Source: Nitrospirota bacterium
GTDB taxonomy: Bacteria; Nitrospirota; Thermodesulfovibrionia; Thermodesulfovibrionales; UBA6898
Length of the DNA stretch: 64,000 bases
Direction: 5' to 3'
NCBI GenBank assembly: GCA_021825365.1
Contig: JAKAHR010000013.1
Coordinates: forward strand, 23,944-87,943
A program made the position numbers and the translations under genes. Below the pieces are notes generated by a model. That model had not been told where the DNA came from. It searched no databases and saw nothing but the letters and a program-made list of their open reading frames with translations. The stretch's first letter is position 1, and the number at the start of each line of letters is the position of its first letter. This document shows, in pieces, positions 1 to 64,000 of this stretch.

Positions 1-11
1 ACGCCCTCGTA

Positions 12-1238
12 TTATGTTGCCTTTCGGAAACCGTTTCTCCATGCATCCAGCCCGAAGATGACCACAAACAGGATGCCGGCGGCAAAGGCGGTTGCGCTTC
101 CATAGTAGAAAGTCGCCGACGGCCCCACCCGGTCCCAGAGTTGTCCGGCGATTACGCTGGCAGGGAAGGCGGCAAGGCCGATGGCGGTGTTGTATATCCC
201 GTATCCCGTAGCCTTTGCATCATCGGGGATGATCGTCCCCAGATACGCCTTTTGAACCCCCTCGGTAAGACCCATGAACACGCCGTACAGCAGAAAAAGC
301 CCCCAGATATGCGGTATGTCCGTTGCCGACGCGAAGCCCCCGTAGACGAATCCGAAGAGGATGAAGCCTGCCAGGATTATCCTCTTCCTGCCGATCCTGT
401 CGGAAAGGACACCGGCCGGATATGACGTGATGGCGTAGACCCCGTTGAAGGCGAGGTAGAGCAGGGGGATATGCGTGCCCTTGATGCCGACACTCGATGC
501 CTTGAGTATGAGAAACACGTCGCTCGAGTTGCCTGCCGCAAACAGAAAGGTGATGCCGACGAAGGCCTTGAATCTCCAGTCAAAGGTCTTCAGGGAGAGG
601 ATTGGCCTGCCGGATGAGACCGCAGCCGACCGCTTTTCCCTGATGAACAGGAGGATTACCAGCACCGCCAGGGCCGCGGGTAGGGCGGACAGCCAGAATA
701 CGAGGCGGTAGTCCTGGGGCGCGAGGGTCAGGATGATGAATGCGGCTGAAGGGCCCAGTACGGCCCCGAAGGTATCCATCGCCCGCTGAAACCCGAAGGA
801 CCTGCCCAGCTGATCCCGCCGTGATGATTCGGCGACAATCGCATCGCGCGGCGCGCCCCTGATGCCCTTTCCGACCCTGTCTACAAACCTGAAGGCGAGT
901 ACCTGATGCCAGGTGTTGGAGACCGCGATAAGCGGCCTGCTCAGCGTGGAAATACCGTAGCCTGCTATGAGGAGTATCTTCCTCTTCCCGATGAGGTCCG
1001 AGAACCAGCCCGAGAAGACCTTCAGGAGGCTGGCGGTGCTTTCCGCGATGCCTTCGATCAGACCGATGACCGACTTGTTCACCCCGAGGACGGAACTGAG
1101 GAAGATCGGGACGAGGGGGTATATCATTTCGGAACTGAAGTCCATGAAGAGGCTGACGAGTCCCGTGAAGAAGACGTTCCGGTGCAGCCCGGCTATTTTC
1201 TTTCCTGATACGGCAGTGTCAGTCGTCTTTTCCTCCAC
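12..1238 (-). CDS. MFS transporter
   Basis: This is a 408-residue major facilitator superfamily permease of the inner membrane. About 12 hydrophobic segments are spread evenly through the protein. The loop between TM2 and TM3 carries a recognisable MFS signature (GWFSDLIGKRK), with a second copy after TM8 (GVLSDRIGRKR), which fits two six-helix halves. The substrate cannot be told from sequence. The start used is GTG, and it lies inside the last codons of the upstream DUF190 gene (20-base overlap), so translation is probably coupled. Its operon neighbours are a DUF190 protein and a fluoride channel, but that does not prove a role in fluoride export. The family call is firm; the specificity is unknown. 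Confidence 0.9.
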   Translation of the reverse strand: MEEKTTDTAVSGKKIAGLHRNVFFTGLVSLFMDFSSEMIYPLVPIFLSSVLGVNKSVIGLIEGIAESTASLLKVFSGWFSDLIGKRKILLIAGYGISTLSRPLIAVSNTWHQVLAFRFVDRVGKGIRGAPRDAIVAESSRRDQLGRSFGFQRAMDTFGAVLGPSAAFIILTLAPQDYRLVFWLSALPAALAVLVILLFIREKRSAAVSSGRPILSLKTFDWRFKAFVGITFLFAAGNSSDVFLILKASSVGIKGTHIPLLYLAFNGVYAITSYPAGVLSDRIGRKRIILAGFILFGFVYGGFASATDIPHIWGLFLLYGVFMGLTEGVQKAYLGTIIPDDAKATGYGIYNTAIGLAAFPASVIAGQLWDRVGPSATFYYGSATAFAAGILFVVIFGLDAWRNGFRKAT

Positions 1239-1560
1239 AGCAGGTTACGACATAGGTATCACTGATCTCGACAAGGCCCTTCTTGACGACAGCGGTCACC
1301 GCCGGCAACACGGAGTTGATCATCTCCCCGGAGTCGACCGCCACGAGCATGACCGGCAGGCTTATGGACAGTTCAAGCATCTTTGCGGTATGGAAGACGC
1401 CGTCGCTTCCATAGCCGGCGATCCCCCGGAAGACGCTCACCCCGGCAATCTTGTTCCTGTAGAACAGATCGAGCAGGGCCTCATAGACCGGCTTTCCGCC
1501 TGTCTTGTCAGATTCGTCCACATACACCGACAACTTCTTTGCAGGTCCGCTTGTTATCAT
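1219..1560 (-). CDS. DUF190 family protein
   Basis: This 113-residue cytosolic protein of the DUF190 family has a small alpha/beta fold related to PII-type signalling proteins. I chose the ATG at 1560 because GGAGGG sits just upstream; the frame stays open further upstream, but that part overlaps crcB out of frame and is not protein-like. The family pattern is visible in the segment around GVSVFRGIAGYGSDG and in the later VDSGEMI motif. DUF190 genes are often found next to crcB/fluC, as here, where the gap is only 8 bases. A regulatory role for the fluoride channel has been suggested from such context but is not shown. The C-terminus ends in CCGGKDD, which overlaps the start of the MFS gene. 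Confidence 0.85.
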   Translation of the reverse strand: MITSGPAKKLSVYVDESDKTGGKPVYEALLDLFYRNKIAGVSVFRGIAGYGSDGVFHTAKMLELSISLPVMLVAVDSGEMINSVLPAVTAVVKKGLVEISDTYVVTCCGGKDD

Positions 1561-1568
1561 GGTCCCTC

Positions 1569-1943
1569 CTATAAGCAGCGGGCGGTTACTTCCCCCAGTT
1601 TCAGTGCAACAAAACCTACGGTTACGCTCAGCAGGACATTGAGAGCAGCAAAAAGCCATTCGCTGTCCTTCAGCAGGGTCCCGGTCTCGAACTCGAAGGT
1701 GGAGAAGGTGGTATAGGCGCCCAGGAAACCCACGACCAGCAGGAGACGCCACTGGGGGCTGACAACGTACCTATCGGAAAAAAGGGTCATGAGCAGGCCG
1801 ATGAGAAAACAGCCGCTGATGTTCACCACAAACGTCCCGAGGGGAAATATCTTTCCCCACCGCTGGCCGATCCAGAGGGCGACCGCATACCTGCTGACGG
1901 CTCCGAGAAATCCGCCGATGCCTATGATAAGTATATTGCGCAT
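1569..1943 (-). CDS. crcB: Fluoride channel FluC (CrcB)
   Basis: This 124-residue integral membrane protein belongs to the CrcB/Fluc family, which forms dual-topology dimeric fluoride channels that expel toxic fluoride. Four hydrophobic segments are visible. The family signatures are present: GGFLGAVSRY at the N-terminus, GTFVVNISGCFLIG in TM2 (the conserved Asn lines the pore), and GFLGAYTTFSTFE in TM3 (Phe box and Na+ site region). The ATG at 1943 fits the usual CrcB start; upstream in-frame codons would extend into the next gene. Only one copy is seen, which suits a homodimeric channel. I looked for a crcB-motif fluoride riboswitch upstream and did not see one. Confidence 0.93.
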   Translation of the reverse strand: MRNILIIGIGGFLGAVSRYAVALWIGQRWGKIFPLGTFVVNISGCFLIGLLMTLFSDRYVVSPQWRLLLVVGFLGAYTTFSTFEFETGTLLKDSEWLFAALNVLLSVTVGFVALKLGEVTARCL

Positions 1944-1969
1944 GTGTCGGCAGCAAAGAAGGCCGTGTC

Positions 1970-2323
1970 TTAGAACGGCTCCCTGCACGTATATAGTATA
2001 TCCCGAATCCGCGCCCTGCTGCCGCAGAAACAGACATGGCGGGAGACCCCTTTGCCCCCCGGCGATATCCTGATATTGTCCAGTTCGGTCCCCGTCGCCT
2101 GGCAACTCGTTTCGTCCTCAAAGACGGCAGTTACACACGAGGTGTTCAGGAGACGGGTTCCACTCCCGTGGTACCTGATCTTTACCGACGCCCCCGCCAT
2201 CCTGCCGCAGCCCTTGGATGACTGCCTCCATTTTGAAACGACATATTCCCCTCCATACGCTACTCCGGATGAAATAAGCAGAAAGACCGCCAACGATGAT
2301 GCAAGGAACAGGCTCTTCTTCAT
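1970..2323 (-). CDS. Small exported Cys-containing protein, unknown
   Basis: This 117-residue protein begins with a clear Sec signal peptide (MKKSLFLASSLAVFLLISSGVAYG), so the product should be periplasmic or surface-exposed. The mature part of about 90 residues has six Cys: single ones in SKGCGRM, NTSC, TSC and YTC, and two in VCFCGS. Disulfides are therefore possible. I do not recognise a family. The start is supported by a strong Shine-Dalgarno sequence (GGGGAGGAAG). The gene lies 26 bases upstream of crcB on the same strand and may lead that operon. In its upstream region, 2414-2426 is a perfect 6-bp-arm palindrome (GCCTGAGTCAGGC) of unknown meaning. Confidence 0.6.
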   Translation of the reverse strand: MKKSLFLASSLAVFLLISSGVAYGGEYVVSKWRQSSKGCGRMAGASVKIRYHGSGTRLLNTSCVTAVFEDETSCQATGTELDNIRISPGGKGVSRHVCFCGSRARIRDILYTCREPF

Positions 2324-2482
2324 AGCTTCCTCCCCGATGGAATTATGAGATCATCTATGAAACCACAAAAAGGGGGGGGATTTCCAGAGGAATGAGGGGG
2401 GATGCGGAATTATGCCTGAGTCAGGCTAAAGGGGTGCGGGGCTGCTGGAGGCGGACAGGGGAGAACAGGACGGCGGCGAAAA

Positions 2483-3622
2483 TCAGCCCTGCTTGTCCGG
2501 TGCCTTTTCGGCCTCGGTCAGCATCCGCTTGCCGCCAATGAACCGCTTCAGGTAATAAGGCGTGTCGAGGCTGTCTATGGTGACCCGCTTGCCCTTTGAC
2601 GACGCGTGGATAAAGAGATTGTTGCCCAGATAAATGCCTACGTGGGACGGGAAGGATGCATACGTCCTGAAAAAGACGAGGTCGCCGATGGAGAGTTCTT
2701 CCCTGTCTATCTTTTCGCCCTCTTTGAACTGCTCCCGGGCAGTCCTCGGCAATTCGATTCCCATAAAGCCGTAGACCTTCTTCACATATGCGGAGCAGTC
2801 GATACCGAGGATGCTGTTGCCGCCGAACCGGTAGGGGATATTGATCATCTTCTTCGCAAAGATGGCTATCTTGCTCGGCTGGTCCTGCTCCCTGAACTCC
2901 TCTGATTCCGCCAGCTTCCTGATCTCTTCCTCGATATTCCTTCCCAGGGCCTCCTTGTAAGTGGCGGCGGAGGAAGGATCGACCGCCTCTTCGAGGTAGA
3001 GTTTCTGCCCGACCTTCAGACCGGGAGTGTCCATCTCGTTGAGGGCCATCAGGTCATCCGCATCCATATTGTATTTCTTTGCGATCTTCCAGATGTTGTC
3101 ACCCTTCCTGACCGTGTAGGTCCTCGGGCCTATCTTCTTGACCAGGAGCTTCTGGCCGCTGCGCAGTTTATTGCGATGGAGATTGTTGAGTTCCTTCAGA
3201 TCGGCGGTCGTCAGGGAGTATTCCCTCGAGATTGAAGAAAGGGTATCACCTTTTCGTACCGTGTGATAGACGGCTTCTGTCTTCTTATCGGGTGCTGTTT
3301 CCGGTTCTGACGCCTCTTCTGCCGGCTTTTTCGCCTTCACGTCCTGCATATCGGCAGGGGGAGCCGCAGACTTCTTCTTCGCAGTGGATGTCGCTGATGC
3401 CTTTACGGGGATGACGATCTTCGCTCCCGGCTTCATATGTTTGGGAGAGACCCTGTTCGCCTGCCGGAGTTCCTTCAGACTCACCTGGTGTTTCTTTGCA
3501 ATGGAGTCGAGCGTATCCCCTTTCCTGACGGTGTACTGAACCGCTCCAAAGGCGCTGGACGCAAAAAATATGCAGATCAGCGAAAGCAGGGCAAAGGTCC
3601 TGGTTCTGAATATCGAGCTCAT
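2483..3622 (-). CDS. LysM-NlpC/P60 peptidoglycan hydrolase
   Basis: This 379-residue secreted cell-wall enzyme starts with a signal peptide (residues 1-26). Three LysM domains follow, near residues 28-72, 119-162 and 168-211, each with the typical YTVRKGD start; the first and second are separated by a low-complexity Lys/Ala/Pro linker. The C-terminal NlpC/P60 domain (about 250-370) has the expected catalytic residues: Cys276 in GIDCSAYVKK, His327 in PSHVGIYLG and His339 in FIHASS. Such enzymes cut the D-Glu to diamino-acid bond of stem peptides. The start codon overlaps the stop of scpB (ATGA), so the two genes are likely co-translated. Confidence 0.93.
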   Translation of the reverse strand: MSSIFRTRTFALLSLICIFFASSAFGAVQYTVRKGDTLDSIAKKHQVSLKELRQANRVSPKHMKPGAKIVIPVKASATSTAKKKSAAPPADMQDVKAKKPAEEASEPETAPDKKTEAVYHTVRKGDTLSSISREYSLTTADLKELNNLHRNKLRSGQKLLVKKIGPRTYTVRKGDNIWKIAKKYNMDADDLMALNEMDTPGLKVGQKLYLEEAVDPSSAATYKEALGRNIEEEIRKLAESEEFREQDQPSKIAIFAKKMINIPYRFGGNSILGIDCSAYVKKVYGFMGIELPRTAREQFKEGEKIDREELSIGDLVFFRTYASFPSHVGIYLGNNLFIHASSKGKRVTIDSLDTPYYLKRFIGGKRMLTEAEKAPDKQG

Positions 3623-4149
3623 GCAGCCTCCTCCCGGTTCAGTTCCTTAAGGGTCGGCAGTTCCGTGATGTCCTTCAGACCGAAATACTGGAGGAACTCG
3701 CGTGTGGTCCCGTACAGAAGCGGTTTCCCCGGCACCTCCTTGCGGCCCATGATCTTGATGAGCCTCCTGTCGAGGAGGGTCTTGATGACCCCGTCGGCAT
3801 TTACGCCCCTGATCTGTTCGATCTCTGCCTTGATGATAGGCTGGTTGTAGGCGATGATCGCGAGGGTCTCGAGCGCTGCAAGGGAAAGCTTGGCGGATAC
3901 GCTGGTGTTCTTGTACTTCCGAATCCACTGGGCAAAATAGGGGTTCGTGACCATCTGGTAGCCGTTGGCTATTTCCATAATAAGCATCCCCCCGTTTCTA
4001 CTCCGGTATTCGGCCATCATCTCGTCGACGATCGGCTTGATGTCTGTCTCGGGCAAGTCCATGATGCTCTTCAGTACTGCCAGGGTGACAGGCTCGCCCG
4101 ATACAAAAAGCACTGCCTCTATAAGGGATTTCTTCTCCTGAAATTCCAT
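3619..4149 (-). CDS. scpB: Segregation and condensation protein B
   Basis: This is ScpB, the kleisin-interacting winged-helix subunit of the SMC-ScpAB condensin complex that organises and segregates the chromosome. The family motifs are present: SLIEAVLFVSGEPV at the N-terminus, ETLAIIAYNQPI in the second winged helix, and the IRGVNADGVIKTLLDRRLI segment. I prefer the ATG at 4149 (176 residues), which begins MEFQEKKSLIEA as is usual for ScpB. A TTG 14 codons upstream would give 190 residues but has no Shine-Dalgarno sequence. The partner scpA is not next to it or elsewhere in the window. The 3' end overlaps the LysM hydrolase gene. Confidence 0.93.
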   Translation of the reverse strand: MEFQEKKSLIEAVLFVSGEPVTLAVLKSIMDLPETDIKPIVDEMMAEYRSRNGGMLIMEIANGYQMVTNPYFAQWIRKYKNTSVSAKLSLAALETLAIIAYNQPIIKAEIEQIRGVNADGVIKTLLDRRLIKIMGRKEVPGKPLLYGTTREFLQYFGLKDITELPTLKELNREEAA

Positions 4150-4228
4150 AACGGCCTTGGTAAATATATCAGATGTGTCCGTAAAATTCAAGGAACAGGG
4201 GGTTATTTATAGCAATTAGTTTAGTTTC

Positions 4229-4257
4229 TTGTAAGGGCTCGATCAACAGAATAGAAT
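4229..4257 (+). promoter_or_regulatory. Sigma-70 promoter for rubredoxin
   Basis: A -35 element TTGTAA (4229-4234) and a -10 element TAGAAT (4252-4257) are separated by exactly 17 bases. Transcription should start near 4264, leaving a leader of about 35 bases before the rubredoxin ATG. The call rests on sequence match only. Confidence 0.55.
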
Positions 4258-4298
4258 ATGAAGTACTAGTTATTACTGCCACAAAAAGGGAGATTACC

Positions 4299-4457
4299 AT
4301 GGAAAAATGGAAGTGCTCGGTATGCGGCTATGTCTACGATCCCGAGGAGGGCGATCCGGATTCCGGCATATCGGCCGGAACGCCCTTTGACAAACTGCCG
4401 GAAGAGTGGGTCTGTCCTGTCTGCGGCGCCGGGAAGGATGTCTTCGAAAGGGCCTGA
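4299..4457 (+). CDS. Rubredoxin
   Basis: This 52-residue one-iron electron carrier binds Fe with four Cys in two CxxCG knuckles: Cys6 and Cys9 (KCSVCGY) and Cys39 and Cys42 (VCPVCGAGK). The other rubredoxin hallmarks are present: YVYDPEEGD after the first knuckle, the ISAGTPF segment, and LPEEWVCP before the second knuckle. The length is standard for the family. AGGGAG lies 8 bases before the ATG. Rubredoxins pass electrons to oxygen- or peroxide-detoxifying enzymes in anaerobes, but no partner (rubrerythrin, flavodiiron protein, superoxide reductase) is adjacent. The gene is monocistronic and converges on dapB with a 4-base gap. Confidence 0.96.
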
Positions 4458-4461
4458 AGCG

Positions 4462-5265
4462 CTACTTCAGGCCGAGGACATCCTGCATGTCATAGAGGCC
4501 TGAGGGTTTTCCCCCCAGCCAGAGGGCTGCCCTGAGCGCCCCTCTGGCAAAGGTGTCCCTGCTGGAGGCCTTGTGGGTGATCTCGATGCGCTCCCCGAGG
4601 CCTCCGAAGAGTACGGTGTGCTCGCCCACAATGTCCCCCGCGCGGACGGTCTGGATGCCGATCTCTTTTTGAGTCCTCTGGCCGATGATGCCTTTCCGGG
4701 CGTAGACAGCCACGTCATCGAGGTTCCTGTTGACCGCATCCGCGAGCACCTGCGCCATCTTGAGGGCGGTGCCGCTGGGGGCATCTTTCTTCAGCCTGTG
4801 ATGGGCCTCTACAATCTCTATGTCATAGTCGTCACCCAGTGCCCGCGCTACATCCTGCAGCACCTTGAGGAGCAGGTTTACGCCGAGGCTCATGTTCGAT
4901 GCCATGACGCAGGGTATCTTCTTGAAGAGAGGGGCGACTTCAGCCAGATCGTCCTTGCCGAAGCCGGTGGTGCCGATGACCATCGCCTTGCCCCTTGCCG
5001 CGGCGATCTTCAGGTTTGCCTTGGTCGACTCGACTGACGTGAAATCGACGATAAGGTCTACGCTATCGATCACTTCGTCGATCCCTCCGGCGAGCTTTAC
5101 CCCTGTCTCACCGCTGCCGGCGACGGACCCGATGTCCCTGCCGATATCCTTGTGACCCGGCCTCTCAAACGCCCCTGCAAGCCGGAGTCCGGCATACTCC
5201 TTCGAAAGGGCGGCTATCCTGCTACCCATCTTCCCCGCTGCACCCGCGACGCCTATCCTGATCAT
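4462..5265 (-). CDS. dapB: 4-hydroxy-tetrahydrodipicolinate reductase
   Basis: This 267-residue DapB catalyses the NAD(P)H-dependent reduction in the diaminopimelate/lysine pathway, which also supplies peptidoglycan. The N-terminal Rossmann motif is GVAGAAGKMGSRI. The catalytic and substrate-binding segment EAHHRLKKDAPSGTA is complete, including the conserved His pair and Lys. The GTTGF motif after strand 4 is also present. The length matches the family. GAGGAGG is placed well before the ATG. yacG lies 48 bases upstream on the same strand; no other dap gene is nearby. Confidence 0.97.
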   Translation of the reverse strand: MIRIGVAGAAGKMGSRIAALSKEYAGLRLAGAFERPGHKDIGRDIGSVAGSGETGVKLAGGIDEVIDSVDLIVDFTSVESTKANLKIAAARGKAMVIGTTGFGKDDLAEVAPLFKKIPCVMASNMSLGVNLLLKVLQDVARALGDDYDIEIVEAHHRLKKDAPSGTALKMAQVLADAVNRNLDDVAVYARKGIIGQRTQKEIGIQTVRAGDIVGEHTVLFGGLGERIEITHKASSRDTFARGALRAALWLGGKPSGLYDMQDVLGLK

Positions 5266-5313
5266 GATATCCTCCTCATCATGTATATTTCCGGCATATA
5301 TGTTCTGATCCGT

Positions 5314-5496
5314 TCACGCGTCCTCTTCCTTGTCCTCCTGCTCGTCTTCCTCTTCTTCCTTCTTTCCCTCAACCCGGTATTCCTCAGCAGCCCATTTCCC
5401 CAGGTCGATAAGCTTGCACCGCTCCGAGCAAAAGGGCCTCCAGGGGTTCTCCTCCCAGGTGGTCATCTCCTTGCAGACGGGGCACCGGATCTTCAT
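5314..5496 (-). CDS. yacG: DNA gyrase inhibitor YacG
   Basis: This 60-residue zinc protein carries the YacG ligand set Cys5, Cys8, Cys23 and Cys27 (C-x2-C-x14-C-x3-C) with the conserved [15 protein letters not shown] segment. YacG of E. coli binds GyrB and inhibits gyrase. The C-terminal 20 residues are almost entirely acidic with lysines ([13 protein letters not shown]), a common feature of this family. In the family the tail is flexible. It may be transcribed with the Gx gene upstream and dapB downstream. Confidence 0.9.
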
Positions 5497-5516
5497 GGTT
5501 CAGTCTGAATTATACA

Positions 5517-6017
5517 CTATTCCCGGGAGAGGTTCTTTATCAGGAGACCGCCCACAACGCCGTTCATAAGGCCGGTCACGGCCCCGATAAGGATGATGAC
5601 AGGGCTGATGATCATGATCGCCTCGATCCGCTGGATAAAGACGAGATAGGCGAGCGCCAGTTGGGCAGCATTGTGGAAGAGGGCGCCGATGAGGCTCAGT
5701 CCGACCGGGCCGAAAAAATGCCGGGAGACCGCCCACGCCAGACCCATCGCAGCGGTGCTCGAGACGCCTCCTCCAAGGCTCAGCATAAAGGAAGGACCGA
5801 GGAACGTACCGGTGAAGATCGACGCGAGGATCACGCGGATGAGGGTGACCGTCATCGCTGTCTTGAAGCCGTACAGCATCAGGGCGACGAGAGTGATGAT
5901 ATTTGCAAGGCCAAGTTTGAGCCAGGGGATCGGGGTGGGCAGAAGGGCTTCGAACCCATGGAGGCTGAGGGCATAGGCTGACAGGAGGGCGATCCGGTAC
6001 TTATCCTGTAACTGCAT
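5517..6017 (-). CDS. Gx transporter family membrane protein
   Basis: This 166-residue integral membrane protein has five or six hydrophobic helices and belongs to the Gx transporter family (Pfam family named after heptaprenyl diphosphate synthase component I). Typical features are LPTPIPWLKLGLANIITL near the start and GPSFMLSLGGGVSS in the middle. The family's biochemical role is not firmly established. It overlaps the NusG domain II gene, which overlaps apbE. This trio recurs in clusters for flavin-based extracytosolic electron transfer, where I recall the Gx and NusG-II proteins as EetB-like and EetA-like. That link is from memory of family context and is inference. Confidence 0.85.
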   Translation of the reverse strand: MQLQDKYRIALLSAYALSLHGFEALLPTPIPWLKLGLANIITLVALMLYGFKTAMTVTLIRVILASIFTGTFLGPSFMLSLGGGVSSTAAMGLAWAVSRHFFGPVGLSLIGALFHNAAQLALAYLVFIQRIEAIMIISPVIILIGAVTGLMNGVVGGLLIKNLSRE

Positions 6018-6387
6018 CCACGCCCCGGGGAGAACCCGCTGATCCGCCGCCCACGGTCACGACGATGCGGTTGGGGAGGCAGACGATGACGCCCTTTGAT
6101 ATCCATCCCTCCTTCAGGCACAATCTGTTCGGACAGCTTGCCTCCCTGACATGTACCTTCCGTTCCCTGATCTCCACGACCGTGGGGCCGCATGGCCCAT
6201 CAACGGTTACCAGACGGTCGGTAGTGAGGGGGAAGGTGTACGCCGCCTTGCCATTGACCTCGATGAGCACGTCTGAGGACTGGGAGACCGCCTCGCGCGA
6301 AATGAATATTCCCGCACATGACGCAAGCACCAGGAGGAGAAAGAGGAGCCGGTCCGCGCATGTCGTGCTCCTAATGATTGTCTTCAA
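6001..6387 (-). CDS. NusG domain II-containing membrane-anchored protein
   Basis: This 128-residue protein has one N-terminal transmembrane segment (about residues 13-30) and an extracytosolic NusG-domain-II-like fold. The characteristic elements are EVNGKAAYTFPL, GPCGPTVVEI, and the Cys-containing stretch REASCPNRLCLKEGWI followed by IVCLPNRIVV. It has no transcription role despite the name. The TTG start overlaps the 3' end of apbE by 17 bases, and the 3' end overlaps the Gx gene by 17 bases, so the three are co-expressed. It probably works with ApbE and the Gx protein in membrane electron transfer (inference from recurring gene context). Confidence 0.82.
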   Translation of the reverse strand: MKTIIRSTTCADRLLFLLLVLASCAGIFISREAVSQSSDVLIEVNGKAAYTFPLTTDRLVTVDGPCGPTVVEIRERKVHVREASCPNRLCLKEGWISKGVIVCLPNRIVVTVGGGSAGSPRGVDAVTG

Positions 6388-7384
6388 ATGCCACCAGTCC
6401 CTTGAGCCCGGGGGTTGTGTGGATGCCCCCGTCCCTGTCGATGATCACCGCGTCAACGCCGGCTTCGGCAACGAGCTTCATGCCCTTTTCAGGCCCTGAG
6501 ACAAAGACAGCGGTTGAAAAACCATCTGCATACAGTCCACTGTCGCTGATGACGGTCACGCTCCTGCAGCCTGCGGAAGGATAGCCTGTCCTGGGGTCCA
6601 GCAGATGATGATACCTTCTGCCGTCCTCGATGAAATATCGTTCATAGTCACCTGACGTGGATATCGCCTTTCCGGTGAGCCGCGCCCTGGCTATCAGCTC
6701 GTCTGCATCTCCCTTTTGCCTGGGGTTTTTGATCCCGATGGTCCACGGCGTGCCGTCGGGCTTCAGGCCGAAGGCCCGTATATCTCCGGCTGCCGCCACC
6801 AGCCCCGCGGCGATATTGTTTTGTTTCAGATTTTCGAGCGCCATGTCCGCCGCGTACCCCTTCGCAATGCCGCCGAGGTCGAGCATCATGCCTTTTCTCC
6901 GCAGAAATACCGTAGACTTATCGCGGTCGATGAGTATGTCCCGGTAATTTACGAGGCCGAGCTTTTCCCTTATGGATGCGTCCGAAGGCCGTATCTTCTT
7001 CAGAAAGTCCCACATCCGTATCTCGGGTCCTATCGTCGGATCAAAGGCGCCCCCCGATTTTTCAGCGATGAAGATGGCCCTTTCTATTACGCCCAGGGTG
7101 TCGGGCGAGACCCTGACCGGCCTGATGCCGGCCTCCCTGTTGATCCGTGCAAGTTCGCTCTGGTCAGAGAAGAAGTTAATCAGGCTGCTGAAGCGGTCTA
7201 TCGCCGACAAGGCGGCATCGATCGCCTTCTCCGCCTCGCCCTCCGAGTTCGCCACCACGGTTATGGTGACAAGGGTGTCCATGAGGGGTTTTGTCTTCTT
7301 GTAGACAGCCGGCTTGCGGCCGGCGCATGCCAGGGGATTCAGCAATGCAGCGAAGATCAGCACTGCCACCAGGTTTGTTTTCAT
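6371..7384 (-). CDS. apbE: FAD:protein FMN transferase (ApbE)
   Basis: This 337-residue lipoprotein flavin transferase moves FMN from FAD onto a Thr or Ser of target proteins (Rnf/Nqr subunits, FMN-binding domain proteins) outside the cytoplasm. A lipobox (NPLACAG, Cys20) follows a short hydrophobic N-terminus. Family motifs are MDTLVTITV, the MLDLGGIAKGYAAD segment, AAGDIRAFG and SGDYERYF. No target with a D-x-x-T-G-A-T motif is seen in this window. It starts 11 bases after uvrA ends, on the same strand, and precedes the NusG-II and Gx genes. Confidence 0.94.
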   Translation of the reverse strand: MKTNLVAVLIFAALLNPLACAGRKPAVYKKTKPLMDTLVTITVVANSEGEAEKAIDAALSAIDRFSSLINFFSDQSELARINREAGIRPVRVSPDTLGVIERAIFIAEKSGGAFDPTIGPEIRMWDFLKKIRPSDASIREKLGLVNYRDILIDRDKSTVFLRRKGMMLDLGGIAKGYAADMALENLKQNNIAAGLVAAAGDIRAFGLKPDGTPWTIGIKNPRQKGDADELIARARLTGKAISTSGDYERYFIEDGRRYHHLLDPRTGYPSAGCRSVTVISDSGLYADGFSTAVFVSGPEKGMKLVAEAGVDAVIIDRDGGIHTTPGLKGLVAFEDNH

Positions 7385-7395
7385 AGTCTTCCGGG

Positions 7396-9915
7396 TTATG
7401 CGTTTACCTCCACGGGCAGTCTCGCCCTGAGAAAAAGGCCGGTATGCGATGCGGGGTGGCCTGCGACCTCTTCGGGTGTGCCTGTTGAAACAACCCTTCC
7501 GCCGTCCTCACCGCCCTCCGGGCCCAGGTCTATAATATAGTCAGCCGACTTGACGATATCAAGGTTGTGTTCAATCACAATTACCGTGTTGCCCTTGTCG
7601 ACCAGCATGTTCAGTACGTCCAGCAGCTTCTGGATATCAGCGAAGTGAAGGCCGGTGGTCGGCTCATCAAGGATATACAGCGTGTTTCCCGTAGCCCTCT
7701 TTCCCAGCTCCCGCGAGAGACGGATGCGCTGTGCCTCCCCGCCCGATAGGGTGGTGGCCGGCTGGCCCAGCCGGATGTAGCCCAGGCCTATCTCGTCGAG
7801 TATCTCCAACTTGCGCCTGATGTGGGGAATATTCGAGAAGAAGAGGAGCGCCTCCGACACGCTCATATCGAGCACCTCGGCGATGTTCTTTTCCTTGTAC
7901 CTGATCTCAAGGGTTTCGCTGTTGTACCGCTTTCCCTTGCATTTGTCGCACTCCACATAGACATCAGGCAGAAAGTGCATCTCCACCTTTATAAGGCCGT
8001 GGCCGCGGCATGTCTCGCACCGTCCGCCCGCCACATTGAAGCTGAAGCGGGACGGGCCGTATCCCCGCACCCGCGCATCGGGAAGTATCGCAAAGAGGTC
8101 ACGGATAAAGGAAAAGACGCCGGTATACGTCACCGGGTTTGACCGGGGTGTCCTGCCTATCGGCGCCTGGTCGACGCTTATCACCCGATCGACGAGTTCG
8201 AGTCCGGTGATGGCCTTGTGTCTTCCCGGGGGGAGGTGCACGGTCTCCTCATTCGCAAGCTTCCTGAGGGCAGCCCGGTAGAGGATGTCGAAGATGAGGG
8301 TGCTTTTGCCTGAGCCGGAAACGCCGGTGACACAGGTAAAGACCTTCAGGGGGATACCCACATCGATGTTCTTCAGATTGTGTTCTGCCGCACCCCTGAT
8401 GCGAATCTGCCCCTCGGGGGCCCGTCTCGACAAGGGGACGGCGATTGAAAGATGCCCGCTGAGATACTGTCCGGTGAGAGAGGCTGCATTCTCCTCGATC
8501 TGCGCCGGCGAACCCTCGGCAACGACCCAGCCGCCCCTGATGCCGGCTCCTGGCCCCATGTCCACAATATGATCGGCCCACCGGATCGTCTCTTCATCGT
8601 GCTCGACGATGACGACGGTGTTGCCTGAGTCCCGAATGGCGGCGAGACTCTGCAGGAGCCTGGTGCAGTCCCTCGGATGCAGTCCGATGCTCGGCTCGTC
8701 GAGCACGTACAGGACGCCGGTGAGAGATGAGCCCAACTGGGTGGCGAGGCGTATCCTTTGCGCCTCCCCTCCGGAGAGGGTGAGGGAAGGGCGGTCGAGG
8801 GTGAGGTAGCCAAGCCCGACCCGGTCGAGGAACGACAGCCTGTCGCCTACCTCTTTCAGTACGCGGGAGGCTATGACCCGCTCACGCTCCGTAAGGTCCA
8901 GGTCGCGGAGAAAAAGAGCCGCCCCGGTCACCGAGAACCGGCTGAATTCCCCTATGTGGATGTTATGGAACCTGACGCTCAAGGCCTCTTTCCGCAGTCT
9001 GAAGCCCCCGCAGGCCCGGCATGGCCGAACGCCGCTTAATTCGAGCGACTCTTCCTGGATATCTTCGAAGCCGAGCCCATCGCAGGAAGGACATGCGCCG
9101 GCCTTACTGTTGAATGAAAAGAAACGGGGAGTGATTTCAGGGTAACTGATACCGCATTTCAGGCAGGCGGTTGTCTTTGAAAAGAGGATATCCTCGTTGT
9201 CCTTTACGAGGTTTGCAACGACGGTGTCCGTATACTTGAATGCGGTTTCGACCGCGTCCTTGAGCTGCCGGTCAATGCCGGGTTTGATTATCAGACGGTC
9301 AATGACGATCTCGATGGTGTGGCGCTTCATCTTATCGAGAGCGATATCCCGGGTGAGGTCGGTCATCTGCCCGTCGATCCGCGCCCTGACGAATCCCTCG
9401 TTCCGCATCTCCTGGAGCTCCTTGCGGTAGTGCCCCTTGCGATCCCTGACTATCGGCGCCAGGATCTGCAGGCGGGACCCCTCGGGGAGCGCGAGGATCG
9501 CCCCGATGATATTCTGGGACTCCTGGGTCGATATCTCGGACCCGCAGTTATAGCAGTACGCCCTGCCAAGACGCGTAAAAAGGACCCGCATGTAGTCGTA
9601 GATTTCGGTGATCGTCCCAAGCGTGGAACGGGGACTCCTGCTGACCGTCTTTTGATCAATCGCTATGGAAGGAGAAAGCCCTTCGATAAAATCGACGTCC
9701 GGCTTTTTGAGCTGTTCGAGGAATTGGCGGGAATAAGCTGAAAGGCTCTCGACGTAACGCCGCTGTCCCTCCGCGTAGATGGTGTCGATCGCAAGGGAAG
9801 ACTTCCCCGAGCCGGAAGGCCCCGTTATCACCGTTATCGCCTGCCGGGGGATCGAAAGGCTGATGTTCTTGAGGTTGTGTTCCCGGGCGCCCCGGATATT
9901 GATGAACTTCTGCAT
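7396..9915 (-). CDS. uvrA: Excinuclease ABC subunit A, lacking insertion domain
   Basis: UvrA is the damage-recognition ABC ATPase of nucleotide excision repair. Both nucleotide-binding modules are intact: Walker [10 protein letters not shown] near the start and GVSGSGKST in the second half, with two [11 protein letters not shown] signatures. Both zinc modules are present, CLKCG...CPSCDG and CETCRGHG...[10 protein letters not shown]. The UvrB-binding domain (region around RKGHYRKEL and GFVRARIDG) is also there. I use ATG 9915, which gives 839 residues beginning [15 protein letters not shown]; an ATG 12 codons upstream is possible. The protein is about 100 residues shorter than E. coli UvrA (940). 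The loss maps between GLGFEDIQ and CRACGGFRL, where the DNA-contacting insertion domain normally sits. Confidence 0.95.
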
Positions 9916-9983
9916 AAGAGTACCTTTTACTATAACCGAATCCCGGTCCATAAGTTAACACGTCCGGTCCCGCCCCCAGGCTG

Positions 9984-10011
9984 TTGTATTTCCGGCTGCG
10001 TGGTGTACAAT
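9984..10011 (+). promoter_or_regulatory. Possible promoter of the DUF1573 gene (leaderless)
   Basis: TTGTAT (9984-9989) and TACAAT (10006-10011) are separated by 16 bases. The ATG follows the -10 box after only 5 bases, and no Shine-Dalgarno sequence is present. If this promoter is used, the mRNA would begin at or next to the start codon. Confidence 0.4.
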
Positions 10012-10016
10012 AAATC

Positions 10017-10433
10017 ATGCGCGTGTTTTTCGCTTCACTGCTTCTCGTTGTCCTGCTGTCACCCTCAATGTCGCAGGCATCGCCTTCCATCCGGTTCGAC
10101 GAAACTACGTTTGATTTCGGAGAAGTGGCGCAGGGACAGAGAGTCGTACATGTCTTTGAGTTCGTCAATGCGGGAGATGAAGACCTGGTCGTCGAAAAGG
10201 TGACCGGCTCGTGAGGCTGCACCGCAGGGATGGCCAGTTCTGGCCGTCTGAAGCCGGGAGAAAAAGGTGGTATCAGGGTTACCGTTGATACGCGGGGGAG
10301 GTCTGGTCCCCAGTACAAGACGGTACAGGTCCAGACAAACGTCCCGGCAGACCCAGTCACACAGTTGTCGGTTTCTCTGCAGATCAAGGTCCTGACACCG
10401 GACGGGTCGAAGCAGCCGGGAAAAAGACCCTAG
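10017..10433 (+). CDS. Exported DUF1573 protein, candidate selenoprotein (in-frame TGA)
   Basis: The frame from the ATG at 10017 encodes a signal peptide (cleavage near SQA) and a DUF1573 domain. It meets TGA at 10212-10214 and then continues open in the same frame to a TAG at 10431-10433, giving 138 residues if the TGA is read. The residues on both sides fit the family: FDFGEVAQGQ and EKVTGS before, then GCTAG, LKPGEKGGIRVTVDT and RSGPQYKTVQV after. DUF1573 proteins normally have S-C-G-C-T at this point; here the first Cys codon is TGA (Ser-TGA-Gly-Cys-Thr). A hairpin follows directly. Reading as selenocysteine is the simplest explanation. A nonsense mutation or a base-call error (TGC or TGT to TGA) remains possible. 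No sel genes are in the window. Confidence 0.7.
10215..10255 (+). promoter_or_regulatory. SECIS-like hairpin after in-frame TGA
   Basis: Directly after the TGA, 10229-10248 can fold into a stem of seven to nine pairs (GAUGGCC with GGCCGUC, one G-U pair, extended by AG/CU). The apical loop is around AGUUCU, which begins about 22 bases after the TGA and has G as its second base. A lower stem can form from GGCU (10215-10218) with AGCC (10252-10255). Spacing and a G near the loop's 5' side resemble bacterial SECIS elements recognised by SelB. This is seen by eye; no folding energy was computed. Confidence 0.5.
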
Positions 10434-10495
10434 TTTCGACCGGCTGAGATATCTTTTATGCTATGCTTACCGATGAAATGTCACAGGGTACAGCG

Positions 10496-11356
10496 ATGAG
10501 CGTCGTGCTGCAGCGGGTGACTCTCTATCTCCGGATGATCAGGTTTTCCCACAGCATCTTTGCGCTGCCGTTCGCTTTTACCGCCGCGGTGATAGCAGCC
10601 TCCGGCATACCGGGTTTCGGCATGATCTTCTGGATCGCCGTTGCGATGGTCGGGGCGCGTTCAGGCGCGATGGGACTCAACAGGATCATCGACTCCCGGA
10701 TTGACGCTGAAAATCCCCGTACCGCCGGCAGAGAAATTCCCCGTGGCGTGATCAGGGCCGGAGAGGCGTGGATATTCGTTGTTTTGTCATTCGGAGTGAT
10801 GGTCCTGGCCGCTTCCCGGCTCAATCCTCTCTGCCTGAAGCTTTCCCCGGTTGCTATAGCCATCCTTTTTCTCTATTCGTACACCAAGCGCTTTACCTGG
10901 TTCGCCCACTTCGTCCTGGGGCTGTCGATCTCGGCCGCGCCCCTGGGCGCCTGGATAGCGGTGCGCGGGACATTCCAGGGGGAGATCGTCCCCCTGGCGG
11001 CTGTTGTTGTCTTCTGGCTTGCCGGCTTTGACGTGCTCTATGCGCTTCAGGACATGGAATTCGACCGGTCGCACGGCCTGCATTCAATTCCCCAGCGGTT
11101 CGGCATACGGTGGTCCTTGCGGCTGGCGAGACTCTTTCATGCATGCAGTTTCCTCCTGCTCCTTTTCAACGGATATCTCTTCCGCCTTGGAGCGGTCTAT
11201 TGGGCGGGGATGTTCGTGGTGGCAGGACTGTTTCTTTATGAACATGCCCTTGTCAGGGAGAATGACCTGAGCCGGCTGGACATGGCCTTCTTCAATATGA
11301 ACGGCTATATCAGCGTGGCGGTGTTCCTGTTTACCCTGCTGGCCTATGTCGCTTAA
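10496..11356 (+). CDS. ubiA: UbiA-family polyprenyltransferase
   Basis: This integral membrane prenyltransferase attaches a polyprenyl chain to an aromatic ring in quinone synthesis. Both Asp-rich motifs that bind Mg-diphosphate are present: NRIIDSRID after TM2 and DMEFDRSHGLHS after TM6. Eight or nine hydrophobic helices can be seen. I prefer the ATG at 10496 (286 residues, beginning MSVVLQRVTLYLRMIRFSHS) because AGGG lies 7 bases upstream; an ATG at 10463 would give 297. It overlaps ubiX by 11 bases. In bacteria without the classical route, such UbiA/UbiX pairs can serve futalosine-type menaquinone synthesis (MqnP), so the substrate is not fixed by sequence. Confidence 0.92.
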   Translation: MSVVLQRVTLYLRMIRFSHSIFALPFAFTAAVIAASGIPGFGMIFWIAVAMVGARSGAMGLNRIIDSRIDAENPRTAGREIPRGVIRAGEAWIFVVLSFGVMVLAASRLNPLCLKLSPVAIAILFLYSYTKRFTWFAHFVLGLSISAAPLGAWIAVRGTFQGEIVPLAAVVVFWLAGFDVLYALQDMEFDRSHGLHSIPQRFGIRWSLRLARLFHACSFLLLLFNGYLFRLGAVYWAGMFVVAGLFLYEHALVRENDLSRLDMAFFNMNGYISVAVFLFTLLAYVA

Positions 11357-11945
11357 ACGCTATGTCCTTGCGATAACCGGGGCCACGGGTCCCATCGTCG
11401 GCCTCCGGGTGCTGCGGGAACTGTCCCGTAACAGTGAGGTGCACGTAATCATATCAGAGACATCCTTTTCGATTATCCGTGAGGAGACCGGCATTGACTG
11501 GACAGGCGCGGACGAGGCGGGGGTGCAGGACAAGATCAGGGCCTTTGCGGGGTCGGACAACATACACTTCTATGCCGACCGTAATTTTCATGCTCCGGTT
11601 GCCAGCGGCTCTTTCAGCACGGACGGCATGTTTGTGGCCCCCTGTTCCATGAAGACCCTTGCCGGGATCGCCTGCGGCTATGCAAACGGGCTCGTGGAAC
11701 GGGCTGCCGATGTCACCTTAAAGGAGGGAAGACCCCTGGTCCTTAGCCCGCGGGAGACCCCCTTCAGCGCGATCCACCTCGAGAACATGCTCAAGCTCTC
11801 CCGTATCGGCGTGAGGATAGTGCCCCCGGTGATCGGCTTTTATCACCGACCCGGCGGTCTCGACGATGTGATTGACTTTATCGCCGGCAAGATCCTTGAC
11901 TCCATGGGTGTCGAGCACCGGCTTTTCCGGCGCTGGGGAGAGTAG
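11346..11945 (+). CDS. ubiX: Flavin prenyltransferase UbiX
   Basis: This 199-residue cytosolic enzyme makes prenylated FMN, the cofactor of UbiD-type decarboxylases. The N-terminal FMN-binding motif is ITGATGPIVGLRVLREL. Other family features are the SGSFSTDGM segment, APCSMKTLAGIACG, and PRETPFSAIHLENMLKL with the conserved Arg and Glu of the active site. The length is typical. Its ATG lies inside the 3' end of ubiA, so the two are translationally coupled. No ubiD is in the window. Confidence 0.96.
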   Translation: MSLKRYVLAITGATGPIVGLRVLRELSRNSEVHVIISETSFSIIREETGIDWTGADEAGVQDKIRAFAGSDNIHFYADRNFHAPVASGSFSTDGMFVAPCSMKTLAGIACGYANGLVERAADVTLKEGRPLVLSPRETPFSAIHLENMLKLSRIGVRIVPPVIGFYHRPGGLDDVIDFIAGKILDSMGVEHRLFRRWGE

Positions 11946-12013
11946 TCAGCGCATACTTTTCTTATGATCTATCGCATAGACGGGATTTTCTTGTCTGGTA
12001 CAATAGAATCAAG

Positions 12014-12256
12014 ATGCTAAAGGAAGGTTGTCCAGGAAGCCGAGAGATAAGAAACCCGTACCCGGAAGAGGTCAGGTGCTTCTGGTGCGACGCGGTGAAT
12101 GAGATCTGGAGCGATGAGGCGGAGATGAACTGCAAGAAATGCGGCAAACAGGTCTCTCGCGACATGAAGCCCTCGTGCATCGAATGGTGCCCCGCTGCCA
12201 AGGAGTGTATAGGCGCCGAAAAGTATGAACGCCTCATGAAGGCGATCAGGCAGTAA
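12014..12256 (+). CDS. Small Cys-rich (zinc-ribbon-like) protein, unknown
   Basis: This 80-residue protein has three Cys clusters: RCFWCDAV, NCKKCGKQ, and SCIEWCPAAKECIG. The first two look like a zinc ribbon (CxxC...CxxC). The third resembles the Cys motif that ends many small deltaproteobacterial and Nitrospirota proteins, some fused to HD phosphohydrolase domains. No enzymatic domain is seen. There is no Shine-Dalgarno sequence, but TACAAT at 11999-12004 lies 9 bases before the ATG, so the message may be nearly leaderless. The function is unknown; a metal-binding role is inferred from Cys spacing only. Confidence 0.7.
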   Translation: MLKEGCPGSREIRNPYPEEVRCFWCDAVNEIWSDEAEMNCKKCGKQVSRDMKPSCIEWCPAAKECIGAEKYERLMKAIRQ

Positions 12257-12286
12257 CAGGCATACGTCACCGGAAGCCGAAAATAA

Positions 12287-12314
12287 GAGGCCCCTTGCCT
12301 GCGCAAGGGGCCTC
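12287..12314. terminator. Bidirectional intrinsic terminator
   Basis: A perfect 12-bp stem (GAGGCCCCTTGC with GCAAGGGGCCTC) has a 4-base loop. It sits between the convergent Cys-rich gene (plus) and the cold-shock gene (minus). Moderately T-rich tracts follow on both sides, so it can stop transcription from both directions. Confidence 0.85.
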
Positions 12315-12349
12315 GTTGTTCCTCGTTCCTGCATAAGATATTATTTCAT

Positions 12350-12550
12350 TTAGACCTTGGTAACATTTACCGCCTTGGGGCCCTTCGGCCCGTCCGCTAC
12401 CTCGAAGGCGACCGTCTGCCCCTCAGCAAGTGTTTTGAATCCGTTTGCCTGGATCTCGGAATAATGGACGAAGACATCGCCGCCATCCTCCTTGGTAATA
12501 AAGCCGTATCCCTTGGATTCGTTAAACCACTTAACTGTTCCTTGTACCAT
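12350..12550 (-). CDS. Cold shock protein (CspA family)
   Basis: This 66-residue single cold-shock domain protein binds single-stranded RNA and DNA. RNP1 is KGYGFIT and RNP2 is DVFVHYS, both complete with the stacking aromatic residues. The remaining features (VKWFNESKG at the start, [15 protein letters not shown] at the end) are standard. AGGAGG is found 10 bases before the ATG. The gene is monocistronic, bounded by the bidirectional terminator downstream and by the terminator of the glucan operon upstream. Confidence 0.97.
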
Positions 12551-12603
12551 GCTGCACTATCCTCCTGAAAAAGATAAATTTGATGCCTCAAAAGCCGCGT
12601 AAT

Positions 12604-12635
12604 AAAAAAACCGCAAAGCCCAAAGTCTTTGCGGT
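12604..12635 (-). terminator. Intrinsic terminator of the GWD/PWD operon
   Basis: The minus strand reads a 9-bp stem (ACCGCAAAG with CTTTGCGGT at 12610-12635) followed by seven T residues. It lies about 125 bases after the stop of the GH13 gene, the last gene of the minus-strand dikinase operon, and before the cold-shock gene. Confidence 0.8.
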
Positions 12636-12759
12636 ATTCTTTACTACAAAAACTTCTGAAACTCGGGGTTAGTATCCCATAACTACTTGAAAAAGGTCAA
12701 GATTTGTTTGAGTAGAAAATGGCCTGCGACGGATGCACGGCCGGCCGCGTATCCCGGCA

Positions 12760-14070
12760 TTACGACTCGTCCCAGGCGGCGTTGCCCTTGTTCGTCACCA
12801 GCAGAATTCCCTGGCCGGGCCTCAGGTCGTACGAAAAAGGCTCAGGCACATAATCCATGGCGTACTCGGGAGAAAGGTCGGTGAAGGGGGTTCCTGCCTG
12901 GAGGTACCGGTGGAGATTGTCGGCGTGGAAGTGCTGCTTGTTGTACGTGTCCTTGTTGAGTATCAGGAGCGCCTCCTGGTCCGCAGTCGCCGATGCCTTC
13001 CACAGGAGGAGCACGTGGGGGTTTTCGTAATGCATCACCTCTGAGGGCGCCTCCTCCTGGAAGATCTTGTTTGCCGCCTTCACCCCATTCACCTTCCTGA
13101 TGAAATCCCTGAGGTCGATGCCCGTCTCCTCCTGGTCTTCGGGCCGCGTCGAGACGACATGCAGCTTCCTCCGGAAGCCGAATTCAAAGCCCATCGGCAT
13201 CATGACGCCGGCTGAAAAAATGGCCGCAAAAAGGTACTTCTGCTTTACCCCATTGAGGTTGTTTCCATACTCCTCGAAGAGCCTCCGCGTGTCGTGGCTT
13301 TCAGGGAAACTGACGGAGGGGCAGATCTCCCGGGTCAGGGCATACTGCATCATGAGCCAGTTGCTGTGGAAGTCCCACCACTTGGAGCTGTTGAAGATAT
13401 AATCAAACCCGGCCCGGGCTGTCTTCACCGTCTCATCCGGGCTCGACCCCAGGGTCTCCGCAAAGAAACGGATGTCAGGATATTCCCTCTTCGTCTCGCT
13501 GATGATCCTCTCCCAGAGGGCCCGCGGCAGCTGATAGGCCGCATCGCACCGGAACCCCCTGAATCCCAGGTCAGCCAGGAATCTCACGACCTTCATAAAG
13601 AAGAGAAACATTCCTTCCTTGTCCCGGCTGTTGCGGTGATCGAACTTGGCGAGGTCTTTCCAGACCACTTTCTTCCCGTCTTCGAAGGCGAAGGGATGGC
13701 TGATCCTTCCGCCGGGTTCCCGCACAAACCATTCCGGATGGTCGCGGGTCAGGCGGGAATCGACGCTGCAGTGATTGATGACAAGGTCGATCATCACCTT
13801 CAGGCCGAGCCCCTCCGCGTTCCTGATCATGCCTCGCACCTGGTCGAGGGCGGTCCCCCCGGCCGAGGGGTCGACGAACAGCGGGTTGATGTCGAAATAG
13901 TCGGCTATTGAATACAGGCTCCCCGAAGATCCGGTCTTCTGAATCGGATTGACGAAGACCCAGGTAAAGCCCATATCAGCGGCGCGCGCCAGGTGCGGTT
14001 CCCATCCGGAGAATTTGCCCGCCAGGAGGGGAAAGAGATTGTAGATGATCATCTTTTCATGCTGTCTCAA
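12760..14070 (-). CDS. GH13 alpha-amylase-family glycoside hydrolase
   Basis: This 436-residue cytosolic (no signal peptide) alpha-glucan enzyme has the (beta/alpha)8 barrel of family GH13 and a short C-terminal beta domain. The conserved regions are intact: DLVINH, GFRCDAA with the nucleophile Asp176, FFAETLG with the acid/base Glu205, and SHDTRR with Asp260 (numbered from the TTG start). It could be a hydrolase or a glycosyltransferase of the maltosyltransferase type; the DHPEWF segment recalls GlgE, but other GlgE features are missing. TTG 14070 follows GGAG and overlaps the upstream TIM-barrel gene by 14 bases; ATG 14052 is an alternative. As the last gene of the dikinase operon, it probably acts on phosphorylated or decrystallised glucan. 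Confidence 0.88.
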   Translation of the reverse strand: MRQHEKMIIYNLFPLLAGKFSGWEPHLARAADMGFTWVFVNPIQKTGSSGSLYSIADYFDINPLFVDPSAGGTALDQVRGMIRNAEGLGLKVMIDLVINHCSVDSRLTRDHPEWFVREPGGRISHPFAFEDGKKVVWKDLAKFDHRNSRDKEGMFLFFMKVVRFLADLGFRGFRCDAAYQLPRALWERIISETKREYPDIRFFAETLGSSPDETVKTARAGFDYIFNSSKWWDFHSNWLMMQYALTREICPSVSFPESHDTRRLFEEYGNNLNGVKQKYLFAAIFSAGVMMPMGFEFGFRRKLHVVSTRPEDQEETGIDLRDFIRKVNGVKAANKIFQEEAPSEVMHYENPHVLLLWKASATADQEALLILNKDTYNKQHFHADNLHRYLQAGTPFTDLSPEYAMDYVPEPFSYDLRPGQGILLVTNKGNAAWDES

Positions 14071-15121
14071 GGGAAACTCCTTCTGTGCACATTTTTTGTA
14101 CGAGCCTGCCGTATTCCTGGAGCAGCCGGAGCCAGTGGTTCATCCGTTCCGCGTTTGTCCGGTCCGTCCAGTGGCGAAAGAGGGAAGATTCCTCGCCCAG
14201 GGGCAGGCGACCTCCTTCGGGATGGACTTCGAGTGAAAAGGTGAGCCTTGCGCTGCCGAGCAGGTGCAGAGAGAGCCTGATGATTTCCGCAAGGCCGGCG
14301 GGACCGAAGATGGGATCAAGCCAATTCCTGCCCTGATACGAAAAGGGCAGGGGTATCCGCGCTGAAAAGCCGAGGTGGTCGGATACGCCGAAAGGGCTCG
14401 CCGTGGATAGCGGGTGGCCGTCGTGCAGATGAAGATGCATCCGCTTGCCGATCCGGCAGAGACGCGCAATGACAGGAAGCGCCAGGGGGCGCGCCGCCTG
14501 CACCGCCGCCTGCAGGTCGTCGATAAGATCAGGCAGCTCAGGGGTCTCAGGCCGGACGGAGAATATATCGAGCCCCGGGTGCGTCCTGCCGAAGACATCG
14601 CGTACCAGCCGGATCGCCAGGTGACCCACGTCGACGCAGCAGCTGATCCGGCCGAGGTCCCGCATCTTCTCAAAGAGCCTGCAGAATACTTCCGGGTCAA
14701 GGCCATGCGCGTATTCGACAAAAAGAAAGGGCCCTCCTGTCTCCTGCAGCCGTGCGTCGATCCCCCTCAGGAAAGAGGTGTAGTCATCCATCTGCGAGCC
14801 GGCCCGGCCCTGGTCATGGATTACCAGCCCCATGATGCGGTCCTTCGATGCCTCGGCAAACTCCCCGATCAACTGCCTGTGGCTTCTATCGAAGAGGTCG
14901 ATCCAGCGCGGCAGGTGGGCGACCGACGGCAGCGGCGTCTCCGGCCTGAAGTCGAGGAGATGGGCAAGCTCAGCCGTCGTCTCTGCGTAGAATTCAGCGC
15001 CGAGGCCCGCCTCTTCAAACCGGAGTTTTGCAAGCCGGAGGAGTGCATCGTCGCCCTCTATCCTCTTTTGGAAGAGGCCGAGCACAGGCGGACATGATGG
15101 TGCTTTGGGTGAGTCAGCCAT
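14057..15121 (-). CDS. Xylose isomerase-like TIM barrel protein
   Basis: This 354-residue TIM-barrel protein belongs to the AP endonuclease 2 / sugar-phosphate isomerase superfamily. Metal-binding residues can be assigned in barrel order: His69, His102 (VIHDQG), Glu136 (FVEYAHG), Asp164 and His167 (CVDVGH), His231/233 (HLHLHDGHP), Asp248/His249 and Glu298 (SLEVHPEGG). It is a distant relative of the N-terminal domain of the next upstream gene, so the operon holds two such barrels. I chose ATG 15121, which overlaps the stop of the PWD fusion by 8 bases; an upstream start would overlap much further. The reaction is unknown. It may be a sugar(-phosphate) isomerase or a metal-dependent phosphoesterase acting on phosphoglucan products. 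Confidence 0.8.
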   Translation of the reverse strand: MADSPKAPSCPPVLGLFQKRIEGDDALLRLAKLRFEEAGLGAEFYAETTAELAHLLDFRPETPLPSVAHLPRWIDLFDRSHRQLIGEFAEASKDRIMGLVIHDQGRAGSQMDDYTSFLRGIDARLQETGGPFLFVEYAHGLDPEVFCRLFEKMRDLGRISCCVDVGHLAIRLVRDVFGRTHPGLDIFSVRPETPELPDLIDDLQAAVQAARPLALPVIARLCRIGKRMHLHLHDGHPLSTASPFGVSDHLGFSARIPLPFSYQGRNWLDPIFGPAGLAEIIRLSLHLLGSARLTFSLEVHPEGGRLPLGEESSLFRHWTDRTNAERMNHWLRLLQEYGRLVQKMCTEGVSLETA

Positions 15122-18100
15122 CCCGGAGCCCCGCCTGTTGCCGGGACTGGACAACATAGATATCTTCGCCCGCCAGTATGCCTTCAATATCCTGCGGACT
15201 GCTGAACGCCTCCTCGATGAGTCTCCCGACAGCGGCGAGCCGTTGTCCCGTCGTCAGCAGCGAGGCCGGGTCTGTCGTGAACCCGACTTCAGCATAGTTG
15301 ATCCTCCTTTTCACCTGACCGGATGCCTTGCCCGGCCAGATCGCCTCACTGAAGCTTGCGAAGGAGATGACCCTTGTCTTTGACGCAGACTGAGCGCAGG
15401 AGAGGCGGAAGGGTCTTCCCGGCGTTCTTCCCGAGGCGAGGGTTTCTCCCAGACCGACGGCGAGTTCGGCATATACCTCGTCCCTGCCGCTGCCCAGCGG
15501 ATCCCGGGTATGCAGGATAAAGGAATACTCAGGGGTGATCATCTCCTGGATGATGACGGACATGCAGGCGGCTGACGGAGGGATGCCCGCCCTCATCCTG
15601 CTGAGCGCGGCATTTCGCGACCAGAGGGAGGACCAGACCGTGCGCACCGCATCCGTGATCCCCGAGAGAGACACATTGGCGACAGTGCTGTACACACCCG
15701 CCTCGACCGAACCCTCGCGGTCCTCGCTGCAGGCGCTCGAACGGACCATGAGACGCGGGTCACGGCCGAGGGCAGCGGAAGCGGCTGAGACCACCTCCCG
15801 GGGGATTTCGAGGCCGGCGAGGAGGCGGGAGAGCCGCTGCCGCGTGCCTTCCGGAAGATCAGGCGAGGACCGATCCAGGTCGTCAAGGAGTTCCCTGTAT
15901 CGAGTCGCCGAGGGCCCCGAAATCAACAGGGCCTTCTCCATGACGCCGAAGGGCAGCACGATCGCGCCGGGCGTCCTGAAGCCCGACCCCGGCCTGTCGG
16001 CCAGCTCCTGAAGCCTTTTGAGCGAGAAGGCCTTCTGTCCGCTGTTTTCGATCGTCACTTTTCCGAGGGGAAGAGGCGCCGCATCCCGGGATGCGGCGAC
16101 AGAAGGGGAGAAAAGAGAGATCATTTTCCCGGGAGCCCCGGGCCGGACCGATTCTTCGACAGCGTAGCCCACTGATTCCCTGTCTGCGGAAAGGGAGATG
16201 ACCTGCCCGTGGAGTCCCCGCATCGTGTTACACAGGTCCTTGTCTTCGCAGACGAGAAACACCACATTTCCCTGCCGCGCCCGGACCGCCAGATGAGACA
16301 GATGAGGCGTCTCCTGCGGGGTGATGAGTGCGGCCAGCCACGGCGGGACGTCCTCTTCTCCGGTCAGTCTCTCCGCGAATACGACATGAGCTTCGTCCGG
16401 TCCCGCCTGCACGGACCCCATGTCAGCTGCGGCGACCAGCCTGCCTGATGCATGGCCGGGAACGATGACATCCCAGGGAGGGAGCAAGGCGAGTCTTCGT
16501 ATCCAGCGGGAAACGGTGTCGACGAGGCGAGACACCTGGAAGACCGGATGGGCCCTGATCTCAGATTCGGCATAAACCCGTATCGCATGATCAGGGACCC
16601 CGAGCGCGCGGCCGAGCCTTTCCGCTTTTTCCGGAAAGATGTCGAGTATCCTGACGCAGTACGCGTCCGCCATTCTCCTGCACCGCTCCAGTGTCGCATC
16701 GAGCCGGAGCAGGCGGAGGCGGTCATCCTGATCGAAATCCGCAAGCCATGCGGTGATTTCCGATTCGATGGCTGCGCATTCGTCCTGATCGATGCCGCTC
16801 AGGCGGAGGTCTGCTGCGGAGAGGCGCAGACAGTCAAGGACGGTCTTCCAGGCGATGGTTTCCTCTGATGAGGCGAAGATGTTGTTGAGGCGGCTCAGGA
16901 GGCTGAAGGAGAAGCCCTCAAGCCCTATGTCTGCCGCCAGGAACCGCTGTCCCTCCGCATCCGTCCGGCCATGCGGACGATTGCCGATATCCATACGAAT
17001 GCCGATGAGCAGGCTGAGGGCGGAAGCACCTGATGCAACGTCAGTCCCGGCCTTCCTGCCGATGAACGCCTCAACGAGACTCCTGTCGAGGGATCCCGAC
17101 CCGGCGAGGCGACGGAGCTGATCATCGAGGGAGCGGGCATTGAAGAATTCCTCAAGCTCCCGGTGAAACTGGATGAACGACTCCACAAAGGGCGGCGAAT
17201 ACCCCGCGCCGGGGGCGGTGATCTTCGCCAGGATGGCGGCGGATGTGGCGAGGTCCTCCGGCCCCGCGGAGCGGTGGAGCTTGTTCTGAAGGGTTGTCTT
17301 GATCTCCCGCTTCAGGTCCTGGGGGATGTCGTTCCTGTGGGCGATGTCCCTGATCCGCGTCAGCGGCTCTGCACGCACGAATGCCTCATCGAACGAGGGG
17401 AGCCAGGGGAGGATCTTCCGTATGATGAGAGCATTTTCAGGGGTGGATATCCGGATAAGCCTCTTGTATATCCGCTGCGCGATCTTCGCATGGTAAGATG
17501 GCCGGTAGTGGCCGCTGTCTTCCGAGCAGGGGAGTTCGCCCGTGCCGATGAAGTGCAGATATACGGCGAGGTATGCGAGCTCGGTCATGCCGAGGGCGGA
17601 TGACTCGTCGATGAGGAGGTCATGCACCCATCCCAGTTTATTCCGCCAGCTGCCGCACCTCCCGTCCGCCTCCGCGATCCGGCCGGCGAAGTCATCCGGA
17701 TACACAGGAGGGGGCCCCGGCGCTACGCCGATAATATCAAGGAGTCTCTCCCTGGCCTGGTTGAGAAGACCGGCAGGCCGTGGCCACTGCTCGAGGATCA
17801 TGCAGCCTGCGAAGTGTCTCCTCCTGAGCCTCTTGATCAGTCCGGAGATGCCGGAGGGGTCCATCGCCGACGGACCGGTGAAGACCGGCAGATGGCTGTC
17901 GCTGTCCCCGAAGTTTTCATGCATGTGCAGGTGGATCACCGGGATCGCCGGATCGAGCAGGTCGACGAATGCAAGGTAGTTGTTCCGGGTGGCGCTGCAG
18001 AGGTTGGCGTGTCCCATGTCGAGACACATGCCCAGAGGAGACATGTCCGGGAGGCGAGCGGCGAGCAGGTCAAAGAGTGTATTAAAGTCATCCGGTCCTG

Positions 18101-18518
18101 TCTCGACGGTATTTTCGATCGACAGCCTCATGCCCTCCGGGAGTTGCCGGATCACGGATTTCAGGGCATCCGCAAAGGCGGCTGCGCCTGCGGGCGCATG
18201 GAAGTGGACGTTCACGAGAGCTGCCCCGATATCCCGGGCAAAGAGGATCTCTTTCAGGAGGGTGTCGCCATTGCCCTGTCCGGGATGGAGGGAGGCATGC
18301 ACGGCAAGGGTTATGTCGTGCCCCTCAGCGGTCGAGCGGATATAGGCACGCGTCTCTCCGGAGACATCATCGACTCTCCATCCTGCGCCTGATTCCTTCT
18401 TGTCGGGAAACCACTCGAAGGCGTCGAAGCCGTTGGCGACCGCATAATCAAAGGGTTCAAACGGCGATGATGCGGAGAAGGCGGTCTGATTTCCGATCCG
18501 TATCCTCGGCGAGGTCAT
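15114..18518 (-). CDS. TIM barrel - phosphoglucan, water dikinase (PWD) fusion
   Basis: This 1134-residue protein has two parts. Residues 1-265 form an AP endonuclease 2-like TIM barrel in which all nine Endo IV-type metal ligands can be matched: His74, His105, Glu135, Asp167, His170, His198, Asp207, His209 and Glu243. From about 300 on, the protein matches plant phosphoglucan, water dikinase (GWD3/PWD): RIRDIAHRNDIP and NKLHRSAGPEDL near 388-415, the phosphohistidine motif PHLSHLAVRAR (His742), and a C-terminal ATP-grasp domain ending YVVQSRQQ. PWD transfers the beta-phosphate of ATP to C3 of glucosyl units already phosphorylated by GWD. Plant PWD carries a CBM20 at the N-terminus; here the TIM barrel takes its place. 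The start overlaps the GWD stop (ATGA). Confidence 0.88.
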   Translation of the reverse strand: MTSPRIRIGNQTAFSASSPFEPFDYAVANGFDAFEWFPDKKESGAGWRVDDVSGETRAYIRSTAEGHDITLAVHASLHPGQGNGDTLLKEILFARDIGAALVNVHFHAPAGAAAFADALKSVIRQLPEGMRLSIENTVETGPDDFNTLFDLLAARLPDMSPLGMCLDMGHANLCSATRNNYLAFVDLLDPAIPVIHLHMHENFGDSDSHLPVFTGPSAMDPSGISGLIKRLRRRHFAGCMILEQWPRPAGLLNQARERLLDIIGVAPGPPPVYPDDFAGRIAEADGRCGSWRNKLGWVHDLLIDESSALGMTELAYLAVYLHFIGTGELPCSEDSGHYRPSYHAKIAQRIYKRLIRISTPENALIIRKILPWLPSFDEAFVRAEPLTRIRDIAHRNDIPQDLKREIKTTLQNKLHRSAGPEDLATSAAILAKITAPGAGYSPPFVESFIQFHRELEEFFNARSLDDQLRRLAGSGSLDRSLVEAFIGRKAGTDVASGASALSLLIGIRMDIGNRPHGRTDAEGQRFLAADIGLEGFSFSLLSRLNNIFASSEETIAWKTVLDCLRLSAADLRLSGIDQDECAAIESEITAWLADFDQDDRLRLLRLDATLERCRRMADAYCVRILDIFPEKAERLGRALGVPDHAIRVYAESEIRAHPVFQVSRLVDTVSRWIRRLALLPPWDVIVPGHASGRLVAAADMGSVQAGPDEAHVVFAERLTGEEDVPPWLAALITPQETPHLSHLAVRARQGNVVFLVCEDKDLCNTMRGLHGQVISLSADRESVGYAVEESVRPGAPGKMISLFSPSVAASRDAAPLPLGKVTIENSGQKAFSLKRLQELADRPGSGFRTPGAIVLPFGVMEKALLISGPSATRYRELLDDLDRSSPDLPEGTRQRLSRLLAGLEIPREVVSAASAALGRDPRLMVRSSACSEDREGSVEAGVYSTVANVSLSGITDAVRTVWSSLWSRNAALSRMRAGIPPSAACMSVIIQEMITPEYSFILHTRDPLGSGRDEVYAELAVGLGETLASGRTPGRPFRLSCAQSASKTRVISFASFSEAIWPGKASGQVKRRINYAEVGFTTDPASLLTTGQRLAAVGRLIEEAFSSPQDIEGILAGEDIYVVQSRQQAGLRDG

Positions 18519-21500
18519 GTGATGCCGACCTGGGGCCGGGCCTGAACTACCCAGTACCGGCCGTTCGAACAGGCGCCCTCGATGTCCTGTGGTACGGACA
18601 GGGAACGTTCCACCTCCTTGCCGAGCCTGCCGATGTCCTCCATGAATGTCCTTCTGAATGTCTCATCCATGATGAGAGGGTCAGCCGAGTAATCGAGTCG
18701 CATCCTGCGGGAGTCAGGGAAGATGAAGCTGTCATAGAGACCCGCACCCGCAAAACCTGCGAGGTCCTCGCCGCTCGAATCGGAGCGGAAGATGAGCCCC
18801 GCTCCATACAGTCCTTCGTCTTTGTCAGGGAAGGACAGGAGGCGGCACTCTCCGGTCTTCTTTCCCACACTGAAGGAGAGGGCTTTGCCGGGGTAATTGC
18901 CGACAAGGGCCTCTCCGAGACCGAGGACGACTTCCGCATAGATTTCATCAGGACTGCCTGAGAGGGGATTGACCGTATGGATGACAAAGCTGTAGGGGGC
19001 GGCGACCACCTCCTGGATGAGCACGGACATGAGGAGTTCGTGATGGGGTATGTCATGCGCCATGCGGCTCAGGCAGGCACGCAGGTTCCATTTTGAGGCC
19101 CACACCTTCCTGATGCAGGTCCAGGCATCTTCCCAATTCTTCGGGAGGGCCATACCGTTGTGCCGCATCGCGCCGATAACGGATGACTCGAGTTCCTCGG
19201 GCCCCTGAAGGCCGAGGACCGTCTCCCTCAGATCGCGGCATAGGTCCTCGATCGTCTTCCTGTCGGCCGCTGAGGCGAGATTATTCATGAGTTCCCCGTA
19301 TCGGGCCGAGAGCCGGCGGTTGGAATCATCTGCCATCACCTTCTCAAAGACACCAAAAGGCAATGACACGGAATCAGGGACGCCTATCCATGCAGGCAAC
19401 GCCCCGCGAAGGGATTTGAGGTTGTAGGCCTTGCTGCCGACCTTTTCGCGGGAATATGCGGCAAGGGGCAGTACATATCCGCTGAACACAGGCTGCCGAA
19501 ACGCGGTACGGAGGAGGGGAGTCCGTGCAGGTGCAACGTCAGGCCCCGCCCCTTCTTTAAAGACAACGTCTCCTCGAACGTCCGTGCGCAGGAAGAGTTC
19601 GTGTCCTGCGAGCGCCTTCAGCCGCTGCATCGTCTCCGCGTCAAAACAGGTCGCAAAGACGATCCCCGAATTTCTGGCACGCACCGCAATATGCGACAGG
19701 ATATCGATCGGCACCGGCGTGATGATCGCGACGACACCCCGGGGGATCTCCTCATCCCCGCTGATCGCCTCCGCAAAGACGAGAGTCTTCTCCTCATACG
19801 CTCTTCCCTGTATCCCGCGCAGCGCGGGGACAACCTCCAGCCTGCCTGATGCCGACCCGCGGCTGATCACCTGCCAGTCCCCCAGATCGGCCGTCTCCCT
19901 GAGGACCGGATCGAGATGGCGGATGAGCAGGGACAGCACGAATTCGAGGCGTCCCCGCACGACTTCCTCGCTGAACAGGGAGATGGTCCATGCCTCGGCG
20001 CCGAAGGCCTTGCCGAGAAGTTCCGCCTTCGGCTGGAGCAGCCGGCAGTATGCGTCGATGAATGATCCGACCGCGCGGCCGAGACGTTCGAGAACCGCCT
20101 TTGCATGAAGGGACCACTCCCTGGCAAAGGGCTGCCGGCTGCGGAGGTGCTCCCATTCCTTCACGCAGAAGCCGAACTCCTCTCCGCCCCCTGAGAGCAG
20201 GACATTCGCAAGCACCGATGAGACGAGGTCCAGCAGGAGGACGCGGTCAAGGCGTGCATGGAGGTTCTGCTCGACCGTCACCCGGAGGAAGTCCTCGAGT
20301 GCGATATCAAGCAGAAGGATGTCCCGCACCCTCGCCTCATCGCCCGAGAGCAGACCGGAAAGCCGCCTTCGGCCGTCGGTTGTCCGCCAGGCGAGGGCGG
20401 AGACGTCCGAGCGGTCAGTGCGATGGTGCCAGACATAATCCATGAGGCCGTGGAGTTCAGGGTCAAAATGGCGTCGGGCCATGTAGATGGCGGTGCCGAG
20501 GTCCGTGGCGGAATGGACCGCCTTGAGGACTCCGAGGAAGTGTTCGAAGTCATGGACGAGGGCATCCTTCAGGTGGGGGATAAAACCGGGGTCGGAATGG
20601 ATCGGCCTCTCATAACCCTGCAGCCGCCTCCTGGTCACCCCGCCTTCGGCGAGGGTTCTGTTGAAGACATCGAGGTCCCCGTTGTGCCTGAGGAACTGGA
20701 GATACGCCTCGCAGATGACGACATCATCAGGGGTGGTGTTGTTGTGGAGTTTCTGGTGCCACTCCTCCATGAAATGCCCTGACACCTCCTTGATATGGTG
20801 TCGGTGCATGATGTTAAGGATCTCGTCCCTGATCCTCTGACCGTCGCCCCCGCGGCCGAGTGTGGTGAGGATGAGCCGTATCATGTCCCTTTCAGACGGC
20901 TCGGCGAGGTAGCGTCCCGCAAGCCTGAAGGTAAGCCGGTCGAGGGCATGACTCAGTTCGCGCGGCTTTGTATTGTAGTTGCGCTGCCAGTCGAGCTGCC
21001 TGATCGCCGAGAACCGGAGCCAGGTGAAGATCACCGCCATCCCCTCGACCCCTTTGTGGATTCTGTCGAGAAGATCGTAGCAGAGGTTGAAGCGGTGCAT
21101 CAGGGTCCAGGAATGCTTCCCTGTCTCCTTCTCGATTATTTCGACCGCGATCGCCGGCAGGAGGGGGTCTCCCAGGATCCAGCCCATCTCCGCAAGATTT
21201 CCCACCGCCCCCGGCAAGGCGCTCCTCGTACCCAGGTCGATCCTGTAGTTCTTCCCCCGGTTGTTGTCCCAGCGGTTCTCCTCGGGGAAAAAGAGGACGA
21301 ATTCGATTACCGGGAAGTCGGCAGGGTTGAGCCGGATGGCGACCATGCCGCGGCCGTCCTGTCTGCGGAAGGGCGTCTGGACGGCCGTTTCCCCAACGGG
21401 TGTGCTTCCCTCCGGACGGAACGCATCAGGGGGGGCCTGCCACGGGCCGCGCGAGTCCCGGATAACGCCCCAGTGCAGCAGGCAGGGGGATGCAAAATCC

Positions 21501-21613
21501 CCGCTGATGACCACCTCTGCCGACCCGTCTGAAACACGTCTTTCGATGAGCAGGGTCGTGCTGTTTTGGAGGATGATGGTGTCGGTCTGTGCAACGGGGA
21601 CTGTCTCGGCCAT
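18515..21613 (-). CDS. Alpha-glucan, water dikinase (GWD)
   Basis: This 1032-residue enzyme phosphorylates starch-like glucan at C6 through a phosphohistidine intermediate. Residues 20-125 resemble a CBM45 starch-binding module (LHWGV, PWQAPPDAFRPEGS, FVLFFPEENRWDNNRG). The GWD signature HFMEEWHQKLHNNTTPDDVV is at 280-299. The phosphohistidine motif is DILSHIAVRARN (His641), and the C-terminal ATP-grasp domain has FRSDSSGEDLAGFAGAGLYDS and ends YWVVQARPQV. The order and motifs match plant GWD1/SEX1, though with one CBM45 instead of two and no transit peptide. It is the first gene of a four-gene overlapping operon. No strong Shine-Dalgarno sequence is seen before the ATG. Confidence 0.93.
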   Translation of the reverse strand: MAETVPVAQTDTIILQNSTTLLIERRVSDGSAEVVISGDFASPCLLHWGVIRDSRGPWQAPPDAFRPEGSTPVGETAVQTPFRRQDGRGMVAIRLNPADFPVIEFVLFFPEENRWDNNRGKNYRIDLGTRSALPGAVGNLAEMGWILGDPLLPAIAVEIIEKETGKHSWTLMHRFNLCYDLLDRIHKGVEGMAVIFTWLRFSAIRQLDWQRNYNTKPRELSHALDRLTFRLAGRYLAEPSERDMIRLILTTLGRGGDGQRIRDEILNIMHRHHIKEVSGHFMEEWHQKLHNNTTPDDVVICEAYLQFLRHNGDLDVFNRTLAEGGVTRRRLQGYERPIHSDPGFIPHLKDALVHDFEHFLGVLKAVHSATDLGTAIYMARRHFDPELHGLMDYVWHHRTDRSDVSALAWRTTDGRRRLSGLLSGDEARVRDILLLDIALEDFLRVTVEQNLHARLDRVLLLDLVSSVLANVLLSGGGEEFGFCVKEWEHLRSRQPFAREWSLHAKAVLERLGRAVGSFIDAYCRLLQPKAELLGKAFGAEAWTISLFSEEVVRGRLEFVLSLLIRHLDPVLRETADLGDWQVISRGSASGRLEVVPALRGIQGRAYEEKTLVFAEAISGDEEIPRGVVAIITPVPIDILSHIAVRARNSGIVFATCFDAETMQRLKALAGHELFLRTDVRGDVVFKEGAGPDVAPARTPLLRTAFRQPVFSGYVLPLAAYSREKVGSKAYNLKSLRGALPAWIGVPDSVSLPFGVFEKVMADDSNRRLSARYGELMNNLASAADRKTIEDLCRDLRETVLGLQGPEELESSVIGAMRHNGMALPKNWEDAWTCIRKVWASKWNLRACLSRMAHDIPHHELLMSVLIQEVVAAPYSFVIHTVNPLSGSPDEIYAEVVLGLGEALVGNYPGKALSFSVGKKTGECRLLSFPDKDEGLYGAGLIFRSDSSGEDLAGFAGAGLYDSFIFPDSRRMRLDYSADPLIMDETFRRTFMEDIGRLGKEVERSLSVPQDIEGACSNGRYWVVQARPQVGIT

Positions 21614-21955
21614 ATTATCTACTCTATATCAGAAGGGGGGGCAAAGCAAATGAAGGTGACGCAGAGCCATGGTGTTACTAAATCATAAATATGCCCTCAG
21701 TGCTTGTCATTCCGGCTTGCCTGTGCCCGATGTTTGGGTATCCGGAATCCTTCTGGACCGGGCGTGTGTAGACGAGAAGTAAAGAAAGATTATCTCAATA
21801 GAACGGTCCGCTTGCATCGCGCAGGTCTCTTGCCCGGTATTGTGAGGATCAGCCTGATCATGGAATGCTCTTGGCCTAGCTTCTGCATGTATTTGTTGAC
21901 TTGAACAAGTCGCTGTAAATATAATGCCCAGGGAACGGGCAGCGAGCCGGCAGGA
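21614..21955. other. Intergenic region upstream of the GWD operon
   Basis: This stretch of about 340 bases has no convincing gene. It should hold the promoter of the minus-strand dikinase operon, but I see no clear -35/-10 pair. ATTCCGG (21709-21715) and CCGGAAT (21742-21748) form an inverted repeat of the kind found in dispersed intergenic repeats with the wording TCATTCCGG...CCGGAATCC. No obvious terminator for the upstream glycosyltransferase gene is seen. Confidence 0.4.
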
Positions 21956-23629
21956 TCAATTCTCGCTGAAGATGGTCACGATTGTCTGGTATCTGAATGC
22001 CCCGGATGACCAGTCGAATCTTGCCAGCTCCCGAAGCAATCGGGGGCGGATGAGGGTCAACTCCTCGGGCGCTTTCTCGATTACCTCACTCGAAATTACG
22101 GCTACAGCGCAGCGCTTGCCAGCATCAGGCCGACTATAAATAGCAGGTTCCCCCATTTCCCAGGTGAACCGCAGCGAGGATGTCTCCGCACTGCCATCCT
22201 GGGGAAGATGAGGCCAGTCCTGAGGGGTTGCGATCTTTTTTTTTGTGTGGTAATCGAGTATCGGGATTGCCGCGAAGGTGCTGCCGGATGAACTTTTCTG
22301 CGGCAGGGCGAAGACCTCCACAGCGTCACAGTTCAGGGTGTCGAGATATTGCCCGGCATGTTTGAGGTTTGCCATGCCCGAGCTGCTCAGGAAGGGCAGA
22401 TAAGCACAATAGGCAACCGCTAAAGAAGATGCCACAATACTCAGTGCAACATATTGTCTGACGCCCCTGTCTTTGAAGAGGTGAAGCCCATATGCCGCCA
22501 TGAGTCCAAAGAGAGGAAAGAGCGGTATGATATACCGTATCCTCCTGATCTGGAGGACGAGCACCAGCACCACAAACCATGCTGCAACAAGGAATCGCAA
22601 ATCCTTGTTCCTGACAGCCCTGTATATACCGTACAGTGCAAATACGGTGATAAATGCCTGAGTCTGAAACAGAAATGTCGAGAGAAAGCCCTCCTTCCAG
22701 CGCTCAAGACCCGCCAACTGATACGTGCGCAGGATCATGATCTGCTTGTGGAAAAGATCGTAGTGAACAACGATGAGTATCCCCACAACCAAACCTGCAA
22801 GAGAAAAGACTGCCAATGACCGGCCGAGTATCTTTTTCGGTGCATCTTTAATGAATACGGCAGAGATCACCGGAAGGACTGAAAGCATGGGCCACGTTGA
22901 ATACTTCGAGAAGACAGCCATGCATACCGCGAGAGAGGCAAAGACCGTCCATCCGGGGCCTCCCTTTTCCATGGCATTCAGAAATGCATGGATCGAAAGC
23001 GTCAGGAAGAACATGGTCGAAACATCAACAAGCATCAGCGGCACCTGCGTAAGCAGGTATGGTATCCCCAAAAGAAACAGTCCCGCATAAACCCCTGTCT
23101 CGCCATCCCAGAGCTTCTTCCCGATAAGGAATGTCAGCAGGGCTGTCAGTGCAAACAGCGTCGAGGTGAACAGCTGAATATAAGTCCTTGACTCTCCCAA
23201 GACTGCAAAGATAACCCCATAGAGGGACGGGACCAGTGGCAGGTCCGTCCAGGCATTGACCTCGTTTCCCCATTGAGCAAGGAAATACCCTATTCCGTAT
23301 TCTTTCAGGTATTTTGCCTGGACAAAATACCTGGATGCATCAACGATTAACTCGGGTTCCTGCCATAAAGGAATGGTGGCTGCAAATGACGCTAGGAAGA
23401 TGCATGTTCCTGTATGGCGGCCGGAAAACTGCAGGCGCGAAAGGGCGTACGCGCAAAACAATGCCGGAATGAGGAAGAAAAATACCTGCAGGATGCCTGT
23501 TCGAGAGAAGACCCATTGCCAGCTGGTGAAGGTATTGTTATCTGCAGCACGGCAGATATAGAGGAGCGACAGGATGATAAGGGCACACAAGGATACGACG
23601 AGACTAAGCCCGATCTTCCTGATATCCAT
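21956..23629 (-). CDS. GT39-like membrane glycosyltransferase
   Basis: This 557-residue polytopic membrane protein with about 11-12 hydrophobic helices has the layout of the ArnT/PMT (GT39) superfamily. The large first extracytosolic loop contains PELIVDASRYFVQAKYL, the position where these enzymes carry their acidic catalytic motif. A C-terminal periplasmic domain of about 130 residues follows the last helix. Such enzymes move a sugar from a polyprenyl-phosphate donor to lipid A, protein or glycan; the acceptor here is unknown. I prefer ATG 23629, because AAGGGAG sits 9 bases upstream; the ATG at 23638 touches it directly. The secreted fibre gene lies 56 bases upstream in the same direction and could be a substrate or just a neighbour. 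Confidence 0.8.
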   Translation of the reverse strand: MDIRKIGLSLVVSLCALIILSLLYICRAADNNTFTSWQWVFSRTGILQVFFFLIPALFCAYALSRLQFSGRHTGTCIFLASFAATIPLWQEPELIVDASRYFVQAKYLKEYGIGYFLAQWGNEVNAWTDLPLVPSLYGVIFAVLGESRTYIQLFTSTLFALTALLTFLIGKKLWDGETGVYAGLFLLGIPYLLTQVPLMLVDVSTMFFLTLSIHAFLNAMEKGGPGWTVFASLAVCMAVFSKYSTWPMLSVLPVISAVFIKDAPKKILGRSLAVFSLAGLVVGILIVVHYDLFHKQIMILRTYQLAGLERWKEGFLSTFLFQTQAFITVFALYGIYRAVRNKDLRFLVAAWFVVLVLVLQIRRIRYIIPLFPLFGLMAAYGLHLFKDRGVRQYVALSIVASSLAVAYCAYLPFLSSSGMANLKHAGQYLDTLNCDAVEVFALPQKSSSGSTFAAIPILDYHTKKKIATPQDWPHLPQDGSAETSSLRFTWEMGEPAIYSRPDAGKRCAVAVISSEVIEKAPEELTLIRPRLLRELARFDWSSGAFRYQTIVTIFSEN

Positions 23630-23685
23630 CGTCCGCATCTCCCTTGTTGCAACAGAGGCTCTACTCCCTTTTAGCGGTCTGATTC

Positions 23686-25236
23686 CTATTTAACGGCTGC
23701 AGTCCTTGAGGGAAATTCAATTGAAGTAAGACGCCGGTGCATTGTCTCGATAGTTTTTTCGAGCCTCGAAATCGTATCTTGCTGCTCCTTGATCGCCTCT
23801 ATCAGCACCGGCACAAGCTTGTCATAGGAAAGGGTCTTATATCCGTTGCCATCCGTATGCACAAGTTCGGGCAGCACTTTTTCAACCTCCTGCGCGATCA
23901 ACCCGATCTGCTTGCCTTCTTTATAGCCGGCTCCATTGATCCTGTCCTGGTCCCACTCATAGGTCACTCCCTGGAGGTTACGCACTTTTACGAGGGACGA
24001 TTCCAGGGGATGAATATGCTTCTTGTAGCGGACATCTGACGGTGTGGCAACAGTTACCATGGTGAGACTGCCGTCGATCTGGAGGGTGCGGGCCGCAAAA
24101 TTACCTTTAATAAGCGGCTGATCACAGGACCCTCCCGTATAGCAATTGTCTATGTAGAGCATGTCTGAGCCTGTCTCGTTGCAGCCTGCCCTATCCCCGA
24201 GAAACACGTTGCGTGAGCCGATCGCGTTGCTATATCCTGAATTGAAGCCGAGGAATGTATTGGATGAGCCTGTGGTATTAGAAACGCCTGAAGCTCTTCC
24301 GACAAAGGTATTAGAGGACCCTTGATTATTACTCTGGCCGGCGGCCAGTCCAATAAATACGTTATACTGTCCTGTTCCGTTTGCAAACCCCGCCGCACTG
24401 CCAAAGAAGGAGTTCTGGCTACCGCTGGTGTTCAGGCCCGCATCCTTGCCGACAAAGGTATTATCGCCCCCGGTTGCCCAGGCACCTGAATAATCGCCGA
24501 TAAAGGTATTGTTGCTTGTTATTGTCACCGTTTTCCCTGCTTCACGCCCGACAAAGGTGTTGCTTGAACCGGTAGTGTCGGCATTTCCCGCATTCGCGCC
24601 GATGAAGGTATTGAGAGTTCCGGTTGTAACTGCCGCCCCGGCACTGGTTCCGAGGAAAGTACTGTTGGCAGTTGTCAGGGTTGTCTTAAGCACTCCCGTC
24701 AATCCCGAGCCATCACCAGAAAAAGATGTTGCTGTTACCGCACCGTCGATCTGAAAAGTGCGTGCCGCAAAATTACCTTTAATAAGCGGCTGATCACAGA
24801 CCCCGGGGCCTTGGGTATGACAATTGTCTATGTAGAGCATGTTTGAACCTGTCTCGCCATATCCGGCCTTATAGCCCACAAATACATTGTCCGATCCTGA
24901 ATGATTGTTGTGACCGGACTCCTTGCCGAGGAACACGTTACGCGCTCCGGTGTCGTTATATGCGCCCGAACTCACGCCGAAGAAGGCATTGTCGCTGCCA
25001 ACGGTTGCACCGCCAGACTGACAGCCAACAAAGGTGTTGCCAGAACCTATATAATCCCAATAACCAGCAGCTTGTCCGATAAAGGTGTTGCAGGTTCCCG
25101 TGCCTCCATCCCAGAGGCCATAACCTGCAGAATCACCAAGTAGCGTGTTGGAAGTATCCGGGACCGCCGATGATATACCCAAACAAAGTCCTATAAATGC
25201 CAGAATTATGAAAAAAACAGTTACGTCCTGCTTCAT
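23686..25236 (-). CDS. Secreted repeat fibre with S74 chaperone domain
   Basis: This 516-residue protein has a signal peptide (about 1-25). A long run of near-identical units of about 15 residues follows, built on N-T-F-(I/V)-G-x-x-A-G, as in left-handed beta-roll heads of YadA-like trimeric adhesins. Two copies of a Cys-containing block (MLYIDNC...CDQPLIKGNFAART) break up the repeats. The C-terminus is a peptidase S74 intramolecular chaperone domain (SDVRYKKHIHPL, then IGLIAQEVEKVLPELV) with a trimeric coiled coil (EAIKEQQDTISRLEKTIETM). This domain folds phage tail spikes and may release itself by autocleavage at the Ser. It is probably a trimeric surface fibre or adhesin. No phage genes surround it. 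Confidence 0.85.
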   Translation of the reverse strand: MKQDVTVFFIILAFIGLCLGISSAVPDTSNTLLGDSAGYGLWDGGTGTCNTFIGQAAGYWDYIGSGNTFVGCQSGGATVGSDNAFFGVSSGAYNDTGARNVFLGKESGHNNHSGSDNVFVGYKAGYGETGSNMLYIDNCHTQGPGVCDQPLIKGNFAARTFQIDGAVTATSFSGDGSGLTGVLKTTLTTANSTFLGTSAGAAVTTGTLNTFIGANAGNADTTGSSNTFVGREAGKTVTITSNNTFIGDYSGAWATGGDNTFVGKDAGLNTSGSQNSFFGSAAGFANGTGQYNVFIGLAAGQSNNQGSSNTFVGRASGVSNTTGSSNTFLGFNSGYSNAIGSRNVFLGDRAGCNETGSDMLYIDNCYTGGSCDQPLIKGNFAARTLQIDGSLTMVTVATPSDVRYKKHIHPLESSLVKVRNLQGVTYEWDQDRINGAGYKEGKQIGLIAQEVEKVLPELVHTDGNGYKTLSYDKLVPVLIEAIKEQQDTISRLEKTIETMHRRLTSIEFPSRTAAVK

Positions 25237-25386
25237 AGAGTCTCTCCTCCTTTACTTCATTTCCCCACGTGAAGGGTTAATTGTTCTTCTGCTGATGCCC
25301 TCGCATTCACCCTTCTGTTCAGCTTGATGAGGCTAAATCTGCATATTTGCTGTTTATTTGATCACACCGTCTTAAGTCTGTCAATA

Positions 25387-25560
25387 TCAAATTCTGACTA
25401 TAATATCTTGAATATCTTGACGGAAGATTGATAAGGCCAGGCTGTTTCCGACCATCATCGCCGGCATGGTGGTTACGTTCTTATTTTCACCAACAATAAG
25501 TACCTCTGGAAAATAATCCACAACAAGGGCCTCACTTACATCACCTGCGATATTGTTTCT
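25387..25560 (-). pseudogene. Possible CheX/CheC-like C-terminal remnant
   Basis: The last 58 codons of an open frame here read NNIAGDVSEALVV, then PEVLIVGENKNV and end IIVRI. This resembles the tail of CheX-type phosphatase domains (N-I-x-G-x4-A-L ... P-x-V-I-x-G). No start codon with a ribosome site precedes it, and the upstream part of the frame runs into the sigma-54 activator gene out of frame. I read it as a leftover fragment. The region 25237-25386 contains only the Shine-Dalgarno sequence of the fibre gene and otherwise nothing I recognise. Confidence 0.3.
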
Positions 25561-25568
25561 CGAATGAA

Positions 25569-26918
25569 CTATCGATAGAGCCCCAGTTTTTTTCTGAGGG
25601 TCAGGCGGTTGATGCCGAGGATGCGCGCAGCCTCCGACTGGTTGTCCTTGGTGTATGACAGGACGTATTCCAGCAAGCACCTGTCCACCTCCGCCAGGAC
25701 CTTCTCATAGACATGCGGTTCGCCCTTTTCGATCGCGTCCTTGATAAAGGGCACGAGGACGGATGCGAACGACTCGGGCGATGACGCCGGCCGTACGGCA
25801 ACGGAACGTCCCAGCAGTTCGCGCAGCTCGTGTGAGGTGAGGTAGTGGGACTTGCAGAGGGCGAGAGAGGAACGGATGATGTTTTCAAGCTCGCGGATAT
25901 TCCCCGGCCAGTCGTACGAGGTGAGCCTCTTTACGTATTCACGGGTGATGCCCCGAATCCGGCGCGGGGCGGTATGCTGGTACTTGTTGATGAAGAAATG
26001 CACCAGGGGCAAAATGTCCTTCTTCCGCTCGCGAAGGGGAGGGATGTGGATGGAGGTGACGCTCAGCCGGTGATAGAGGTCCTCCCTGAACCTCCCCTCC
26101 CTGACCATCAAAGAGAGGTCCCGGTTCGTAGCCGAGATGACCCGCACGTCGACGTGCATCTCCCTCGTGCTGCCCAGTGGATAGAAGGTCTGCGTCTGGA
26201 GAAAACGGAGCAGCTTGCCCTGCAGGGGGAGCGGCAGTTCGCCCACCTCGTCGAAGAAGACGGTGCCGGTGTCCGCGATCTTGAGCATCCCCTCCTTTGC
26301 AGAGACAGCGCCCGTAAAGGAACCCTTCTCAAAACCGAAGAACTCCGACTCGAGGAGGGTCTCAGGCACCGCTGCGCAGTTGAGTACCACGAAGGGCTTT
26401 CCGAAGCGGGAAGACAGCTGGGCTATCGACTCTGCGATAAGCTCCTTGCCGGTGCCCGTCTCACCGGTGATCAATACCGGGGAGTCCACCTGCGAAAGGC
26501 GCGCCATCTTCTTGCAGACGTCCATGATAATGGAGGAGTGGCCGACGATGGCGCAGGTGGGAGTCGGCGGCAGGCTTGCAGCGGGTACGATGTCGTGGAT
26601 CTCTTCACTGAAGCTCTTCAGTTCGTCAAGCACCGCAAGGACAGCGGCCTCCTTCAGCGGCCTCTGCAGAACCTCATAGGCGCCATGGGAGGCCGCCTCG
26701 ATGACCGGGCCGGTCCGCTTCTGGCCGGTGATCGCCACGATAAAGTGCTCGTCACCGAGGTCCCTGATGCCTCCGGGCTTCAGCGTATCGATGTCGTAAA
26801 AGATGAAGTCGCTCTTTCCCGGCGTTGTCCTTTGCGCAGCGCGGTATCCACGGGGCAGGATCCCCGTGATCTCCTTCCTGAGGGCCTGGTCTGCGGTCAT
26901 CACGGCGATGGTCAGCAT
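25569..26918 (-). CDS. Sigma-54-dependent transcriptional activator
   Basis: This 449-residue NtrC-family activator has three parts. A degenerate receiver-like domain (1-105) lacks a clear acidic pocket and has Arg in place of the conserved Lys (LQRPLK). The AAA+ domain has Walker A GETGTGKE, the sigma-54 contact motif GSFTGA (normal form GAFTGA) and Walker B TVFFDEVGEL. A Fis-type helix-turn-helix lies at the C-terminus (NQSEAARILGINRLTLRKK). Activation by ordinary phosphorylation is doubtful. The gene is divergent from a small unknown gene that has a good -24/-12 promoter, its likely target. Its own sigma-70 promoter places the transcription start next to the ATG. Confidence 0.92.
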   Translation of the reverse strand: MLTIAVMTADQALRKEITGILPRGYRAAQRTTPGKSDFIFYDIDTLKPGGIRDLGDEHFIVAITGQKRTGPVIEAASHGAYEVLQRPLKEAAVLAVLDELKSFSEEIHDIVPAASLPPTPTCAIVGHSSIIMDVCKKMARLSQVDSPVLITGETGTGKELIAESIAQLSSRFGKPFVVLNCAAVPETLLESEFFGFEKGSFTGAVSAKEGMLKIADTGTVFFDEVGELPLPLQGKLLRFLQTQTFYPLGSTREMHVDVRVISATNRDLSLMVREGRFREDLYHRLSVTSIHIPPLRERKKDILPLVHFFINKYQHTAPRRIRGITREYVKRLTSYDWPGNIRELENIIRSSLALCKSHYLTSHELRELLGRSVAVRPASSPESFASVLVPFIKDAIEKGEPHVYEKVLAEVDRCLLEYVLSYTKDNQSEAARILGINRLTLRKKLGLYR

Positions 26919-26955
26919 GTATACGTAATATACACCATGAACAATTAATACTCAA
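26919..26955 (-). promoter_or_regulatory. Sigma-70 promoter and inverted repeat of the activator gene
   Basis: On the minus strand, TTGAGT (26950-26955) and TATATT (26927-26932) are spaced by 17 bases, and the ATG follows 8 bases later without a Shine-Dalgarno sequence. A perfect inverted repeat GTATA-N5-TATAC (26919-26933) overlaps the -10 box and could be an operator. Confidence 0.5.
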
Positions 26956-27006
26956 CCGGAGGGGAGTGCGCACGGCAAAGGGGCTGTTTTCGCGTCCTTT
27001 TGCGGC

Positions 27007-27022
27007 TGGTATGCCGATTGCT
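27007..27022 (+). promoter_or_regulatory. Sigma-54 (-24/-12) promoter
   Basis: TGGTATGCCGATTGCT matches the RpoN consensus (TGGCACG-N4-TTGCW) at all positions except two, with the invariant GG and GC exactly 10 bases apart. Transcription would start near 27034, about 30 bases before the ATG of the next gene. A sigma-54 activator is encoded next door. Confidence 0.7.
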
Positions 27023-27065
27023 CTATGGCCGGTAAGCAACAAAATAACGGTGTAAGGAGTTGACC

Positions 27066-27425
27066 ATGCAAGACGCCAAGTTTTACGGACTCTGCCTCGC
27101 GAGGCTGAGGTTTCAGATTGGGAATGCAAAGAGGCGCATCTCTGCCGCCGACGGGGTCTGCGAGGGCGTGCTTCTGGAATGCTATAACACGGGCGACCCG
27201 GAGGAGATCATCGATATCCTGGAGCTGTATGATATCGAAGACCGTTCCCTGCGGGGGGTCTTCGAAAAGCTGGATGACCTGGCCTGCACCGTTTCCCTCC
27301 TCCTGCGTGAAAAGATCGGCTTCGGGTTGACGGTAAAGGGAGAACTGGGCCTCTACTGGGCGGCAGTTCCGGCAACGGAAACGACGTCCCCTGCGGAGTC
27401 GGGAGAGGTCTATTCCGCGGCCTAG
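27066..27425 (+). CDS. Unknown small protein under sigma-54 control
   Basis: This 119-residue soluble, mostly helical protein has no signal peptide and no domain that I recognise. It is acidic in the middle (GDPEEIIDILELYDIEDRS) and has three Cys. The C-terminal 15 residues look disordered (TETTSPAESGEVYSAA). The ATG at 27066 follows AAGGAG at optimal distance; a TTG two codons earlier is less likely. A well-matched -24/-12 promoter lies 44 bases upstream, and the sigma-54 activator is divergent. That context suggests a conditionally induced protein, but the function is unknown. Confidence 0.7.
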   Translation: MQDAKFYGLCLARLRFQIGNAKRRISAADGVCEGVLLECYNTGDPEEIIDILELYDIEDRSLRGVFEKLDDLACTVSLLLREKIGFGLTVKGELGLYWAAVPATETTSPAESGEVYSAA

Positions 27426-27805
27426 GGAGTCCGCGCGGCTGTGCGATGATTTTCCGGATCGGTCTTGTTCCGTAGTTTCAGTCCATCCCGCAATACCCAC
27501 TCAGACGCGGCGCGTGTCAACGGTCCCGGCTGATACGCTGACAGAAAGGCGCTGTTCTCCCTATGTTTCCCCTCTTATCTTCATATTTGCTTCAAGTTTG
27601 ACTGGTATCGTAGACGCAAAAGCAGCGAAGAGGAGGTGTTTTATGTCTGTCGATCTTGTTGACAATCATACTGCTGTATGAGACATTTGTCTTGGGAGGC
27701 CCTGCAGGCCTTCGAGCCGTAGAAGAAGGGTATCCGGTAAATTAGATGCGGGATGCCGTTGAGAAGGAAAGTGATTACTACCCAAACTATTAAGGAGATT
27801 GTGTG
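27426..27805 (+). other. Intergenic leader region before the copper efflux operon
   Basis: No protein gene of normal size is seen. A GG-N10-GC core (27604-27617) is a poor sigma-54 match. A 12-codon frame at 27643-27681 has a strong ribosome site, and AGGCC-CTGCA-GGCCT further on could form a small hairpin. The promoter of the fixH-cusCBA operon probably lies here. Confidence 0.35.
27643..27681 (+). CDS. Possible 12-residue leader peptide
   Basis: GAGGAGG precedes an ATG by 6 bases, and the frame reads MSVDLVDNHTAV followed by TGA. It sits 125 bases ahead of the FixH/YtkA-like gene of the metal efflux operon. It could be a leader peptide, or the decayed start of a lost gene. No attenuator structure is obvious. 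Confidence 0.25.
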   Translation: MSVDLVDNHTAV

Positions 27806-28195
27806 ATGAGAAAAGTTGCAGTGATGGTTCTGATGATCCTTTTTGTTGCAGTCCTTGCCTATGCGGGCAGCTATGAAGTCAGGAAGAAGGCCGGAGAATA
27901 CGACGTTGTCGTAACGATAGACAAGAACCCGCCTGTCGTGGGAGACAACAACATGACGGTTGCGGTCAAGGATGCCTCGGGCAAGGACGTGACGGATGCG
28001 AAGGTGAAGGTGGATTATTCCATGCCGGCGATGCCCGGAATGCCGGCGATGAACTACAAGACCGATGCAACGCTGAAGGGAAGCGAATATAAGGCGACGA
28101 TGAACCTCTCCATGTCAGGGCCCTGGAACATAGCGGTCAAGATTTCCAGGGGCGGCAAGACGGCGTCAATGAAGTTCAACGCAGATGCCCGTTAA
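27806..28195 (+). CDS. FixH/YtkA-like exported protein
   Basis: This 129-residue exported protein has an N-terminal hydrophobic signal (to about residue 20, ending AYAGS) and one immunoglobulin-like domain of the FixH/YtkA type. The segment VDYSMPAMPGMPAMNYKT is rich in Met and Pro, and MSGPWNIAVKISRGGK near the end is typical of the family. Such domains often accompany copper transport genes and may bind or hand over copper; the Met cluster fits that idea (inference). AAGGAG lies 8 bases before the ATG at 27806. It is the first gene of a cusCBA-like operon, 21 bases before the tolC-family gene. Confidence 0.8.
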   Translation: MRKVAVMVLMILFVAVLAYAGSYEVRKKAGEYDVVVTIDKNPPVVGDNNMTVAVKDASGKDVTDAKVKVDYSMPAMPGMPAMNYKTDATLKGSEYKATMNLSMSGPWNIAVKISRGGKTASMKFNADAR

Positions 28196-28216
28196 TATAA
28201 TGGATTGCAGGGGGTC

Positions 28217-29521
28217 ATGGGCATAGCCCTCAGGAGGGTCCTTTTCAGGACGGTCGGCCGGGCTGTCCGTCTGACTGTGGTGATCATGCCCCTGCTGGTT
28301 CCCTCGCCGGCTGCGGCGGGGGAGGTGACCCTCGAAGCGCTCATCGCCGAGGCGCTGACGAACAGTCCGGAGATACGCGCCTCGTCCTCCAGGGCCGAGG
28401 CGCAGCGGTTCAGGATCCCCCAGGTAAAGAGCCTTCCGGACCCCATGTTCATGATCGGCTACCAGAACGAGGGCTTCAGCCGCATCAACTACGGCCAGAG
28501 CGAGGACGCGCAGGTGATGTTCTCCGCATCCCAGATGTTCCCCTTTCCCGGCAAGCTGGGAATCAAGGGGGAGATGGCGGAGCAGGACGCGGCTGCTGCC
28601 GCGGCTGCCCTGGATTCCGTGAAGCTCAAGACCGTCCAACGCGTGAAGGAGCTCTACTTCGACCTTTTCCTCGCCCACAAGACGATCGACCTGCTCCAGG
28701 AAAAGACGGCCCTTTTTTCCCGGATTGAGGATGCGGCCCTGGCCCGTTACGCGGCAGGGACCGGCATGCAGCAGGAGGTCCTGATGGCGCAGACCGAAAA
28801 ATATATGCTTCTGGAGCGGAAGGAGATGCAGCTTCAGAAGATCCAGTCCTTTGAGGCGATGCTGAATGCCACCCTCGGCCGTGAAACATATGCGCCGCTG
28901 GGACGACCTGCGGAGCCGCCTGTTGTTTCTGCCGGGGCCCCGACCGAGGAGCTTGTCCGGGTCGCCTACGAGTCATCCCCCGAGGTGAGGGCGAGGCAGC
29001 GTATGAAGGCCGCTTCAGAGGCGAAGGTGAGGATGGCGAAGAAGGAGTACTACCCCGACTTTACGGTGACAGCCAACTACGGCATGCGTGGCGGAGGCAT
29101 GATGGACATGTGGAGCCTGACGACTGCGGTGAATATCCCGATCTTCTATCGGTCGAAGCAGCGGCAGGGAGTGCTCGAGGCGGAGGCATCGGTTGCCGAG
29201 GCGACGCGGGAGCTGGAGGCGGCGAAGCTGATGGTTGCCTCAACGGTGCGCGACAATGCGTCGATGGCGCGGACCGCTACCCGGCTCATGGACCTGTACC
29301 GGGACGGGCTGATCCCGAAGACGCAGCAGGATTTCGAGTCCTCCCTCGCCTCCTACGCCTCGGGAAAGGCCGATGCCCTGACCGTCATCAGCAGGCTGAA
29401 GTCTCTCGTCGACACGGAACTGCTGTACTGGGCGCAGTTCACAGAATGCGGGAAGGCATTGGCCCGGCTGCATGCCATAGTCGGCAGGGCGGCCGATGCA
29501 AAGGAGGAGGGTACCCGATGA
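28217..29521 (+). CDS. TolC-family outer membrane efflux protein (CusC-like)
   Basis: This outer-membrane channel of a tripartite heavy-metal efflux pump has about 434 residues from ATG 28217; a TTG four codons upstream is possible. The signal peptide ends around PAAAGEV. The two OEP repeats are visible: VTLEALIAEALTNSPEIRA starts the first and the mirrored segment around SSPEVRARQRMKAASEAKVRMAKKEYYPDFTV starts the second. Long heptad-type helices between them fit the periplasmic tunnel. It overlaps the adaptor gene (ATGA). With the adaptor and the CusA-like pump it forms a complete CBA efflux system. Confidence 0.9.
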   Translation: MGIALRRVLFRTVGRAVRLTVVIMPLLVPSPAAAGEVTLEALIAEALTNSPEIRASSSRAEAQRFRIPQVKSLPDPMFMIGYQNEGFSRINYGQSEDAQVMFSASQMFPFPGKLGIKGEMAEQDAAAAAAALDSVKLKTVQRVKELYFDLFLAHKTIDLLQEKTALFSRIEDAALARYAAGTGMQQEVLMAQTEKYMLLERKEMQLQKIQSFEAMLNATLGRETYAPLGRPAEPPVVSAGAPTEELVRVAYESSPEVRARQRMKAASEAKVRMAKKEYYPDFTVTANYGMRGGGMMDMWSLTTAVNIPIFYRSKQRQGVLEAEASVAEATRELEAAKLMVASTVRDNASMARTATRLMDLYRDGLIPKTQQDFESSLASYASGKADALTVISRLKSLVDTELLYWAQFTECGKALARLHAIVGRAADAKEEGTR

Positions 29522-30753
29522 AAAAGAAGGCGCTTATGCTGGCGACTGCGGTCGTCCTCGCTGCTGCCGCGTTTGTGCTCTGGAAGACCGGATATCCATA
29601 CAGACCGGCTGCGGCAAAGAAGGCTGTAGAAACCGCTGCAACTCAGCAGCAGGCGGGCCGGCACCAGGGACATGCGGAACCGGCAGCGGCGCAGAAGGAC
29701 GCTGCCGAGACGACGGAAGCGGAGGCCCCCACCATCGAGATCCCCACGGACAGGCAGCAGATGATCGGGGTGAAGATCACCGAGGCAGCGGTACGGCAGC
29801 TGCATAAGGTGATCAGGACGGTCGGCCGCATCGAATATGACGAAAAGCGGCTGGCAACGGTCAACACGAAGTTTGAAGGCTGGATAGAGCGGCTGCACGT
29901 CGATTACACCGGCCGGTATGTGAAAAGGGGAGAGCCCCTTGCCGAGATATACAGCCCGGAACTCGTGGCGACGCAACAGGAGCTGATCAATGCGGTGAAG
30001 TGGCAGGGCCCCGCCCCCTCCCGGGGAGGAGGCGGGGGAGTGAAGGATATGCTCACCGGCGACGCAGGGCGCATCATCGAGGCGGCCCGGCAGAGGCTGA
30101 AGCTGTGGGATATCTCCGATGTCCAGGTGAGGAAGATCGAGGAGAGCGGCACTCCGGTCAGGACGCTCACCCTCTATAGCCCGGTGAGCGGTTATGTAGT
30201 CCAGAAGGCGGCGCTGCAGGGCATGCGGGTCATGCCGGGGGAAAGGCTGTTCGATATCGCCGACCTTTCGACCGTATGGGTCACGGCAGACGTCTATGAA
30301 GCGGAAATCTCCTCCATCAAGGTGGGCGAGACCGCGCGTCTCAGCCTCAGTTATTTTCCGGGGAAGGAGTTCACGTCCCGCGTTGATTACGTGTATCCCA
30401 CGCTCTCGGGGGAGACCCGAACGGCGCGGGTGCGTTTTACGCTTCCGAACCCGGGTATGCAGATGAAGCCCCAGATGTTCACGAACGTCGAGATAAACAT
30501 CGGCCTGGGGAAGAGACTCTCTATCCCCGATGACGCGGTCATCGACACCGGGACGAGACAAATCGTTTATGTAGACCGCGGCGAAGGGAACTTCGAGCCG
30601 CGTCAGGTATCCCTGGGCATCAGGGCGGACGGCTTCCGCGAGGTGCTGAAGGGACTGAAGGCAGGGGAGAAGGTGGCGTCATCAGCTACCTTCCTGATCG
30701 ACTCCGAGGCCCAGCTCAAGAACGTGACGCCCCTGGAAGGGCATAAACACTGA
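29518..30753 (+). CDS. cusB: RND efflux periplasmic adaptor (CusB-like)
   Basis: This 411-residue membrane fusion protein links the inner-membrane pump to the outer-membrane channel. An N-terminal signal or anchor (MKKKALMLATAVVLAAAAF) is followed by a His/Gln/Ala-rich linker, then the CusB pattern: IGVKITEAAVR, GRIEYDEKRLATV, GWIERLHVDYTGRYVKRGEPLAEIYSPEL, and the beta-barrel region TLYSPVSGYVVQKAALQGMRV. The Met ligands of E. coli CusB are not clearly conserved in the N-terminal part, where His residues (RHQGHAEP) may serve instead. The start is fixed by overlap with the TolC-like gene. It lies 46 bases before cusA. Confidence 0.9.
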   Translation: MKKKALMLATAVVLAAAAFVLWKTGYPYRPAAAKKAVETAATQQQAGRHQGHAEPAAAQKDAAETTEAEAPTIEIPTDRQQMIGVKITEAAVRQLHKVIRTVGRIEYDEKRLATVNTKFEGWIERLHVDYTGRYVKRGEPLAEIYSPELVATQQELINAVKWQGPAPSRGGGGGVKDMLTGDAGRIIEAARQRLKLWDISDVQVRKIEESGTPVRTLTLYSPVSGYVVQKAALQGMRVMPGERLFDIADLSTVWVTADVYEAEISSIKVGETARLSLSYFPGKEFTSRVDYVYPTLSGETRTARVRFTLPNPGMQMKPQMFTNVEINIGLGKRLSIPDDAVIDTGTRQIVYVDRGEGNFEPRQVSLGIRADGFREVLKGLKAGEKVASSATFLIDSEAQLKNVTPLEGHKH

Positions 30754-30799
30754 GCCCCGCCCGCGTCTCGCAGCGTAGCCGCAAGCTGAGTACTGATAC

Positions 30800-33700
30800 A
30801 TGATATCCAGGATCATCGAATACAGCGCGCGGAACAAGTTCATCATCTTCCTGATGGTGGGCTTCCTCTGCATCTGGGGGATATGGGCGATCAAGCACAT
30901 CCCCCTCGACGCCATCCCCGACCTCAGCGACACCCAGGTGATCGTATTTACCGACTGGCCCGGCAGGAGCCCCGACCTGGTCGAAAACCAGGTGACGTAT
31001 CCCATCACCTCGACCCTCCTTGCGGCGCCCAAGGTGCAGGCGGTGCGGGGATTCTCCTATCTTGGCAGTTCCTTCATCTATGTCATCTTCGAGGAAGGTA
31101 CGGACATCTACTGGGCGCGGAGCCGTATCCTTGAGTACCTGCAGTCGGTCAAGGGCAAGCTCCCCCCGGACGTTGCCCCTGTGCTCGGTCCCGATGCCAC
31201 GAGCCTGGGATGGGGCTTCAGCTACGCCGTGGTGGACGACACCGGCGGGCACGACCTCTCCCAGCTCCGCTCGATCCAGGACTGGAACCTGAAGCTCGCC
31301 ATCGAGAGCGTGCCGGGCGTATCGCAGGTGGCGAGCGTCGGCGGGTACGTCAGGCAGTACCAGGTGAACATCGACCCCGTCCGGCTGGCCGCGTTCAATG
31401 TGCCGCTGATGAAGGTCGTCGAAGCGGTGCGCTCGGGCAACAAGGACGTGGAAGGCCGCGTGGTTGAGTTTTCGGGGACTGAATATATGGTCAGGGGAAG
31501 GGGATATATCAAGACCGTTGCTGATATCGAAAACATCTCCGTGGCGACCAACGGCGCAGGGACGCCCGTCTATCTCCGCGATGTGGCCACCGTGCAGCTC
31601 GGCCCGGATATCCGGAGGGGACTCGCCGAACTGGACGGAAAGGGTGAGGTTGCCGGCGGCATCGTCGTCGTGCGCTTCGGGGAAAATGTGCTGAACGTCA
31701 TCGACCGGGTGAAGGAGAAGATAAAGAACGACATCGTGCCGGGCCTGCCCAAGGGCGTGCGCATCGTCACCACGTACGACCGGTCGGACCTGATACACCG
31801 TTCGATCGATACCCTCAAGGAAGAGATCATCAAGCTGTCCGTCGCCGTGGGTGTCGTCTGCCTCGTCTTCCTCTTTCACCTGCCGAGCGCCCTGGTGGTG
31901 ATCCTGACACTGCCGGTCGCCATCGTCATCTCCTTCATCTGCATGTACTACATCGGCGTCACCTCGAACATCATGAGCCTCGGCGGCATCGCCATCGCGA
32001 TCGGCGCGATGGTGGACGCATCGATCATCATGGTCGAAAACGCCCACAAGAAGATGGAGGAATGGCAGTGCGAACCGGCGAAGAAGCACTGCACGCGGCT
32101 CGATGTGATCATCGATGCGGCCAAGGAGGTGGGGCCTTCCCTTTTCTTCTCGCTCCTGGTGATCACGGTGGGGTTCCTGCCCGTCTTTACCCTGCAGTCG
32201 CAGGCGGGCAGGCTCTTCAAGCCCCTGGCGTATACGAAGACCTTCGCGATGCTCTTCGCCTCTTTCCTGGCGGTCACGCTGACGCCGGTGCTCATGAGCC
32301 TCTTTATCAGGGGCACGGTAAAGCCGGAGTCCGAGAATCCCCTTATCCGTTTTCTCGAGAAGCTGTACAGGCCGCGCGTCCATTTTTCCCTCGACAGGCC
32401 CTGGCTGATCATCGTCCTTGCGGTGCTGATCATGGTAGCCACCCTGTATCCGTTCATGAAGCTCGGCTCGGAGTTCATGCCCCCGCTCTACGAAGGCACC
32501 CTCTTTTACATGCCGGTCACCGTGCCCGGGGCTTCGATTACCGAGGTATCGAAGCTTTTGCAGATGCAGGACAGACTGTTGAAGGGCATCCCCGAGGTGG
32601 AACAGGTTTTCGGCAAGGGGGGGAGGGCCGAGACGCCTACTGATCCCGCGCCCCTGGAGATGTTCGAGACGGTCGTGAATCTCAAGCCCGAGTCGCAGTG
32701 GCGGCCGGGGATGACTGTCGAGACACTCAAGAACGAGATGAATGACGTGCTTACCATCCCGGGGGTTGCCAATTCGTTCACCATGCCGATCAAGGCGCGC
32801 ATCGATATGAACGCAACGGGCATCAGGACGAACGTCGGCGTGAAGGTGATCGGTCCCCAGCTGGCTGAGGTCGAGAAACTGTCAAGGCAGGTCGAGGAGA
32901 TCATCAAGGCTATCCCCGGGACGCGGTCGGCCTATGCGGAGCGGGTCATGACCGGGTACTTCCTCGACATTGTGCCCAAACGGCAGGAGGTCGCGCGGTA
33001 CGGCCTGTCGATCAACGATGTGCAGGACGTGGTTGAGACGGCGATGGGCGGGATGAACGCCACTGTCACCGTTGAGGGCAGGGAGCGGTATTCGGTCAAC
33101 GTGCGGTACGCGAGGGAGCTGAGAAACGACATCGAAAAGATCAAACGCATCCTGGTCCCTGCAAACATGTCCGGCGGGGGCGGCTCGGGCAGCGGCATGG
33201 CGCCGGCAGCCCCTGCGCCGGCATCTCTGGCGTGGGTGCCGTTAGGGCAGGTGGCTGAGGTGAACCTTGTACAGGGGCCCACCTCGATCAAGAGCGAGGA
33301 AGGCCAGCTGGTGAACTACGTCTATGTGGACTACTCGGGCGGGGACATCGGCGGATATGTCGAGAGCGCGAAGAAGTCCGTGTCGGAGAAGGTGAAACTC
33401 CCCGCAGGTTATAGCCTGCAGTGGTCCGGCGAGTATGAGTACCTGGTGAAGACCCACGAGAGGCTGAAGCTGGTGATCCCCCTTACACTGATGATCATCT
33501 TCGTGCTTCTGTATTTCAACACCAAGTCCGTAACCAAGACAGTTATCGTGCTCCTGGCCGTCCCCTTCTCCCTGGTCGGCTCTTTCTGGTTCCTCTATTT
33601 TCTGAACTACAACATGAGCATCGCCGTCTGGGTCGGGATGATAGCCCTCGCGGGCCTCGACGCCGAGACCGGCGTCGTCATGCTGCTGTATCTCGATCTT

Positions 33701-34009
33701 GCATACGAGCAGTGGAAGAAAGAGGGCAGGCTCAACAGCATCGCTGACCTCAAGGACGCGATCATGTTCGGAGCGGTCAAGAGGATCAGGCCGAAGCTGA
33801 TGACGGTCGGCGTCATCCTCGCGGGCCTTATCCCGATCATGTTCAGCCACGGCGCCGGGGCGGATATCATGCAGCGTATCGCAGCCCCCATGATCGGCGG
33901 CGTGGTGACCTCGGAGATCCTGGAGCTGACGATCTATCCCGCCATCTACCTCATCTGGAAGGGCAGGAAGTTCCGGGGACGCAGCGAAACGGTTCCCGTG
34001 GCTGAATAG
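30800..34009 (+). CDS. cusA: Heavy-metal RND pump, CusA type
   Basis: This 1069-residue inner-membrane proton-driven exporter belongs to the heavy-metal RND family (CusA/CzcA). It has twelve transmembrane helices and two large periplasmic loops. The start (IIEYSARNKFIIFLMV, DAIPDLSDTQVIV) and the TM4 region are typical of CusA. The three Met that bind Cu(I)/Ag(I) in E. coli CusA have matching positions here: FYMPVTVPG, PLEMFETV and RIDMNATG. Copper and silver are therefore the likely substrates. A Gly/Ser then Ala/Pro-rich stretch near residues 790-811 (GGGGSGSGMAPAAPAPAS) is an unusual insertion in the second periplasmic loop. It is the last gene of the operon. Confidence 0.94.
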   Translation: MISRIIEYSARNKFIIFLMVGFLCIWGIWAIKHIPLDAIPDLSDTQVIVFTDWPGRSPDLVENQVTYPITSTLLAAPKVQAVRGFSYLGSSFIYVIFEEGTDIYWARSRILEYLQSVKGKLPPDVAPVLGPDATSLGWGFSYAVVDDTGGHDLSQLRSIQDWNLKLAIESVPGVSQVASVGGYVRQYQVNIDPVRLAAFNVPLMKVVEAVRSGNKDVEGRVVEFSGTEYMVRGRGYIKTVADIENISVATNGAGTPVYLRDVATVQLGPDIRRGLAELDGKGEVAGGIVVVRFGENVLNVIDRVKEKIKNDIVPGLPKGVRIVTTYDRSDLIHRSIDTLKEEIIKLSVAVGVVCLVFLFHLPSALVVILTLPVAIVISFICMYYIGVTSNIMSLGGIAIAIGAMVDASIIMVENAHKKMEEWQCEPAKKHCTRLDVIIDAAKEVGPSLFFSLLVITVGFLPVFTLQSQAGRLFKPLAYTKTFAMLFASFLAVTLTPVLMSLFIRGTVKPESENPLIRFLEKLYRPRVHFSLDRPWLIIVLAVLIMVATLYPFMKLGSEFMPPLYEGTLFYMPVTVPGASITEVSKLLQMQDRLLKGIPEVEQVFGKGGRAETPTDPAPLEMFETVVNLKPESQWRPGMTVETLKNEMNDVLTIPGVANSFTMPIKARIDMNATGIRTNVGVKVIGPQLAEVEKLSRQVEEIIKAIPGTRSAYAERVMTGYFLDIVPKRQEVARYGLSINDVQDVVETAMGGMNATVTVEGRERYSVNVRYARELRNDIEKIKRILVPANMSGGGGSGSGMAPAAPAPASLAWVPLGQVAEVNLVQGPTSIKSEEGQLVNYVYVDYSGGDIGGYVESAKKSVSEKVKLPAGYSLQWSGEYEYLVKTHERLKLVIPLTLMIIFVLLYFNTKSVTKTVIVLLAVPFSLVGSFWFLYFLNYNMSIAVWVGMIALAGLDAETGVVMLLYLDLAYEQWKKEGRLNSIADLKDAIMFGAVKRIRPKLMTVGVILAGLIPIMFSHGAGADIMQRIAAPMIGGVVTSEILELTIYPAIYLIWKGRKFRGRSETVPVAE

Positions 34010-34095
34010 ACGAACTTCCGCTTGCGGTGCTGCGTGCGCAACGGTCGTCGGAAAATGGTCGCCCCGTGAGCAGAGGATGTGCCCCTGTCCGGTGC

Positions 34096-36006
34096 CTATT
34101 TTTGCGGGGCCTGCGTATCCCTGTCCCTCAAGGCGCCGTAGCATTCCACTCTGTTTCTGCCGTTGTTTTTGGCCGCGTAGAGGGCCTCGTCGGCACGTCT
34201 AACGAATTCATCGAGTGTAAGGCCGTCGTCATAGGTGGAAACACCGATGCTGATCGTGATATTCCCTGCATGGTCATGGTCCGCCATTTCTACCGCACCC
34301 CTGATCTTCTCGGCAAGGGCTAACGCGCTTTCAGCCGTTGCCTCCGTAGCCAGGACCGCAAATTCCTCCCCGCCGATACGCCCCAGTGCATCCCCTTTCC
34401 TTATGTGATCGGATACTACGGATGCAGTTTTCCTGAGCACCCTATCTCCGGCCGCATGGCCATAGGTATCATTGACGGCCTTGAAATGGTCGATATCGAA
34501 CATGACCAGGGAAAGCGATCTGGCGTATCGTACGGCCCTCTCTTTCTCCTGCTCGAGGACCTCGTAGAATCTTCTTCTGTTCAGGACCCCGGTAAGCGCG
34601 TCCTTTTCCGCGTATTCCCTCAGCTTGCGCTCGGCCTGTCTTCTTTCCGAGATGTCCCTTATTATTCCGACTGCATGCCATTGTTCCTTGGTCCTGATGC
34701 CCGATATCGAGAGTTCCACCGGGAATTCCGTCCCATCTTTCTTCCGTGCGGGCATTTCCAGGGTCTTTCCTACCACCGGGCCTTCCCCTGTTTCCGTAAA
34801 CCGCGCGAACCCTTTCAGAAAATCATCACAAAGCCGCTGCGGGACGATAATGCGATGCATGTCCATTCCGATCGCTTCTTCCGCCGAAAACCCAAACATC
34901 CTCTCAGCCGCAGGGTTCCAAAATGATACCGCCCCGCCGGCGTCTATCATCACGATGGCGTTGGCGGCCATCTGTGTAATGGCGCGCATGCGTTCTTCGC
35001 TCTCCCGCAGGGCGTTTTCGGCCCTTATCCGATCCGTAATTACCTTTGCGGTTGCGATAAAATGGGTGATTACATCCTGTTCATTGCGCATGGGCGTGAT
35101 GGTGCATTCGTCATAGTAGAGTTCCCCGTCTTTCTTCCGATTGACGAAGACATTGCGATATATGCTGCCCGAAAGGATTGTATCCCAGAGTTCCCGGTAG
35201 AACTCCTCTCCGTGAATGCCGGACTTGAGTATGCGGGGGGTCTTGCCTATGGCCTCCTCCCTGTTATAGCCGGTTACGGTCTCGAAGGCCGGGTTGACGT
35301 ACTCGATGATCCCCGTGTTGTCCGTTATCACGATCATATCGGCGGCCTTTTCCACGGCAGTCGAAAGCTTCCGCATCTGTATTTCCGCAGCCTTTCGCGC
35401 CGTGATATCCCTGGATACATGGATTACCCGGACGACCCGGCCGCTGTCGTCCCTTATCGGACTGGTGGAAACCTCCGTCTGGACCCTCGTGCCGTCGGAG
35501 CGGAAGTGGACATGCTCGTAGGTGGCGAATCCGCCGAGCTTGACCGTATCGCAAAGGGGACAGGGATTGCCTGGCGACGAACACGGGACTGATGACTGAT
35601 GCGTCGCTTCATGACAGGTCTTCCCGATAACCTCACCCCTGGTCAGTCCCCTATCGAGGAGAAAGGCCGCATTGACATCGACGATCCTGAAGTCGCGGAC
35701 ATCGATTACCGAAATAGAGTCATTCATTCCGTTGAGGACGGATTCCGCGAATTCCCTGTCCCGCCGCGACATCTCTTCAGCCCTCTCGGCACGCGCAATG
35801 ATGATCCCCGCGTAGAAACCAAATCCCAGGAAGGAAATTAGTACAAAGAGCCTCATCCAAAGCTCCCCCGCATCAGGGGCAATAATCTGATGCAGAAACG
35901 AAGACTTGCGGATCAGGAGGGCGTCGACAGCCGCATCCAGGAGCCAAAATAGGATCGCCAGAATAGTTCCGATCAGCATCAGGCCTGTTGTCAGATATTT
36001 TTTCAT
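34096..36006 (-). CDS. Membrane PAS-GGDEF diguanylate cyclase
   Basis: This 636-residue inner-membrane signalling protein has two N-terminal transmembrane helices (about 7-27 and 50-70). Three PAS domains follow, each closed by a PAC-type segment ending DITARK, ITDRIR or DISERR. The C-terminal GGDEF domain has the active motif GGEEF and an upstream RxxD inhibitory site (RKGD), so it should make cyclic di-GMP and be product-inhibited. The first PAS carries an unusual Cys/His cluster (TCHEATH, then PCSSPGNPCPLC) that might bind a metal or sense redox state. GGAGG lies ahead of the ATG. The preceding PilZ-like frame ends in an ATGA overlap with this start. Confidence 0.93.
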   Translation of the reverse strand: MKKYLTTGLMLIGTILAILFWLLDAAVDALLIRKSSFLHQIIAPDAGELWMRLFVLISFLGFGFYAGIIIARAERAEEMSRRDREFAESVLNGMNDSISVIDVRDFRIVDVNAAFLLDRGLTRGEVIGKTCHEATHQSSVPCSSPGNPCPLCDTVKLGGFATYEHVHFRSDGTRVQTEVSTSPIRDDSGRVVRVIHVSRDITARKAAEIQMRKLSTAVEKAADMIVITDNTGIIEYVNPAFETVTGYNREEAIGKTPRILKSGIHGEEFYRELWDTILSGSIYRNVFVNRKKDGELYYDECTITPMRNEQDVITHFIATAKVITDRIRAENALRESEERMRAITQMAANAIVMIDAGGAVSFWNPAAERMFGFSAEEAIGMDMHRIIVPQRLCDDFLKGFARFTETGEGPVVGKTLEMPARKKDGTEFPVELSISGIRTKEQWHAVGIIRDISERRQAERKLREYAEKDALTGVLNRRRFYEVLEQEKERAVRYARSLSLVMFDIDHFKAVNDTYGHAAGDRVLRKTASVVSDHIRKGDALGRIGGEEFAVLATEATAESALALAEKIRGAVEMADHDHAGNITISIGVSTYDDGLTLDEFVRRADEALYAAKNNGRNRVECYGALRDRDTQAPQK

Positions 36007-36284
36007 CGGCCTCCGGCAAATTCTGTCTGCCCGTGTCCAGCGGCAAGGGTTGATTCTTCAGGCATCAAACATCTCCAATCATGGTAGCTGCCAAATGAAT
36101 AAAGCATATAGTCATTTTCGCCGATATTCCCATCGAGAGCAATACGTATTATCTGATTTGCGGGTAATGTATTGCGGCAGCAATAGGCAGGTCCCAATCC
36201 TGCGACAACAAGACCTTTATCAAGCACCGTGCGGCTGACGCCGAAAGGCCTGCCCTTCGCTTCTCTTTCGGAGGAAATGGGCAC
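36003..36284 (-). CDS. Possible PilZ-like small protein
   Basis: This open frame ends in an ATGA overlap with the GGDEF gene. The translation has a loosely PilZ-like pattern: VHVPISSEREAKGR, then FGVSRTVLDKGLVVAG, then PANQIIRIAL. The RxxxR and D/N-x-S-x-x-G signatures of c-di-GMP binding are not intact. The start is uncertain: GTG 36284 (93 residues) is a guess, and a TTG at 36341 would collide with the trmFO start. It could be a real effector partner of the cyclase, a decayed gene or chance coding. Confidence 0.35.
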   Translation of the reverse strand: MPISSEREAKGRPFGVSRTVLDKGLVVAGLGPAYCCRNTLPANQIIRIALDGNIGENDYMLYSFGSYHDWRCLMPEESTLAAGHGQTEFAGGR

Positions 36285-36343
36285 GTGTACCTGCAAATAG
36301 CAACGCCCGGGTTTTTCCGCCGCCCTTTGGGGTAAAATCAATC

Positions 36344-37696
36344 ATGTCTGATCCATTGATCGTCATAGGCGGAGGGCTGGCAGGCTCCGAAGCGGCCTGG
36401 CAGGCGGCACGGCGGGGTGTAAAGGTGCGACTCTATGAGATGCGGCCGGAGCGCCGGACCGAGGCCCATAGGACAGGCCTTTTCGGAGAACTTGTCTGCT
36501 CGAACTCCCTGCGTTCGAAAGATCCCGGCAGCAGCCCCGGCCTGCTCAAGGAAGAGCTGTCCATGGCGGGTTCTCTTATCATGGAGGCGGCCAATGCGTC
36601 GACCGTCCCCGCCGGCTCGGCGCTTGCGGTCGACAGGAATATCTTTGCCGAATTCATCAGCAGCAGGCTTTCCTCTCACGGGAATATTGAAATAGTGCGC
36701 AGGGAGGTAACCGAGCTTCCTGATACGCCCGCCATTCTCGCCACCGGACCCCTCACCTCAACCGCAATGGCCGAATCTCTCGCCCGCCTGATAGGCGGGG
36801 AGTATCTGTATTTCTACGACGCCATCGCCCCCATCATCGCGGCTGATTCGATCGACAACGACAGGGTCTACCGTGCCTCCCGGTACGGCAAGGGCGGAGA
36901 TGATTACATAAACTGCCCGATGTCGAAAGACGAGTATGAGGCGTTCTACAAGGCCCTGCTGGAGGCTGATAAAGTTACCCCGCGGGGGTTTGAGGAACAG
37001 AGGGTCTTTGAGGGGTGCATGCCGATCGAGGTGATGGCCGCCCGGGGTGTGGATACGATCCGGTTCGGTCCGATGAAGCCGGTGGGGCTTCCTGATCCCA
37101 GGACCGGGAAAGAGCCCTTTGCGGTTGTGCAGCTCCGTGCGGAAAATAATGAGCTGACGGCATACAATATGGTGGGCTTCCAGACGCGTCTGAAATGGCC
37201 TGAGCAAAAGAGGGTCTTCAGCATGATCGCCGGACTCGAGCGCGCCGAATTCCTCAGATACGGCAGCGTACACCGGAATACCTTTATCAATGCTCCGCTC
37301 TTCCTGGGCAGGGACCTCACCCTGAAGATGAAAAAGACCCTCTTCATCGCCGGCCAGATATCGGGGGTGGAGGGTTATATAGAATCAACGGCAATGGGGC
37401 TGCTGGCAGGCATCAATGCTGCGCGCATGATGAAGGGCCTGGACGTCCCCGTCGTGCCCCCTTCCACCTCGCACGGCGCCCTTGTGCGCCACATAACCGA
37501 ATCTGAGAGCAAACATTTCCAGCCGAGCAATATCAATTTCGGCCTGTTTCCGGTTCCCGCGGCGGCTCTGAAGATAAGGGACAAGAAGAGGAGGCGGCAG
37601 ATGATTGCTGAGAAGGCGCTTGAAGACTGGGGGCGCTACCTTGAGATGGTGAATGAGGAAGATGCAGGATATGGATACCGAAAAAGTCTTGAATGA
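36344..37696 (+). CDS. trmFO: TrmFO, tRNA m5U54 methyltransferase (folate/FAD)
   Basis: This 450-residue flavoprotein makes 5-methyluridine at position 54 of tRNA using methylene-tetrahydrofolate and FADH2. The N-terminal dinucleotide-binding motif is VIGGGLAGSEAAWQAARRG. TrmFO signatures follow: EMRPERRTEAH, ELVCSNSLRSKDP, ALAVDRNIFA, and GQISGVEGYIESTAMGLLAG near the end with the catalytic Cys region intact. The length is typical. The last 16 residues are encoded by the left copy of an inverted repeat and may be a recent change to the C-terminus. It is transcribed in the same direction as xerC, 164 bases apart. Confidence 0.96.
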   Translation: MSDPLIVIGGGLAGSEAAWQAARRGVKVRLYEMRPERRTEAHRTGLFGELVCSNSLRSKDPGSSPGLLKEELSMAGSLIMEAANASTVPAGSALAVDRNIFAEFISSRLSSHGNIEIVRREVTELPDTPAILATGPLTSTAMAESLARLIGGEYLYFYDAIAPIIAADSIDNDRVYRASRYGKGGDDYINCPMSKDEYEAFYKALLEADKVTPRGFEEQRVFEGCMPIEVMAARGVDTIRFGPMKPVGLPDPRTGKEPFAVVQLRAENNELTAYNMVGFQTRLKWPEQKRVFSMIAGLERAEFLRYGSVHRNTFINAPLFLGRDLTLKMKKTLFIAGQISGVEGYIESTAMGLLAGINAARMMKGLDVPVVPPSTSHGALVRHITESESKHFQPSNINFGLFPVPAAALKIRDKKRRRQMIAEKALEDWGRYLEMVNEEDAGYGYRKSLE

Positions 37697-37825
37697 CGAC
37701 TTGATCTTCAATATTGTTCGGACATGCTGTAACCGGTGGCTGCCTTTGTGGCTGTCATATGCTTCGTCCGTTTCGATGGCGGCAAGGAGTCGCAGACAAT
37801 CCATTTTTCAGCATCCATATCCTGC
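37664..37825. repeat. Inverted repeat around the end of trmFO
   Basis: GCAGGATATGGAT (37664-37676) returns as its exact reverse complement at 37813-37825. With three mismatches, the match extends by another nine bases inward on each side (GAAAAA shared). The left copy overlaps the trmFO stop codon region; the right copy is 35 bases before xerC. The origin is unknown. Confidence 0.5.
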
Positions 37826-37860
37826 CTTTTTGAGGATGGCTTCCAGTCGGAGATGAAGGC

Positions 37861-38739
37861 GTGAAGGAATATATCGACAAGTTCATACGGTTTCTCGAGG
37901 TCCAGCGGGACGCCTCTCCCCACACGATCAGGGCGTACCGGAAAGACCTTGAGGCATTTAGCGCGCAGGTGAAGAAAAAGCCGGAAGAGATCGAGCTCAT
38001 CGATGTGCGGGGGTTTGTCGCCCGGCAGATAAAAGACGGCAGGGGCAAGTCCACTGCCGGAAGGCGGCTCGCCAGTGTCCGGTCTTTTCTGAAGTTTCTC
38101 CACCGCGAGGGATACATAAAGTCGAACCCCGCGAAACTCGTCTCGACGCCGAAGACGCAGAAGCTCCTTCCGCGGTTTCTCTCGGTCGATGATATCTTCT
38201 CGCTCATTGAAAAGCCGGAGGGCATCGGGTTCATCCCTGTCCGCGACCGGGCGATCCTCGAACTCTTCTATTCGAGCGGCCTCAGGGTGAGTGAGGTGGC
38301 GGGGCTCAATATGGACGACATCAATACCCGTGAGGGGCTGGTGAAGGTGAGAGGGAAGGGGAAGAAGGAGCGGCTTCTGCCGGTGGGGTCAAAGGCGGTG
38401 GATGCGGTCAAGTCGTATCTCGTCGAGAAGATCCTGCTGAGGAAGAGGCACACGGCCGTGTTCATCAACCGGAGCGGCGGCAGACTGACCGAAAGGGGGA
38501 TACGGAGGATCGTGGTGAAGTACGCGCGGAAGATCGGCATCAGCGGACAGATCGGGCCGCATACCCTGCGGCACACCTTCGCGTCGCATCTGCTGCAGGG
38601 CGGGGCCGACCTGCGGGTCATCCAGGAGCTCCTCGGCCATGCCTCTCTCTCGACGACGCAGAAGTATACGCACCTCGACGTCACCCACCTCATGGATATC
38701 TACGACAAGGCCCATCCGCTTTCAAAAGAGGAAGAGTAA
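37861..38739 (+). CDS. xerC: Tyrosine recombinase XerC/XerD family
   Basis: This 292-residue site-specific recombinase has a SAM-like N-terminal domain (IDKFIRFLEVQRDASPHTIRAYRKDL) and a complete catalytic domain. The conserved residues are Arg in SSGLRVSEV, Lys in KVRGKGKKERLLPV, HTLRHTFASHLL (His-x-x-Arg), LLGHASLSTTQKYTHL (His and the nucleophile Tyr). It should resolve chromosome dimers at dif with a partner. The GTG start follows GGAG. Whether this is XerC, XerD or the single XerH type cannot be told without a tree; the synteny trmFO-xerC-hslVU strongly suggests XerC, since the same order occurs in many bacteria. Confidence 0.92.
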   Translation: MKEYIDKFIRFLEVQRDASPHTIRAYRKDLEAFSAQVKKKPEEIELIDVRGFVARQIKDGRGKSTAGRRLASVRSFLKFLHREGYIKSNPAKLVSTPKTQKLLPRFLSVDDIFSLIEKPEGIGFIPVRDRAILELFYSSGLRVSEVAGLNMDDINTREGLVKVRGKGKKERLLPVGSKAVDAVKSYLVEKILLRKRHTAVFINRSGGRLTERGIRRIVVKYARKIGISGQIGPHTLRHTFASHLLQGGADLRVIQELLGHASLSTTQKYTHLDVTHLMDIYDKAHPLSKEEE

Positions 38740-38752
38740 ACGGGATATCTGA

Positions 38753-38873
38753 GTAACTCCTCCTAACCTCCCCTTAACCCAAGGGGGGGGATGAGAACTG
38801 AGGGAAGAAAACATAACGCCTCTGGCCTGAGCTGTATCGTTCTCCCCCCTCTTGGGGTAAGAGGGGGCGTTAC
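38753..38873. repeat. MITE-like imperfect inverted repeat
   Basis: Between xerC and hslV, 38753-38798 and the reverse complement of 38839-38873 share the layout GTAAC, C/T-rich run, CCCCTT or TACCCCAAG, G-run, GAGAAC. The element is about 120 bases with a central spacer of about 40. It resembles dispersed non-coding repeats of the wording CCTCCCCTTAACCCAAGGGG known in environmental genomes. From 38874 to 38998 only small hairpins are seen (for example TGCTCC...GGAGCA). Confidence 0.5.
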
Positions 38874-38998
38874 TTTGAAAAGAAAGCTCCTTACAGAAAA
38901 GCGCCTTGAGTGAGGGGTGAAGCCCCGCAAAGAAAAAATGAGCCTTGAGAGAGGTGCTCCACTGAAGGAGCAAGTATCTATCTCTCATCCGCGTGTTA

Positions 38999-39027
38999 AT
39001 GACAGATACCCTGTTTTTTAGTACAAT
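38999..39027 (+). promoter_or_regulatory. Sigma-70 promoter of hslVU
   Basis: ATGACA (38999-39004) and TACAAT (39022-39027), each with one mismatch to consensus, are exactly 17 bases apart. The start of transcription would be near 39034, followed by AAGGAG and the hslV ATG at 39052. Confidence 0.6.
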
Positions 39028-39051
39028 AAGCAATTGTCGAAAGGAGCGGTC

Positions 39052-39582
39052 ATGTTCCACGCAACAACGATACTCTGTGTACGACGAGACAGCACGGTCG
39101 CCATCGGAGGCGACGGACAGGTCACCCTGGGGAATACCGTGCTCAAGCATAACGCAAAAAAGGTCCGAAGGCTCTTCGGCGACAAGGTGATCGCCGGCTT
39201 TGCCGGGGCGACTGCCGATGCCTTCACCCTGTTTGAGAAGTTCGAGGCCAAGCTTGAGGCATACCGGGGCAACATAACGAGGGCGGCTGTCGAGCTCGCC
39301 AAGGACTGGAGGACGGACAAGGTCCTGCGGAGGCTCGAGGCGCTGCTGATCGTCGCCGATAAAGAGCACACCTTCATCATCTCCGGCACCGGGGACGTGA
39401 TCGAACCGGAGGAGGGGATCGCTGCCATCGGCTCCGGCGGCCCCTATGCACAGGCGGCGGCGCAGGCGCTCTGCCATAATACCGGCCTCGGAGCGCGGGA
39501 GATCATCGAGAAGTCCCTGAAGATCGCATCCGGCATCTGCATCTACACCAACGAAAATGTCGATATTGAGGAGCTTGCATAG
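39052..39582 (+). CDS. hslV: ATP-dependent protease subunit HslV
   Basis: This 176-residue proteolytic core of the HslUV (ClpYQ) protease belongs to the N-terminal nucleophile hydrolases. The start [13 protein letters not shown] aligns with E. coli MTTIVSVRR, so the catalytic Thr is the first Thr of TTI and four residues must be removed to expose it. The other features match the family: [36 protein letters not shown], and [17 protein letters not shown] 39052 has AAGGAG 5 bases upstream; an upstream TTG is unlikely. It sits directly before hslU with no gap. Confidence 0.97.
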
Positions 39583-40920
39583 ATGGATACCCTTACCCCA
39601 CGGAAGATCGTCGAGGAACTGGACCGGTTCATCATCGGACAGGGCAAGGCGAAGAAGGCGGTGGCGATCGCCCTCAGGAACCGGTGGAGGAGGCAGCGGC
39701 TCTCCCCTGACCTCAAGGACGAGGTCCTCCCCAAGAACATTATCATGATCGGTCCCACCGGCGTCGGCAAGACCGAGATCGCCCGCAGGCTCTCGAAGCT
39801 CGCCAACGCACCCTTTGTGAAGGTCGAGGCATCCAAGTTCACCGAGGTGGGCTACGTCGGCCGGGATGTGGAGTCGATGATCAGGGACCTCGTCGAGATA
39901 TCCGTCACCATGGTCAAGGCGGAGCATCTCGAACGTATCCGTGAAAGGGCAAAGACCCTTGCCGAAGAGAGGCTCCTGGATCTCCTTCTGCCCCAGCCCC
40001 GGATGGGCAGGGCGGAGGTGGACGAGGCGGAGCGGGAAAAGACGAAGGAGACGCGCGAGCGGCTGCGGGAGCAGCTCCGGAACGGGAAACTCGACTCCCG
40101 CTATATCGATATTGAAGTGCACGAGAAGTCCATGCCCTTCGGCGTCATCTCCAACGTGGGGCTCGAGGACCTCGAGATAAACCTCAAATCAATGCTCGGC
40201 AACCTCCTGCCGGATAAGGCCAAGCGCAAGAAGGTGAAGGTGCCGGAGGCGCTTGTCATCCTCGAACAGGAGGAATCCGGGAAGCTCATCGACATGGACA
40301 AGATTACCCAGGAGGCAGTGGAGCGGACGGAACAAAACGGCATCGTCTTTGTCGACGAGCTCGACAAGATAGCCAGCAGGGGCCAGGCCCACGGGCCCGA
40401 CGTCTCCCGTGAAGGCGTACAGCGGGACCTCCTGCCGATCGTCGAGGGCTCTACGGTTACTACAAAATACGGTCCTGTCAGGACGGAGCATATCCTCTTC
40501 ATCGCCGCGGGCGCGTTCCACATGGCGAAGCCGTCGGACCTCATCCCGGAGCTGCAGGGCAGGTTCCCGATAAGGGTGGAACTCGAGGCGCTCGGCAAGG
40601 AGGAGTTCATCAGGATACTCACGGAGCCTCACAACGCCCTCGCAAAGCAGTATACGGCCCTCCTGGCAACCGAAGAGGTGGAGATACGGTTTACTGCCGA
40701 GGCGATCGATGAGATATCGGAGATCGCCGCCCTGGTGAATGATAAGACCGAGAACATCGGTGCGCGGAGGCTTCACACGATCCTCGAGAAACTTCTGGAG
40801 GACGTCTCTTTTGACGCGCCCGAGATGCGGGGGGTAAAGCTCGACGTCGACCGTGTCTACGTGAAACAGAAGCTGGGCGATATCGTCAGGGACGAGGACC
40901 TGAGCAGATATATCCTGTAG
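39583..40920 (+). CDS. hslU: HslU unfoldase ATPase
   Basis: This 445-residue AAA+ unfoldase feeds substrates into HslV. Walker A is [13 protein letters not shown], Walker [11 protein letters not shown], and sensor/arginine regions are in place ([29 protein letters not shown]). The insertion I domain lies between about residues 110 and 230. The C-terminal tail ends LSRYIL, the conserved element that inserts into HslV to activate it. The ATG directly follows the hslV stop, so the two are made together. Confidence 0.98.
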
Positions 40921-41040
40921 ACATTCCCGACGGATGCGCAGTATTCACCGGAGCCTTCCACGCCACCCCTCAGCGGCCTTCGCTCTGCAACGGGCAGTGG
41001 GAAAAGGGCGGATGAGGCGCACGAATCCCCGGAGGAGAGC

Positions 41041-42039
41041 ATGGACCTGATACAGCTCGGACACGGAAGCGGCGGCAGGATGATGCATCAGCTGATCAGC
41101 GACTACTTTGTCCCCGCCTTTCAACTCGATTCCCTCAATGATGCCGCGGTGATAGGGCAGAAGGTCCGGGGCAGGATAGCCGTCACGACGGATTCCTATG
41201 TCATCTCCCCGCTCTTCTTCCCGGGCGGCGATATCGGCATGCTTTCCATCTGCGGCACGGTCAATGATCTCGCGGTCTCCGGGGCGTCTCCCCTCTGCCT
41301 GACCGCCGGCTTTATCATTGAGGAGGGTTTTCCCCTGGCAGACCTCAGGCGTATCCTTGACTCGATGAGTGCCCAGGCCCGCGATGCGGGGGTGAAGGTG
41401 GTCGCCGGTGACACGAAGGTCGTGGACAGGGGCAAGGGCGACGGCGTTTTCATCAACACCACCGGGTTCGGCGTCGTTGCCGACGGGCTGGACCTCTCCC
41501 CTCAGAAGATCAGACCGGGCGACAAGGTGATTGTCAGCGGGTCCATAGGAAATCATGGCATGGCGGTCATGGCGGAGCGGTCGGGCATCCGCTTCGAGCC
41601 GCCGATCCTCAGCGACGCGAGGCCCCTCCACGGCCTGGCGGAGACCATTCTCGCCGCATCGGGTGAAGTGCGGGCGATGAGGGACCCGACGCGCGGCGGC
41701 CTGGCGACAACGCTGAAGGAGTTCGCGGACGCCTCCGGATACTCTATCGTGATCGATGAAGAGACCGTCATCGTCAGACCGGGTGTGAGGGGGGCATGCG
41801 AACTCCTCGGTCTCGACCCCCTGTATGTTGCAAACGAGGGCGTGCTCGTCGCCTTTGTCCCGGCAGGTGATGCGGGACGCGTCGTCGATGCGATGAGATC
41901 AACAGCAGCCGGAGCCGAGGCGGTGGTGATCGGCGAGGTGAAGGAGGAGCCCCGCCGGACGGTCTTATTGAAAACAGGGTTAGGCGGTATTAGAATAGTA
42001 GACATGCTTTCAGGGGGGCAGTTGCCACGCATATGCTGA
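41041..42039 (+). CDS. hypE: Hydrogenase maturation factor HypE
   Basis: This 332-residue HypE dehydrates the thiocarbamoyl group on its own C-terminal Cys to a cyano ligand for the [NiFe] hydrogenase active site. Family marks are GHGSGGRMMHQLI at the start, the ATP-binding motif DPTRGGLATTLKE, and the essential C-terminal PRIC ending in Cys332. No other hyp gene or hydrogenase is present in the window, which is unusual because hypE usually follows hypD. The frame overlaps the following lipoprotein gene by 7 bases. GGAG lies upstream of the ATG. Confidence 0.95.
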   Translation: MDLIQLGHGSGGRMMHQLISDYFVPAFQLDSLNDAAVIGQKVRGRIAVTTDSYVISPLFFPGGDIGMLSICGTVNDLAVSGASPLCLTAGFIIEEGFPLADLRRILDSMSAQARDAGVKVVAGDTKVVDRGKGDGVFINTTGFGVVADGLDLSPQKIRPGDKVIVSGSIGNHGMAVMAERSGIRFEPPILSDARPLHGLAETILAASGEVRAMRDPTRGGLATTLKEFADASGYSIVIDEETVIVRPGVRGACELLGLDPLYVANEGVLVAFVPAGDAGRVVDAMRSTAAGAEAVVIGEVKEEPRRTVLLKTGLGGIRIVDMLSGGQLPRIC

Positions 42040-42947
42040 CAGGGGGATTCCGACTTGCACTCCGGATGACCATGATGCTATGCGCCGTCCTCTGTGCGGC
42101 CGGCTGCGCGCAGCAGCCTGTTGCCGTTGTCGACGGCAGGGCGATAGAGCAGAAGACGTTTGACAGGCATCTGAAGGAGAAGGTGGCCGAGCACCGGCTC
42201 CAGAAGGTGCAGCCTGACATGAAGAGACTGCGGTTGTCGGTCCTGAACCAGCTGATCATCGAACGGATGCTCCTGGATGATGCGTCAAAGAAGGGTATCA
42301 GCGTCCCTGCGGATGAGGTGGAGACGGAGATGAATGCGGTGAAACGGTCGATGGGGGATGGGCCGTTCGAGCAGTATCTGCGGGACAGGGGGTACGACAT
42401 CGGGACGTACCGGCAGGCGACGCGGGACCGGCTGATTATCGGCCGCTTCAGGCAGTCCCTCTCGCAGGAGGACCCGGTGACCGAAGATGAGATGCGCGAC
42501 TATTATCGCAACAGTCCGAAGCCGTTCGTAACGCAGCCCCGGTCCCTCGTCAAGATGATCGAGATATATTCCGAAGACGCCGCCCGGGCGGCAGCCCGGG
42601 AGATGCTCAGGGACAAGGTTGATTTCGACGTCATGGCCGCTCGCCTTGCGGCCGAAGGCAAGGCGACGGTGATCGAATACGGATGGGTCAGGCCCGGTTA
42701 CTTTTCCCCTGAATTGGCGCAGGCTATAATGAATCTGAGGGTAGGGCAGTTCGGGGGGCCTTACCGCGGAAGGAAGGACTTCTTCCTTGTAAGGGTCAAG
42801 GACCGGGAAAAGGAGAAGGTGGCCGGGTACGATGAGGTGAAGGGGCAGATCATGACCGCTCTTCGGGAAGAGAAGAACGAGACCGTTTTTTCGCGGTGGC
42901 TGGAGGGGAAGAAGCAGACCGCCTCCATCCGGGTTAATCTCAAGTAA
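42033..42947 (+). CDS. SurA/PpiC-like lipoprotein
   Basis: This 304-residue lipoprotein has a lipobox (LCAAGC). The N-terminal SurA-like helical region covers residues 30-145 (LNQLIIERMLLDDASKKGISVPADEVETEM). A divergent parvulin domain (about 165-265) contains GWVRPGYFSPELAQAIMNLRVGQFGGP, where PPIases normally have the active-site fold. It is probably a periplasmic folding factor for outer membrane or secreted proteins. It starts inside the hypE 3' end. Two more proteins of this class are encoded at 52-55 kb. Whether the PPIase is catalytically active is not clear. Confidence 0.85.
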   Translation: MLTGGFRLALRMTMMLCAVLCAAGCAQQPVAVVDGRAIEQKTFDRHLKEKVAEHRLQKVQPDMKRLRLSVLNQLIIERMLLDDASKKGISVPADEVETEMNAVKRSMGDGPFEQYLRDRGYDIGTYRQATRDRLIIGRFRQSLSQEDPVTEDEMRDYYRNSPKPFVTQPRSLVKMIEIYSEDAARAAAREMLRDKVDFDVMAARLAAEGKATVIEYGWVRPGYFSPELAQAIMNLRVGQFGGPYRGRKDFFLVRVKDREKEKVAGYDEVKGQIMTALREEKNETVFSRWLEGKKQTASIRVNLK

Positions 42948-42964
42948 GGATCGGGGAAGCTGCC

Positions 42965-43399
42965 ATGGAAGACAGGGAAAAGTCTGTTGTGCGATTCAGT
43001 GACGGAAAGGTCCTGAAGGGATATCTGCGGGACTTCTCTCCGCAGGCGGCGGATGCGGTGCTGGAGGAAGACGGGACCGGCACGATGCACACGGTCAGGG
43101 TTGATGATCTCAAGGCGGTCTTCTTCGTCAAGTCTTTTGAAGGCAACCACGAGTACAGGGACAAGAAGACCTACGGTATTTCTCATAACAGGGGCCGCAG
43201 GGCCTTCATCAAGTTCAAGGACGGGGAGTCACTTGTCGGCTTTCTCGACGGGTCGGTCCCCTGGGAAAAGGGATTTTTCCTTTCAAAGCCGGTCGACGGG
43301 ACCAGGGGGTTCTTTCTCTACCCGGCAGATTCTAACGTCAACAATATAAGGATCTTCGTGGTGTCGGCGTCCGTCAGCGACGTTACGGTTGTGCCGTAA
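42965..43399 (+). CDS. Conserved hypothetical protein (two beta repeats)
   Basis: This 144-residue cytosolic protein appears to consist of two similar beta-rich halves: SVVRFSDGKVLKGYLRDF and AFIKFKDGESLVGFLDGS start equivalent stretches. The ending GFFLYPADSNVNNIRIFVV is a pattern I have seen in uncharacterised proteins of Nitrospirota and deltaproteobacteria, but I cannot name a function. The ATG at 42965 follows GGGGAAG. It sits in a plus-strand run between a lipoprotein foldase gene and pdxJ. An RNA- or protein-binding Sm-like fold is imaginable but not supported further. Confidence 0.75.
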   Translation: MEDREKSVVRFSDGKVLKGYLRDFSPQAADAVLEEDGTGTMHTVRVDDLKAVFFVKSFEGNHEYRDKKTYGISHNRGRRAFIKFKDGESLVGFLDGSVPWEKGFFLSKPVDGTRGFFLYPADSNVNNIRIFVVSASVSDVTVVP

Positions 43400-43429
43400 A
43401 ATTCGATCAGGGGAGGAAGCAGAGAGCGT

Positions 43430-44161
43430 ATGATTCTCGGAGTTAATATCGATCACGTGGCGACCCTGCGGCAGGCGAGGCTCGGAATCGAGCCGGAGCC
43501 GGCGATGGCAGCGACACTCGCCATTCTGGGAGGCGCGGACGGCATCACGGTGCATCTGCGCGAGGACCGGAGGCATATCAACGACCGTGACCTCAACCTG
43601 CTGAGGGAATGGGTGCCCGTCGAGCTGAACCTCGAGATGGCTGCGACCAGGGAGATGATCGGCATCGCGGTAAAGAAGCTGCCTGACCTGGTCACGATCG
43701 TGCCGGAGAAGAGGGCGGAGCTGACGACCGAAGGCGGGCTCGCCGTACAGAGGAACAGGCGGCAGCTGAAGGATGCTCTCAACAGACTCAAAGGCGCCGG
43801 GCTGCCGGTGAGCCTCTTCATCAATCCCGATGCAGGGGACATTGCCGCCTCCGCGGAGATCGGCGCGGACATGGTCGAGATACATACCGGATACTTCGCC
43901 AATTCGCGGGGCGACCGGCGGGAGAAGGAGTTGGCGCGGGTGATCCGCGCCGTGCAGCAGGCGACTGATGCGGGTCTGAAGGCGAACGCCGGCCACGGCC
44001 TTACGTACGTTAATGTCAGCATGATCGCCGAGATCAGGGAGATACGCGGACTGTATATCGGCCACAGCATCGTCTCCCGCGCAGTACTCGTCGGCATGGA
44101 GCGCGCGGTGCGCGAGATGAAGGACCTTCTGTCTCAGGCAGGCGGCGCGAAGGAATCATGA
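43430..44161 (+). CDS. pdxJ: Pyridoxine 5'-phosphate synthase
   Basis: This 243-residue TIM-barrel enzyme condenses 1-deoxyxylulose 5-phosphate with 3-amino-2-oxopropyl phosphate to PNP, the last ring-forming step of vitamin B6 synthesis in the DXP-dependent route. Signatures are GVNIDHVATLRQAR at the start, GITVHLREDRRHI, ELNLEMA, and GHGLTYVNV with IGHSIVSRA at the end. The catalytic Glu and His residues in these segments are intact. The stop overlaps the acpS start (ATGA), the classical pdxJ-acpS coupling. Confidence 0.98.
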   Translation: MILGVNIDHVATLRQARLGIEPEPAMAATLAILGGADGITVHLREDRRHINDRDLNLLREWVPVELNLEMAATREMIGIAVKKLPDLVTIVPEKRAELTTEGGLAVQRNRRQLKDALNRLKGAGLPVSLFINPDAGDIAASAEIGADMVEIHTGYFANSRGDRREKELARVIRAVQQATDAGLKANAGHGLTYVNVSMIAEIREIRGLYIGHSIVSRAVLVGMERAVREMKDLLSQAGGAKES

Positions 44162-44535
44162 TCTACGGCGTCGGCATCGATATCGTCAAGACGCAGCGCA
44201 TGAAGGAGGCGATGGAGAGGTGGGGAGAGCGCTTCCTCGGGAGGGTCTTTACCGAATCCGAACTCGCGTATTCCCGCGCCAGGAAGCAGCCGCACCTGTC
44301 GCTGTCCGTCCGTTTTGCCGCCAAGGAGGCCCTGATCAAGGCCCTCGGCAAGGGGACGCCGGTGCGGCTGACGGACATCGAGGTGAAGAGCCACGAATCC
44401 GGCAGGCCCTCCATCTCGGTCAAGGGGGACCTGGGGGCTTTCTTCGCACGGGAGTCGATCAGCTGCGCGCACGTGAGCCTCAGCCATGAGCAGGACTACG
44501 GGGTCGCCTGCGTTGTGCTCGAGGGACGGGGATGA
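44158..44535 (+). CDS. acpS: Holo-[acyl-carrier-protein] synthase
   Basis: This 125-residue trimeric phosphopantetheinyl transferase activates the acyl carrier protein for fatty acid synthesis. The Mg-binding residues are in place: Asp in GVGIDIV and Glu in RFAAKEALIKALG. The SLSHEQDYGVACVVLE ending is typical. The start overlaps pdxJ and the stop overlaps the nnr gene (ATGA on both sides), a tight three-gene unit. Confidence 0.97.
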   Translation: MIYGVGIDIVKTQRMKEAMERWGERFLGRVFTESELAYSRARKQPHLSLSVRFAAKEALIKALGKGTPVRLTDIEVKSHESGRPSISVKGDLGAFFARESISCAHVSLSHEQDYGVACVVLEGRG

Positions 44536-46067
44536 GGGTCGCCACTGCCGCTGAAATGCGGGAGATCGACCGCAGGACGATAGAGGAGTTCGGGATACCC
44601 GGCGCGGTGCTGATGGAGAGGGCAGGTCTGGCGGTCGCCGGCAGGGTGCAGGAGCTCTTCCCCCGGGGGAAGGTGATCATTGTCGCCGGGGGGGGGAACA
44701 ACGGCGGCGACGGGATCGTTGCCGGCCGGAACCTCTTTAACCGGGGGTGGAAGGTGAAGCTGCTTCTCCTGGCGAAGGAGAACCGGCTGAGCCCCGACTG
44801 CCTCGCCCAATACAGGATCGCGCGGAAGATGGGGGTGCCTGTCGAATTCAGGACAGAGATCAACAGCAGGGACCTGCACAGCGCGATCGTCATCGATGCT
44901 ATTATGGGGACCGGTCTCTCGGCCGCGGTGAAGCCCGCGATCGCCCGGATCATCGATACGGTCAATGCCTCGGGGGCCCCGGTCGTTTCGGTTGACATGC
45001 CCTCGGGAATCTCTTCAGATACCGGAGAGGTGATGGGAGAGGCGATGCGGGCGGATTATACGGTCACCTTCGGCCTGCCTAAGCGCGGTCATTTCCTCCA
45101 CCCCGGCTCCGCCTTCGGCGGCAGGCTCTTTGTGGAAGAGATAGGCTTCCCTTCATCGCTGCTGCTTTCGGACGGCATTGCCGTGGACATCCTGTCATGT
45201 TCTGATGTCTCTCCCCTGGTCCCCGAACGCCCTTCCTATTCCCACAAAGGCGACTACGGACATGTCTTTGTGCTGGCCGGTTCCCGCGGCAAGACGGGGG
45301 CTGCCCTGATGACCGGCCGCGCCTGCCTCAGGGCGGGCGCGGGGCTCGTCACCATCGGCGTGCCTGAGTCGCTCATTGAGGTCTTTGAGGCAGCGGTGAC
45401 CGAAGAGATGCTGCTTCCCCTGCCGGACAACGGCTCGGGCGTTTTGACCGAGAGGGCCTATGCCGGCGTGATGGATTTTCTGAACACCACGGCGGATGTC
45501 CTGGCGATAGGTCCCGGTCTCACCTGCGATCATGAGATCACCGGTCTTGTGCGGCGCACGCTTCTTTCATCAACCGTCCCGATGGTCATCGATGCCGATG
45601 CGATCAATGCCCTCGCCCGTGACCGGGATGTCCTGAAGAGCATAAAGGCGCCGGCGGTGCTCACCCCGCATCCGGGTGAGATGGCGCGACTCCTGTCGTC
45701 CGCCGGCAGGAAGGCGGATGTCGAGCGGGACAGGATCGGCACCGCATCGCGCCTTGCTGCGGGAAATGGGGTCTGTGTCGTCCTGAAAGGGGCCCCGACC
45801 GTCATCGCCTCTCCTGAAGGGAGGACCTTCATCAACCCCACCGGAAACCCGGGGATGGCGACCGCCGGGTCGGGCGATGTGCTGACAGGCCTTCTCGCCG
45901 GCCTTATCGGCCAGGGGCTCAATCCTGTTGACGCTTCCCTTCTCGGCGTCTTCCTGCACGGTTCCGCCGCTGATCTTGCCGTATCCGAAAAGGGCCTGCA
46001 TTCGATGATTGCAGGGGATCTGATCGAGTTCCTTCCGAAGGCATTTCAGCAGCTCGTCAATGCATAG
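44532..46067 (+). CDS. nnr: Bifunctional NAD(P)H-hydrate epimerase/dehydratase
   Basis: This 511-residue fusion repairs hydrated NAD(P)H. The N-terminal YjeF/NnrE domain (1-215) has EMREIDRRTIEEFGIPGAVLMERAG, GGGNNGGDG and VDMPSGISSDTGEV. The C-terminal ribokinase-like NnrD domain (225-511) has HKGDYGHVFVLAGSRGKTGA, LTPHPGEMARLL and NPTGNPGMATAGSGDVLTG, which contains the catalytic Asp. The two-domain form is the usual bacterial one. It overlaps acpS at its start and pgeF at its end. Confidence 0.97.
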   Translation: MRVATAAEMREIDRRTIEEFGIPGAVLMERAGLAVAGRVQELFPRGKVIIVAGGGNNGGDGIVAGRNLFNRGWKVKLLLLAKENRLSPDCLAQYRIARKMGVPVEFRTEINSRDLHSAIVIDAIMGTGLSAAVKPAIARIIDTVNASGAPVVSVDMPSGISSDTGEVMGEAMRADYTVTFGLPKRGHFLHPGSAFGGRLFVEEIGFPSSLLLSDGIAVDILSCSDVSPLVPERPSYSHKGDYGHVFVLAGSRGKTGAALMTGRACLRAGAGLVTIGVPESLIEVFEAAVTEEMLLPLPDNGSGVLTERAYAGVMDFLNTTADVLAIGPGLTCDHEITGLVRRTLLSSTVPMVIDADAINALARDRDVLKSIKAPAVLTPHPGEMARLLSSAGRKADVERDRIGTASRLAAGNGVCVVLKGAPTVIASPEGRTFINPTGNPGMATAGSGDVLTGLLAGLIGQGLNPVDASLLGVFLHGSAADLAVSEKGLHSMIAGDLIEFLPKAFQQLVNA

Positions 46068-46737
46068 GATGATCGTCCCCGGGGTTTTCGGGCCGCGGGT
46101 CACCGCCTTTTTCACCGGCAAGGACCCGGGCGCGGATATCCCCGTCATCGCGCGGCTCATGAAGATAGATGTCGGGTCCGTCTATCTGCCGATCCAGAAA
46201 CATACCGACAGGGTGATGTATTTCGACGGCACGAGGGAACCCCGGATCGCGGACGCCGTCGTGACGGACAGGAGGGGCGTGCTCGTCGGCGTGCAGGTCG
46301 CCGATTGCGTGCCGGTCCTCCTGTTCGATAGCGAAAGGCGCGTCATCGCCGCGGTCCACGCGGGGTGGCGCGGCACCGCCACGGGCATTCTTGCCAAGAC
46401 GATCCGGTTCATGTCCGACCGATTTGCCTGCAGGCCTGCAGATATCTCCGCTGCGATCGGCCCGAGCATCGGAAGATGCTGCTACGCCGTTGATCACGAT
46501 GTGAAGGAAGCGGTGGTCAGGGCAACGGGGCCGGGAGACTATCATCTTTCCATCGGAGAAAAATTCTTCCTCGATCTCCGGTCAGCCAACAAACACCAGG
46601 CCCTGTCATCCGGGATCCCTGCCGGCCGTATCTGGGTCGCAGATGTCTGCACCAGCTGCAACCCAGACAGATTTTTTTCCTACCGGTATGCAAAAGGTCC
46701 GACCGGCAGGCAGGGCGCTTTCATCGGGATGCTCTGA
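46060..46737 (+). CDS. pgeF: YfiH/PgeF family laccase-domain protein
   Basis: This 225-residue protein of the YfiH (DUF152) family acts as a purine nucleoside phosphorylase and as a peptidoglycan editing factor in E. coli. The metal and catalytic motifs are QVADCVPVLLFD (Cys), AAVHAGWRGTATGI (His) and GPSIGRCCYAVD (Cys). The family ending NPDRFFSYRYAKGPTGRQG is complete. Two ATGs (46060, 46069) are possible; both overlap or touch the end of nnr. It continues the plus-strand operon. Confidence 0.93.
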   Translation: MHRMIVPGVFGPRVTAFFTGKDPGADIPVIARLMKIDVGSVYLPIQKHTDRVMYFDGTREPRIADAVVTDRRGVLVGVQVADCVPVLLFDSERRVIAAVHAGWRGTATGILAKTIRFMSDRFACRPADISAAIGPSIGRCCYAVDHDVKEAVVRATGPGDYHLSIGEKFFLDLRSANKHQALSSGIPAGRIWVADVCTSCNPDRFFSYRYAKGPTGRQGAFIGML

Positions 46738-46763
46738 TGGATCGCCTTTTCCGGTGAGGCCTC

Positions 46764-48074
46764 ATGCGCATCCTCCTGATATCGGCCAACAGGGAACCCT
46801 TCCCTGAACCCGTATTCCCTCTCGGGCCGGTCTATGTTGCCGATGCCCTCCAGAAGGCCGGGGCAACGGTTCGGATAGCCGACATGCGGGGCCGCGTTTT
46901 CGGGCAGTCCCTGCGCAGGGAGATTACGGACTTCCGGCCCGACCGTATCGGCGTCTCACTCCGGAATGTCGACAACGCCGCCTACCCTGCAGTCCGTTTC
47001 TATCTTCCCTCATACGCCTCCCTCATGAATTCGATACGTGCCTCAAGCGATTCCCCGATCATCCTCGGAGGCTCGGCGTTCTCGCTATTCCCTGAGGAGA
47101 TGTGCTCAAGCCTGGGAGCCGACAGCGGAGTACAGGGTGAAGGAGAAAACGCAGCGCCGGTCTTTCAGGACTTCGACACGGGCAGGGTGGCTGCCCCGGG
47201 ATGGGCTGATGCGCCGGGTATCTCATTTCCGACAAATATCGGCGAGCTGTTCCCCGGATTTCGCAGATACAGGACGATCGGCATCCAGACGTCGCGTGGA
47301 TGCCCCAACCAGTGCATCTATTGCACCTATCCGTCCCTTGAGGGAAGACGGAGGCGGCCGCGTTCTCCTGAAGGCGTGGCCGGGGACATCGCGATGCTGC
47401 ACCGGGATTACGGGATACGGAGATTTTTCGTGGTTGATTCGCTGTTCAACGCTGATGAAGGGCATATGGTCAGCGTCCTCGAAAAAATCGCATCGATGGG
47501 CCCCGGGATATCCTTTTCCTGCTATCTCCAGCCGAAGATGAGCGACCCCGCGATCTTCCGGCTCCTGAAGAAGGCGGGCTGCGTTGCCGTTGACTTCGGG
47601 ACCGACTCCGGCTCGCCTGCGCTGCTGTCGTCGCTGCGAAAGCCCTTTACGGTTGATGACATAAGAAAGGTGTCGAGGGCCTGCAGGAGGGAGGCGCTGG
47701 ATTTCTGCCACTCCCTGATCCTCGGCGGACCGGGAGAGACTGCGGAGACGATCCGGGAGACTGTCGCACTGATGGATGAGGTTTCCCCGCGTGCCGCCAT
47801 CGCGATGACGGGCATCCGGATCTATCCGGCTACGGAGATGGAGCGGATTGCCCGTGAAGAAGGGCTGATCCGGCCGGGACAGTCCCTCCTGGAGCCGCGG
47901 TTCTATTTCCCTTCCATGGGGGCGCAGTCACTGGTAAAGACCGCATATGAGTCGGTCGGCGGCAGGAGGAACTGGTTTTTTCCGGGCAGAAGGGACTGGA
48001 GTTCGACAATCGGCTACCGCCTGCTCAATCTCCTGTATCGCGGGGGGCCGCTCTGGAGGACCTTCAGGAAATAG
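46764..48074 (+). CDS. B12-binding domain radical SAM protein
   Basis: This 436-residue enzyme combines an N-terminal cobalamin-binding-like Rossmann domain (1-140; FPLGPVYVADALQKAGA) with a radical SAM domain. The [4Fe-4S] cluster motif is RGCPNQCIYCTYP (CxxxCxxC), followed by the SAM-binding GGPGETAETI segment. The canonical B12 DxHxxG motif is absent, so cobalamin binding is uncertain. Enzymes of this class methylate or rearrange lipids, hopanoids, cofactors or peptides; the substrate cannot be read here. It lies between pgeF and an arylamine N-acetyltransferase gene, 1 base before the latter. Confidence 0.88.
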   Translation: MRILLISANREPFPEPVFPLGPVYVADALQKAGATVRIADMRGRVFGQSLRREITDFRPDRIGVSLRNVDNAAYPAVRFYLPSYASLMNSIRASSDSPIILGGSAFSLFPEEMCSSLGADSGVQGEGENAAPVFQDFDTGRVAAPGWADAPGISFPTNIGELFPGFRRYRTIGIQTSRGCPNQCIYCTYPSLEGRRRRPRSPEGVAGDIAMLHRDYGIRRFFVVDSLFNADEGHMVSVLEKIASMGPGISFSCYLQPKMSDPAIFRLLKKAGCVAVDFGTDSGSPALLSSLRKPFTVDDIRKVSRACRREALDFCHSLILGGPGETAETIRETVALMDEVSPRAAIAMTGIRIYPATEMERIAREEGLIRPGQSLLEPRFYFPSMGAQSLVKTAYESVGGRRNWFFPGRRDWSSTIGYRLLNLLYRGGPLWRTFRK

Positions 48075-48075
48075 G

Positions 48076-48840
48076 ATGATAAATACCGGAAGATGCCTCG
48101 AAAGGATAGGATATGACGGACCGGCGGAGCCGGGCATCGAGACCCTTCGCGCGCTTCAGCTCGCCTTTCTGTACGCGATACCCTTTGAGAACCTGGACAT
48201 ACACCTCGGCACGAGGATAACCCTGTCATCAGATGCGATCTTCGAAAAGATTGTGCAGAGGGGTCGGGGAGGCGTCTGCTTTGAACTCAATATCCTCTTC
48301 TCTGATCTGCTGAAGACTCTCGGCTTCCGGGTGCACCTGTTGTCAGCCCGGATCGTCAGGTCCGGCTCGACAGGTCCGGAGTTCGATCATATGGTCCTGC
48401 GCATATCCCTGGATCATGATTACCTGGTCGACGTGGGGAACGGTCATTTCTGCAGGGAGCCGCTTCGCATCGACGGATCAGCCACCGCCGCTGCGGAAGG
48501 ATATGTGTATCGTGCAGGGGTGAGCGACGGCACCTTTGCCCTGTATCGGAGCCTGCCGGGGAAGGCATGGGTCCCCCGGCTTCTGTTCAGCACGACACCC
48601 CGGCTGCAGGCGGATTTCGAGCCGATGAATGTCTATCACCAGACGGCGGCAGAGTCTGATTTTAAACGACGCAGGCTGATCACGATCGCCACGAAAGGGG
48701 GAAGGGTATCGCTGATCGACCGTCATCTCGTCCTGTTTGACGGAAGCAGGAAGCGGTCAAGGGAGCTTGAATCAGAGGATGAATACCGCGCGTGCCTGAA
48801 ACAGTATTTCAGCATCGAGTTTCCGAAGTGGAAGGAATGA
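48076..48840 (+). CDS. Arylamine N-acetyltransferase family protein
   Basis: This 254-residue enzyme of the NAT family transfers acetyl or larger acyl groups from CoA to amines. The Cys-His-Asp triad is complete: Cys68 in GRGGVCFELN, His105 in EFDHMVL and Asp119 in LVDVGNG. PFENLDIHLG near the start is also typical. I chose ATG 48076, preceded by AGG and placed 1 base after the radical SAM stop; the upstream extension is only the shadow of that gene. The natural substrate is unknown. Related enzymes close macrolactams, and the pairing with a radical SAM gene could mean a joint pathway. Confidence 0.92.
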   Translation: MINTGRCLERIGYDGPAEPGIETLRALQLAFLYAIPFENLDIHLGTRITLSSDAIFEKIVQRGRGGVCFELNILFSDLLKTLGFRVHLLSARIVRSGSTGPEFDHMVLRISLDHDYLVDVGNGHFCREPLRIDGSATAAAEGYVYRAGVSDGTFALYRSLPGKAWVPRLLFSTTPRLQADFEPMNVYHQTAAESDFKRRRLITIATKGGRVSLIDRHLVLFDGSRKRSRELESEDEYRACLKQYFSIEFPKWKE

Positions 48841-48891
48841 CATTTTTCTCCGGCTACATGGTAGAATTATCTAAAAAACAGAAGGGGTTAT

Positions 48892-49362
48892 ATGATACAG
48901 GCAAAAGACATCATGAGGACGGACGTTGTGACTGTCACGCCGGAGATGACGATCGAGGAACTGGGCAGGCTCTTTATTGACAAGGGCATCAGCGGAGCTC
49001 CCGTTGTCGATGCGGAGAAGCGGCTGGTCGGCATCGTCACGGAGAATGACCTTATCAGGCAGAACAAGCGGTTCCATATTCCCACCCTCATCAGGATCTT
49101 CGATGCGATGATCCCTCTGGAGACCTCTTCTGCCGTAGAGAAGGAGATCAGGACGATGTCCGCCTCGCGGGTTTCGGAGATATGTTCAAAACGCGTGATC
49201 ACGGTCGAGACGGGGACTTCGCTGCAGGACATCGCCACCATCATGGCGGAAAAGAACGTCCATCTCCTGCCGGTCATGAGTCAAGGAAGGATCGTCGGCA
49301 TCATCGGCAAGATGGATGTCATACGGGGCTCCCTCGGTGAAGCTGGTCAGCAGCAGCGCTGA
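48892..49362 (+). CDS. CBS domain pair protein
   Basis: This 156-residue cytosolic protein is made only of two CBS domains (about 1-60 and 90-150), which together bind adenine nucleotides. The motifs are MRTDVVTVTPEMTIEELGRL with GAPVVDAEKRLVGIVTENDL in the first and CSKRVITVETGTSLQDIATI with LLPVMSQGRIVGIIGKMDV in the second. It probably senses energy state and regulates a partner, not identified. AAGGGG precedes the ATG. It overlaps tsaE by 47 bases. Confidence 0.93.
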   Translation: MIQAKDIMRTDVVTVTPEMTIEELGRLFIDKGISGAPVVDAEKRLVGIVTENDLIRQNKRFHIPTLIRIFDAMIPLETSSAVEKEIRTMSASRVSEICSKRVITVETGTSLQDIATIMAEKNVHLLPVMSQGRIVGIIGKMDVIRGSLGEAGQQQR

Positions 49363-49792
49363 TGAAACCGAGGAGATCGGTTTCAGGCTTGCAGGGGTTT
49401 TAAAGGCAGGCGACGTCGTCGCCCTGTACGGCGATCTCGGGGCAGGCAAGACCACGATGGTCAGGGGCATTGCCCGGGCGTTCGGCATCGACCCGAGGGA
49501 CGTGACGAGCGCCAGTTTTACGATCGTTGCGGAATATCCGGGGGCGCGGCCGTTTTATCACATCGACCTCTACCGGATCGGGAGCGAGGAGGAACTGGAG
49601 CAGACGGGGTTCTGGGAGTGCCTGGGGGGCAGCGGCGTTTCCGTGATCGAGTGGCCGGAGAAGATCGGAGAGGCTGTCCTTGACAAGGCAATCAGAGTGC
49701 GGCTCCGGCACAAAGGGAATGACATGCGCGAGATCGTCATAGAGGGCCTGGATGAAAAAGATCGGCATCATCTGCAAACCGGGAAGGCCTGA
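49316..49792 (+). CDS. tsaE: tRNA t6A synthesis ATPase TsaE
   Basis: This 158-residue P-loop ATPase works with TsaB, TsaC and TsaD in making N6-threonylcarbamoyladenosine at tRNA position 37. Walker A is GDLGAGKTTMVRG; the ASFTIVAEYPG and HIDLYRIGSEEELEQTGF segments are TsaE hallmarks. The start may be ATG 49316 (a long overlap with the CBS gene) or a GTG at 49337; both give a complete domain. It overlaps nadK by 41 bases. TsaB and TsaD are not in the window. Confidence 0.95.
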   Translation: MSYGAPSVKLVSSSADETEEIGFRLAGVLKAGDVVALYGDLGAGKTTMVRGIARAFGIDPRDVTSASFTIVAEYPGARPFYHIDLYRIGSEEELEQTGFWECLGGSGVSVIEWPEKIGEAVLDKAIRVRLRHKGNDMREIVIEGLDEKDRHHLQTGKA

Positions 49793-50603
49793 GCCTCCTG
49801 ACATACTCAGGGATCTTCTCCCCTGGCTGCGTCAGCTGGGACACGAGACCTTTGTTGACAGCGAAACAGCTGCGGTCCTGAATATGAAGGGCTTCTCCCG
49901 GCATGAGATCGCCTCGTCCGTCGACGTTGTCTTCGTGCTCGGCGGAGACGGCACCATGCTGAGCGTCAGCAGGCTGGTGGCCCAGGAGGGTATCCCCATT
50001 CTCGGGATCAACCTGGGGGGCATGGGGTTCATCACCGAGATCAACAAGAACGAAATCCGCGAGGCGGTCGGGCGCGTTGTCTCGAACCGTTTTTCCGTAG
50101 AAGAGCGGCTCATGCTCACGGCGGCTGTCAGGCGGGGCGGGGGAAAGGTCTCCGCCTACACGGTCCTCAACGACGTGGTTATCAATAAGGGGGCGCTCGC
50201 CCGCATCATCGACATGGAGACCTTTATCAACGGCACCTATGTGACGACGTTCAAGGCGGACGGGCTGATCATCTCGACGCCGACCGGTTCCACGGCCTAT
50301 TCCCTCGCTGCCGGCGGACCGATCATCTACCCGACCCTCGACAGTATCGTGCTGACGCCGATATGTTCGCACACGCTGACCAACCGTCCGCTCGTATTGC
50401 CGCATGATGTGGAGATCAAGGTGTCCCTCAAGACGCTGAGCGAAGACGTCTACCTGACCCTCGACGGCCAGGTCGGCTTTTCCCTGCGGATGGATGACGT
50501 GCTCGAGATCAGCAGGTCTGACTTCAAGACAAGGCTCATTGTCCCGGAAGAACGCGATTACTTCAAGATCCTGAGGACAAAGCTCAAATGGGGAGAACGC
50601 TGA
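49752..50603 (+). CDS. nadK: NAD kinase
   Basis: This 283-residue enzyme phosphorylates NAD to NADP. The catalytic motif is VLGGDGTMLS, followed by GINLGGMGFITEI, NDVVINKG and the glycine-rich STPTGSTAYSLAAGGPI, all conserved. It begins inside the tsaE 3' end, so the genes are co-translated. It is followed by a DNA glycosylase gene. The length is standard. Confidence 0.97.
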   Translation: MKKIGIICKPGRPEPPDILRDLLPWLRQLGHETFVDSETAAVLNMKGFSRHEIASSVDVVFVLGGDGTMLSVSRLVAQEGIPILGINLGGMGFITEINKNEIREAVGRVVSNRFSVEERLMLTAAVRRGGGKVSAYTVLNDVVINKGALARIIDMETFINGTYVTTFKADGLIISTPTGSTAYSLAAGGPIIYPTLDSIVLTPICSHTLTNRPLVLPHDVEIKVSLKTLSEDVYLTLDGQVGFSLRMDDVLEISRSDFKTRLIVPEERDYFKILRTKLKWGER

Positions 50604-50640
50604 TGCGGCCGGGCGAAGGCGTCTCAGGCAGGGCGCTCTG

Positions 50641-51354
50641 ATGGGTTCCGGTCGGGTGCGGGACATCAGGTCTGTTCTTGAATTTTTTGAGGCGATGGGC
50701 ATTGACCGCATCCCGGTAACGCTTGCCGCGACAAAGCGAGCCGGAAAAGGGCCGAGGCGGCAGGACACGGCGGCTGCCGAGCCGACAACGGACGAAAAAA
50801 GAGAAAAGCTCGCAATGCTCAGGGAGGAGATCGGCGATTGTGTCAGGTGCAAGCTCTCGGAGCACCGGACGAAGATCGTGTACGGTGACGGTGACCCGGG
50901 TGCGGCCATCATGTTTGTCGGCGAGGGGCCGGGCAAGGAGGAAGACCTCCAGGGCCTTCCGTTCGTGGGAGATGCCGGCGTGCTCCTCACGCGGCTGATC
51001 GAGAAGATGGGGCTCAGGAGGAGCGATGTCTATATCGCCAACATTGTCAAGTGCAGGCCTCCCCTGAACCGCGACCCGGAAGACGACGAGATCGCCACCT
51101 GCAGGGGATTTGTCGAACGCCAGGTGTCGATCATCAGACCCGAGGTGATTATCACGCTGGGGAGGATCGCCCTGCAGACCCTTCTGGACAATCCGAAGCT
51201 CCGGATAACCGCCGCACGGGGAAAGTTCTGCGACTACCGGGGCATCCCCCTGATGCCGACTTTTCATCCCGCCTATCTGCTCAGGAATCCCGGTGACAAG
51301 TGGAAGACATGGGCGGATGCGCAGAAGGTTATGGAGCGGATAGGGTTGAAGTAA
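50641..51354 (+). CDS. Family 4 uracil-DNA glycosylase
   Basis: This 237-residue iron-sulfur DNA repair enzyme removes uracil from DNA. The family 4 motif GEGPGKEEDLQGLPFVGDAG and the C-terminal MPTFHPAYLLRNP are intact. The four cluster Cys follow the usual spacing: CVRCKL near residue 60, then KCRPP and ATCRGF. A 55-residue basic N-terminal extension (RAGKGPRRQDTAAAEPTTDE) precedes the core and looks disordered. The gene stands 37 bases after nadK. The region 51355-51535 after it has only a GC-rich hairpin (GCCGGC...GCCGGC) and the HIT ribosome site. Confidence 0.95.
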   Translation: MGSGRVRDIRSVLEFFEAMGIDRIPVTLAATKRAGKGPRRQDTAAAEPTTDEKREKLAMLREEIGDCVRCKLSEHRTKIVYGDGDPGAAIMFVGEGPGKEEDLQGLPFVGDAGVLLTRLIEKMGLRRSDVYIANIVKCRPPLNRDPEDDEIATCRGFVERQVSIIRPEVIITLGRIALQTLLDNPKLRITAARGKFCDYRGIPLMPTFHPAYLLRNPGDKWKTWADAQKVMERIGLK

Positions 51355-51535
51355 ACGATGGCCGGCGAAATGACCTTCCCTTCTGAACCCATGATCAAGC
51401 AAATCCGGTGTATGCGCAGGAGCCGTTCGGAAGATGGGTCTTATTCTGTATGCCAGCTCTCTTTTCACGATAGGTGAGCATCTATAAGGAAAATTCTATG
51501 CAGCCGGCAGGCGGGCCGGCATCAGGAGGAATGAG

Positions 51536-52030
51536 ATGGACGTCCTATGGGCACCCTGGAGGATGGAGTACATAAAGTCACCTGACAAGAAGAAGCAGGC
51601 GAAGTGCGTATTCTGCGAAAAGCTCGAAACCGACCGGGACAGGGACAATCTGCTGCTGTACCGCGGAACGCACAGCTTCGTGGTGATGAATCCCTTTCCG
51701 TATAATAACGGCCACCTCATGGTCCTTCCCTACCGGCATATTTCGACCCTCGAGGGGCTTGAAGACGAGGCGCTTCTTGACTTCATGAAGGTGACGCAGC
51801 GGTCCCTCGATGCGATACGGCAGGCGATGTCCCCTGAGGGGTTTAATATCGGGATCAATTTCGGCACTGTCGCGGGCGCCGGTCTGGGCGAGCATGTGCA
51901 TATGCATATCGTTCCCCGGTGGGCCGGTGACGCGAGTTTCATGACCGTCATCAGCGAGATGCGTGTCATCCCCGAGCACCTCCTCAGGACGTATGATACC
52001 CTGCATCCCCTCCTGAATCAGCCTTCGTGA
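51536..52030 (+). CDS. HIT family nucleotide hydrolase/transferase
   Basis: This 164-residue histidine-triad protein has the catalytic motif HVHMHIVPRW. The N-terminal WAPWRMEYI segment is typical of the AP4A phosphorylase-like branch of the family. A likely zinc pair is present in CVFC, with further ligands in HSFVVMN and the triad region. Family members split AP4A or AMP-conjugates. AGGAGG precedes the ATG by 6 bases. Its stop overlaps the GTG of the following PPIase gene (GTGA). Confidence 0.93.
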   Translation: MDVLWAPWRMEYIKSPDKKKQAKCVFCEKLETDRDRDNLLLYRGTHSFVVMNPFPYNNGHLMVLPYRHISTLEGLEDEALLDFMKVTQRSLDAIRQAMSPEGFNIGINFGTVAGAGLGEHVHMHIVPRWAGDASFMTVISEMRVIPEHLLRTYDTLHPLLNQPS

Positions 52031-53028
52031 TCCCGGCCAACATGCATAGGGATGCAGAGGTAACGCCGGCCGGGCGGACGGCCGCAGCACGGGTGACAAC
52101 AGCCGTCTTTTCGCTGTCTATGATCCTTTTGTCCCTCCTGTCTTTTGCAGCTGCTCACGCCGCTGAGACGGAAAAAGACCTTGCCCTGGTAAACGGTGAA
52201 CGGGTGACCCATGCCGACTACCGCCGTTTCCTTCTCAAGGTATCGCCGGCGGCCCCATCCGGCACGATCGACAGGGAGGTGTTGAAGGGGTTGATCCGGG
52301 AGAGGCTCATCATCCAGGAGGCGAAAAAGAAAGGCATCTCCGTTACTGATGACGAGGTGGATGAGGGAATCCGCGATTTCCTGCAGCGGAACAATATGAC
52401 AGACAGGCAATTCGAGGAGAAGATCACGGCGCAGGGAATGACCCTCAGGGACTACCGCGCATGGCTGAAGGAAAATATCATCGTCCTGGCCAAGACGATC
52501 GATCAGGAGGTCGACCGCAAGGTCCTGGTGAGCGATGCCGAGATAGCTGATTATTATCAGCAGGAGCAGGCACTCTTCAGGACTGGCCCCGAGCGTGTCC
52601 GTGTCAAGGCGATATTCCTCAGGCTTGACGACAGGCCGTCCCTGGCGGAGGTGACGGCCCTTAAGATCAGGTCCCTGAGGCTTGTCTCGGAGTTGAAGAG
52701 GGGAACAGGCTTTGATGTGCTCGCCTCCCTGTATCCGGAGAATGCGCTGAAGGCCCATGACGGGATGCTGGGTGAATTCAGGAAGGGAGACCTGAGGCCC
52801 GAGCTGGACAAAAGGATCGCATCGATGAAGGAAGGGGAGATCAGCCGGCCCCTCTGGCTAAAGGAGGGGATGTTTATCCTCAGGCTCGAAAGAAGGCTGC
52901 AGGACTACCGGCCGCTCGAGGAGGTCAGGCCGGAGATTGTGCGAAGGGTCTTTAGGGGAAAACGGGAGAAAATGTACGACAACTGGATCAAGGCGCTGTG
53001 GGACGGCTCAACCATAACCATCTATTAA
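52027..53028 (+). CDS. SurA-like periplasmic peptidyl-prolyl isomerase
   Basis: This 333-residue exported foldase has a long signal region (TTAVFSLSMILLSLLSFAAAHA, cleavage after about residue 45). The SurA N-terminal chaperone domain follows (VLKGLIRERLIIQEAKKKGISVTDDEVDEGI), then a parvulin domain (180-300) with the standard GMLGEFRKGDLRPELD and GEISRPLWLKEGMFILRLERR. It probably assists outer-membrane protein folding. The GTG at 52027 overlaps the HIT stop; ATG 52042 is an alternative. It overlaps the next gene, which carries a related C-terminal domain, by 31 bases. Confidence 0.9.
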   Translation: MIPANMHRDAEVTPAGRTAAARVTTAVFSLSMILLSLLSFAAAHAAETEKDLALVNGERVTHADYRRFLLKVSPAAPSGTIDREVLKGLIRERLIIQEAKKKGISVTDDEVDEGIRDFLQRNNMTDRQFEEKITAQGMTLRDYRAWLKENIIVLAKTIDQEVDRKVLVSDAEIADYYQQEQALFRTGPERVRVKAIFLRLDDRPSLAEVTALKIRSLRLVSELKRGTGFDVLASLYPENALKAHDGMLGEFRKGDLRPELDKRIASMKEGEISRPLWLKEGMFILRLERRLQDYRPLEEVRPEIVRRVFRGKREKMYDNWIKALWDGSTITIY

Positions 53029-55145
53029 GCGTACTGGTTCCGGCGCTGCTCTTTCTGCTTGTCATGCCGCCGGCAGGGGGAACGGCTGCTGCCGCAGGGG
53101 ACGAGGCCGAACTCTTTGAACGCGCCTACAACCTCTATCTTTCATACCAGCCGGAAAGGGCGGCCTCTGCCTTCGACGTGTTCATAAAGGAATTTCCGGA
53201 AAGCTCTGCGCTTGATGCAGCCTTCTTCTGGAAGGCGAAGTCGCTGGGCCAGTCCGGCAGGACCGAGGAGGCAGGCCGCCTGTTTTCTTCCTTCGCGGAG
53301 AAGTTCCCTGACAGCCCACTCAGGGAGTTTATCGCGGGGGAACAGGCTGAACTCCGGCGGATGCGGGAGGAGCCGGTGAGACAGGCAAAATCGACTGACG
53401 CCCGGCCGGATAAGGGGAACAAGTCCGCGAAGGCGATGACCGAGAAGATCAGGACGCTCGAGCGAAGGGTGACGGAGATGGACGCGGAGAACAGGCGGCT
53501 GCGGAAGTCTCTTGTCCGGGAGACGGAGGAGCATGCCGCTCTCGTACGGAACCTTCAGGAGGCCGGGAAAAAGGCTGACGGCCTGGCAGCGCGGGCAGAG
53601 TCAAACGAGACTCTGAGCGCGGAGAACATCAGGCTCCTGGAAGAGAAGAAGGCGGCTGAGGCGCGGGTGGCTGACCTGGAGGCGAAGCTGGCCGCTTCCG
53701 CCGAAGAGGCCCGGAAGACGGCGGAGCAGATCGCCGGTCTCACCCGGAAAAGGGAGGATGCCCCCGCCGGTCCGGGGAATACCAGGACAGGCGATGCGAA
53801 TCGAGGTCCTGGAGAAGATATCCGGGAGCAGGAACGGGAGCTCCGCGAACTGAATGAATACGCGCGCAAGGCGCGCGAGACTGAGGCGGAGAAGAAGGCC
53901 CTTGAGGAAAGATGGGAGCGGTTCAGGCAGGAGAAGGAGAAAGAGCTGCAGTCGCTGAGGGCGGAACGGGATGCCCTCAGGGTACAGGGCAAACCCGGGG
54001 AGTCGGGTGACAAGACGGTTTCGGACCTCCGCCAGAGGCTCTCGGATACGGAGAAGAAATACGAAGAGGCGACCGTGAGGCTGAAGGCCCTTTCGGAAGA
54101 GAAGGCGGCATATGACAAGCAATCCGGGGAGCTTCAATCTCTCCGGGCTGAAGCAGACGGGCTGAAGGATGCATACGAAAGGGAGAAGGCCGAGACGAAG
54201 CGCCTCCGCGCTGACGCCGAGGCGCTTCGTAATCGGAAGGCAGAGCCGGGTGAGGACGACGGACAGCTGAAGAAGATGAGGGAGGAACACCTCGCGCTCA
54301 GGGCAGCGGCGGAGGCGCTTGAAAAGAAGAACCGGGAACTCATCGCGGAGAATGCGCCACTGCGGGAGAGACTGGAGCGGTTCGAGCGGCCGGTAGTGAG
54401 GATCGGGGAAGGGACATATTCCCAGGCCCGGATCGACGAGGATGAGGCGATCGCCGACCGCGTGCTGAAGAGGGTCAATCTTGCCGGCCTTTCCTGGAGG
54501 AGCGGGGATACATTCAGGAATTTTGTTGCAGAGCGTGTCCTGTGTGCGAAGGCGGATCCGGACGAGATTCAGAAAAAGTCGGCAGAGGCGACGTCCCTGG
54601 CGAAACAATATGCCCTCAGCGATCGGGAGCTGGATAGCCTGAAGAGACTTCTGGTAGCCGATGCTGTCGTGAAGCAGCGGATGAAGGGGCCTGATGAACA
54701 GGAGATGAAACAATATTATGAGAAGAACAGGAATGAATTTGCCTCCGGCAGGACGGAAAAACAGGTAAAACAGCTGGTATTGCCCCTTGCATCCGGTGAC
54801 AAACGTTCGAGCGTCCAGCTCGTCACGGAACTCCAGAGGGATGCGCTGGCCGGCAAGCCCCTTGAGGAGATCTACCGGAGCCATCCGGACCGTGTCTCCT
54901 ATCAGCAGGTGAGGGTGGAGGATCTGCCTACGTGGGTCAGGGACAAGATCAAGGGGCTGAGGGAGCGGGAGGTGAGCAATATCTTCACGGAAGAACAGTT
55001 CATGATGCTTCAGCCGGTATCCAGCCCCCTCTTCAGGAAATACGAGGACGCGAGGGCGGAAATACGGGCGAAACTCACCCGCTCCGAGAAGGACCTTGCC
55101 GGATGGCTCAATGGGCTGCTGAAGGAGGCGGTGGACCTGAGATGA
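52998..55145 (+). CDS. Exported TPR - coiled coil - foldase-like protein
   Basis: This 715-residue exported protein has a signal peptide (about 1-33) and a YbgF-like TPR region (40-115, AFDVFIKEFPESSALDAAFFWKAK). A very long, highly charged coiled coil of about 350 residues (about 135-485) follows. A C-terminal segment (500-715) looks like SurA/PpiC (ADRVLKRVNLAGLSWRSG..., EQEMKQYYEKNRNEFASG, REVSNIFTEEQFMML). The central coil is rich in Arg, Glu, Lys and Ala and has no membrane span. I know no characterised protein with this order. It follows and overlaps a true SurA-like gene, so it may be a periplasmic spacer or envelope chaperone. The GTG start has AAGG upstream. Confidence 0.8.
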   Translation: MGRLNHNHLLSVLVPALLFLLVMPPAGGTAAAAGDEAELFERAYNLYLSYQPERAASAFDVFIKEFPESSALDAAFFWKAKSLGQSGRTEEAGRLFSSFAEKFPDSPLREFIAGEQAELRRMREEPVRQAKSTDARPDKGNKSAKAMTEKIRTLERRVTEMDAENRRLRKSLVRETEEHAALVRNLQEAGKKADGLAARAESNETLSAENIRLLEEKKAAEARVADLEAKLAASAEEARKTAEQIAGLTRKREDAPAGPGNTRTGDANRGPGEDIREQERELRELNEYARKARETEAEKKALEERWERFRQEKEKELQSLRAERDALRVQGKPGESGDKTVSDLRQRLSDTEKKYEEATVRLKALSEEKAAYDKQSGELQSLRAEADGLKDAYEREKAETKRLRADAEALRNRKAEPGEDDGQLKKMREEHLALRAAAEALEKKNRELIAENAPLRERLERFERPVVRIGEGTYSQARIDEDEAIADRVLKRVNLAGLSWRSGDTFRNFVAERVLCAKADPDEIQKKSAEATSLAKQYALSDRELDSLKRLLVADAVVKQRMKGPDEQEMKQYYEKNRNEFASGRTEKQVKQLVLPLASGDKRSSVQLVTELQRDALAGKPLEEIYRSHPDRVSYQQVRVEDLPTWVRDKIKGLREREVSNIFTEEQFMMLQPVSSPLFRKYEDARAEIRAKLTRSEKDLAGWLNGLLKEAVDLR

Positions 55146-55169
55146 TCCCCTTTACTCCCGGACAATGCA

Positions 55170-55457
55170 GTGGAACAGGTCTGCTCCGCCTGTAAACACG
55201 GCCATGATCTGAAGCCCGACGGCCAGCGGACCTCGGCCGGTACGGTCTGGTGCTCTCTCAGAAGGCTGCAGATGGCCAGGAACCGTCAGGTCCCCTGTTT
55301 CGTTCCCCGGATCGTGGTAAAGGTGAGACACTGCATTGAATGCAGGAAGGCGAAGATAGTGAAGCCTTCCGGGGAGACCCCGCAACGGGGGTACATCTGG
55401 TGCGAGAAGAAGCACGCGGAGATGAACAAGCACCGGGCGATGGAGTGCTTCGAGTAG
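55170..55457 (+). CDS. Small Cys-rich protein with duplicated motif
   Basis: This 95-residue soluble protein seems to be built from two similar halves: CSACKHG...TSAGTVWCSLRRLQMARNR and CIECRKA...PQRGYIWCEKKHAEMNKHR. Each half has a CxxC pair and then a W-C, so each could bind one zinc ion or a cluster. The start is a GTG without a strong ribosome site, 24 bases after the preceding stop. The function is unknown. The repeat architecture and Cys conservation between halves argue that it is a real gene. Confidence 0.65.
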   Translation: MEQVCSACKHGHDLKPDGQRTSAGTVWCSLRRLQMARNRQVPCFVPRIVVKVRHCIECRKAKIVKPSGETPQRGYIWCEKKHAEMNKHRAMECFE

Positions 55458-55510
55458 CAGGCCGCTGTTGCCGCCTTCCTTTACTCGCCGTTTTGTGCTA
55501 CAAGTGAACT

Positions 55511-56395
55511 ATGGCGGGTGATCTGACGCAGAACCGGTTCAGGGCGGGCCGCTTCATCGTTGATGTCCTGCGCGGATTCAGGCGCAACCAGGGCCTTTTG
55601 CTATCCGGAGCCGTCGCCTACTACACGCTGCTCTCGATCGTCCCCCTCCTGATCCTCACCCTGATCGTGCTCTCGCACTTCATGAAGCAGTCGGATCTCT
55701 TCCTGATCATATCCACCCATCTTTCGATGGTCGTCCCGAGCTATGCGGAGACCCTCACGGACCAGGCGCGCGTCTTTCTCGAACACCGCCATGTTGTCGG
55801 CGCGGTCGGCTTTCTGGTCATGCTCTTCTTCAGCTCCATGGCATTTACGGTTCTGGAGAATGCGATGTCCGTCATCTTCTTTCACCGGGTGAGGGTAAAA
55901 AGGAGGCATTTCCTCGTATCGGCCATCATACCCTACGTCTATATATTCCTTCTGGGTCTCGGCATCGTTCTGGTATCGTTCATCGCGGGCGCCTTCGAGA
56001 CGCTCGAAAGAAAGCGCATGATGCTTCTCGGGAACGAACTCAGCCTCGATGGGACATCCGGCTTCGTCCTGTATGTCCTTGGCATGGCGGGCGAGGTCTT
56101 CATGCTGACGTCCCTCTACCTCGTGATGCCGGTCGGTCGCATCACCTTCCGCCATGCCCTGGTGGGCGGTGTTACCGCTACGCTCCTGTGGGAGGTGACG
56201 CGCCGCTGTCTGGTCTGGTACTTTTCGTCCCTGTCCCTGGTGAATGTAATATACGGCTCTCTCGCCACCGCCGTGGTGACCCTGCTCAGCATAGAGGCGC
56301 TCGCCGTCATACTCCTCCTGGGCGCACAGGTCATCGCCGAGTTTGAACGCACCTCCCGAAGAGGACGGAGGGAGGCCGGCCGGTTCGGAACCTGA
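55511..56395 (+). CDS. YihY/BrkB family membrane protein
   Basis: This 294-residue integral membrane protein has six hydrophobic helices and belongs to the YihY/virulence factor BrkB family (once mislabelled RNase BN). Typical features are LLSGAVAYYTLLSIVPLLIL at the start, the FFSSMAFTVLENAMSVIF segment, and the C-terminal GSLATAVVTLLSIEALAVILLLGAQVIAE. The function is not established; roles in lipid transport or stress resistance have been proposed. The C-terminus is short and basic. It converges on the unknown exported protein gene at 56416. Confidence 0.92.
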   Translation: MAGDLTQNRFRAGRFIVDVLRGFRRNQGLLLSGAVAYYTLLSIVPLLILTLIVLSHFMKQSDLFLIISTHLSMVVPSYAETLTDQARVFLEHRHVVGAVGFLVMLFFSSMAFTVLENAMSVIFFHRVRVKRRHFLVSAIIPYVYIFLLGLGIVLVSFIAGAFETLERKRMMLLGNELSLDGTSGFVLYVLGMAGEVFMLTSLYLVMPVGRITFRHALVGGVTATLLWEVTRRCLVWYFSSLSLVNVIYGSLATAVVTLLSIEALAVILLLGAQVIAEFERTSRRGRREAGRFGT

Positions 56396-56415
56396 CGGTA
56401 CTCAGGGGCGCGGAC

Positions 56416-56898
56416 CTAATCCATATCAAAGCTGCCGCCGCCGATGGCCGCAGTCTGCTCCTCTTTGCAGACGGCATTCCGTATGAGGCTGAAGCTGCCG
56501 TCGGACAGGATGTCTTTCCATCCGGAACCGGGCCCGTCAACCGCGTGAATGATGTTCCGGTCCCTGGTATAAAAGATGATGGACAATTCCCGGTGGCTGT
56601 TCCGTGAACAGTCTATCTCCGTCAGGAACGCCGTATACCGGTATGCCCGGTAATTCCTGCCGCCTGCACGCAGCGCGGTCCTGGCTGCCACATAGAGGCT
56701 GCTGTCCTTTTCCGGCACGATCCTGACCCAGAGGCTGGCGATGTGCGGCGAGGGATAAGCGACACTCCCGGAGTTTATGGAGATGCCTTCCCTGATGACC
56801 TTCCATCCCTCCTCATCCGGGGCAGCCGGTGCCGGGCTGCCGACGACGATAAAGAGGAACATGATGGCGCATGCCGCTGACTGAAGAAACGTTTTCAT
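56416..56898 (-). CDS. Exported protein, surface-adhesin-E-like, unknown
   Basis: This 160-residue exported protein has a signal peptide (MKTFLQSAACAIMFLFIVVGSPAPAAP). The mature part is a small beta-rich domain with GWKVIREGISINSGSVAYPSPHIASLW at the start and two or three Cys (EIDCSRN, NAVCKEE). The layout recalls the surface-adhesin E / DUF-type exported proteins of Proteobacteria and Nitrospirota, but I cannot name a function. ATG 56898 is supported by AAGGAGG. The gene is 28 bases downstream of the octahaem cytochrome on the same strand, so the two are probably co-transcribed. Confidence 0.7.
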   Translation of the reverse strand: MKTFLQSAACAIMFLFIVVGSPAPAAPDEEGWKVIREGISINSGSVAYPSPHIASLWVRIVPEKDSSLYVAARTALRAGGRNYRAYRYTAFLTEIDCSRNSHRELSIIFYTRDRNIIHAVDGPGSGWKDILSDGSFSLIRNAVCKEEQTAAIGGGSFDMD

Positions 56899-56926
56899 GT
56901 CACTACCTCCTTTTGCTGAGGCCCTT

Positions 56927-57802
56927 CTACTGTATCGGATGACACCCGCTGCATATCGTCTCCGGCGGGAGTCTGAGCCGGTCGTGCGAGTCGGCACCGT
57001 CCCGTGCCGGACCATAGGGCATCACCCCCTGCTGATGGGGATTGTGGCAGGTGGAACAGGTGATGCGGTCCCTGGTGAGGAGAGGGAACACGACCCCTGT
57101 CTGGCGCGAGGCCTTCTTCATGTGGCTGCGCGTCGCTGCCGACGGCTTGACAAGAAAATGGTTATCAAAGAACTGTCCGCCCATGGGAGGATGGCAACGC
57201 CAGCAGAGGAAGGCGATATCCGCTTTAAAGGTGACCTTGACCTTATCTTTATCTTTCTTCAGATCGGGCACGAAGGCGTGGCAGAGGAGACATACCGGCT
57301 GACCGTCCGCCCTTTTGATGCGGCCAGACTCGTCGAACATCAGGTGCGGGTCTACCCGCGTGTTGAGATCGGTATCATGGCATTTGAAGCAGATTTCCGT
57401 CCTCGAGGCATAGGGTCCTCCCCTGAGCAGTTTCGGCCTGCCCGCCTTACCGGAGTCGGCATGCGGGTCATGGCAGGTGAGGCACCTGACCTCGCCGTTG
57501 AAGAGGGGAAAGGAGTTCAGGGAGACACCGTCAGGGTCGGCTGCCTGGGGAACGAAGTTTACCGGGTGATGGTTTTCGTGGTAATGATGACAGTCAAGAC
57601 ATATTGTCGAGGGATCAATGCCCGGAGGAAAAAGGTTGTTATCGCTGATGAGACTCTCCGGCATCCTGTGGCAGGTTTCACAGGAGCGATGGTTGGCGTC
57701 AACGAGCATGTTCGAAGCATGAGATGTCCTGAAGAACAGTACAACAGATATCGTGGCGAACAGCGCGGCTGCGAATGCCTGATAAAACCCGAGTCCTCTC
57801 AT
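56927..57802 (-). CDS. Octahaem c-type cytochrome
   Basis: This 291-residue exported cytochrome has a hydrophobic N-terminal signal or anchor (8-28). It has eight CxxCH haem sites: CETCH, CLDCH, CLTCH, CFKCH, CLLCH, CWRCH, CSTCH and CSGCH. The spacing and the NPHQQGVMPYGPARDG ending resemble doubled-CxxCH (cytochrome c3-like or NapC/NrfB-type) electron carriers. It should carry electrons in the periplasm. It is divergent from a nonahaem cytochrome, sharing the intergenic region that contains a palindromic operator candidate. GGGAGG precedes the ATG. Confidence 0.92.
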   Translation of the reverse strand: MRGLGFYQAFAAALFATISVVLFFRTSHASNMLVDANHRSCETCHRMPESLISDNNLFPPGIDPSTICLDCHHYHENHHPVNFVPQAADPDGVSLNSFPLFNGEVRCLTCHDPHADSGKAGRPKLLRGGPYASRTEICFKCHDTDLNTRVDPHLMFDESGRIKRADGQPVCLLCHAFVPDLKKDKDKVKVTFKADIAFLCWRCHPPMGGQFFDNHFLVKPSAATRSHMKKASRQTGVVFPLLTRDRITCSTCHNPHQQGVMPYGPARDGADSHDRLRLPPETICSGCHPIQ

Positions 57803-58008
57803 GGAACCTCCCCATATCTTTTTTTATCATTCCGGTTGATGTATTTTTTCACAGGGAATAACAGAATACCAGTTAAATTACCTTAATGATTAAGGCAAGT
57901 TAATCTTGCTGATGCAGACAGGAAAAGGCATGCATCGGAAGCTCCTCTGCGCCTGCCGTTTGAAGGCGGTACATAGTCAGGAGGACAATCAGTTGCTATA
58001 CTGCTGGT
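57803..58008. promoter_or_regulatory. Divergent cytochrome control region with palindromes
   Basis: The 206 bases between the two divergent cytochrome genes contain CCTTAATGATTAAGG (57881-57895), a perfect palindrome of 7-bp arms around one base. It is directly followed by CAAGTTAATCTTG (57896-57908), another inverted repeat. TGCTATACT (an extended -10, hexamer 57997-58002) lies 6 bases before the plus-strand ATG. The region is AT-rich relative to its surroundings. Binding of a dimeric regulator is likely, but which one is unknown. Confidence 0.5.
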
Positions 58009-59802
58009 ATGAGGAAATTGGCAATAGCATTGTTTTTCTTTTTCTCTATTTTACCGCCGGCCGTGGGTGCGGACAGCTGCAGCGATTGTCATGGCAACAA
58101 GGCGAAAATGACCGGATTGGGACATCCGGAATTTGTATTTTCGGCTGAAGACGCAGCGCGTCAGACAAGGATGCCGGGAGTCTTGTGCGCGGACTGCCAC
58201 CGGGGAGACCCGGCTGCACATGATTCGAAGGATGCCCACAAGGATATACTTACCGTCAGGGCGGTGAGACAGCGGACGTTCGAGGCGGTGACAAGGACCG
58301 CCATGGATACGCAGGACCGGCAAGGATGGACAGTCCTCGAGCCGCGGGGAGATCGGCGCTATACCCGGCTCATGCCGAAGCGGGCTCACGACGGCAAGGT
58401 GACGGAGAATCCCGGCTACCGCGCGATCATACTCCACGACAAGAACCCCGGCACTTTTGCATTCAACCCGGTCGCAGCGATGGACACGTGCGGGAAATGC
58501 CATGAGGACCAGGTGAGGGGATTCCTCAAGACGCCTATGGGCGGGGCAACGGGCGCCCACACGCAGAGTCAGTATACAACATGGACCGGGCCCTCCGGTC
58601 CCCAGAGCTGCGGTCTCTGGGTCGGGGCACTCTCCCAGCCTGACCAGGGTAAGTTCGGCGATGCGAATGTGCAAAATTTTAACGCGCATTCGACCATGCC
58701 TGTCAGTGAGGCTGCTGCGTTTAATCTCCAGCGCAACTGCAACCTGTGCCATGTGGGGTGCCTCGACTGCCACCTCGAGGTGAGGAAAAAAGACGGCAAC
58801 CCCGTACAGGGGCCGCATACCTTTACCGCATCTCCTTCACCCCTCGCCTGCTACGGCGGGGGACGGGCCTTCAGCTGTCATGCAGGCCCGCTCGAGCGGA
58901 GGAGGGGAGATGGTTATATCCGCGGTGAGTTTACCCAGGCAGCGCCTGAAGGGATCGACATCCTCAACAGGCGGCCGGACGTGCACTACGAAAAGAAGGT
59001 GACCTGTGTTCAATGCCACGCACAGAAGAAGGACGGCAGGCATGCGGACCTCATGCGCAGCGTGGACTGCGGCAGGTGCCATAGGGGCGCAGTCGAACAA
59101 CATCGAAAAGGGCCCCACCGGAAGGTGGACTGCGCAGCATGCCATACCCCGCTCATCGGAGGGTATGCCTTTAATTTCTGGACAGCCGCCGGGATGAAGG
59201 GGCAGGAGAACCCCCTTACGAGGATACAGGATTACACGACCTCGGCGGTCCCGCCGGTGCTTGTCAGGAACCCCGAGGGCATCTGGATACCTGTCCATGT
59301 GGTGCCCCATACATCAGGAAACGTGAAGGCAGGCGAGGTGAAGACCTCTTCCCGTCTTATCTTCAGGAACCGGCCGGACGCAGCGGTTGACCGGCTCTAC
59401 CGGTCCGGCGACGCATACGCGATTACCGGCATCGCAAAGGAGGTCGATGAAAATGACCGCGATGTCATGGTGTGGCTGAACCTCGACCGGGTCGCCCATG
59501 CAACAGGCCGTGCGAGGTCGTGCGGTAGCTGCCATGAGTCGACTGGCCAGAGGGTGACAGTCCCTTTCAGCGGCGGGTCATACAAGGACGTTGAAGACGG
59601 GGAGTATGTGATCGTTGCGGACGATAAGGGGCTTCGTGTGACCGGCTTCAGGGGGCCCCGCGGCGGGCCTGCAGCAAAGGGGCTCGAGCCGTACCGGGAC
59701 AAATGGGACCTCAGGGGTGATTTTGCCCTTCCGGCGATAAAAGACCGCGAAATCTTCAGGAGGCTCGAAGAACAGTACAGGACAGGCCGCTTCAGACATT
59801 AG
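58009..59802 (+). CDS. Nonahaem c-type cytochrome
   Basis: This 597-residue exported multihaem protein has a signal peptide (MRKLAIALFFFFSILPPAVGA). It has nine CxxCH sites: CSDCH, CADCH, CGKCH, CNLCH, CLDCH, CVQCH, CGRCH, CAACH and CGSCH. One extra Cys-Tyr-x7-Cys-His (CYGGGRAFSCH) lies between the fifth and sixth and could be a non-canonical haem site. The last 130 residues carry no haem site and look like a beta domain. The arrangement resembles multihaem oxidoreductases rather than pure carriers, but I cannot assign a substrate. There is no Shine-Dalgarno sequence close to the ATG. It is divergent from the octahaem cytochrome. Confidence 0.9.
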   Translation: MRKLAIALFFFFSILPPAVGADSCSDCHGNKAKMTGLGHPEFVFSAEDAARQTRMPGVLCADCHRGDPAAHDSKDAHKDILTVRAVRQRTFEAVTRTAMDTQDRQGWTVLEPRGDRRYTRLMPKRAHDGKVTENPGYRAIILHDKNPGTFAFNPVAAMDTCGKCHEDQVRGFLKTPMGGATGAHTQSQYTTWTGPSGPQSCGLWVGALSQPDQGKFGDANVQNFNAHSTMPVSEAAAFNLQRNCNLCHVGCLDCHLEVRKKDGNPVQGPHTFTASPSPLACYGGGRAFSCHAGPLERRRGDGYIRGEFTQAAPEGIDILNRRPDVHYEKKVTCVQCHAQKKDGRHADLMRSVDCGRCHRGAVEQHRKGPHRKVDCAACHTPLIGGYAFNFWTAAGMKGQENPLTRIQDYTTSAVPPVLVRNPEGIWIPVHVVPHTSGNVKAGEVKTSSRLIFRNRPDAAVDRLYRSGDAYAITGIAKEVDENDRDVMVWLNLDRVAHATGRARSCGSCHESTGQRVTVPFSGGSYKDVEDGEYVIVADDKGLRVTGFRGPRGGPAAKGLEPYRDKWDLRGDFALPAIKDREIFRRLEEQYRTGRFRH

Positions 59803-59854
59803 AGAGAATTCGGAGGAGGAAGTTTCTTTACCGTCCGCACCCCCTGGGCGGGGG

Positions 59855-60217
59855 TCAGACCAGTCTTCTTACCGCAGCGAGGAGCTTGTTTGCATCGAAG
59901 GGCTTAAAGACCCAGCCGGTTGCTCCGGCATCTTTCCCTTCCTGTACCTTGTGTTTCTGGGACAGGGTTGAAAGCACGATGATCGGTACAAAACGGAACT
60001 CGTGGCGCAGGCGGAGTTGTTTGATGAGTTCGATGCCGTCCATTTCGGGCATGTTAATATCGGTTACAACGAGATCGAGACCCTTGCCCTCGATCTTGAC
60101 CAGGGCGTCCTTGCCGTCTACCGCCTCGATCACCTCATACCCCTCGCGTCTGAGCGCCATCGTGCAGACCTGCCTCACGATACCGGCATCATCAACCACC
60201 AGAGCTGTCCTGGGCAT
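59855..60217 (-). CDS. CheY-like response regulator (receiver only)
   Basis: This 120-residue single receiver domain has the full phosphorylation site: Asp9/Asp10 (VVDDAG), Asp52 as acceptor (VVTDINMPEMDG), Thr/Ser after strand 4 (IIVLSTLS) and the conserved Lys in VFKPFD. There is no output domain, so it works through protein contact, as CheY does on flagellar motors. No chemotaxis operon is adjacent. GGAGG precedes the ATG. A GC-rich hairpin (ACCCCC...GGGGGT, about 59839-59855) lies at the 3' end, between this gene and the convergent cytochrome gene. Confidence 0.94.
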   Translation of the reverse strand: MPRTALVVDDAGIVRQVCTMALRREGYEVIEAVDGKDALVKIEGKGLDLVVTDINMPEMDGIELIKQLRLRHEFRFVPIIVLSTLSQKHKVQEGKDAGATGWVFKPFDANKLLAAVRRLV

Positions 60218-60364
60218 ACCGTTGCCTCCATTATTCTTATCGGCATGACGGGTGGTAAACTTTACCGTACCGTCTGCCGGATATCAGGGGGAGGTGCGGG
60301 AGGCTGTCCGGCGGCCTGCGGCCGCATCGGCTGTGCCGGCAGTGAGAAAGAAACAGGGCTGCCC

Positions 60365-62590
60365 TCACGGATCAGGCAGCATCGCCAGCTGGCCTGTCGC
60401 ATGACCCCCTGAGGGTTTCAGGCGGGCTATCCTCTTCCTCAGGCCCGTATACCGCATCTGGGTCTTGTTGTTCCTGATCGCGATCGCCAGCGCCTTGTTC
60501 GTGCCGATAACGACGACCCGTTTCTTTCCCCTGGTGACCGCCGTATACAGGAGGTTCCTCTGGAGCATGAGGTAATGCTGGGTGAGGATCGGGATCACCA
60601 CGGCCGGGTATTCGCTCCCCTGGCTCTTGTGCACGGAGATCGCATACGCCAGGACGACTTCATCCAGGTCATTGAAGTCATAGGAGATCCTCCGGCTGTC
60701 AAAGCCGACAATCATTTCCCGCTCTTCCTCGTCGATCGAGATGACCCGTCCGACGTCGCCGTTGAAGACGTCGCGGTCATAGTTGTTCCGCACCTGCATT
60801 ACCTTGTCGCCGGGCTTGAATGTCCTTCCACCGCGGGTGAACTCCGTCTTCGAGGGGTTGAGGCGTTTCTGAAGCTCGGCGTTGAGGTTCATCGTGCCTA
60901 TCACTCCCCGGTGCATGGGCGTGAGCACCTGGATGTCATCAAGGGGGTCCAGGCCGCATTCCCGGGGAAGTCTCAGCGAGCAGAGGCTGATGATCTCTTC
61001 CTTCACCTTTTCCGGGTCCTCGATTTGGATGAAGACAAAATCACCGCTCTGCCCGGCGTCCGGCGAGAGAATTGGGAATTCCCCGTGGATGATGCGATGC
61101 GCGTTGACAATGATGCTGCTTGTGCTTGACTGCCTGAATATTTCGTTGAGCCTTACCAGGGGGATCACCCCTGAGCCCATCATGTCTTTCAGCACCGCTC
61201 CCGGCCCCACGGACGGAAGCTGGTCGGCATCACCCACGAAAAGGGTGGTCGCTGCCTGCGGGACAGCGGACACAAGGTGATGCATCAGCAGGGAGTCGAT
61301 CATCGATGCCTCATCGATCACGACGAGGTCCGCCTCGAGCGGGTTTTCAATGTTTCTCTTGAACCCGCTGCCCTGAGGGCTGAATTCAAGGAGGCGGTGG
61401 ATCGTTTTTGCCTCCTGCCCGGACGCCTCTGACAGCCTCTTTGCAGCCCTGCCGGTCGGAGCGGCGAGCACCACCCTCTGGCCGTATCTGCGGTATATCC
61501 TGAGGATCGCCCGGATGATCGTCGTCTTCCCGGTACCGGGTCCTCCCGTGATGATCAGCATCTTTTCCGTCAGCGCTGCCTTTACCGCAACGAGCTGGTT
61601 GCGGGCGAGGGTGATCCCCAGTTCCTTTTGTGCCCAGGCCGCCTCTGCATCAGGGTCCGAGCCGGCAAAGACCTTCGGCCCGTTGATGATCGCCTCCATG
61701 TGTTTTGCGATTCCCGTTTCGGCTGAGTAGAATCGGGCAAGGTAGACGGCTTTATGGTTCGGCAGCGCGGCGGAGCCCTCAAGGTCTTCGATAATGACCT
61801 TCCCCTCTGCAGCTGCCGTTGCCACCGCCTTTGCGAGGACATCCCTTTCGAGGTCAAGCAGGGTATGGCATTCTTCCAGGAGAGGCTCGTAGGGATAATA
61901 GATGTGGCCCTCTTCAGAGAGCTTGGCCAGCGCATACAGGATGCCCGCCTCCGCCCTGAGGGCCGAGTCCTTCGGCACGCCCAGTTGGGAGGCGATCCTG
62001 TCGGCGATCAGAAACCCGATGCCGAAGATGTCCGTTGCAAGGCGGTACGGGTTCTCCTTCACCACCCGGATCGAGTCCTTCCCGTACTGACGGTATATCT
62101 TGGCCGCATAGGCGGAACTCACCCCCTGGCCCTGCAGGAAGAGCATCACCTCGCGGACGTCCTTCTGCTCCTCCCATGCCTGCCTGATCATATCGATGCG
62201 CTTGGTCCCTATGCCTTCAACCTCGTGGAGCCTGCGTGAGTCGTTTTCTATGACATCGAGTGTCCCGGTTCCGAATCTGTCGACGAGTCTCTTTGCCATG
62301 ACCGGACCTATGCCCTTGATGAGGCCTGAGCCGAGGTACCTCCTGATCCCTTCCGCCGTCGCCGGGGCGACGGTCTCGTAGGAGATGATCTTGAACTGAG
62401 GACCGTACCGGGAATGGCTCTCCCAGGTCCCCTGCATCCGAAGGACCTCTCCGGCGGAGACCGACACAAGGCTGCCAATGACGGTGACCAGATCCCTGCG
62501 GCCCTGGACCTTCATCTTCGCCACGGTGTAGTGGTTCTGCTCGTTATGGAAGGTGATGCGTTCCAGCTGTCCCTGGAGTTCTTCCGGCAT
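60365..62590 (-). CDS. recD2: RecD2-like ATP-dependent DNA helicase
   Basis: This 741-residue superfamily 1B 5'-3' helicase is of the RecD2 type, with no RecBC partner here. The N-terminal region (1-90, FHNEQNHYTVAKMKVQGRRDLV) and tandem helix-hairpin-helix segments (GSGLIKGIGPVMAKRLVDRFG) are typical. Motif I is GGPGTGKTTIIRA and motif II VIDEASMID. The C-terminal SH3-like and UvrD_C2 regions end with AYAISVHKSQGSEYPAVVIP. It probably acts in DNA repair or replication fork processing. No strong ribosome site is seen. The neighbours give no functional hint. Confidence 0.95.
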   Translation of the reverse strand: MPEELQGQLERITFHNEQNHYTVAKMKVQGRRDLVTVIGSLVSVSAGEVLRMQGTWESHSRYGPQFKIISYETVAPATAEGIRRYLGSGLIKGIGPVMAKRLVDRFGTGTLDVIENDSRRLHEVEGIGTKRIDMIRQAWEEQKDVREVMLFLQGQGVSSAYAAKIYRQYGKDSIRVVKENPYRLATDIFGIGFLIADRIASQLGVPKDSALRAEAGILYALAKLSEEGHIYYPYEPLLEECHTLLDLERDVLAKAVATAAAEGKVIIEDLEGSAALPNHKAVYLARFYSAETGIAKHMEAIINGPKVFAGSDPDAEAAWAQKELGITLARNQLVAVKAALTEKMLIITGGPGTGKTTIIRAILRIYRRYGQRVVLAAPTGRAAKRLSEASGQEAKTIHRLLEFSPQGSGFKRNIENPLEADLVVIDEASMIDSLLMHHLVSAVPQAATTLFVGDADQLPSVGPGAVLKDMMGSGVIPLVRLNEIFRQSSTSSIIVNAHRIIHGEFPILSPDAGQSGDFVFIQIEDPEKVKEEIISLCSLRLPRECGLDPLDDIQVLTPMHRGVIGTMNLNAELQKRLNPSKTEFTRGGRTFKPGDKVMQVRNNYDRDVFNGDVGRVISIDEEEREMIVGFDSRRISYDFNDLDEVVLAYAISVHKSQGSEYPAVVIPILTQHYLMLQRNLLYTAVTRGKKRVVVIGTNKALAIAIRNNKTQMRYTGLRKRIARLKPSGGHATGQLAMLPDP

Positions 62591-62756
62591 GGTTTATTCT
62601 ACACGAAAGGCACGGACCTGCTGAAATGCGGGGGCGATCGTGAACGCGGTTAAGTTATTTTCGACATATGACGATAAGAGTAGGGATACCATAGCATGAC
62701 GCGGCTATGAGCGCTGTCTGCGGCGCGCTATTCTGAGGGCAAAGGAGAAGTACGAC

Positions 62757-63233
62757 ATGGGATACAGCGTTATGTTGCTCGGAGAAAAGGAAGGCTTCGA
62801 CAAGAAGATAACCTTTGTTTCGGCATTGGATGAGAAAGAGGTGCAGAAGTCCTATGACACCTTTGTGCGGAGCTGTTCTGGCGTGAGGAGGGACCACCTC
62901 CCGCTGAGGTGTCCCATCCGGAGGTCTCCGGAGGGCGGACGGTATGAGCTTCAGTTCGACGAGCGCAATCTGAGCTATAATTTTGATTCTTTGATGGATT
63001 TTATCGCCAGGATTATCGGGGAGGGGGCGGTGAAGGCGGCCAAGATCCTTGACGGCGGAAGAATAGGCGGGACCGCCTATGTCGTGACTGCCGGCGTTTC
63101 GAAGAGGTTTGATTTGGTGCCCAGCCAGGAAGTGCTCGGCAGGATCAATCGAGGGGAACTGGCTTATGCCGAGGCGCTGAAGAGCGACGACGGCCTGACG
63201 GTCGCCGAATATTTGAAGAAACCCTTGCCGTAA
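62757..63233 (+). CDS. Conserved hypothetical protein, unknown
   Basis: This 158-residue soluble protein starts MGYSVMLLGEKEGFDKK after a good AAGGAG site. It has an alpha/beta composition with no signal peptide, membrane span or Cys cluster; the CSG and RCPIRR Cys stand alone. Segments such as YELQFDERNLSYNFDSLMDFIARII and GGTAYVVTAGVSKRFDLVP do not match a family I know. It stands alone between recD2 (divergent) and arsR. The function is unknown. Confidence 0.7.
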   Translation: MGYSVMLLGEKEGFDKKITFVSALDEKEVQKSYDTFVRSCSGVRRDHLPLRCPIRRSPEGGRYELQFDERNLSYNFDSLMDFIARIIGEGAVKAAKILDGGRIGGTAYVVTAGVSKRFDLVPSQEVLGRINRGELAYAEALKSDDGLTVAEYLKKPLP

Positions 63234-63359
63234 TCCTGACAATCGAGTCAGCACATCTCTTTGCCATGAGTGTGGGGATCGTGCACTCGTGGCCTGTCTC
63301 ATAATAAAGTCATTAAATCAATATGTTGTATGCTTTAGGCAAGCAGATTGCTATTTTGT

Positions 63360-63395
63360 ATTGACTATTGCATGCTAACATTGTAATATGTCAAT
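63360..63395 (+). promoter_or_regulatory. arsR promoter with flanking inverted repeat
   Basis: TTGACT (63361-63366) and TAATAT (63384-63389) are exactly 17 bases apart, close to sigma-70 consensus. ATTGAC (63360-63365) and GTCAAT (63390-63395) form an inverted repeat that brackets the promoter. This suits autorepression by the ArsR-type regulator that follows. AAGGGG precedes the ATG at 63421. Confidence 0.6.
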
Positions 63396-63420
63396 ATAAC
63401 GATATGAGAAGGGGTGGCTG

Positions 63421-63807
63421 ATGCATTCTTTGTTGGAGAAGATAGAAATTTTGAAGGTCATAGCACATCCCAGCCGGCTTCAGATCCTGGAGGAGCTTCT
63501 TCAGGGCGTCAAGTGCGTGAGCGATTTCGAGGATTCCATGGACATAAGCCAGTCCAACATATCGCAGCATCTTTCGCTGCTGAGGAGATACGACATCGTC
63601 GATTACTTCATCGATGGAAGGCTCCGCTGCTATTTCCTCAGGGACCCGATGATCCCCGACCTCATTGAGGTGATCAAAAAAGAACATGGTGAGGAGCTCC
63701 CCGCGCCCGCGTGTTGCCCTGTCACCAGGAAAGGGACGTATCCGGGCGAAAGGGGCCCGCGAAAAAGGAAGCAGGCTGCTGCCGATGAAAAGGCGGCGGA
63801 GACGTAA
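63421..63807 (+). CDS. ArsR/SmtB family transcriptional regulator
   Basis: This 128-residue winged-helix repressor has a core (1-85) with KVIAHPSRLQILEELLQ, then the recognition helix ISQSNISQHLSLLRRYDIV and the wing FIDGRLRCYFLRD. The classical arsenic site (CxCxxC in the recognition helix region) is replaced by a single Cys (KCVSDF). A C-terminal CC pair (PACCPVTR) and a basic, Lys/Arg/Ala-rich tail follow, so metal or redox sensing may differ. It is probably autoregulated from the bracketed promoter. The gene downstream seems interrupted by an insertion element 3' of its start. Confidence 0.92.
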   Translation: MHSLLEKIEILKVIAHPSRLQILEELLQGVKCVSDFEDSMDISQSNISQHLSLLRRYDIVDYFIDGRLRCYFLRDPMIPDLIEVIKKEHGEELPAPACCPVTRKGTYPGERGPRKRKQAAADEKAAET

Positions 63808-63809
63808 AA

Positions 63810-63920
63810 GTGCACATTTCTGAATCAGAGCACGTGCAGGAGATCATTGCGGACAAGAATGCCAAAGTCGTTGTTTATAAGGCTGGCCAGAAAACCCCGA
63901 GTTTTCAAACTCGGGGATGA
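63810..63920 (+). pseudogene. Interrupted gene downstream of arsR
   Basis: A GTG two bases after the arsR stop opens a frame reading VHISESEHVQEIIADKN and then AKVVVYKAG, which looks like the start of a real protein. It then runs into a perfect hairpin and stops at TGA 63918-63920. The break point seems to be near GGCTGGCC at about 63882. The gene's identity is unknown; it would have been co-transcribed with arsR. Confidence 0.4.
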
Positions 63921-64000
63921 ATGGCCGCCCGGAGCAAAGCCAGTGCAACTGGCGTCGCGGAGGTAGATTTGGCATAATCTGGCTATGGCCAGATATCGGA
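63882..64000. mobile_element. Probable IS200/IS605-type element end (partial)
   Basis: The right edge has a perfect 10-bp hairpin with a 2-base loop (CCCCGAGTTT...AAACTCGGGG, 63895-63916) followed by GATGAATGG. Two more hairpins follow: GCCAGT-GCA-ACTGGC (63939-63953) and CTGGC-TATG-GCCAG (63979-63992). Subterminal hairpins without terminal inverted repeats, next to a GATGAAT-like sequence, are typical of IS200/IS605 ends. An ATG at 63985 (Met-Ala-Arg-Tyr-Arg) may start a transposase that runs off the window. Confidence 0.45.

What the first reader, a model, noticed from the sequence alone, without database searches (positions are those of the whole stretch)
12760..21613. Plant-type starch phosphorylation operon (GWD + PWD) in a bacterium
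Four overlapping minus-strand genes encode a GWD, a PWD-containing fusion, a TIM-barrel protein and a GH13 enzyme. Seen directly: the GWD signature HFMEEWHQKLHNNT, the PWD-like NKLHRSAGPEDL and PHLSHLAVRAR, intact ATP-grasp ends, and stop/start overlaps at all three junctions (18515-18518, 15114-15121, 14057-14070). Known: sequential C6 (GWD) and C3 (PWD) glucan phosphorylation is a hallmark of starch turnover in plant plastids. A complete dikinase pair in one bacterial operon with a GH13 enzyme suggests an equivalent glucan-solubilising cycle for bacterial storage polysaccharide. I do not know of a described bacterial system of this kind.
Basis: partly seen in the sequence, partly recalled or inferred. 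Interest (0 to 1): 0.95.

Follow-up and report, generated by a model that had tools for sequence, protein, structure and literature searches.

The report
Bacterial starch-style glucan phosphate cycle
A bacterium encodes close relatives of both plant starch-phosphorylating enzymes in one gene cluster, together with two barrel-shaped proteins predicted to take the phosphate off again, so it likely loosens and breaks down its storage glucan much as a leaf does starch.

Summary
Four co-directional genes encode a GWD (glucan, water dikinase), a PWD (phosphoglucan, water dikinase) fused to a TIM barrel (TIM1), a second barrel (TIM2) and a GH13 enzyme. GWD matches the plant GWD central domain in the PDB (E 1e-89); PWD is 37% identical to Arabidopsis PWD over 950 columns. 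The catalytic His is invariant, and a tree pairs each with its plant counterpart (100/100). TIM1 is in 22 of 26 GWD genomes and 0 of 75 others; TIM2 in 9 of 12 PWD genomes and 0 of 89 others. One single-contig genome keeps GWD-TIM1-GH13 and PWD-TIM2 as two distant clusters. Some PWDs are TIM1-PWD-TIM2 fusions. Both barrels keep Endo IV-like metal ligands, and no SEX4/laforin-type phosphatase was found in the genome. I infer a phosphorylation-dephosphorylation cycle on glycogen: dikinases add phosphate, barrels remove it, GH13 cuts. No activity is shown; an isomerase role for the barrels is not excluded. Bacterial GWDs are automatically annotated and appear in one published tree; my searches listed no account of the operon or barrels. 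Real; new variant of a known kind.

The parts
18515..21613 (-). GWD-type dikinase, 1032 aa
   Evidence: ORF; Pfam Ig_N_CWD1, GWD1_pHisD, PPDK_N; plant GWD PDB 9ha9 E 1e-89
21233..21568 (-). GWD Ig-like N-terminal domain (residues 16-127)
   Evidence: PF23166 E 3.1e-22
19889..21112 (-). GWD central domain (residues 168-575), aligned to the plant GWD crystal construct
19691..19693 (-). GWD predicted phospho-accepting His641
   Evidence: His in 120 of 120 aligned bacterial GWDs
15114..18518 (-). TIM1-PWD fusion protein, 1134 aa
   Evidence: 37% identity to Arabidopsis PWD P0243 over 950 columns, E 2e-166
17706..18518 (-). TIM1: xylose-isomerase/Endo IV-like barrel (residues 1-271), candidate phosphoglucan phosphatase
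   Evidence: PF01261 E 2.7e-15; 37-row alignment A1; model pLDDT 90; co-occurrence
16293..16295 (-). PWD predicted phospho-accepting His742
   Evidence: His in 128 of 128 aligned PWDs, 120 bacterial and 8 plant
15132..15980 (-). PWD ATP-grasp domain in the usual (unpermuted) order
   Evidence: PPDK_N residues 847-1129; motif order
14057..15121 (-). TIM2: second Endo IV-like barrel, 354 aa from ATG 15121 (longer ORF to 15187), candidate PWD-linked phosphatase
   Evidence: A2 alignment; model pLDDT 89; found only with PWD; fused to PWD in 12 of the 120 listed PWDs
12760..14070 (-). GH13 alpha-amylase-type enzyme, 436 aa (TTG start; ATG at 14052)
   Evidence: PF14701/PF00128; closest PDB matches alpha-amylases 3dhu, 4gkl; GH13 motifs at residues 95, 172, 203, 256 (assignment of the motifs recalled)

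Best explanation
This operon encodes plant-type GWD and PWD relatives with two TIM barrels and a GH13 enzyme, and together they likely run a phosphorylation-dephosphorylation cycle on the cell's storage alpha-glucan. Shown by sequence: ortholog-level relation of both dikinases to the plant enzymes, invariant catalytic His, operon layout, fusion and close co-occurrence of the barrels with the dikinases, and a glycogen synthesis and breakdown gene set in the genome. [quoted passage not shown] Inferred: TIM1 and TIM2 are metal-dependent phosphatases (Endo IV-like active sites) that take the phosphate off, in place of SEX4/LSF2/laforin. TIM1 would serve GWD-made and TIM2 PWD-made esters. Inferred: GH13 then cuts the loosened chains, feeding the glycogen phosphorylases.
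For: Dikinases: PDB plant GWD match; Arabidopsis PWD match; GWD and PWD each group with the plant counterpart, 100/100; His invariant and checked ATP-grasp residues invariant or nearly so. Barrels: TIM1 above 150 bits in 22 of 26 PF22973-positive relatives and 0 of 75 negative ones (other barrels there score at most 56 bits; Fisher 1.6e-18, which ignores kinship). In 10 of the 22 it is a separate protein; in 7 of those it is on another contig than GWD, and in G040 it lies about 650 kb away on the same contig. TIM2 in 9 of 12 PWD genomes (one a 25-residue contig-edge fragment) and 0 of 89 others. In the single-contig genome G331, GWD-TIM1-GH13 (L042) and PWD-TIM2 (L104) are two clusters more than 1 Mb apart, and this PWD (905 aa) has no intact TIM1: the barrels sort with their dikinases. 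Among the 120 best-scoring bacterial PWDs (found with the fusion itself as query, so biased) 120 start with TIM1 and 12 also end with TIM2. TIM1 stands beside GWD in 13 loci with no PWD core detected there. Chemistry: the TIM1 profile finds Endonuclease IV (5zhz 2.3e-5, 1qtw 0.003) before any chain named isomerase or epimerase (3p6l 0.028, others 0.27 to 0.86). Candidate ligands H74 H105 E135 D167 H170 D207 H209 E243 plus HxHxH at 196-200 are invariant in 37 of 37; TIM2 has a comparable set in 16 of 16. The CbiR phosphodiesterase model hits TIM1 (27 bits) and TIM2 (15 bits), far under its cut-off of 105. No DSPc match in the window's genome, which is 91% complete. Setting: two GT5 synthases, two full-length phosphorylases, GlgB and an isoamylase-type debrancher.
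Confidence: 0.55

Rival explanations
1. The dikinases phosphorylate glycogen, but the barrels are not phosphatases: they are isomerases/epimerases, lyases or phosphoglucan-binding modules that take the place of the plant CBM20.
For: Fold matches to ketose 3-epimerases and 3-keto-glycoside enzymes; TIM1 sits where plant PWD carries CBM20; some carriers lack the barrels.
Against: Candidate metal ligands are invariant, which a pure binding module would not need; the TIM1 profile finds Endo IV before epimerases; a polymer-bound, ring-closed glucosyl phosphate is no obvious epimerase substrate (inference).
Confidence: 0.3
2. The proteins are GWD/PWD-like in descent but act on another acceptor (trehalose, maltodextrin, exopolysaccharide or a lipid-linked sugar) rather than on glycogen.
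For: No glucan phosphate is known here; a PMT_2 glycosyltransferase gene precedes GWD in the window and GT4-type genes lie near some relatives; in the window's genome the synthases, phosphorylases and branching enzyme lie on other contigs.
Against: Plant GWD-type N-terminal domain kept; GH13 alpha-glucan enzyme in the operon; a GT5 synthase gene cluster in 10 of 70 surveyed neighbourhoods, many of them cut short (one representative confirmed).
Confidence: 0.12
3. Ordinary PEP-synthase-like dikinases mislabelled as GWD and PWD.
For: Shared ATP-grasp domain; the NCBIfam matches of both are to PEP synthase, rifamycin phosphotransferase and prodigiosin ligase models, all far below their cut-offs.
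Against: Central domain homology to plant GWD (1e-89) and to plant PWD; GWD-type pHis domain; no PEP-utilising C-terminal domain found; tree.
Confidence: 0.03

Closest known systems
[quoted passage not shown]
   Same: Ig-like N-domain, central domain, pHis domain and C-terminal ATP-grasp pieces; invariant His; groups with plant GWD in the tree
   Different: Bacterial, in an operon; one Ig_N_CWD1 domain here (two in the relative P0008); no CxxxC pair shortly after the catalytic His in any of 94 scored bacterial GWDs, 26 of 120 unscored, so the plant redox switch (motif recalled; redox control in PMC12892837, passages read) is probably absent
Plant phosphoglucan, water dikinase (PWD, EC 2.7.9.5)
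   Same: 37% identity over 950 columns, same domain order after the N-terminus
   Different: TIM1 barrel in place of the CBM20 domain; in 12 of 120 listed relatives a second barrel is fused at the C-terminus; at least one relative has neither (L104)
SEX4, LSF2 and laforin glucan phosphatases
   Same: Proposed role only: removing glucan phosphate
   Different: Unrelated fold; TIM barrels here, and no DSPc match in the window's genome
AP endonuclease 2 superfamily (Endonuclease IV, CbiR)
   Same: Barrel fold and candidate metal ligands
   Different: Distinct dikinase-linked families; TIM2 has no Pfam match; substrate unknown
Bacterial GWD genes in the Goniomonas genome paper (PMC6260743)
   Same: GWD homologues of some bacteria, shown as gold branches according to its Fig. 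9 legend
   Different: That paper suggests LGT into bacteria; the passages I read describe no bacterial PWD, operon or barrels

Membership tests
GWD (EC 2.7.9.4) | GWD central domain homologous to plant GWD | tested here: met
   9ha9/9qvi E 1e-89 and 7e-89
GWD (EC 2.7.9.4) | Catalytic phosphohistidine in GWD1_pHisD domain | tested here: met
   PF22973 E 1.2e-32; His641 in 120 of 120
GWD (EC 2.7.9.4) | C-terminal ATP-grasp with the RSDS..ED segment moved behind the VWxS motif | tested here: inconclusive
   Order seen in the window and in 85 of 85 scored bacterial GWDs, 35 of 120 unscored by the pattern; aligned residues invariant; that plant GWD has the same order is recalled, not shown by a call
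GWD (EC 2.7.9.4) | Transfers the beta-phosphate of ATP to C6 of alpha-glucan | not testable with these tools
   no biochemical data
PWD (EC 2.7.9.5) | Orthology of central, pHis and ATP-grasp domains to plant PWD | tested here: met
   (37%, E 2e-166); PWD side of the tree 100/100
PWD (EC 2.7.9.5) | Catalytic phosphohistidine | tested here: met
   His742 in 128 of 128
PWD (EC 2.7.9.5) | N-terminal CBM20 (usual in plants and red algae; not catalytic) | tested here: not met
   no CBM_20 in the window PWD versus CBM_20 in P0243; so I call it a PWD-type dikinase of different architecture
PWD (EC 2.7.9.5) | C3 phosphorylation of pre-phosphorylated glucan | not testable with these tools
   no biochemical data
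PEP synthase / PPDK | PEP-utilising C-terminal TIM barrel domain | tested here: not met
   no such Pfam match in GWD or PWD at E 0.05
Glucan phosphatase of the SEX4/laforin (DSP) type | DSPc domain | tested here: not met
   none in TIM1 or TIM2; no match in the window's genome
AP endonuclease 2 superfamily | PF01261 match | tested here: inconclusive
   TIM1 over cut-off, 57.2 bits; TIM2 no match
AP endonuclease 2 superfamily | Barrel fold with candidate metal ligands | tested here: met
AP endonuclease 2 superfamily | Phosphoester hydrolysis | not testable with these tools
   no biochemical data

The most novel reading that the evidence does not exclude
Bacteria run a complete glucan phosphate cycle with the two starch dikinases and a previously unrecognised class of glucan phosphatase: two Endo IV-like metallo-barrels, one tracking GWD and one tracking PWD, sometimes welded into a single kinase-phosphatase protein TIM1-PWD-TIM2. 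The plant C3 dikinase may have come from within this bacterial family, swapping its phosphatase barrel for a starch-binding domain.
Probability: 0.35. Interest if true: 0.92.

Novelty: new variant of a known kind. Interest (0 to 1): 0.8.

Why it matters
GWD has been described as found only in starch accumulators and as proposed to have arisen with the primary plastid (PMC6260743, passage read). A widespread bacterial GWD/PWD pair, split from each other as the plant pair is, makes the origin of starch phosphorylation testable. It also says that bacterial glycogen may carry regulated phosphate, which a 2025 paper leaves as speculation (PMC13011383, passages read). If the barrels are phosphatases, they would be a second, unrelated solution to glucan dephosphorylation beside the DSP-type enzymes, and a compact enzyme set for making or removing glucan phosphate.

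Tried and rejected
PEP synthase/PPDK identity: rejected.

SEX4/laforin replacing TIM2: the two strongest DSPc hits were in the two PWD genomes that lack TIM2 although the contig goes on (G087, G078). On reading both look like membrane-anchored DSPs with no glucan-related neighbour that I could see, so I dropped the idea.

Two PF22973 matches as a mark of PWD: rejected for G061, whose second copy is a GWD paralogue (L064); I count 12, not 13, PWD genomes.

'Every bacterial PWD carries TIM1': rejected. The 120 of 120 come from a search with the fusion itself. On checking, G331 has a PWD of 905 aa with only a 28-bit TIM1-like piece in front of it.

Origin of plant PWD: in none of 200 bootstrap trees does bacterial PWD stand apart from plant PWD and GWD, which puts plant PWD inside it. 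The AU test does not reject bacterial PWD as one clade (p 0.421). Unresolved. Plant GWD is represented by one sequence only.

Regex counts of motifs missed many rows; replaced by alignment columns. Foldseek alone on TIM2 gave only weak, mixed TIM-barrel hits. The plasmid search matched 122 records, none over 80% of the query; the five listed cover 21-32%.

Class-wide replication in another phylum was not possible.

Rows dropped: L067 from A2, whose range ran past its stop; P0241, an odd plant model, from the 119-row plant set. The 78 tree rows were chosen by hand for spread. L015 and L016 are near-identical contigs and both counted.

Literature: ten searches of the held library, seen as listings. 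Passages read: PMC6260743, PMC13011383, PMC12892837, PMC8703398, PMC7733943, and PMC3578206 (its dikinase is pyruvate, water dikinase). None listed or read describes a bacterial GWD/PWD operon. Most subscription papers and preprints are not held, so absence from print is not shown.
Full report
What is there. Four minus-strand genes lie head to tail from 21613 down to 12760. The first two junctions overlap by 4 and 8 nt. The third overlaps only if GH13 starts at TTG rather than at the in-frame ATG at 14052. The window is part of contig C31 of a 3.26 Mb, 91% complete assembly. Its nearest named relative, L007 (85% identical GWD), is a Nitrospirae MAG with the same gene order.

The dikinases. GWD carries the Ig-like N-terminal domain, the GWD phosphohistidine domain and ATP-grasp pieces. 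Its central domain matches the plant GWD PDB chains at E 1e-89 and 7e-89; PEP synthase chains match only the ATP-grasp, at 1e-9 or weaker. PWD matches Arabidopsis PWD over 950 columns at 37% identity, starting behind the plant CBM20 domain. The catalytic His is present in 120 of 120 listed bacterial GWDs and in 128 of 128 PWDs (120 bacterial, 8 plant). Most checked ATP-grasp columns are invariant; in PWD, Q1109 (119 of 128) and Q1127 (usually P) vary. In the GWD the RSDS..ED segment sits behind the VWxS motif; in PWD it sits before it, as in Arabidopsis PWD. I recall that plant GWD has the same moved segment, but no call shows it. A 78-row tree of central domains splits GWD (37 bacterial, 1 plant) from PWD (32 bacterial, 8 plant) at 100/100. 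The GWD/PWD split therefore predates the separation of the bacterial and plant members, or the pair moved together (inference).

The barrels. PWD opens with a xylose-isomerase/Endo IV-like barrel, TIM1. Gene 3 is a second, remote barrel, TIM2 (hhalign probability 94.7 to TIM1 over 120 columns; model pLDDT 89). In 101 relatives, 26 have the GWD pHis domain. TIM1 scores above 150 bits in 22 of these and in 0 of the other 75, where related barrels reach at most 56 bits. The four exceptions all belong to one family, f4. In ten of the 22 genomes TIM1 is a separate 274-309 aa protein; in seven of these it is on another contig than GWD, and in G040 about 650 kb away. Among 55 loci with at least 1 kb after GWD, 36 have TIM1 within 1.5 kb: 23 with a PWD core and 13 without one in the stretch held. 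I then searched 24 genomes, chosen because their GWD contig ended early or showed no TIM1 right behind GWD: 15 have TIM1 at E <= 1e-20 and 9 do not. This set overlaps the 101: G406 and G415 give the same coordinates as G077 and G095, and L018 (G406) and the misses L032 (G410) show TIM1 or its start on the GWD contig.

TIM2 is found in 9 of 12 PWD genomes (one a contig-edge fragment) and 0 of 89 others, and all 16 TIM2 loci hold PWD. Of the three PWD genomes without TIM2, G017's PWD runs into the contig edge by its coordinates, while G078 and G087 have other genes behind PWD. Of the 120 best-scoring bacterial PWDs, 120 begin with TIM1 and 12 also end with TIM2. That list was made with the fusion as query, so it is biased towards fused proteins. 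0 of 120 listed GWDs and 0 of 120 listed plant proteins carry either barrel. Fisher values (1.6e-18 and 1.1e-10) treat genomes as independent, which they are not.

A natural separation. The single-contig genome G331 matches L042 by place of GWD (contig lengths differ by 100 bases). There GWD, a free-standing TIM1 and GH13 form one cluster. A PWD of 905 aa (44% identical to the window PWD core) followed directly by TIM2 forms a second, more than 1 Mb away. This PWD has only a 28-bit TIM1-like piece in front of it. So GWD goes with TIM1 and PWD with TIM2, even when the four are not in one operon.

What the barrels may do. All candidate metal ligands of TIM1 are invariant in 37 of 37 rows and a comparable set in 16 of 16 TIM2 rows. 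The match to Endo IV ligands is partly recalled. The TIM1 profile finds MJ1311 (3.6e-14), then Endonuclease IV (2.3e-5, 0.003), an AP endonuclease (0.0099), TTHB071 (0.018), a chain named sugar phosphate isomerase/epimerase (0.028), then known epimerases (0.27 and weaker); the TIM2 profile finds nothing useful. Structure comparison does not separate these classes. CbiR is a precedent for a phosphoester hydrolase in this superfamily that was found from its gene neighbourhood (PMC7733943, passages read); its NCBIfam model hits TIM1 and TIM2 far below the cut-off. In plants SEX4 and LSF2 complete the cycle (PMC12892837, passages read). The window's genome has no DSPc match. Phosphatase is the simplest inference: two dikinases, two metal-site barrels, each barrel tracking one dikinase. 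It remains an inference.

The setting. The genome encodes two GT5 synthases, two full-length phosphorylases (and two weaker matches), GlgB, an isoamylase-type debrancher and four GH57 matches. GH13 of the operon resembles alpha-amylases and recurs at 55% identity or more in 25 of 69 loci, many of them cut short. GWD-type pHis domains occur in 40 of 395 sampled genomes of the phylum (39 over the cut-off) and in 0 of 14 control genomes.

What is known. Automatic names from JGI already call such genes alpha-glucan and phosphoglucan, water dikinase. One paper shows bacterial GWDs in a tree and suggests LGT into bacteria, while stating that GWD has only been found in starch accumulators (PMC6260743, passages read). 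A red algal study puts GWD and PWD down to the eukaryotic host (PMC8703398, passages read). My searches listed no account of the operon, the barrels or glucan phosphate in these bacteria.

Verdict. The new point is the barrel pair as probable phosphatase arm. Dikinase identity is about 0.95 certain by homology; action on glycogen about 0.8; barrels as phosphatases about 0.6. The G331 check strengthens the pairing, not the chemistry, so I left the odds as they were.

Noticed in passing
window 23686-25236 (-): Protein of 516 aa with repeats and a C-terminal Peptidase_S74 (endosialidase chaperone) domain, a domain I recall from phage tail spikes.
   Followed up: partly
window 21956-23638 (-): PMT_2-type glycosyltransferase upstream of GWD on the same strand, separated by 342 bp.
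   Followed up: no
L104 5444-5650 and 5568-8282: PWD without intact TIM1 in G331, with a short 28-bit TIM1-like frame directly before it, as if the fused barrel had decayed after a free TIM1 stood beside GWD.
   Followed up: partly
L029 and L064: One genome (DBS2-1.bin129, G061) carries two GWD paralogues, the second beside GH13; no TIM1 above 56 bits in that genome.
   Followed up: partly
bacterial GWDs: Roughly two size classes among the 120 listed, about 1020-1030 and 1150-1180 aa; the longer P0008 has two Ig_N_CWD1 domains.
   Followed up: partly
L083 6466-7188, L084 6164-6820: Apparently membrane-anchored dual-specificity phosphatases in the two PWD genomes without TIM2; link to glucan not supported.
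   Followed up: yes
L030, L053: TIM1 and PWD core lie in separate frames (TIM1 frames of 299 and 290 aa), either a true split or a frameshift.
   Followed up: no
P0241: A plant gene model scoring 1696 bits against a 211-residue bait, so probably repeated copies of the PWD ATP-grasp end or an annotation error.
   Followed up: no
window 10463-11945 (+): UbiA prenyltransferase and a flavoprotein (Pfam) of UbiX type (name recalled), convergent with the operon.
   Followed up: no
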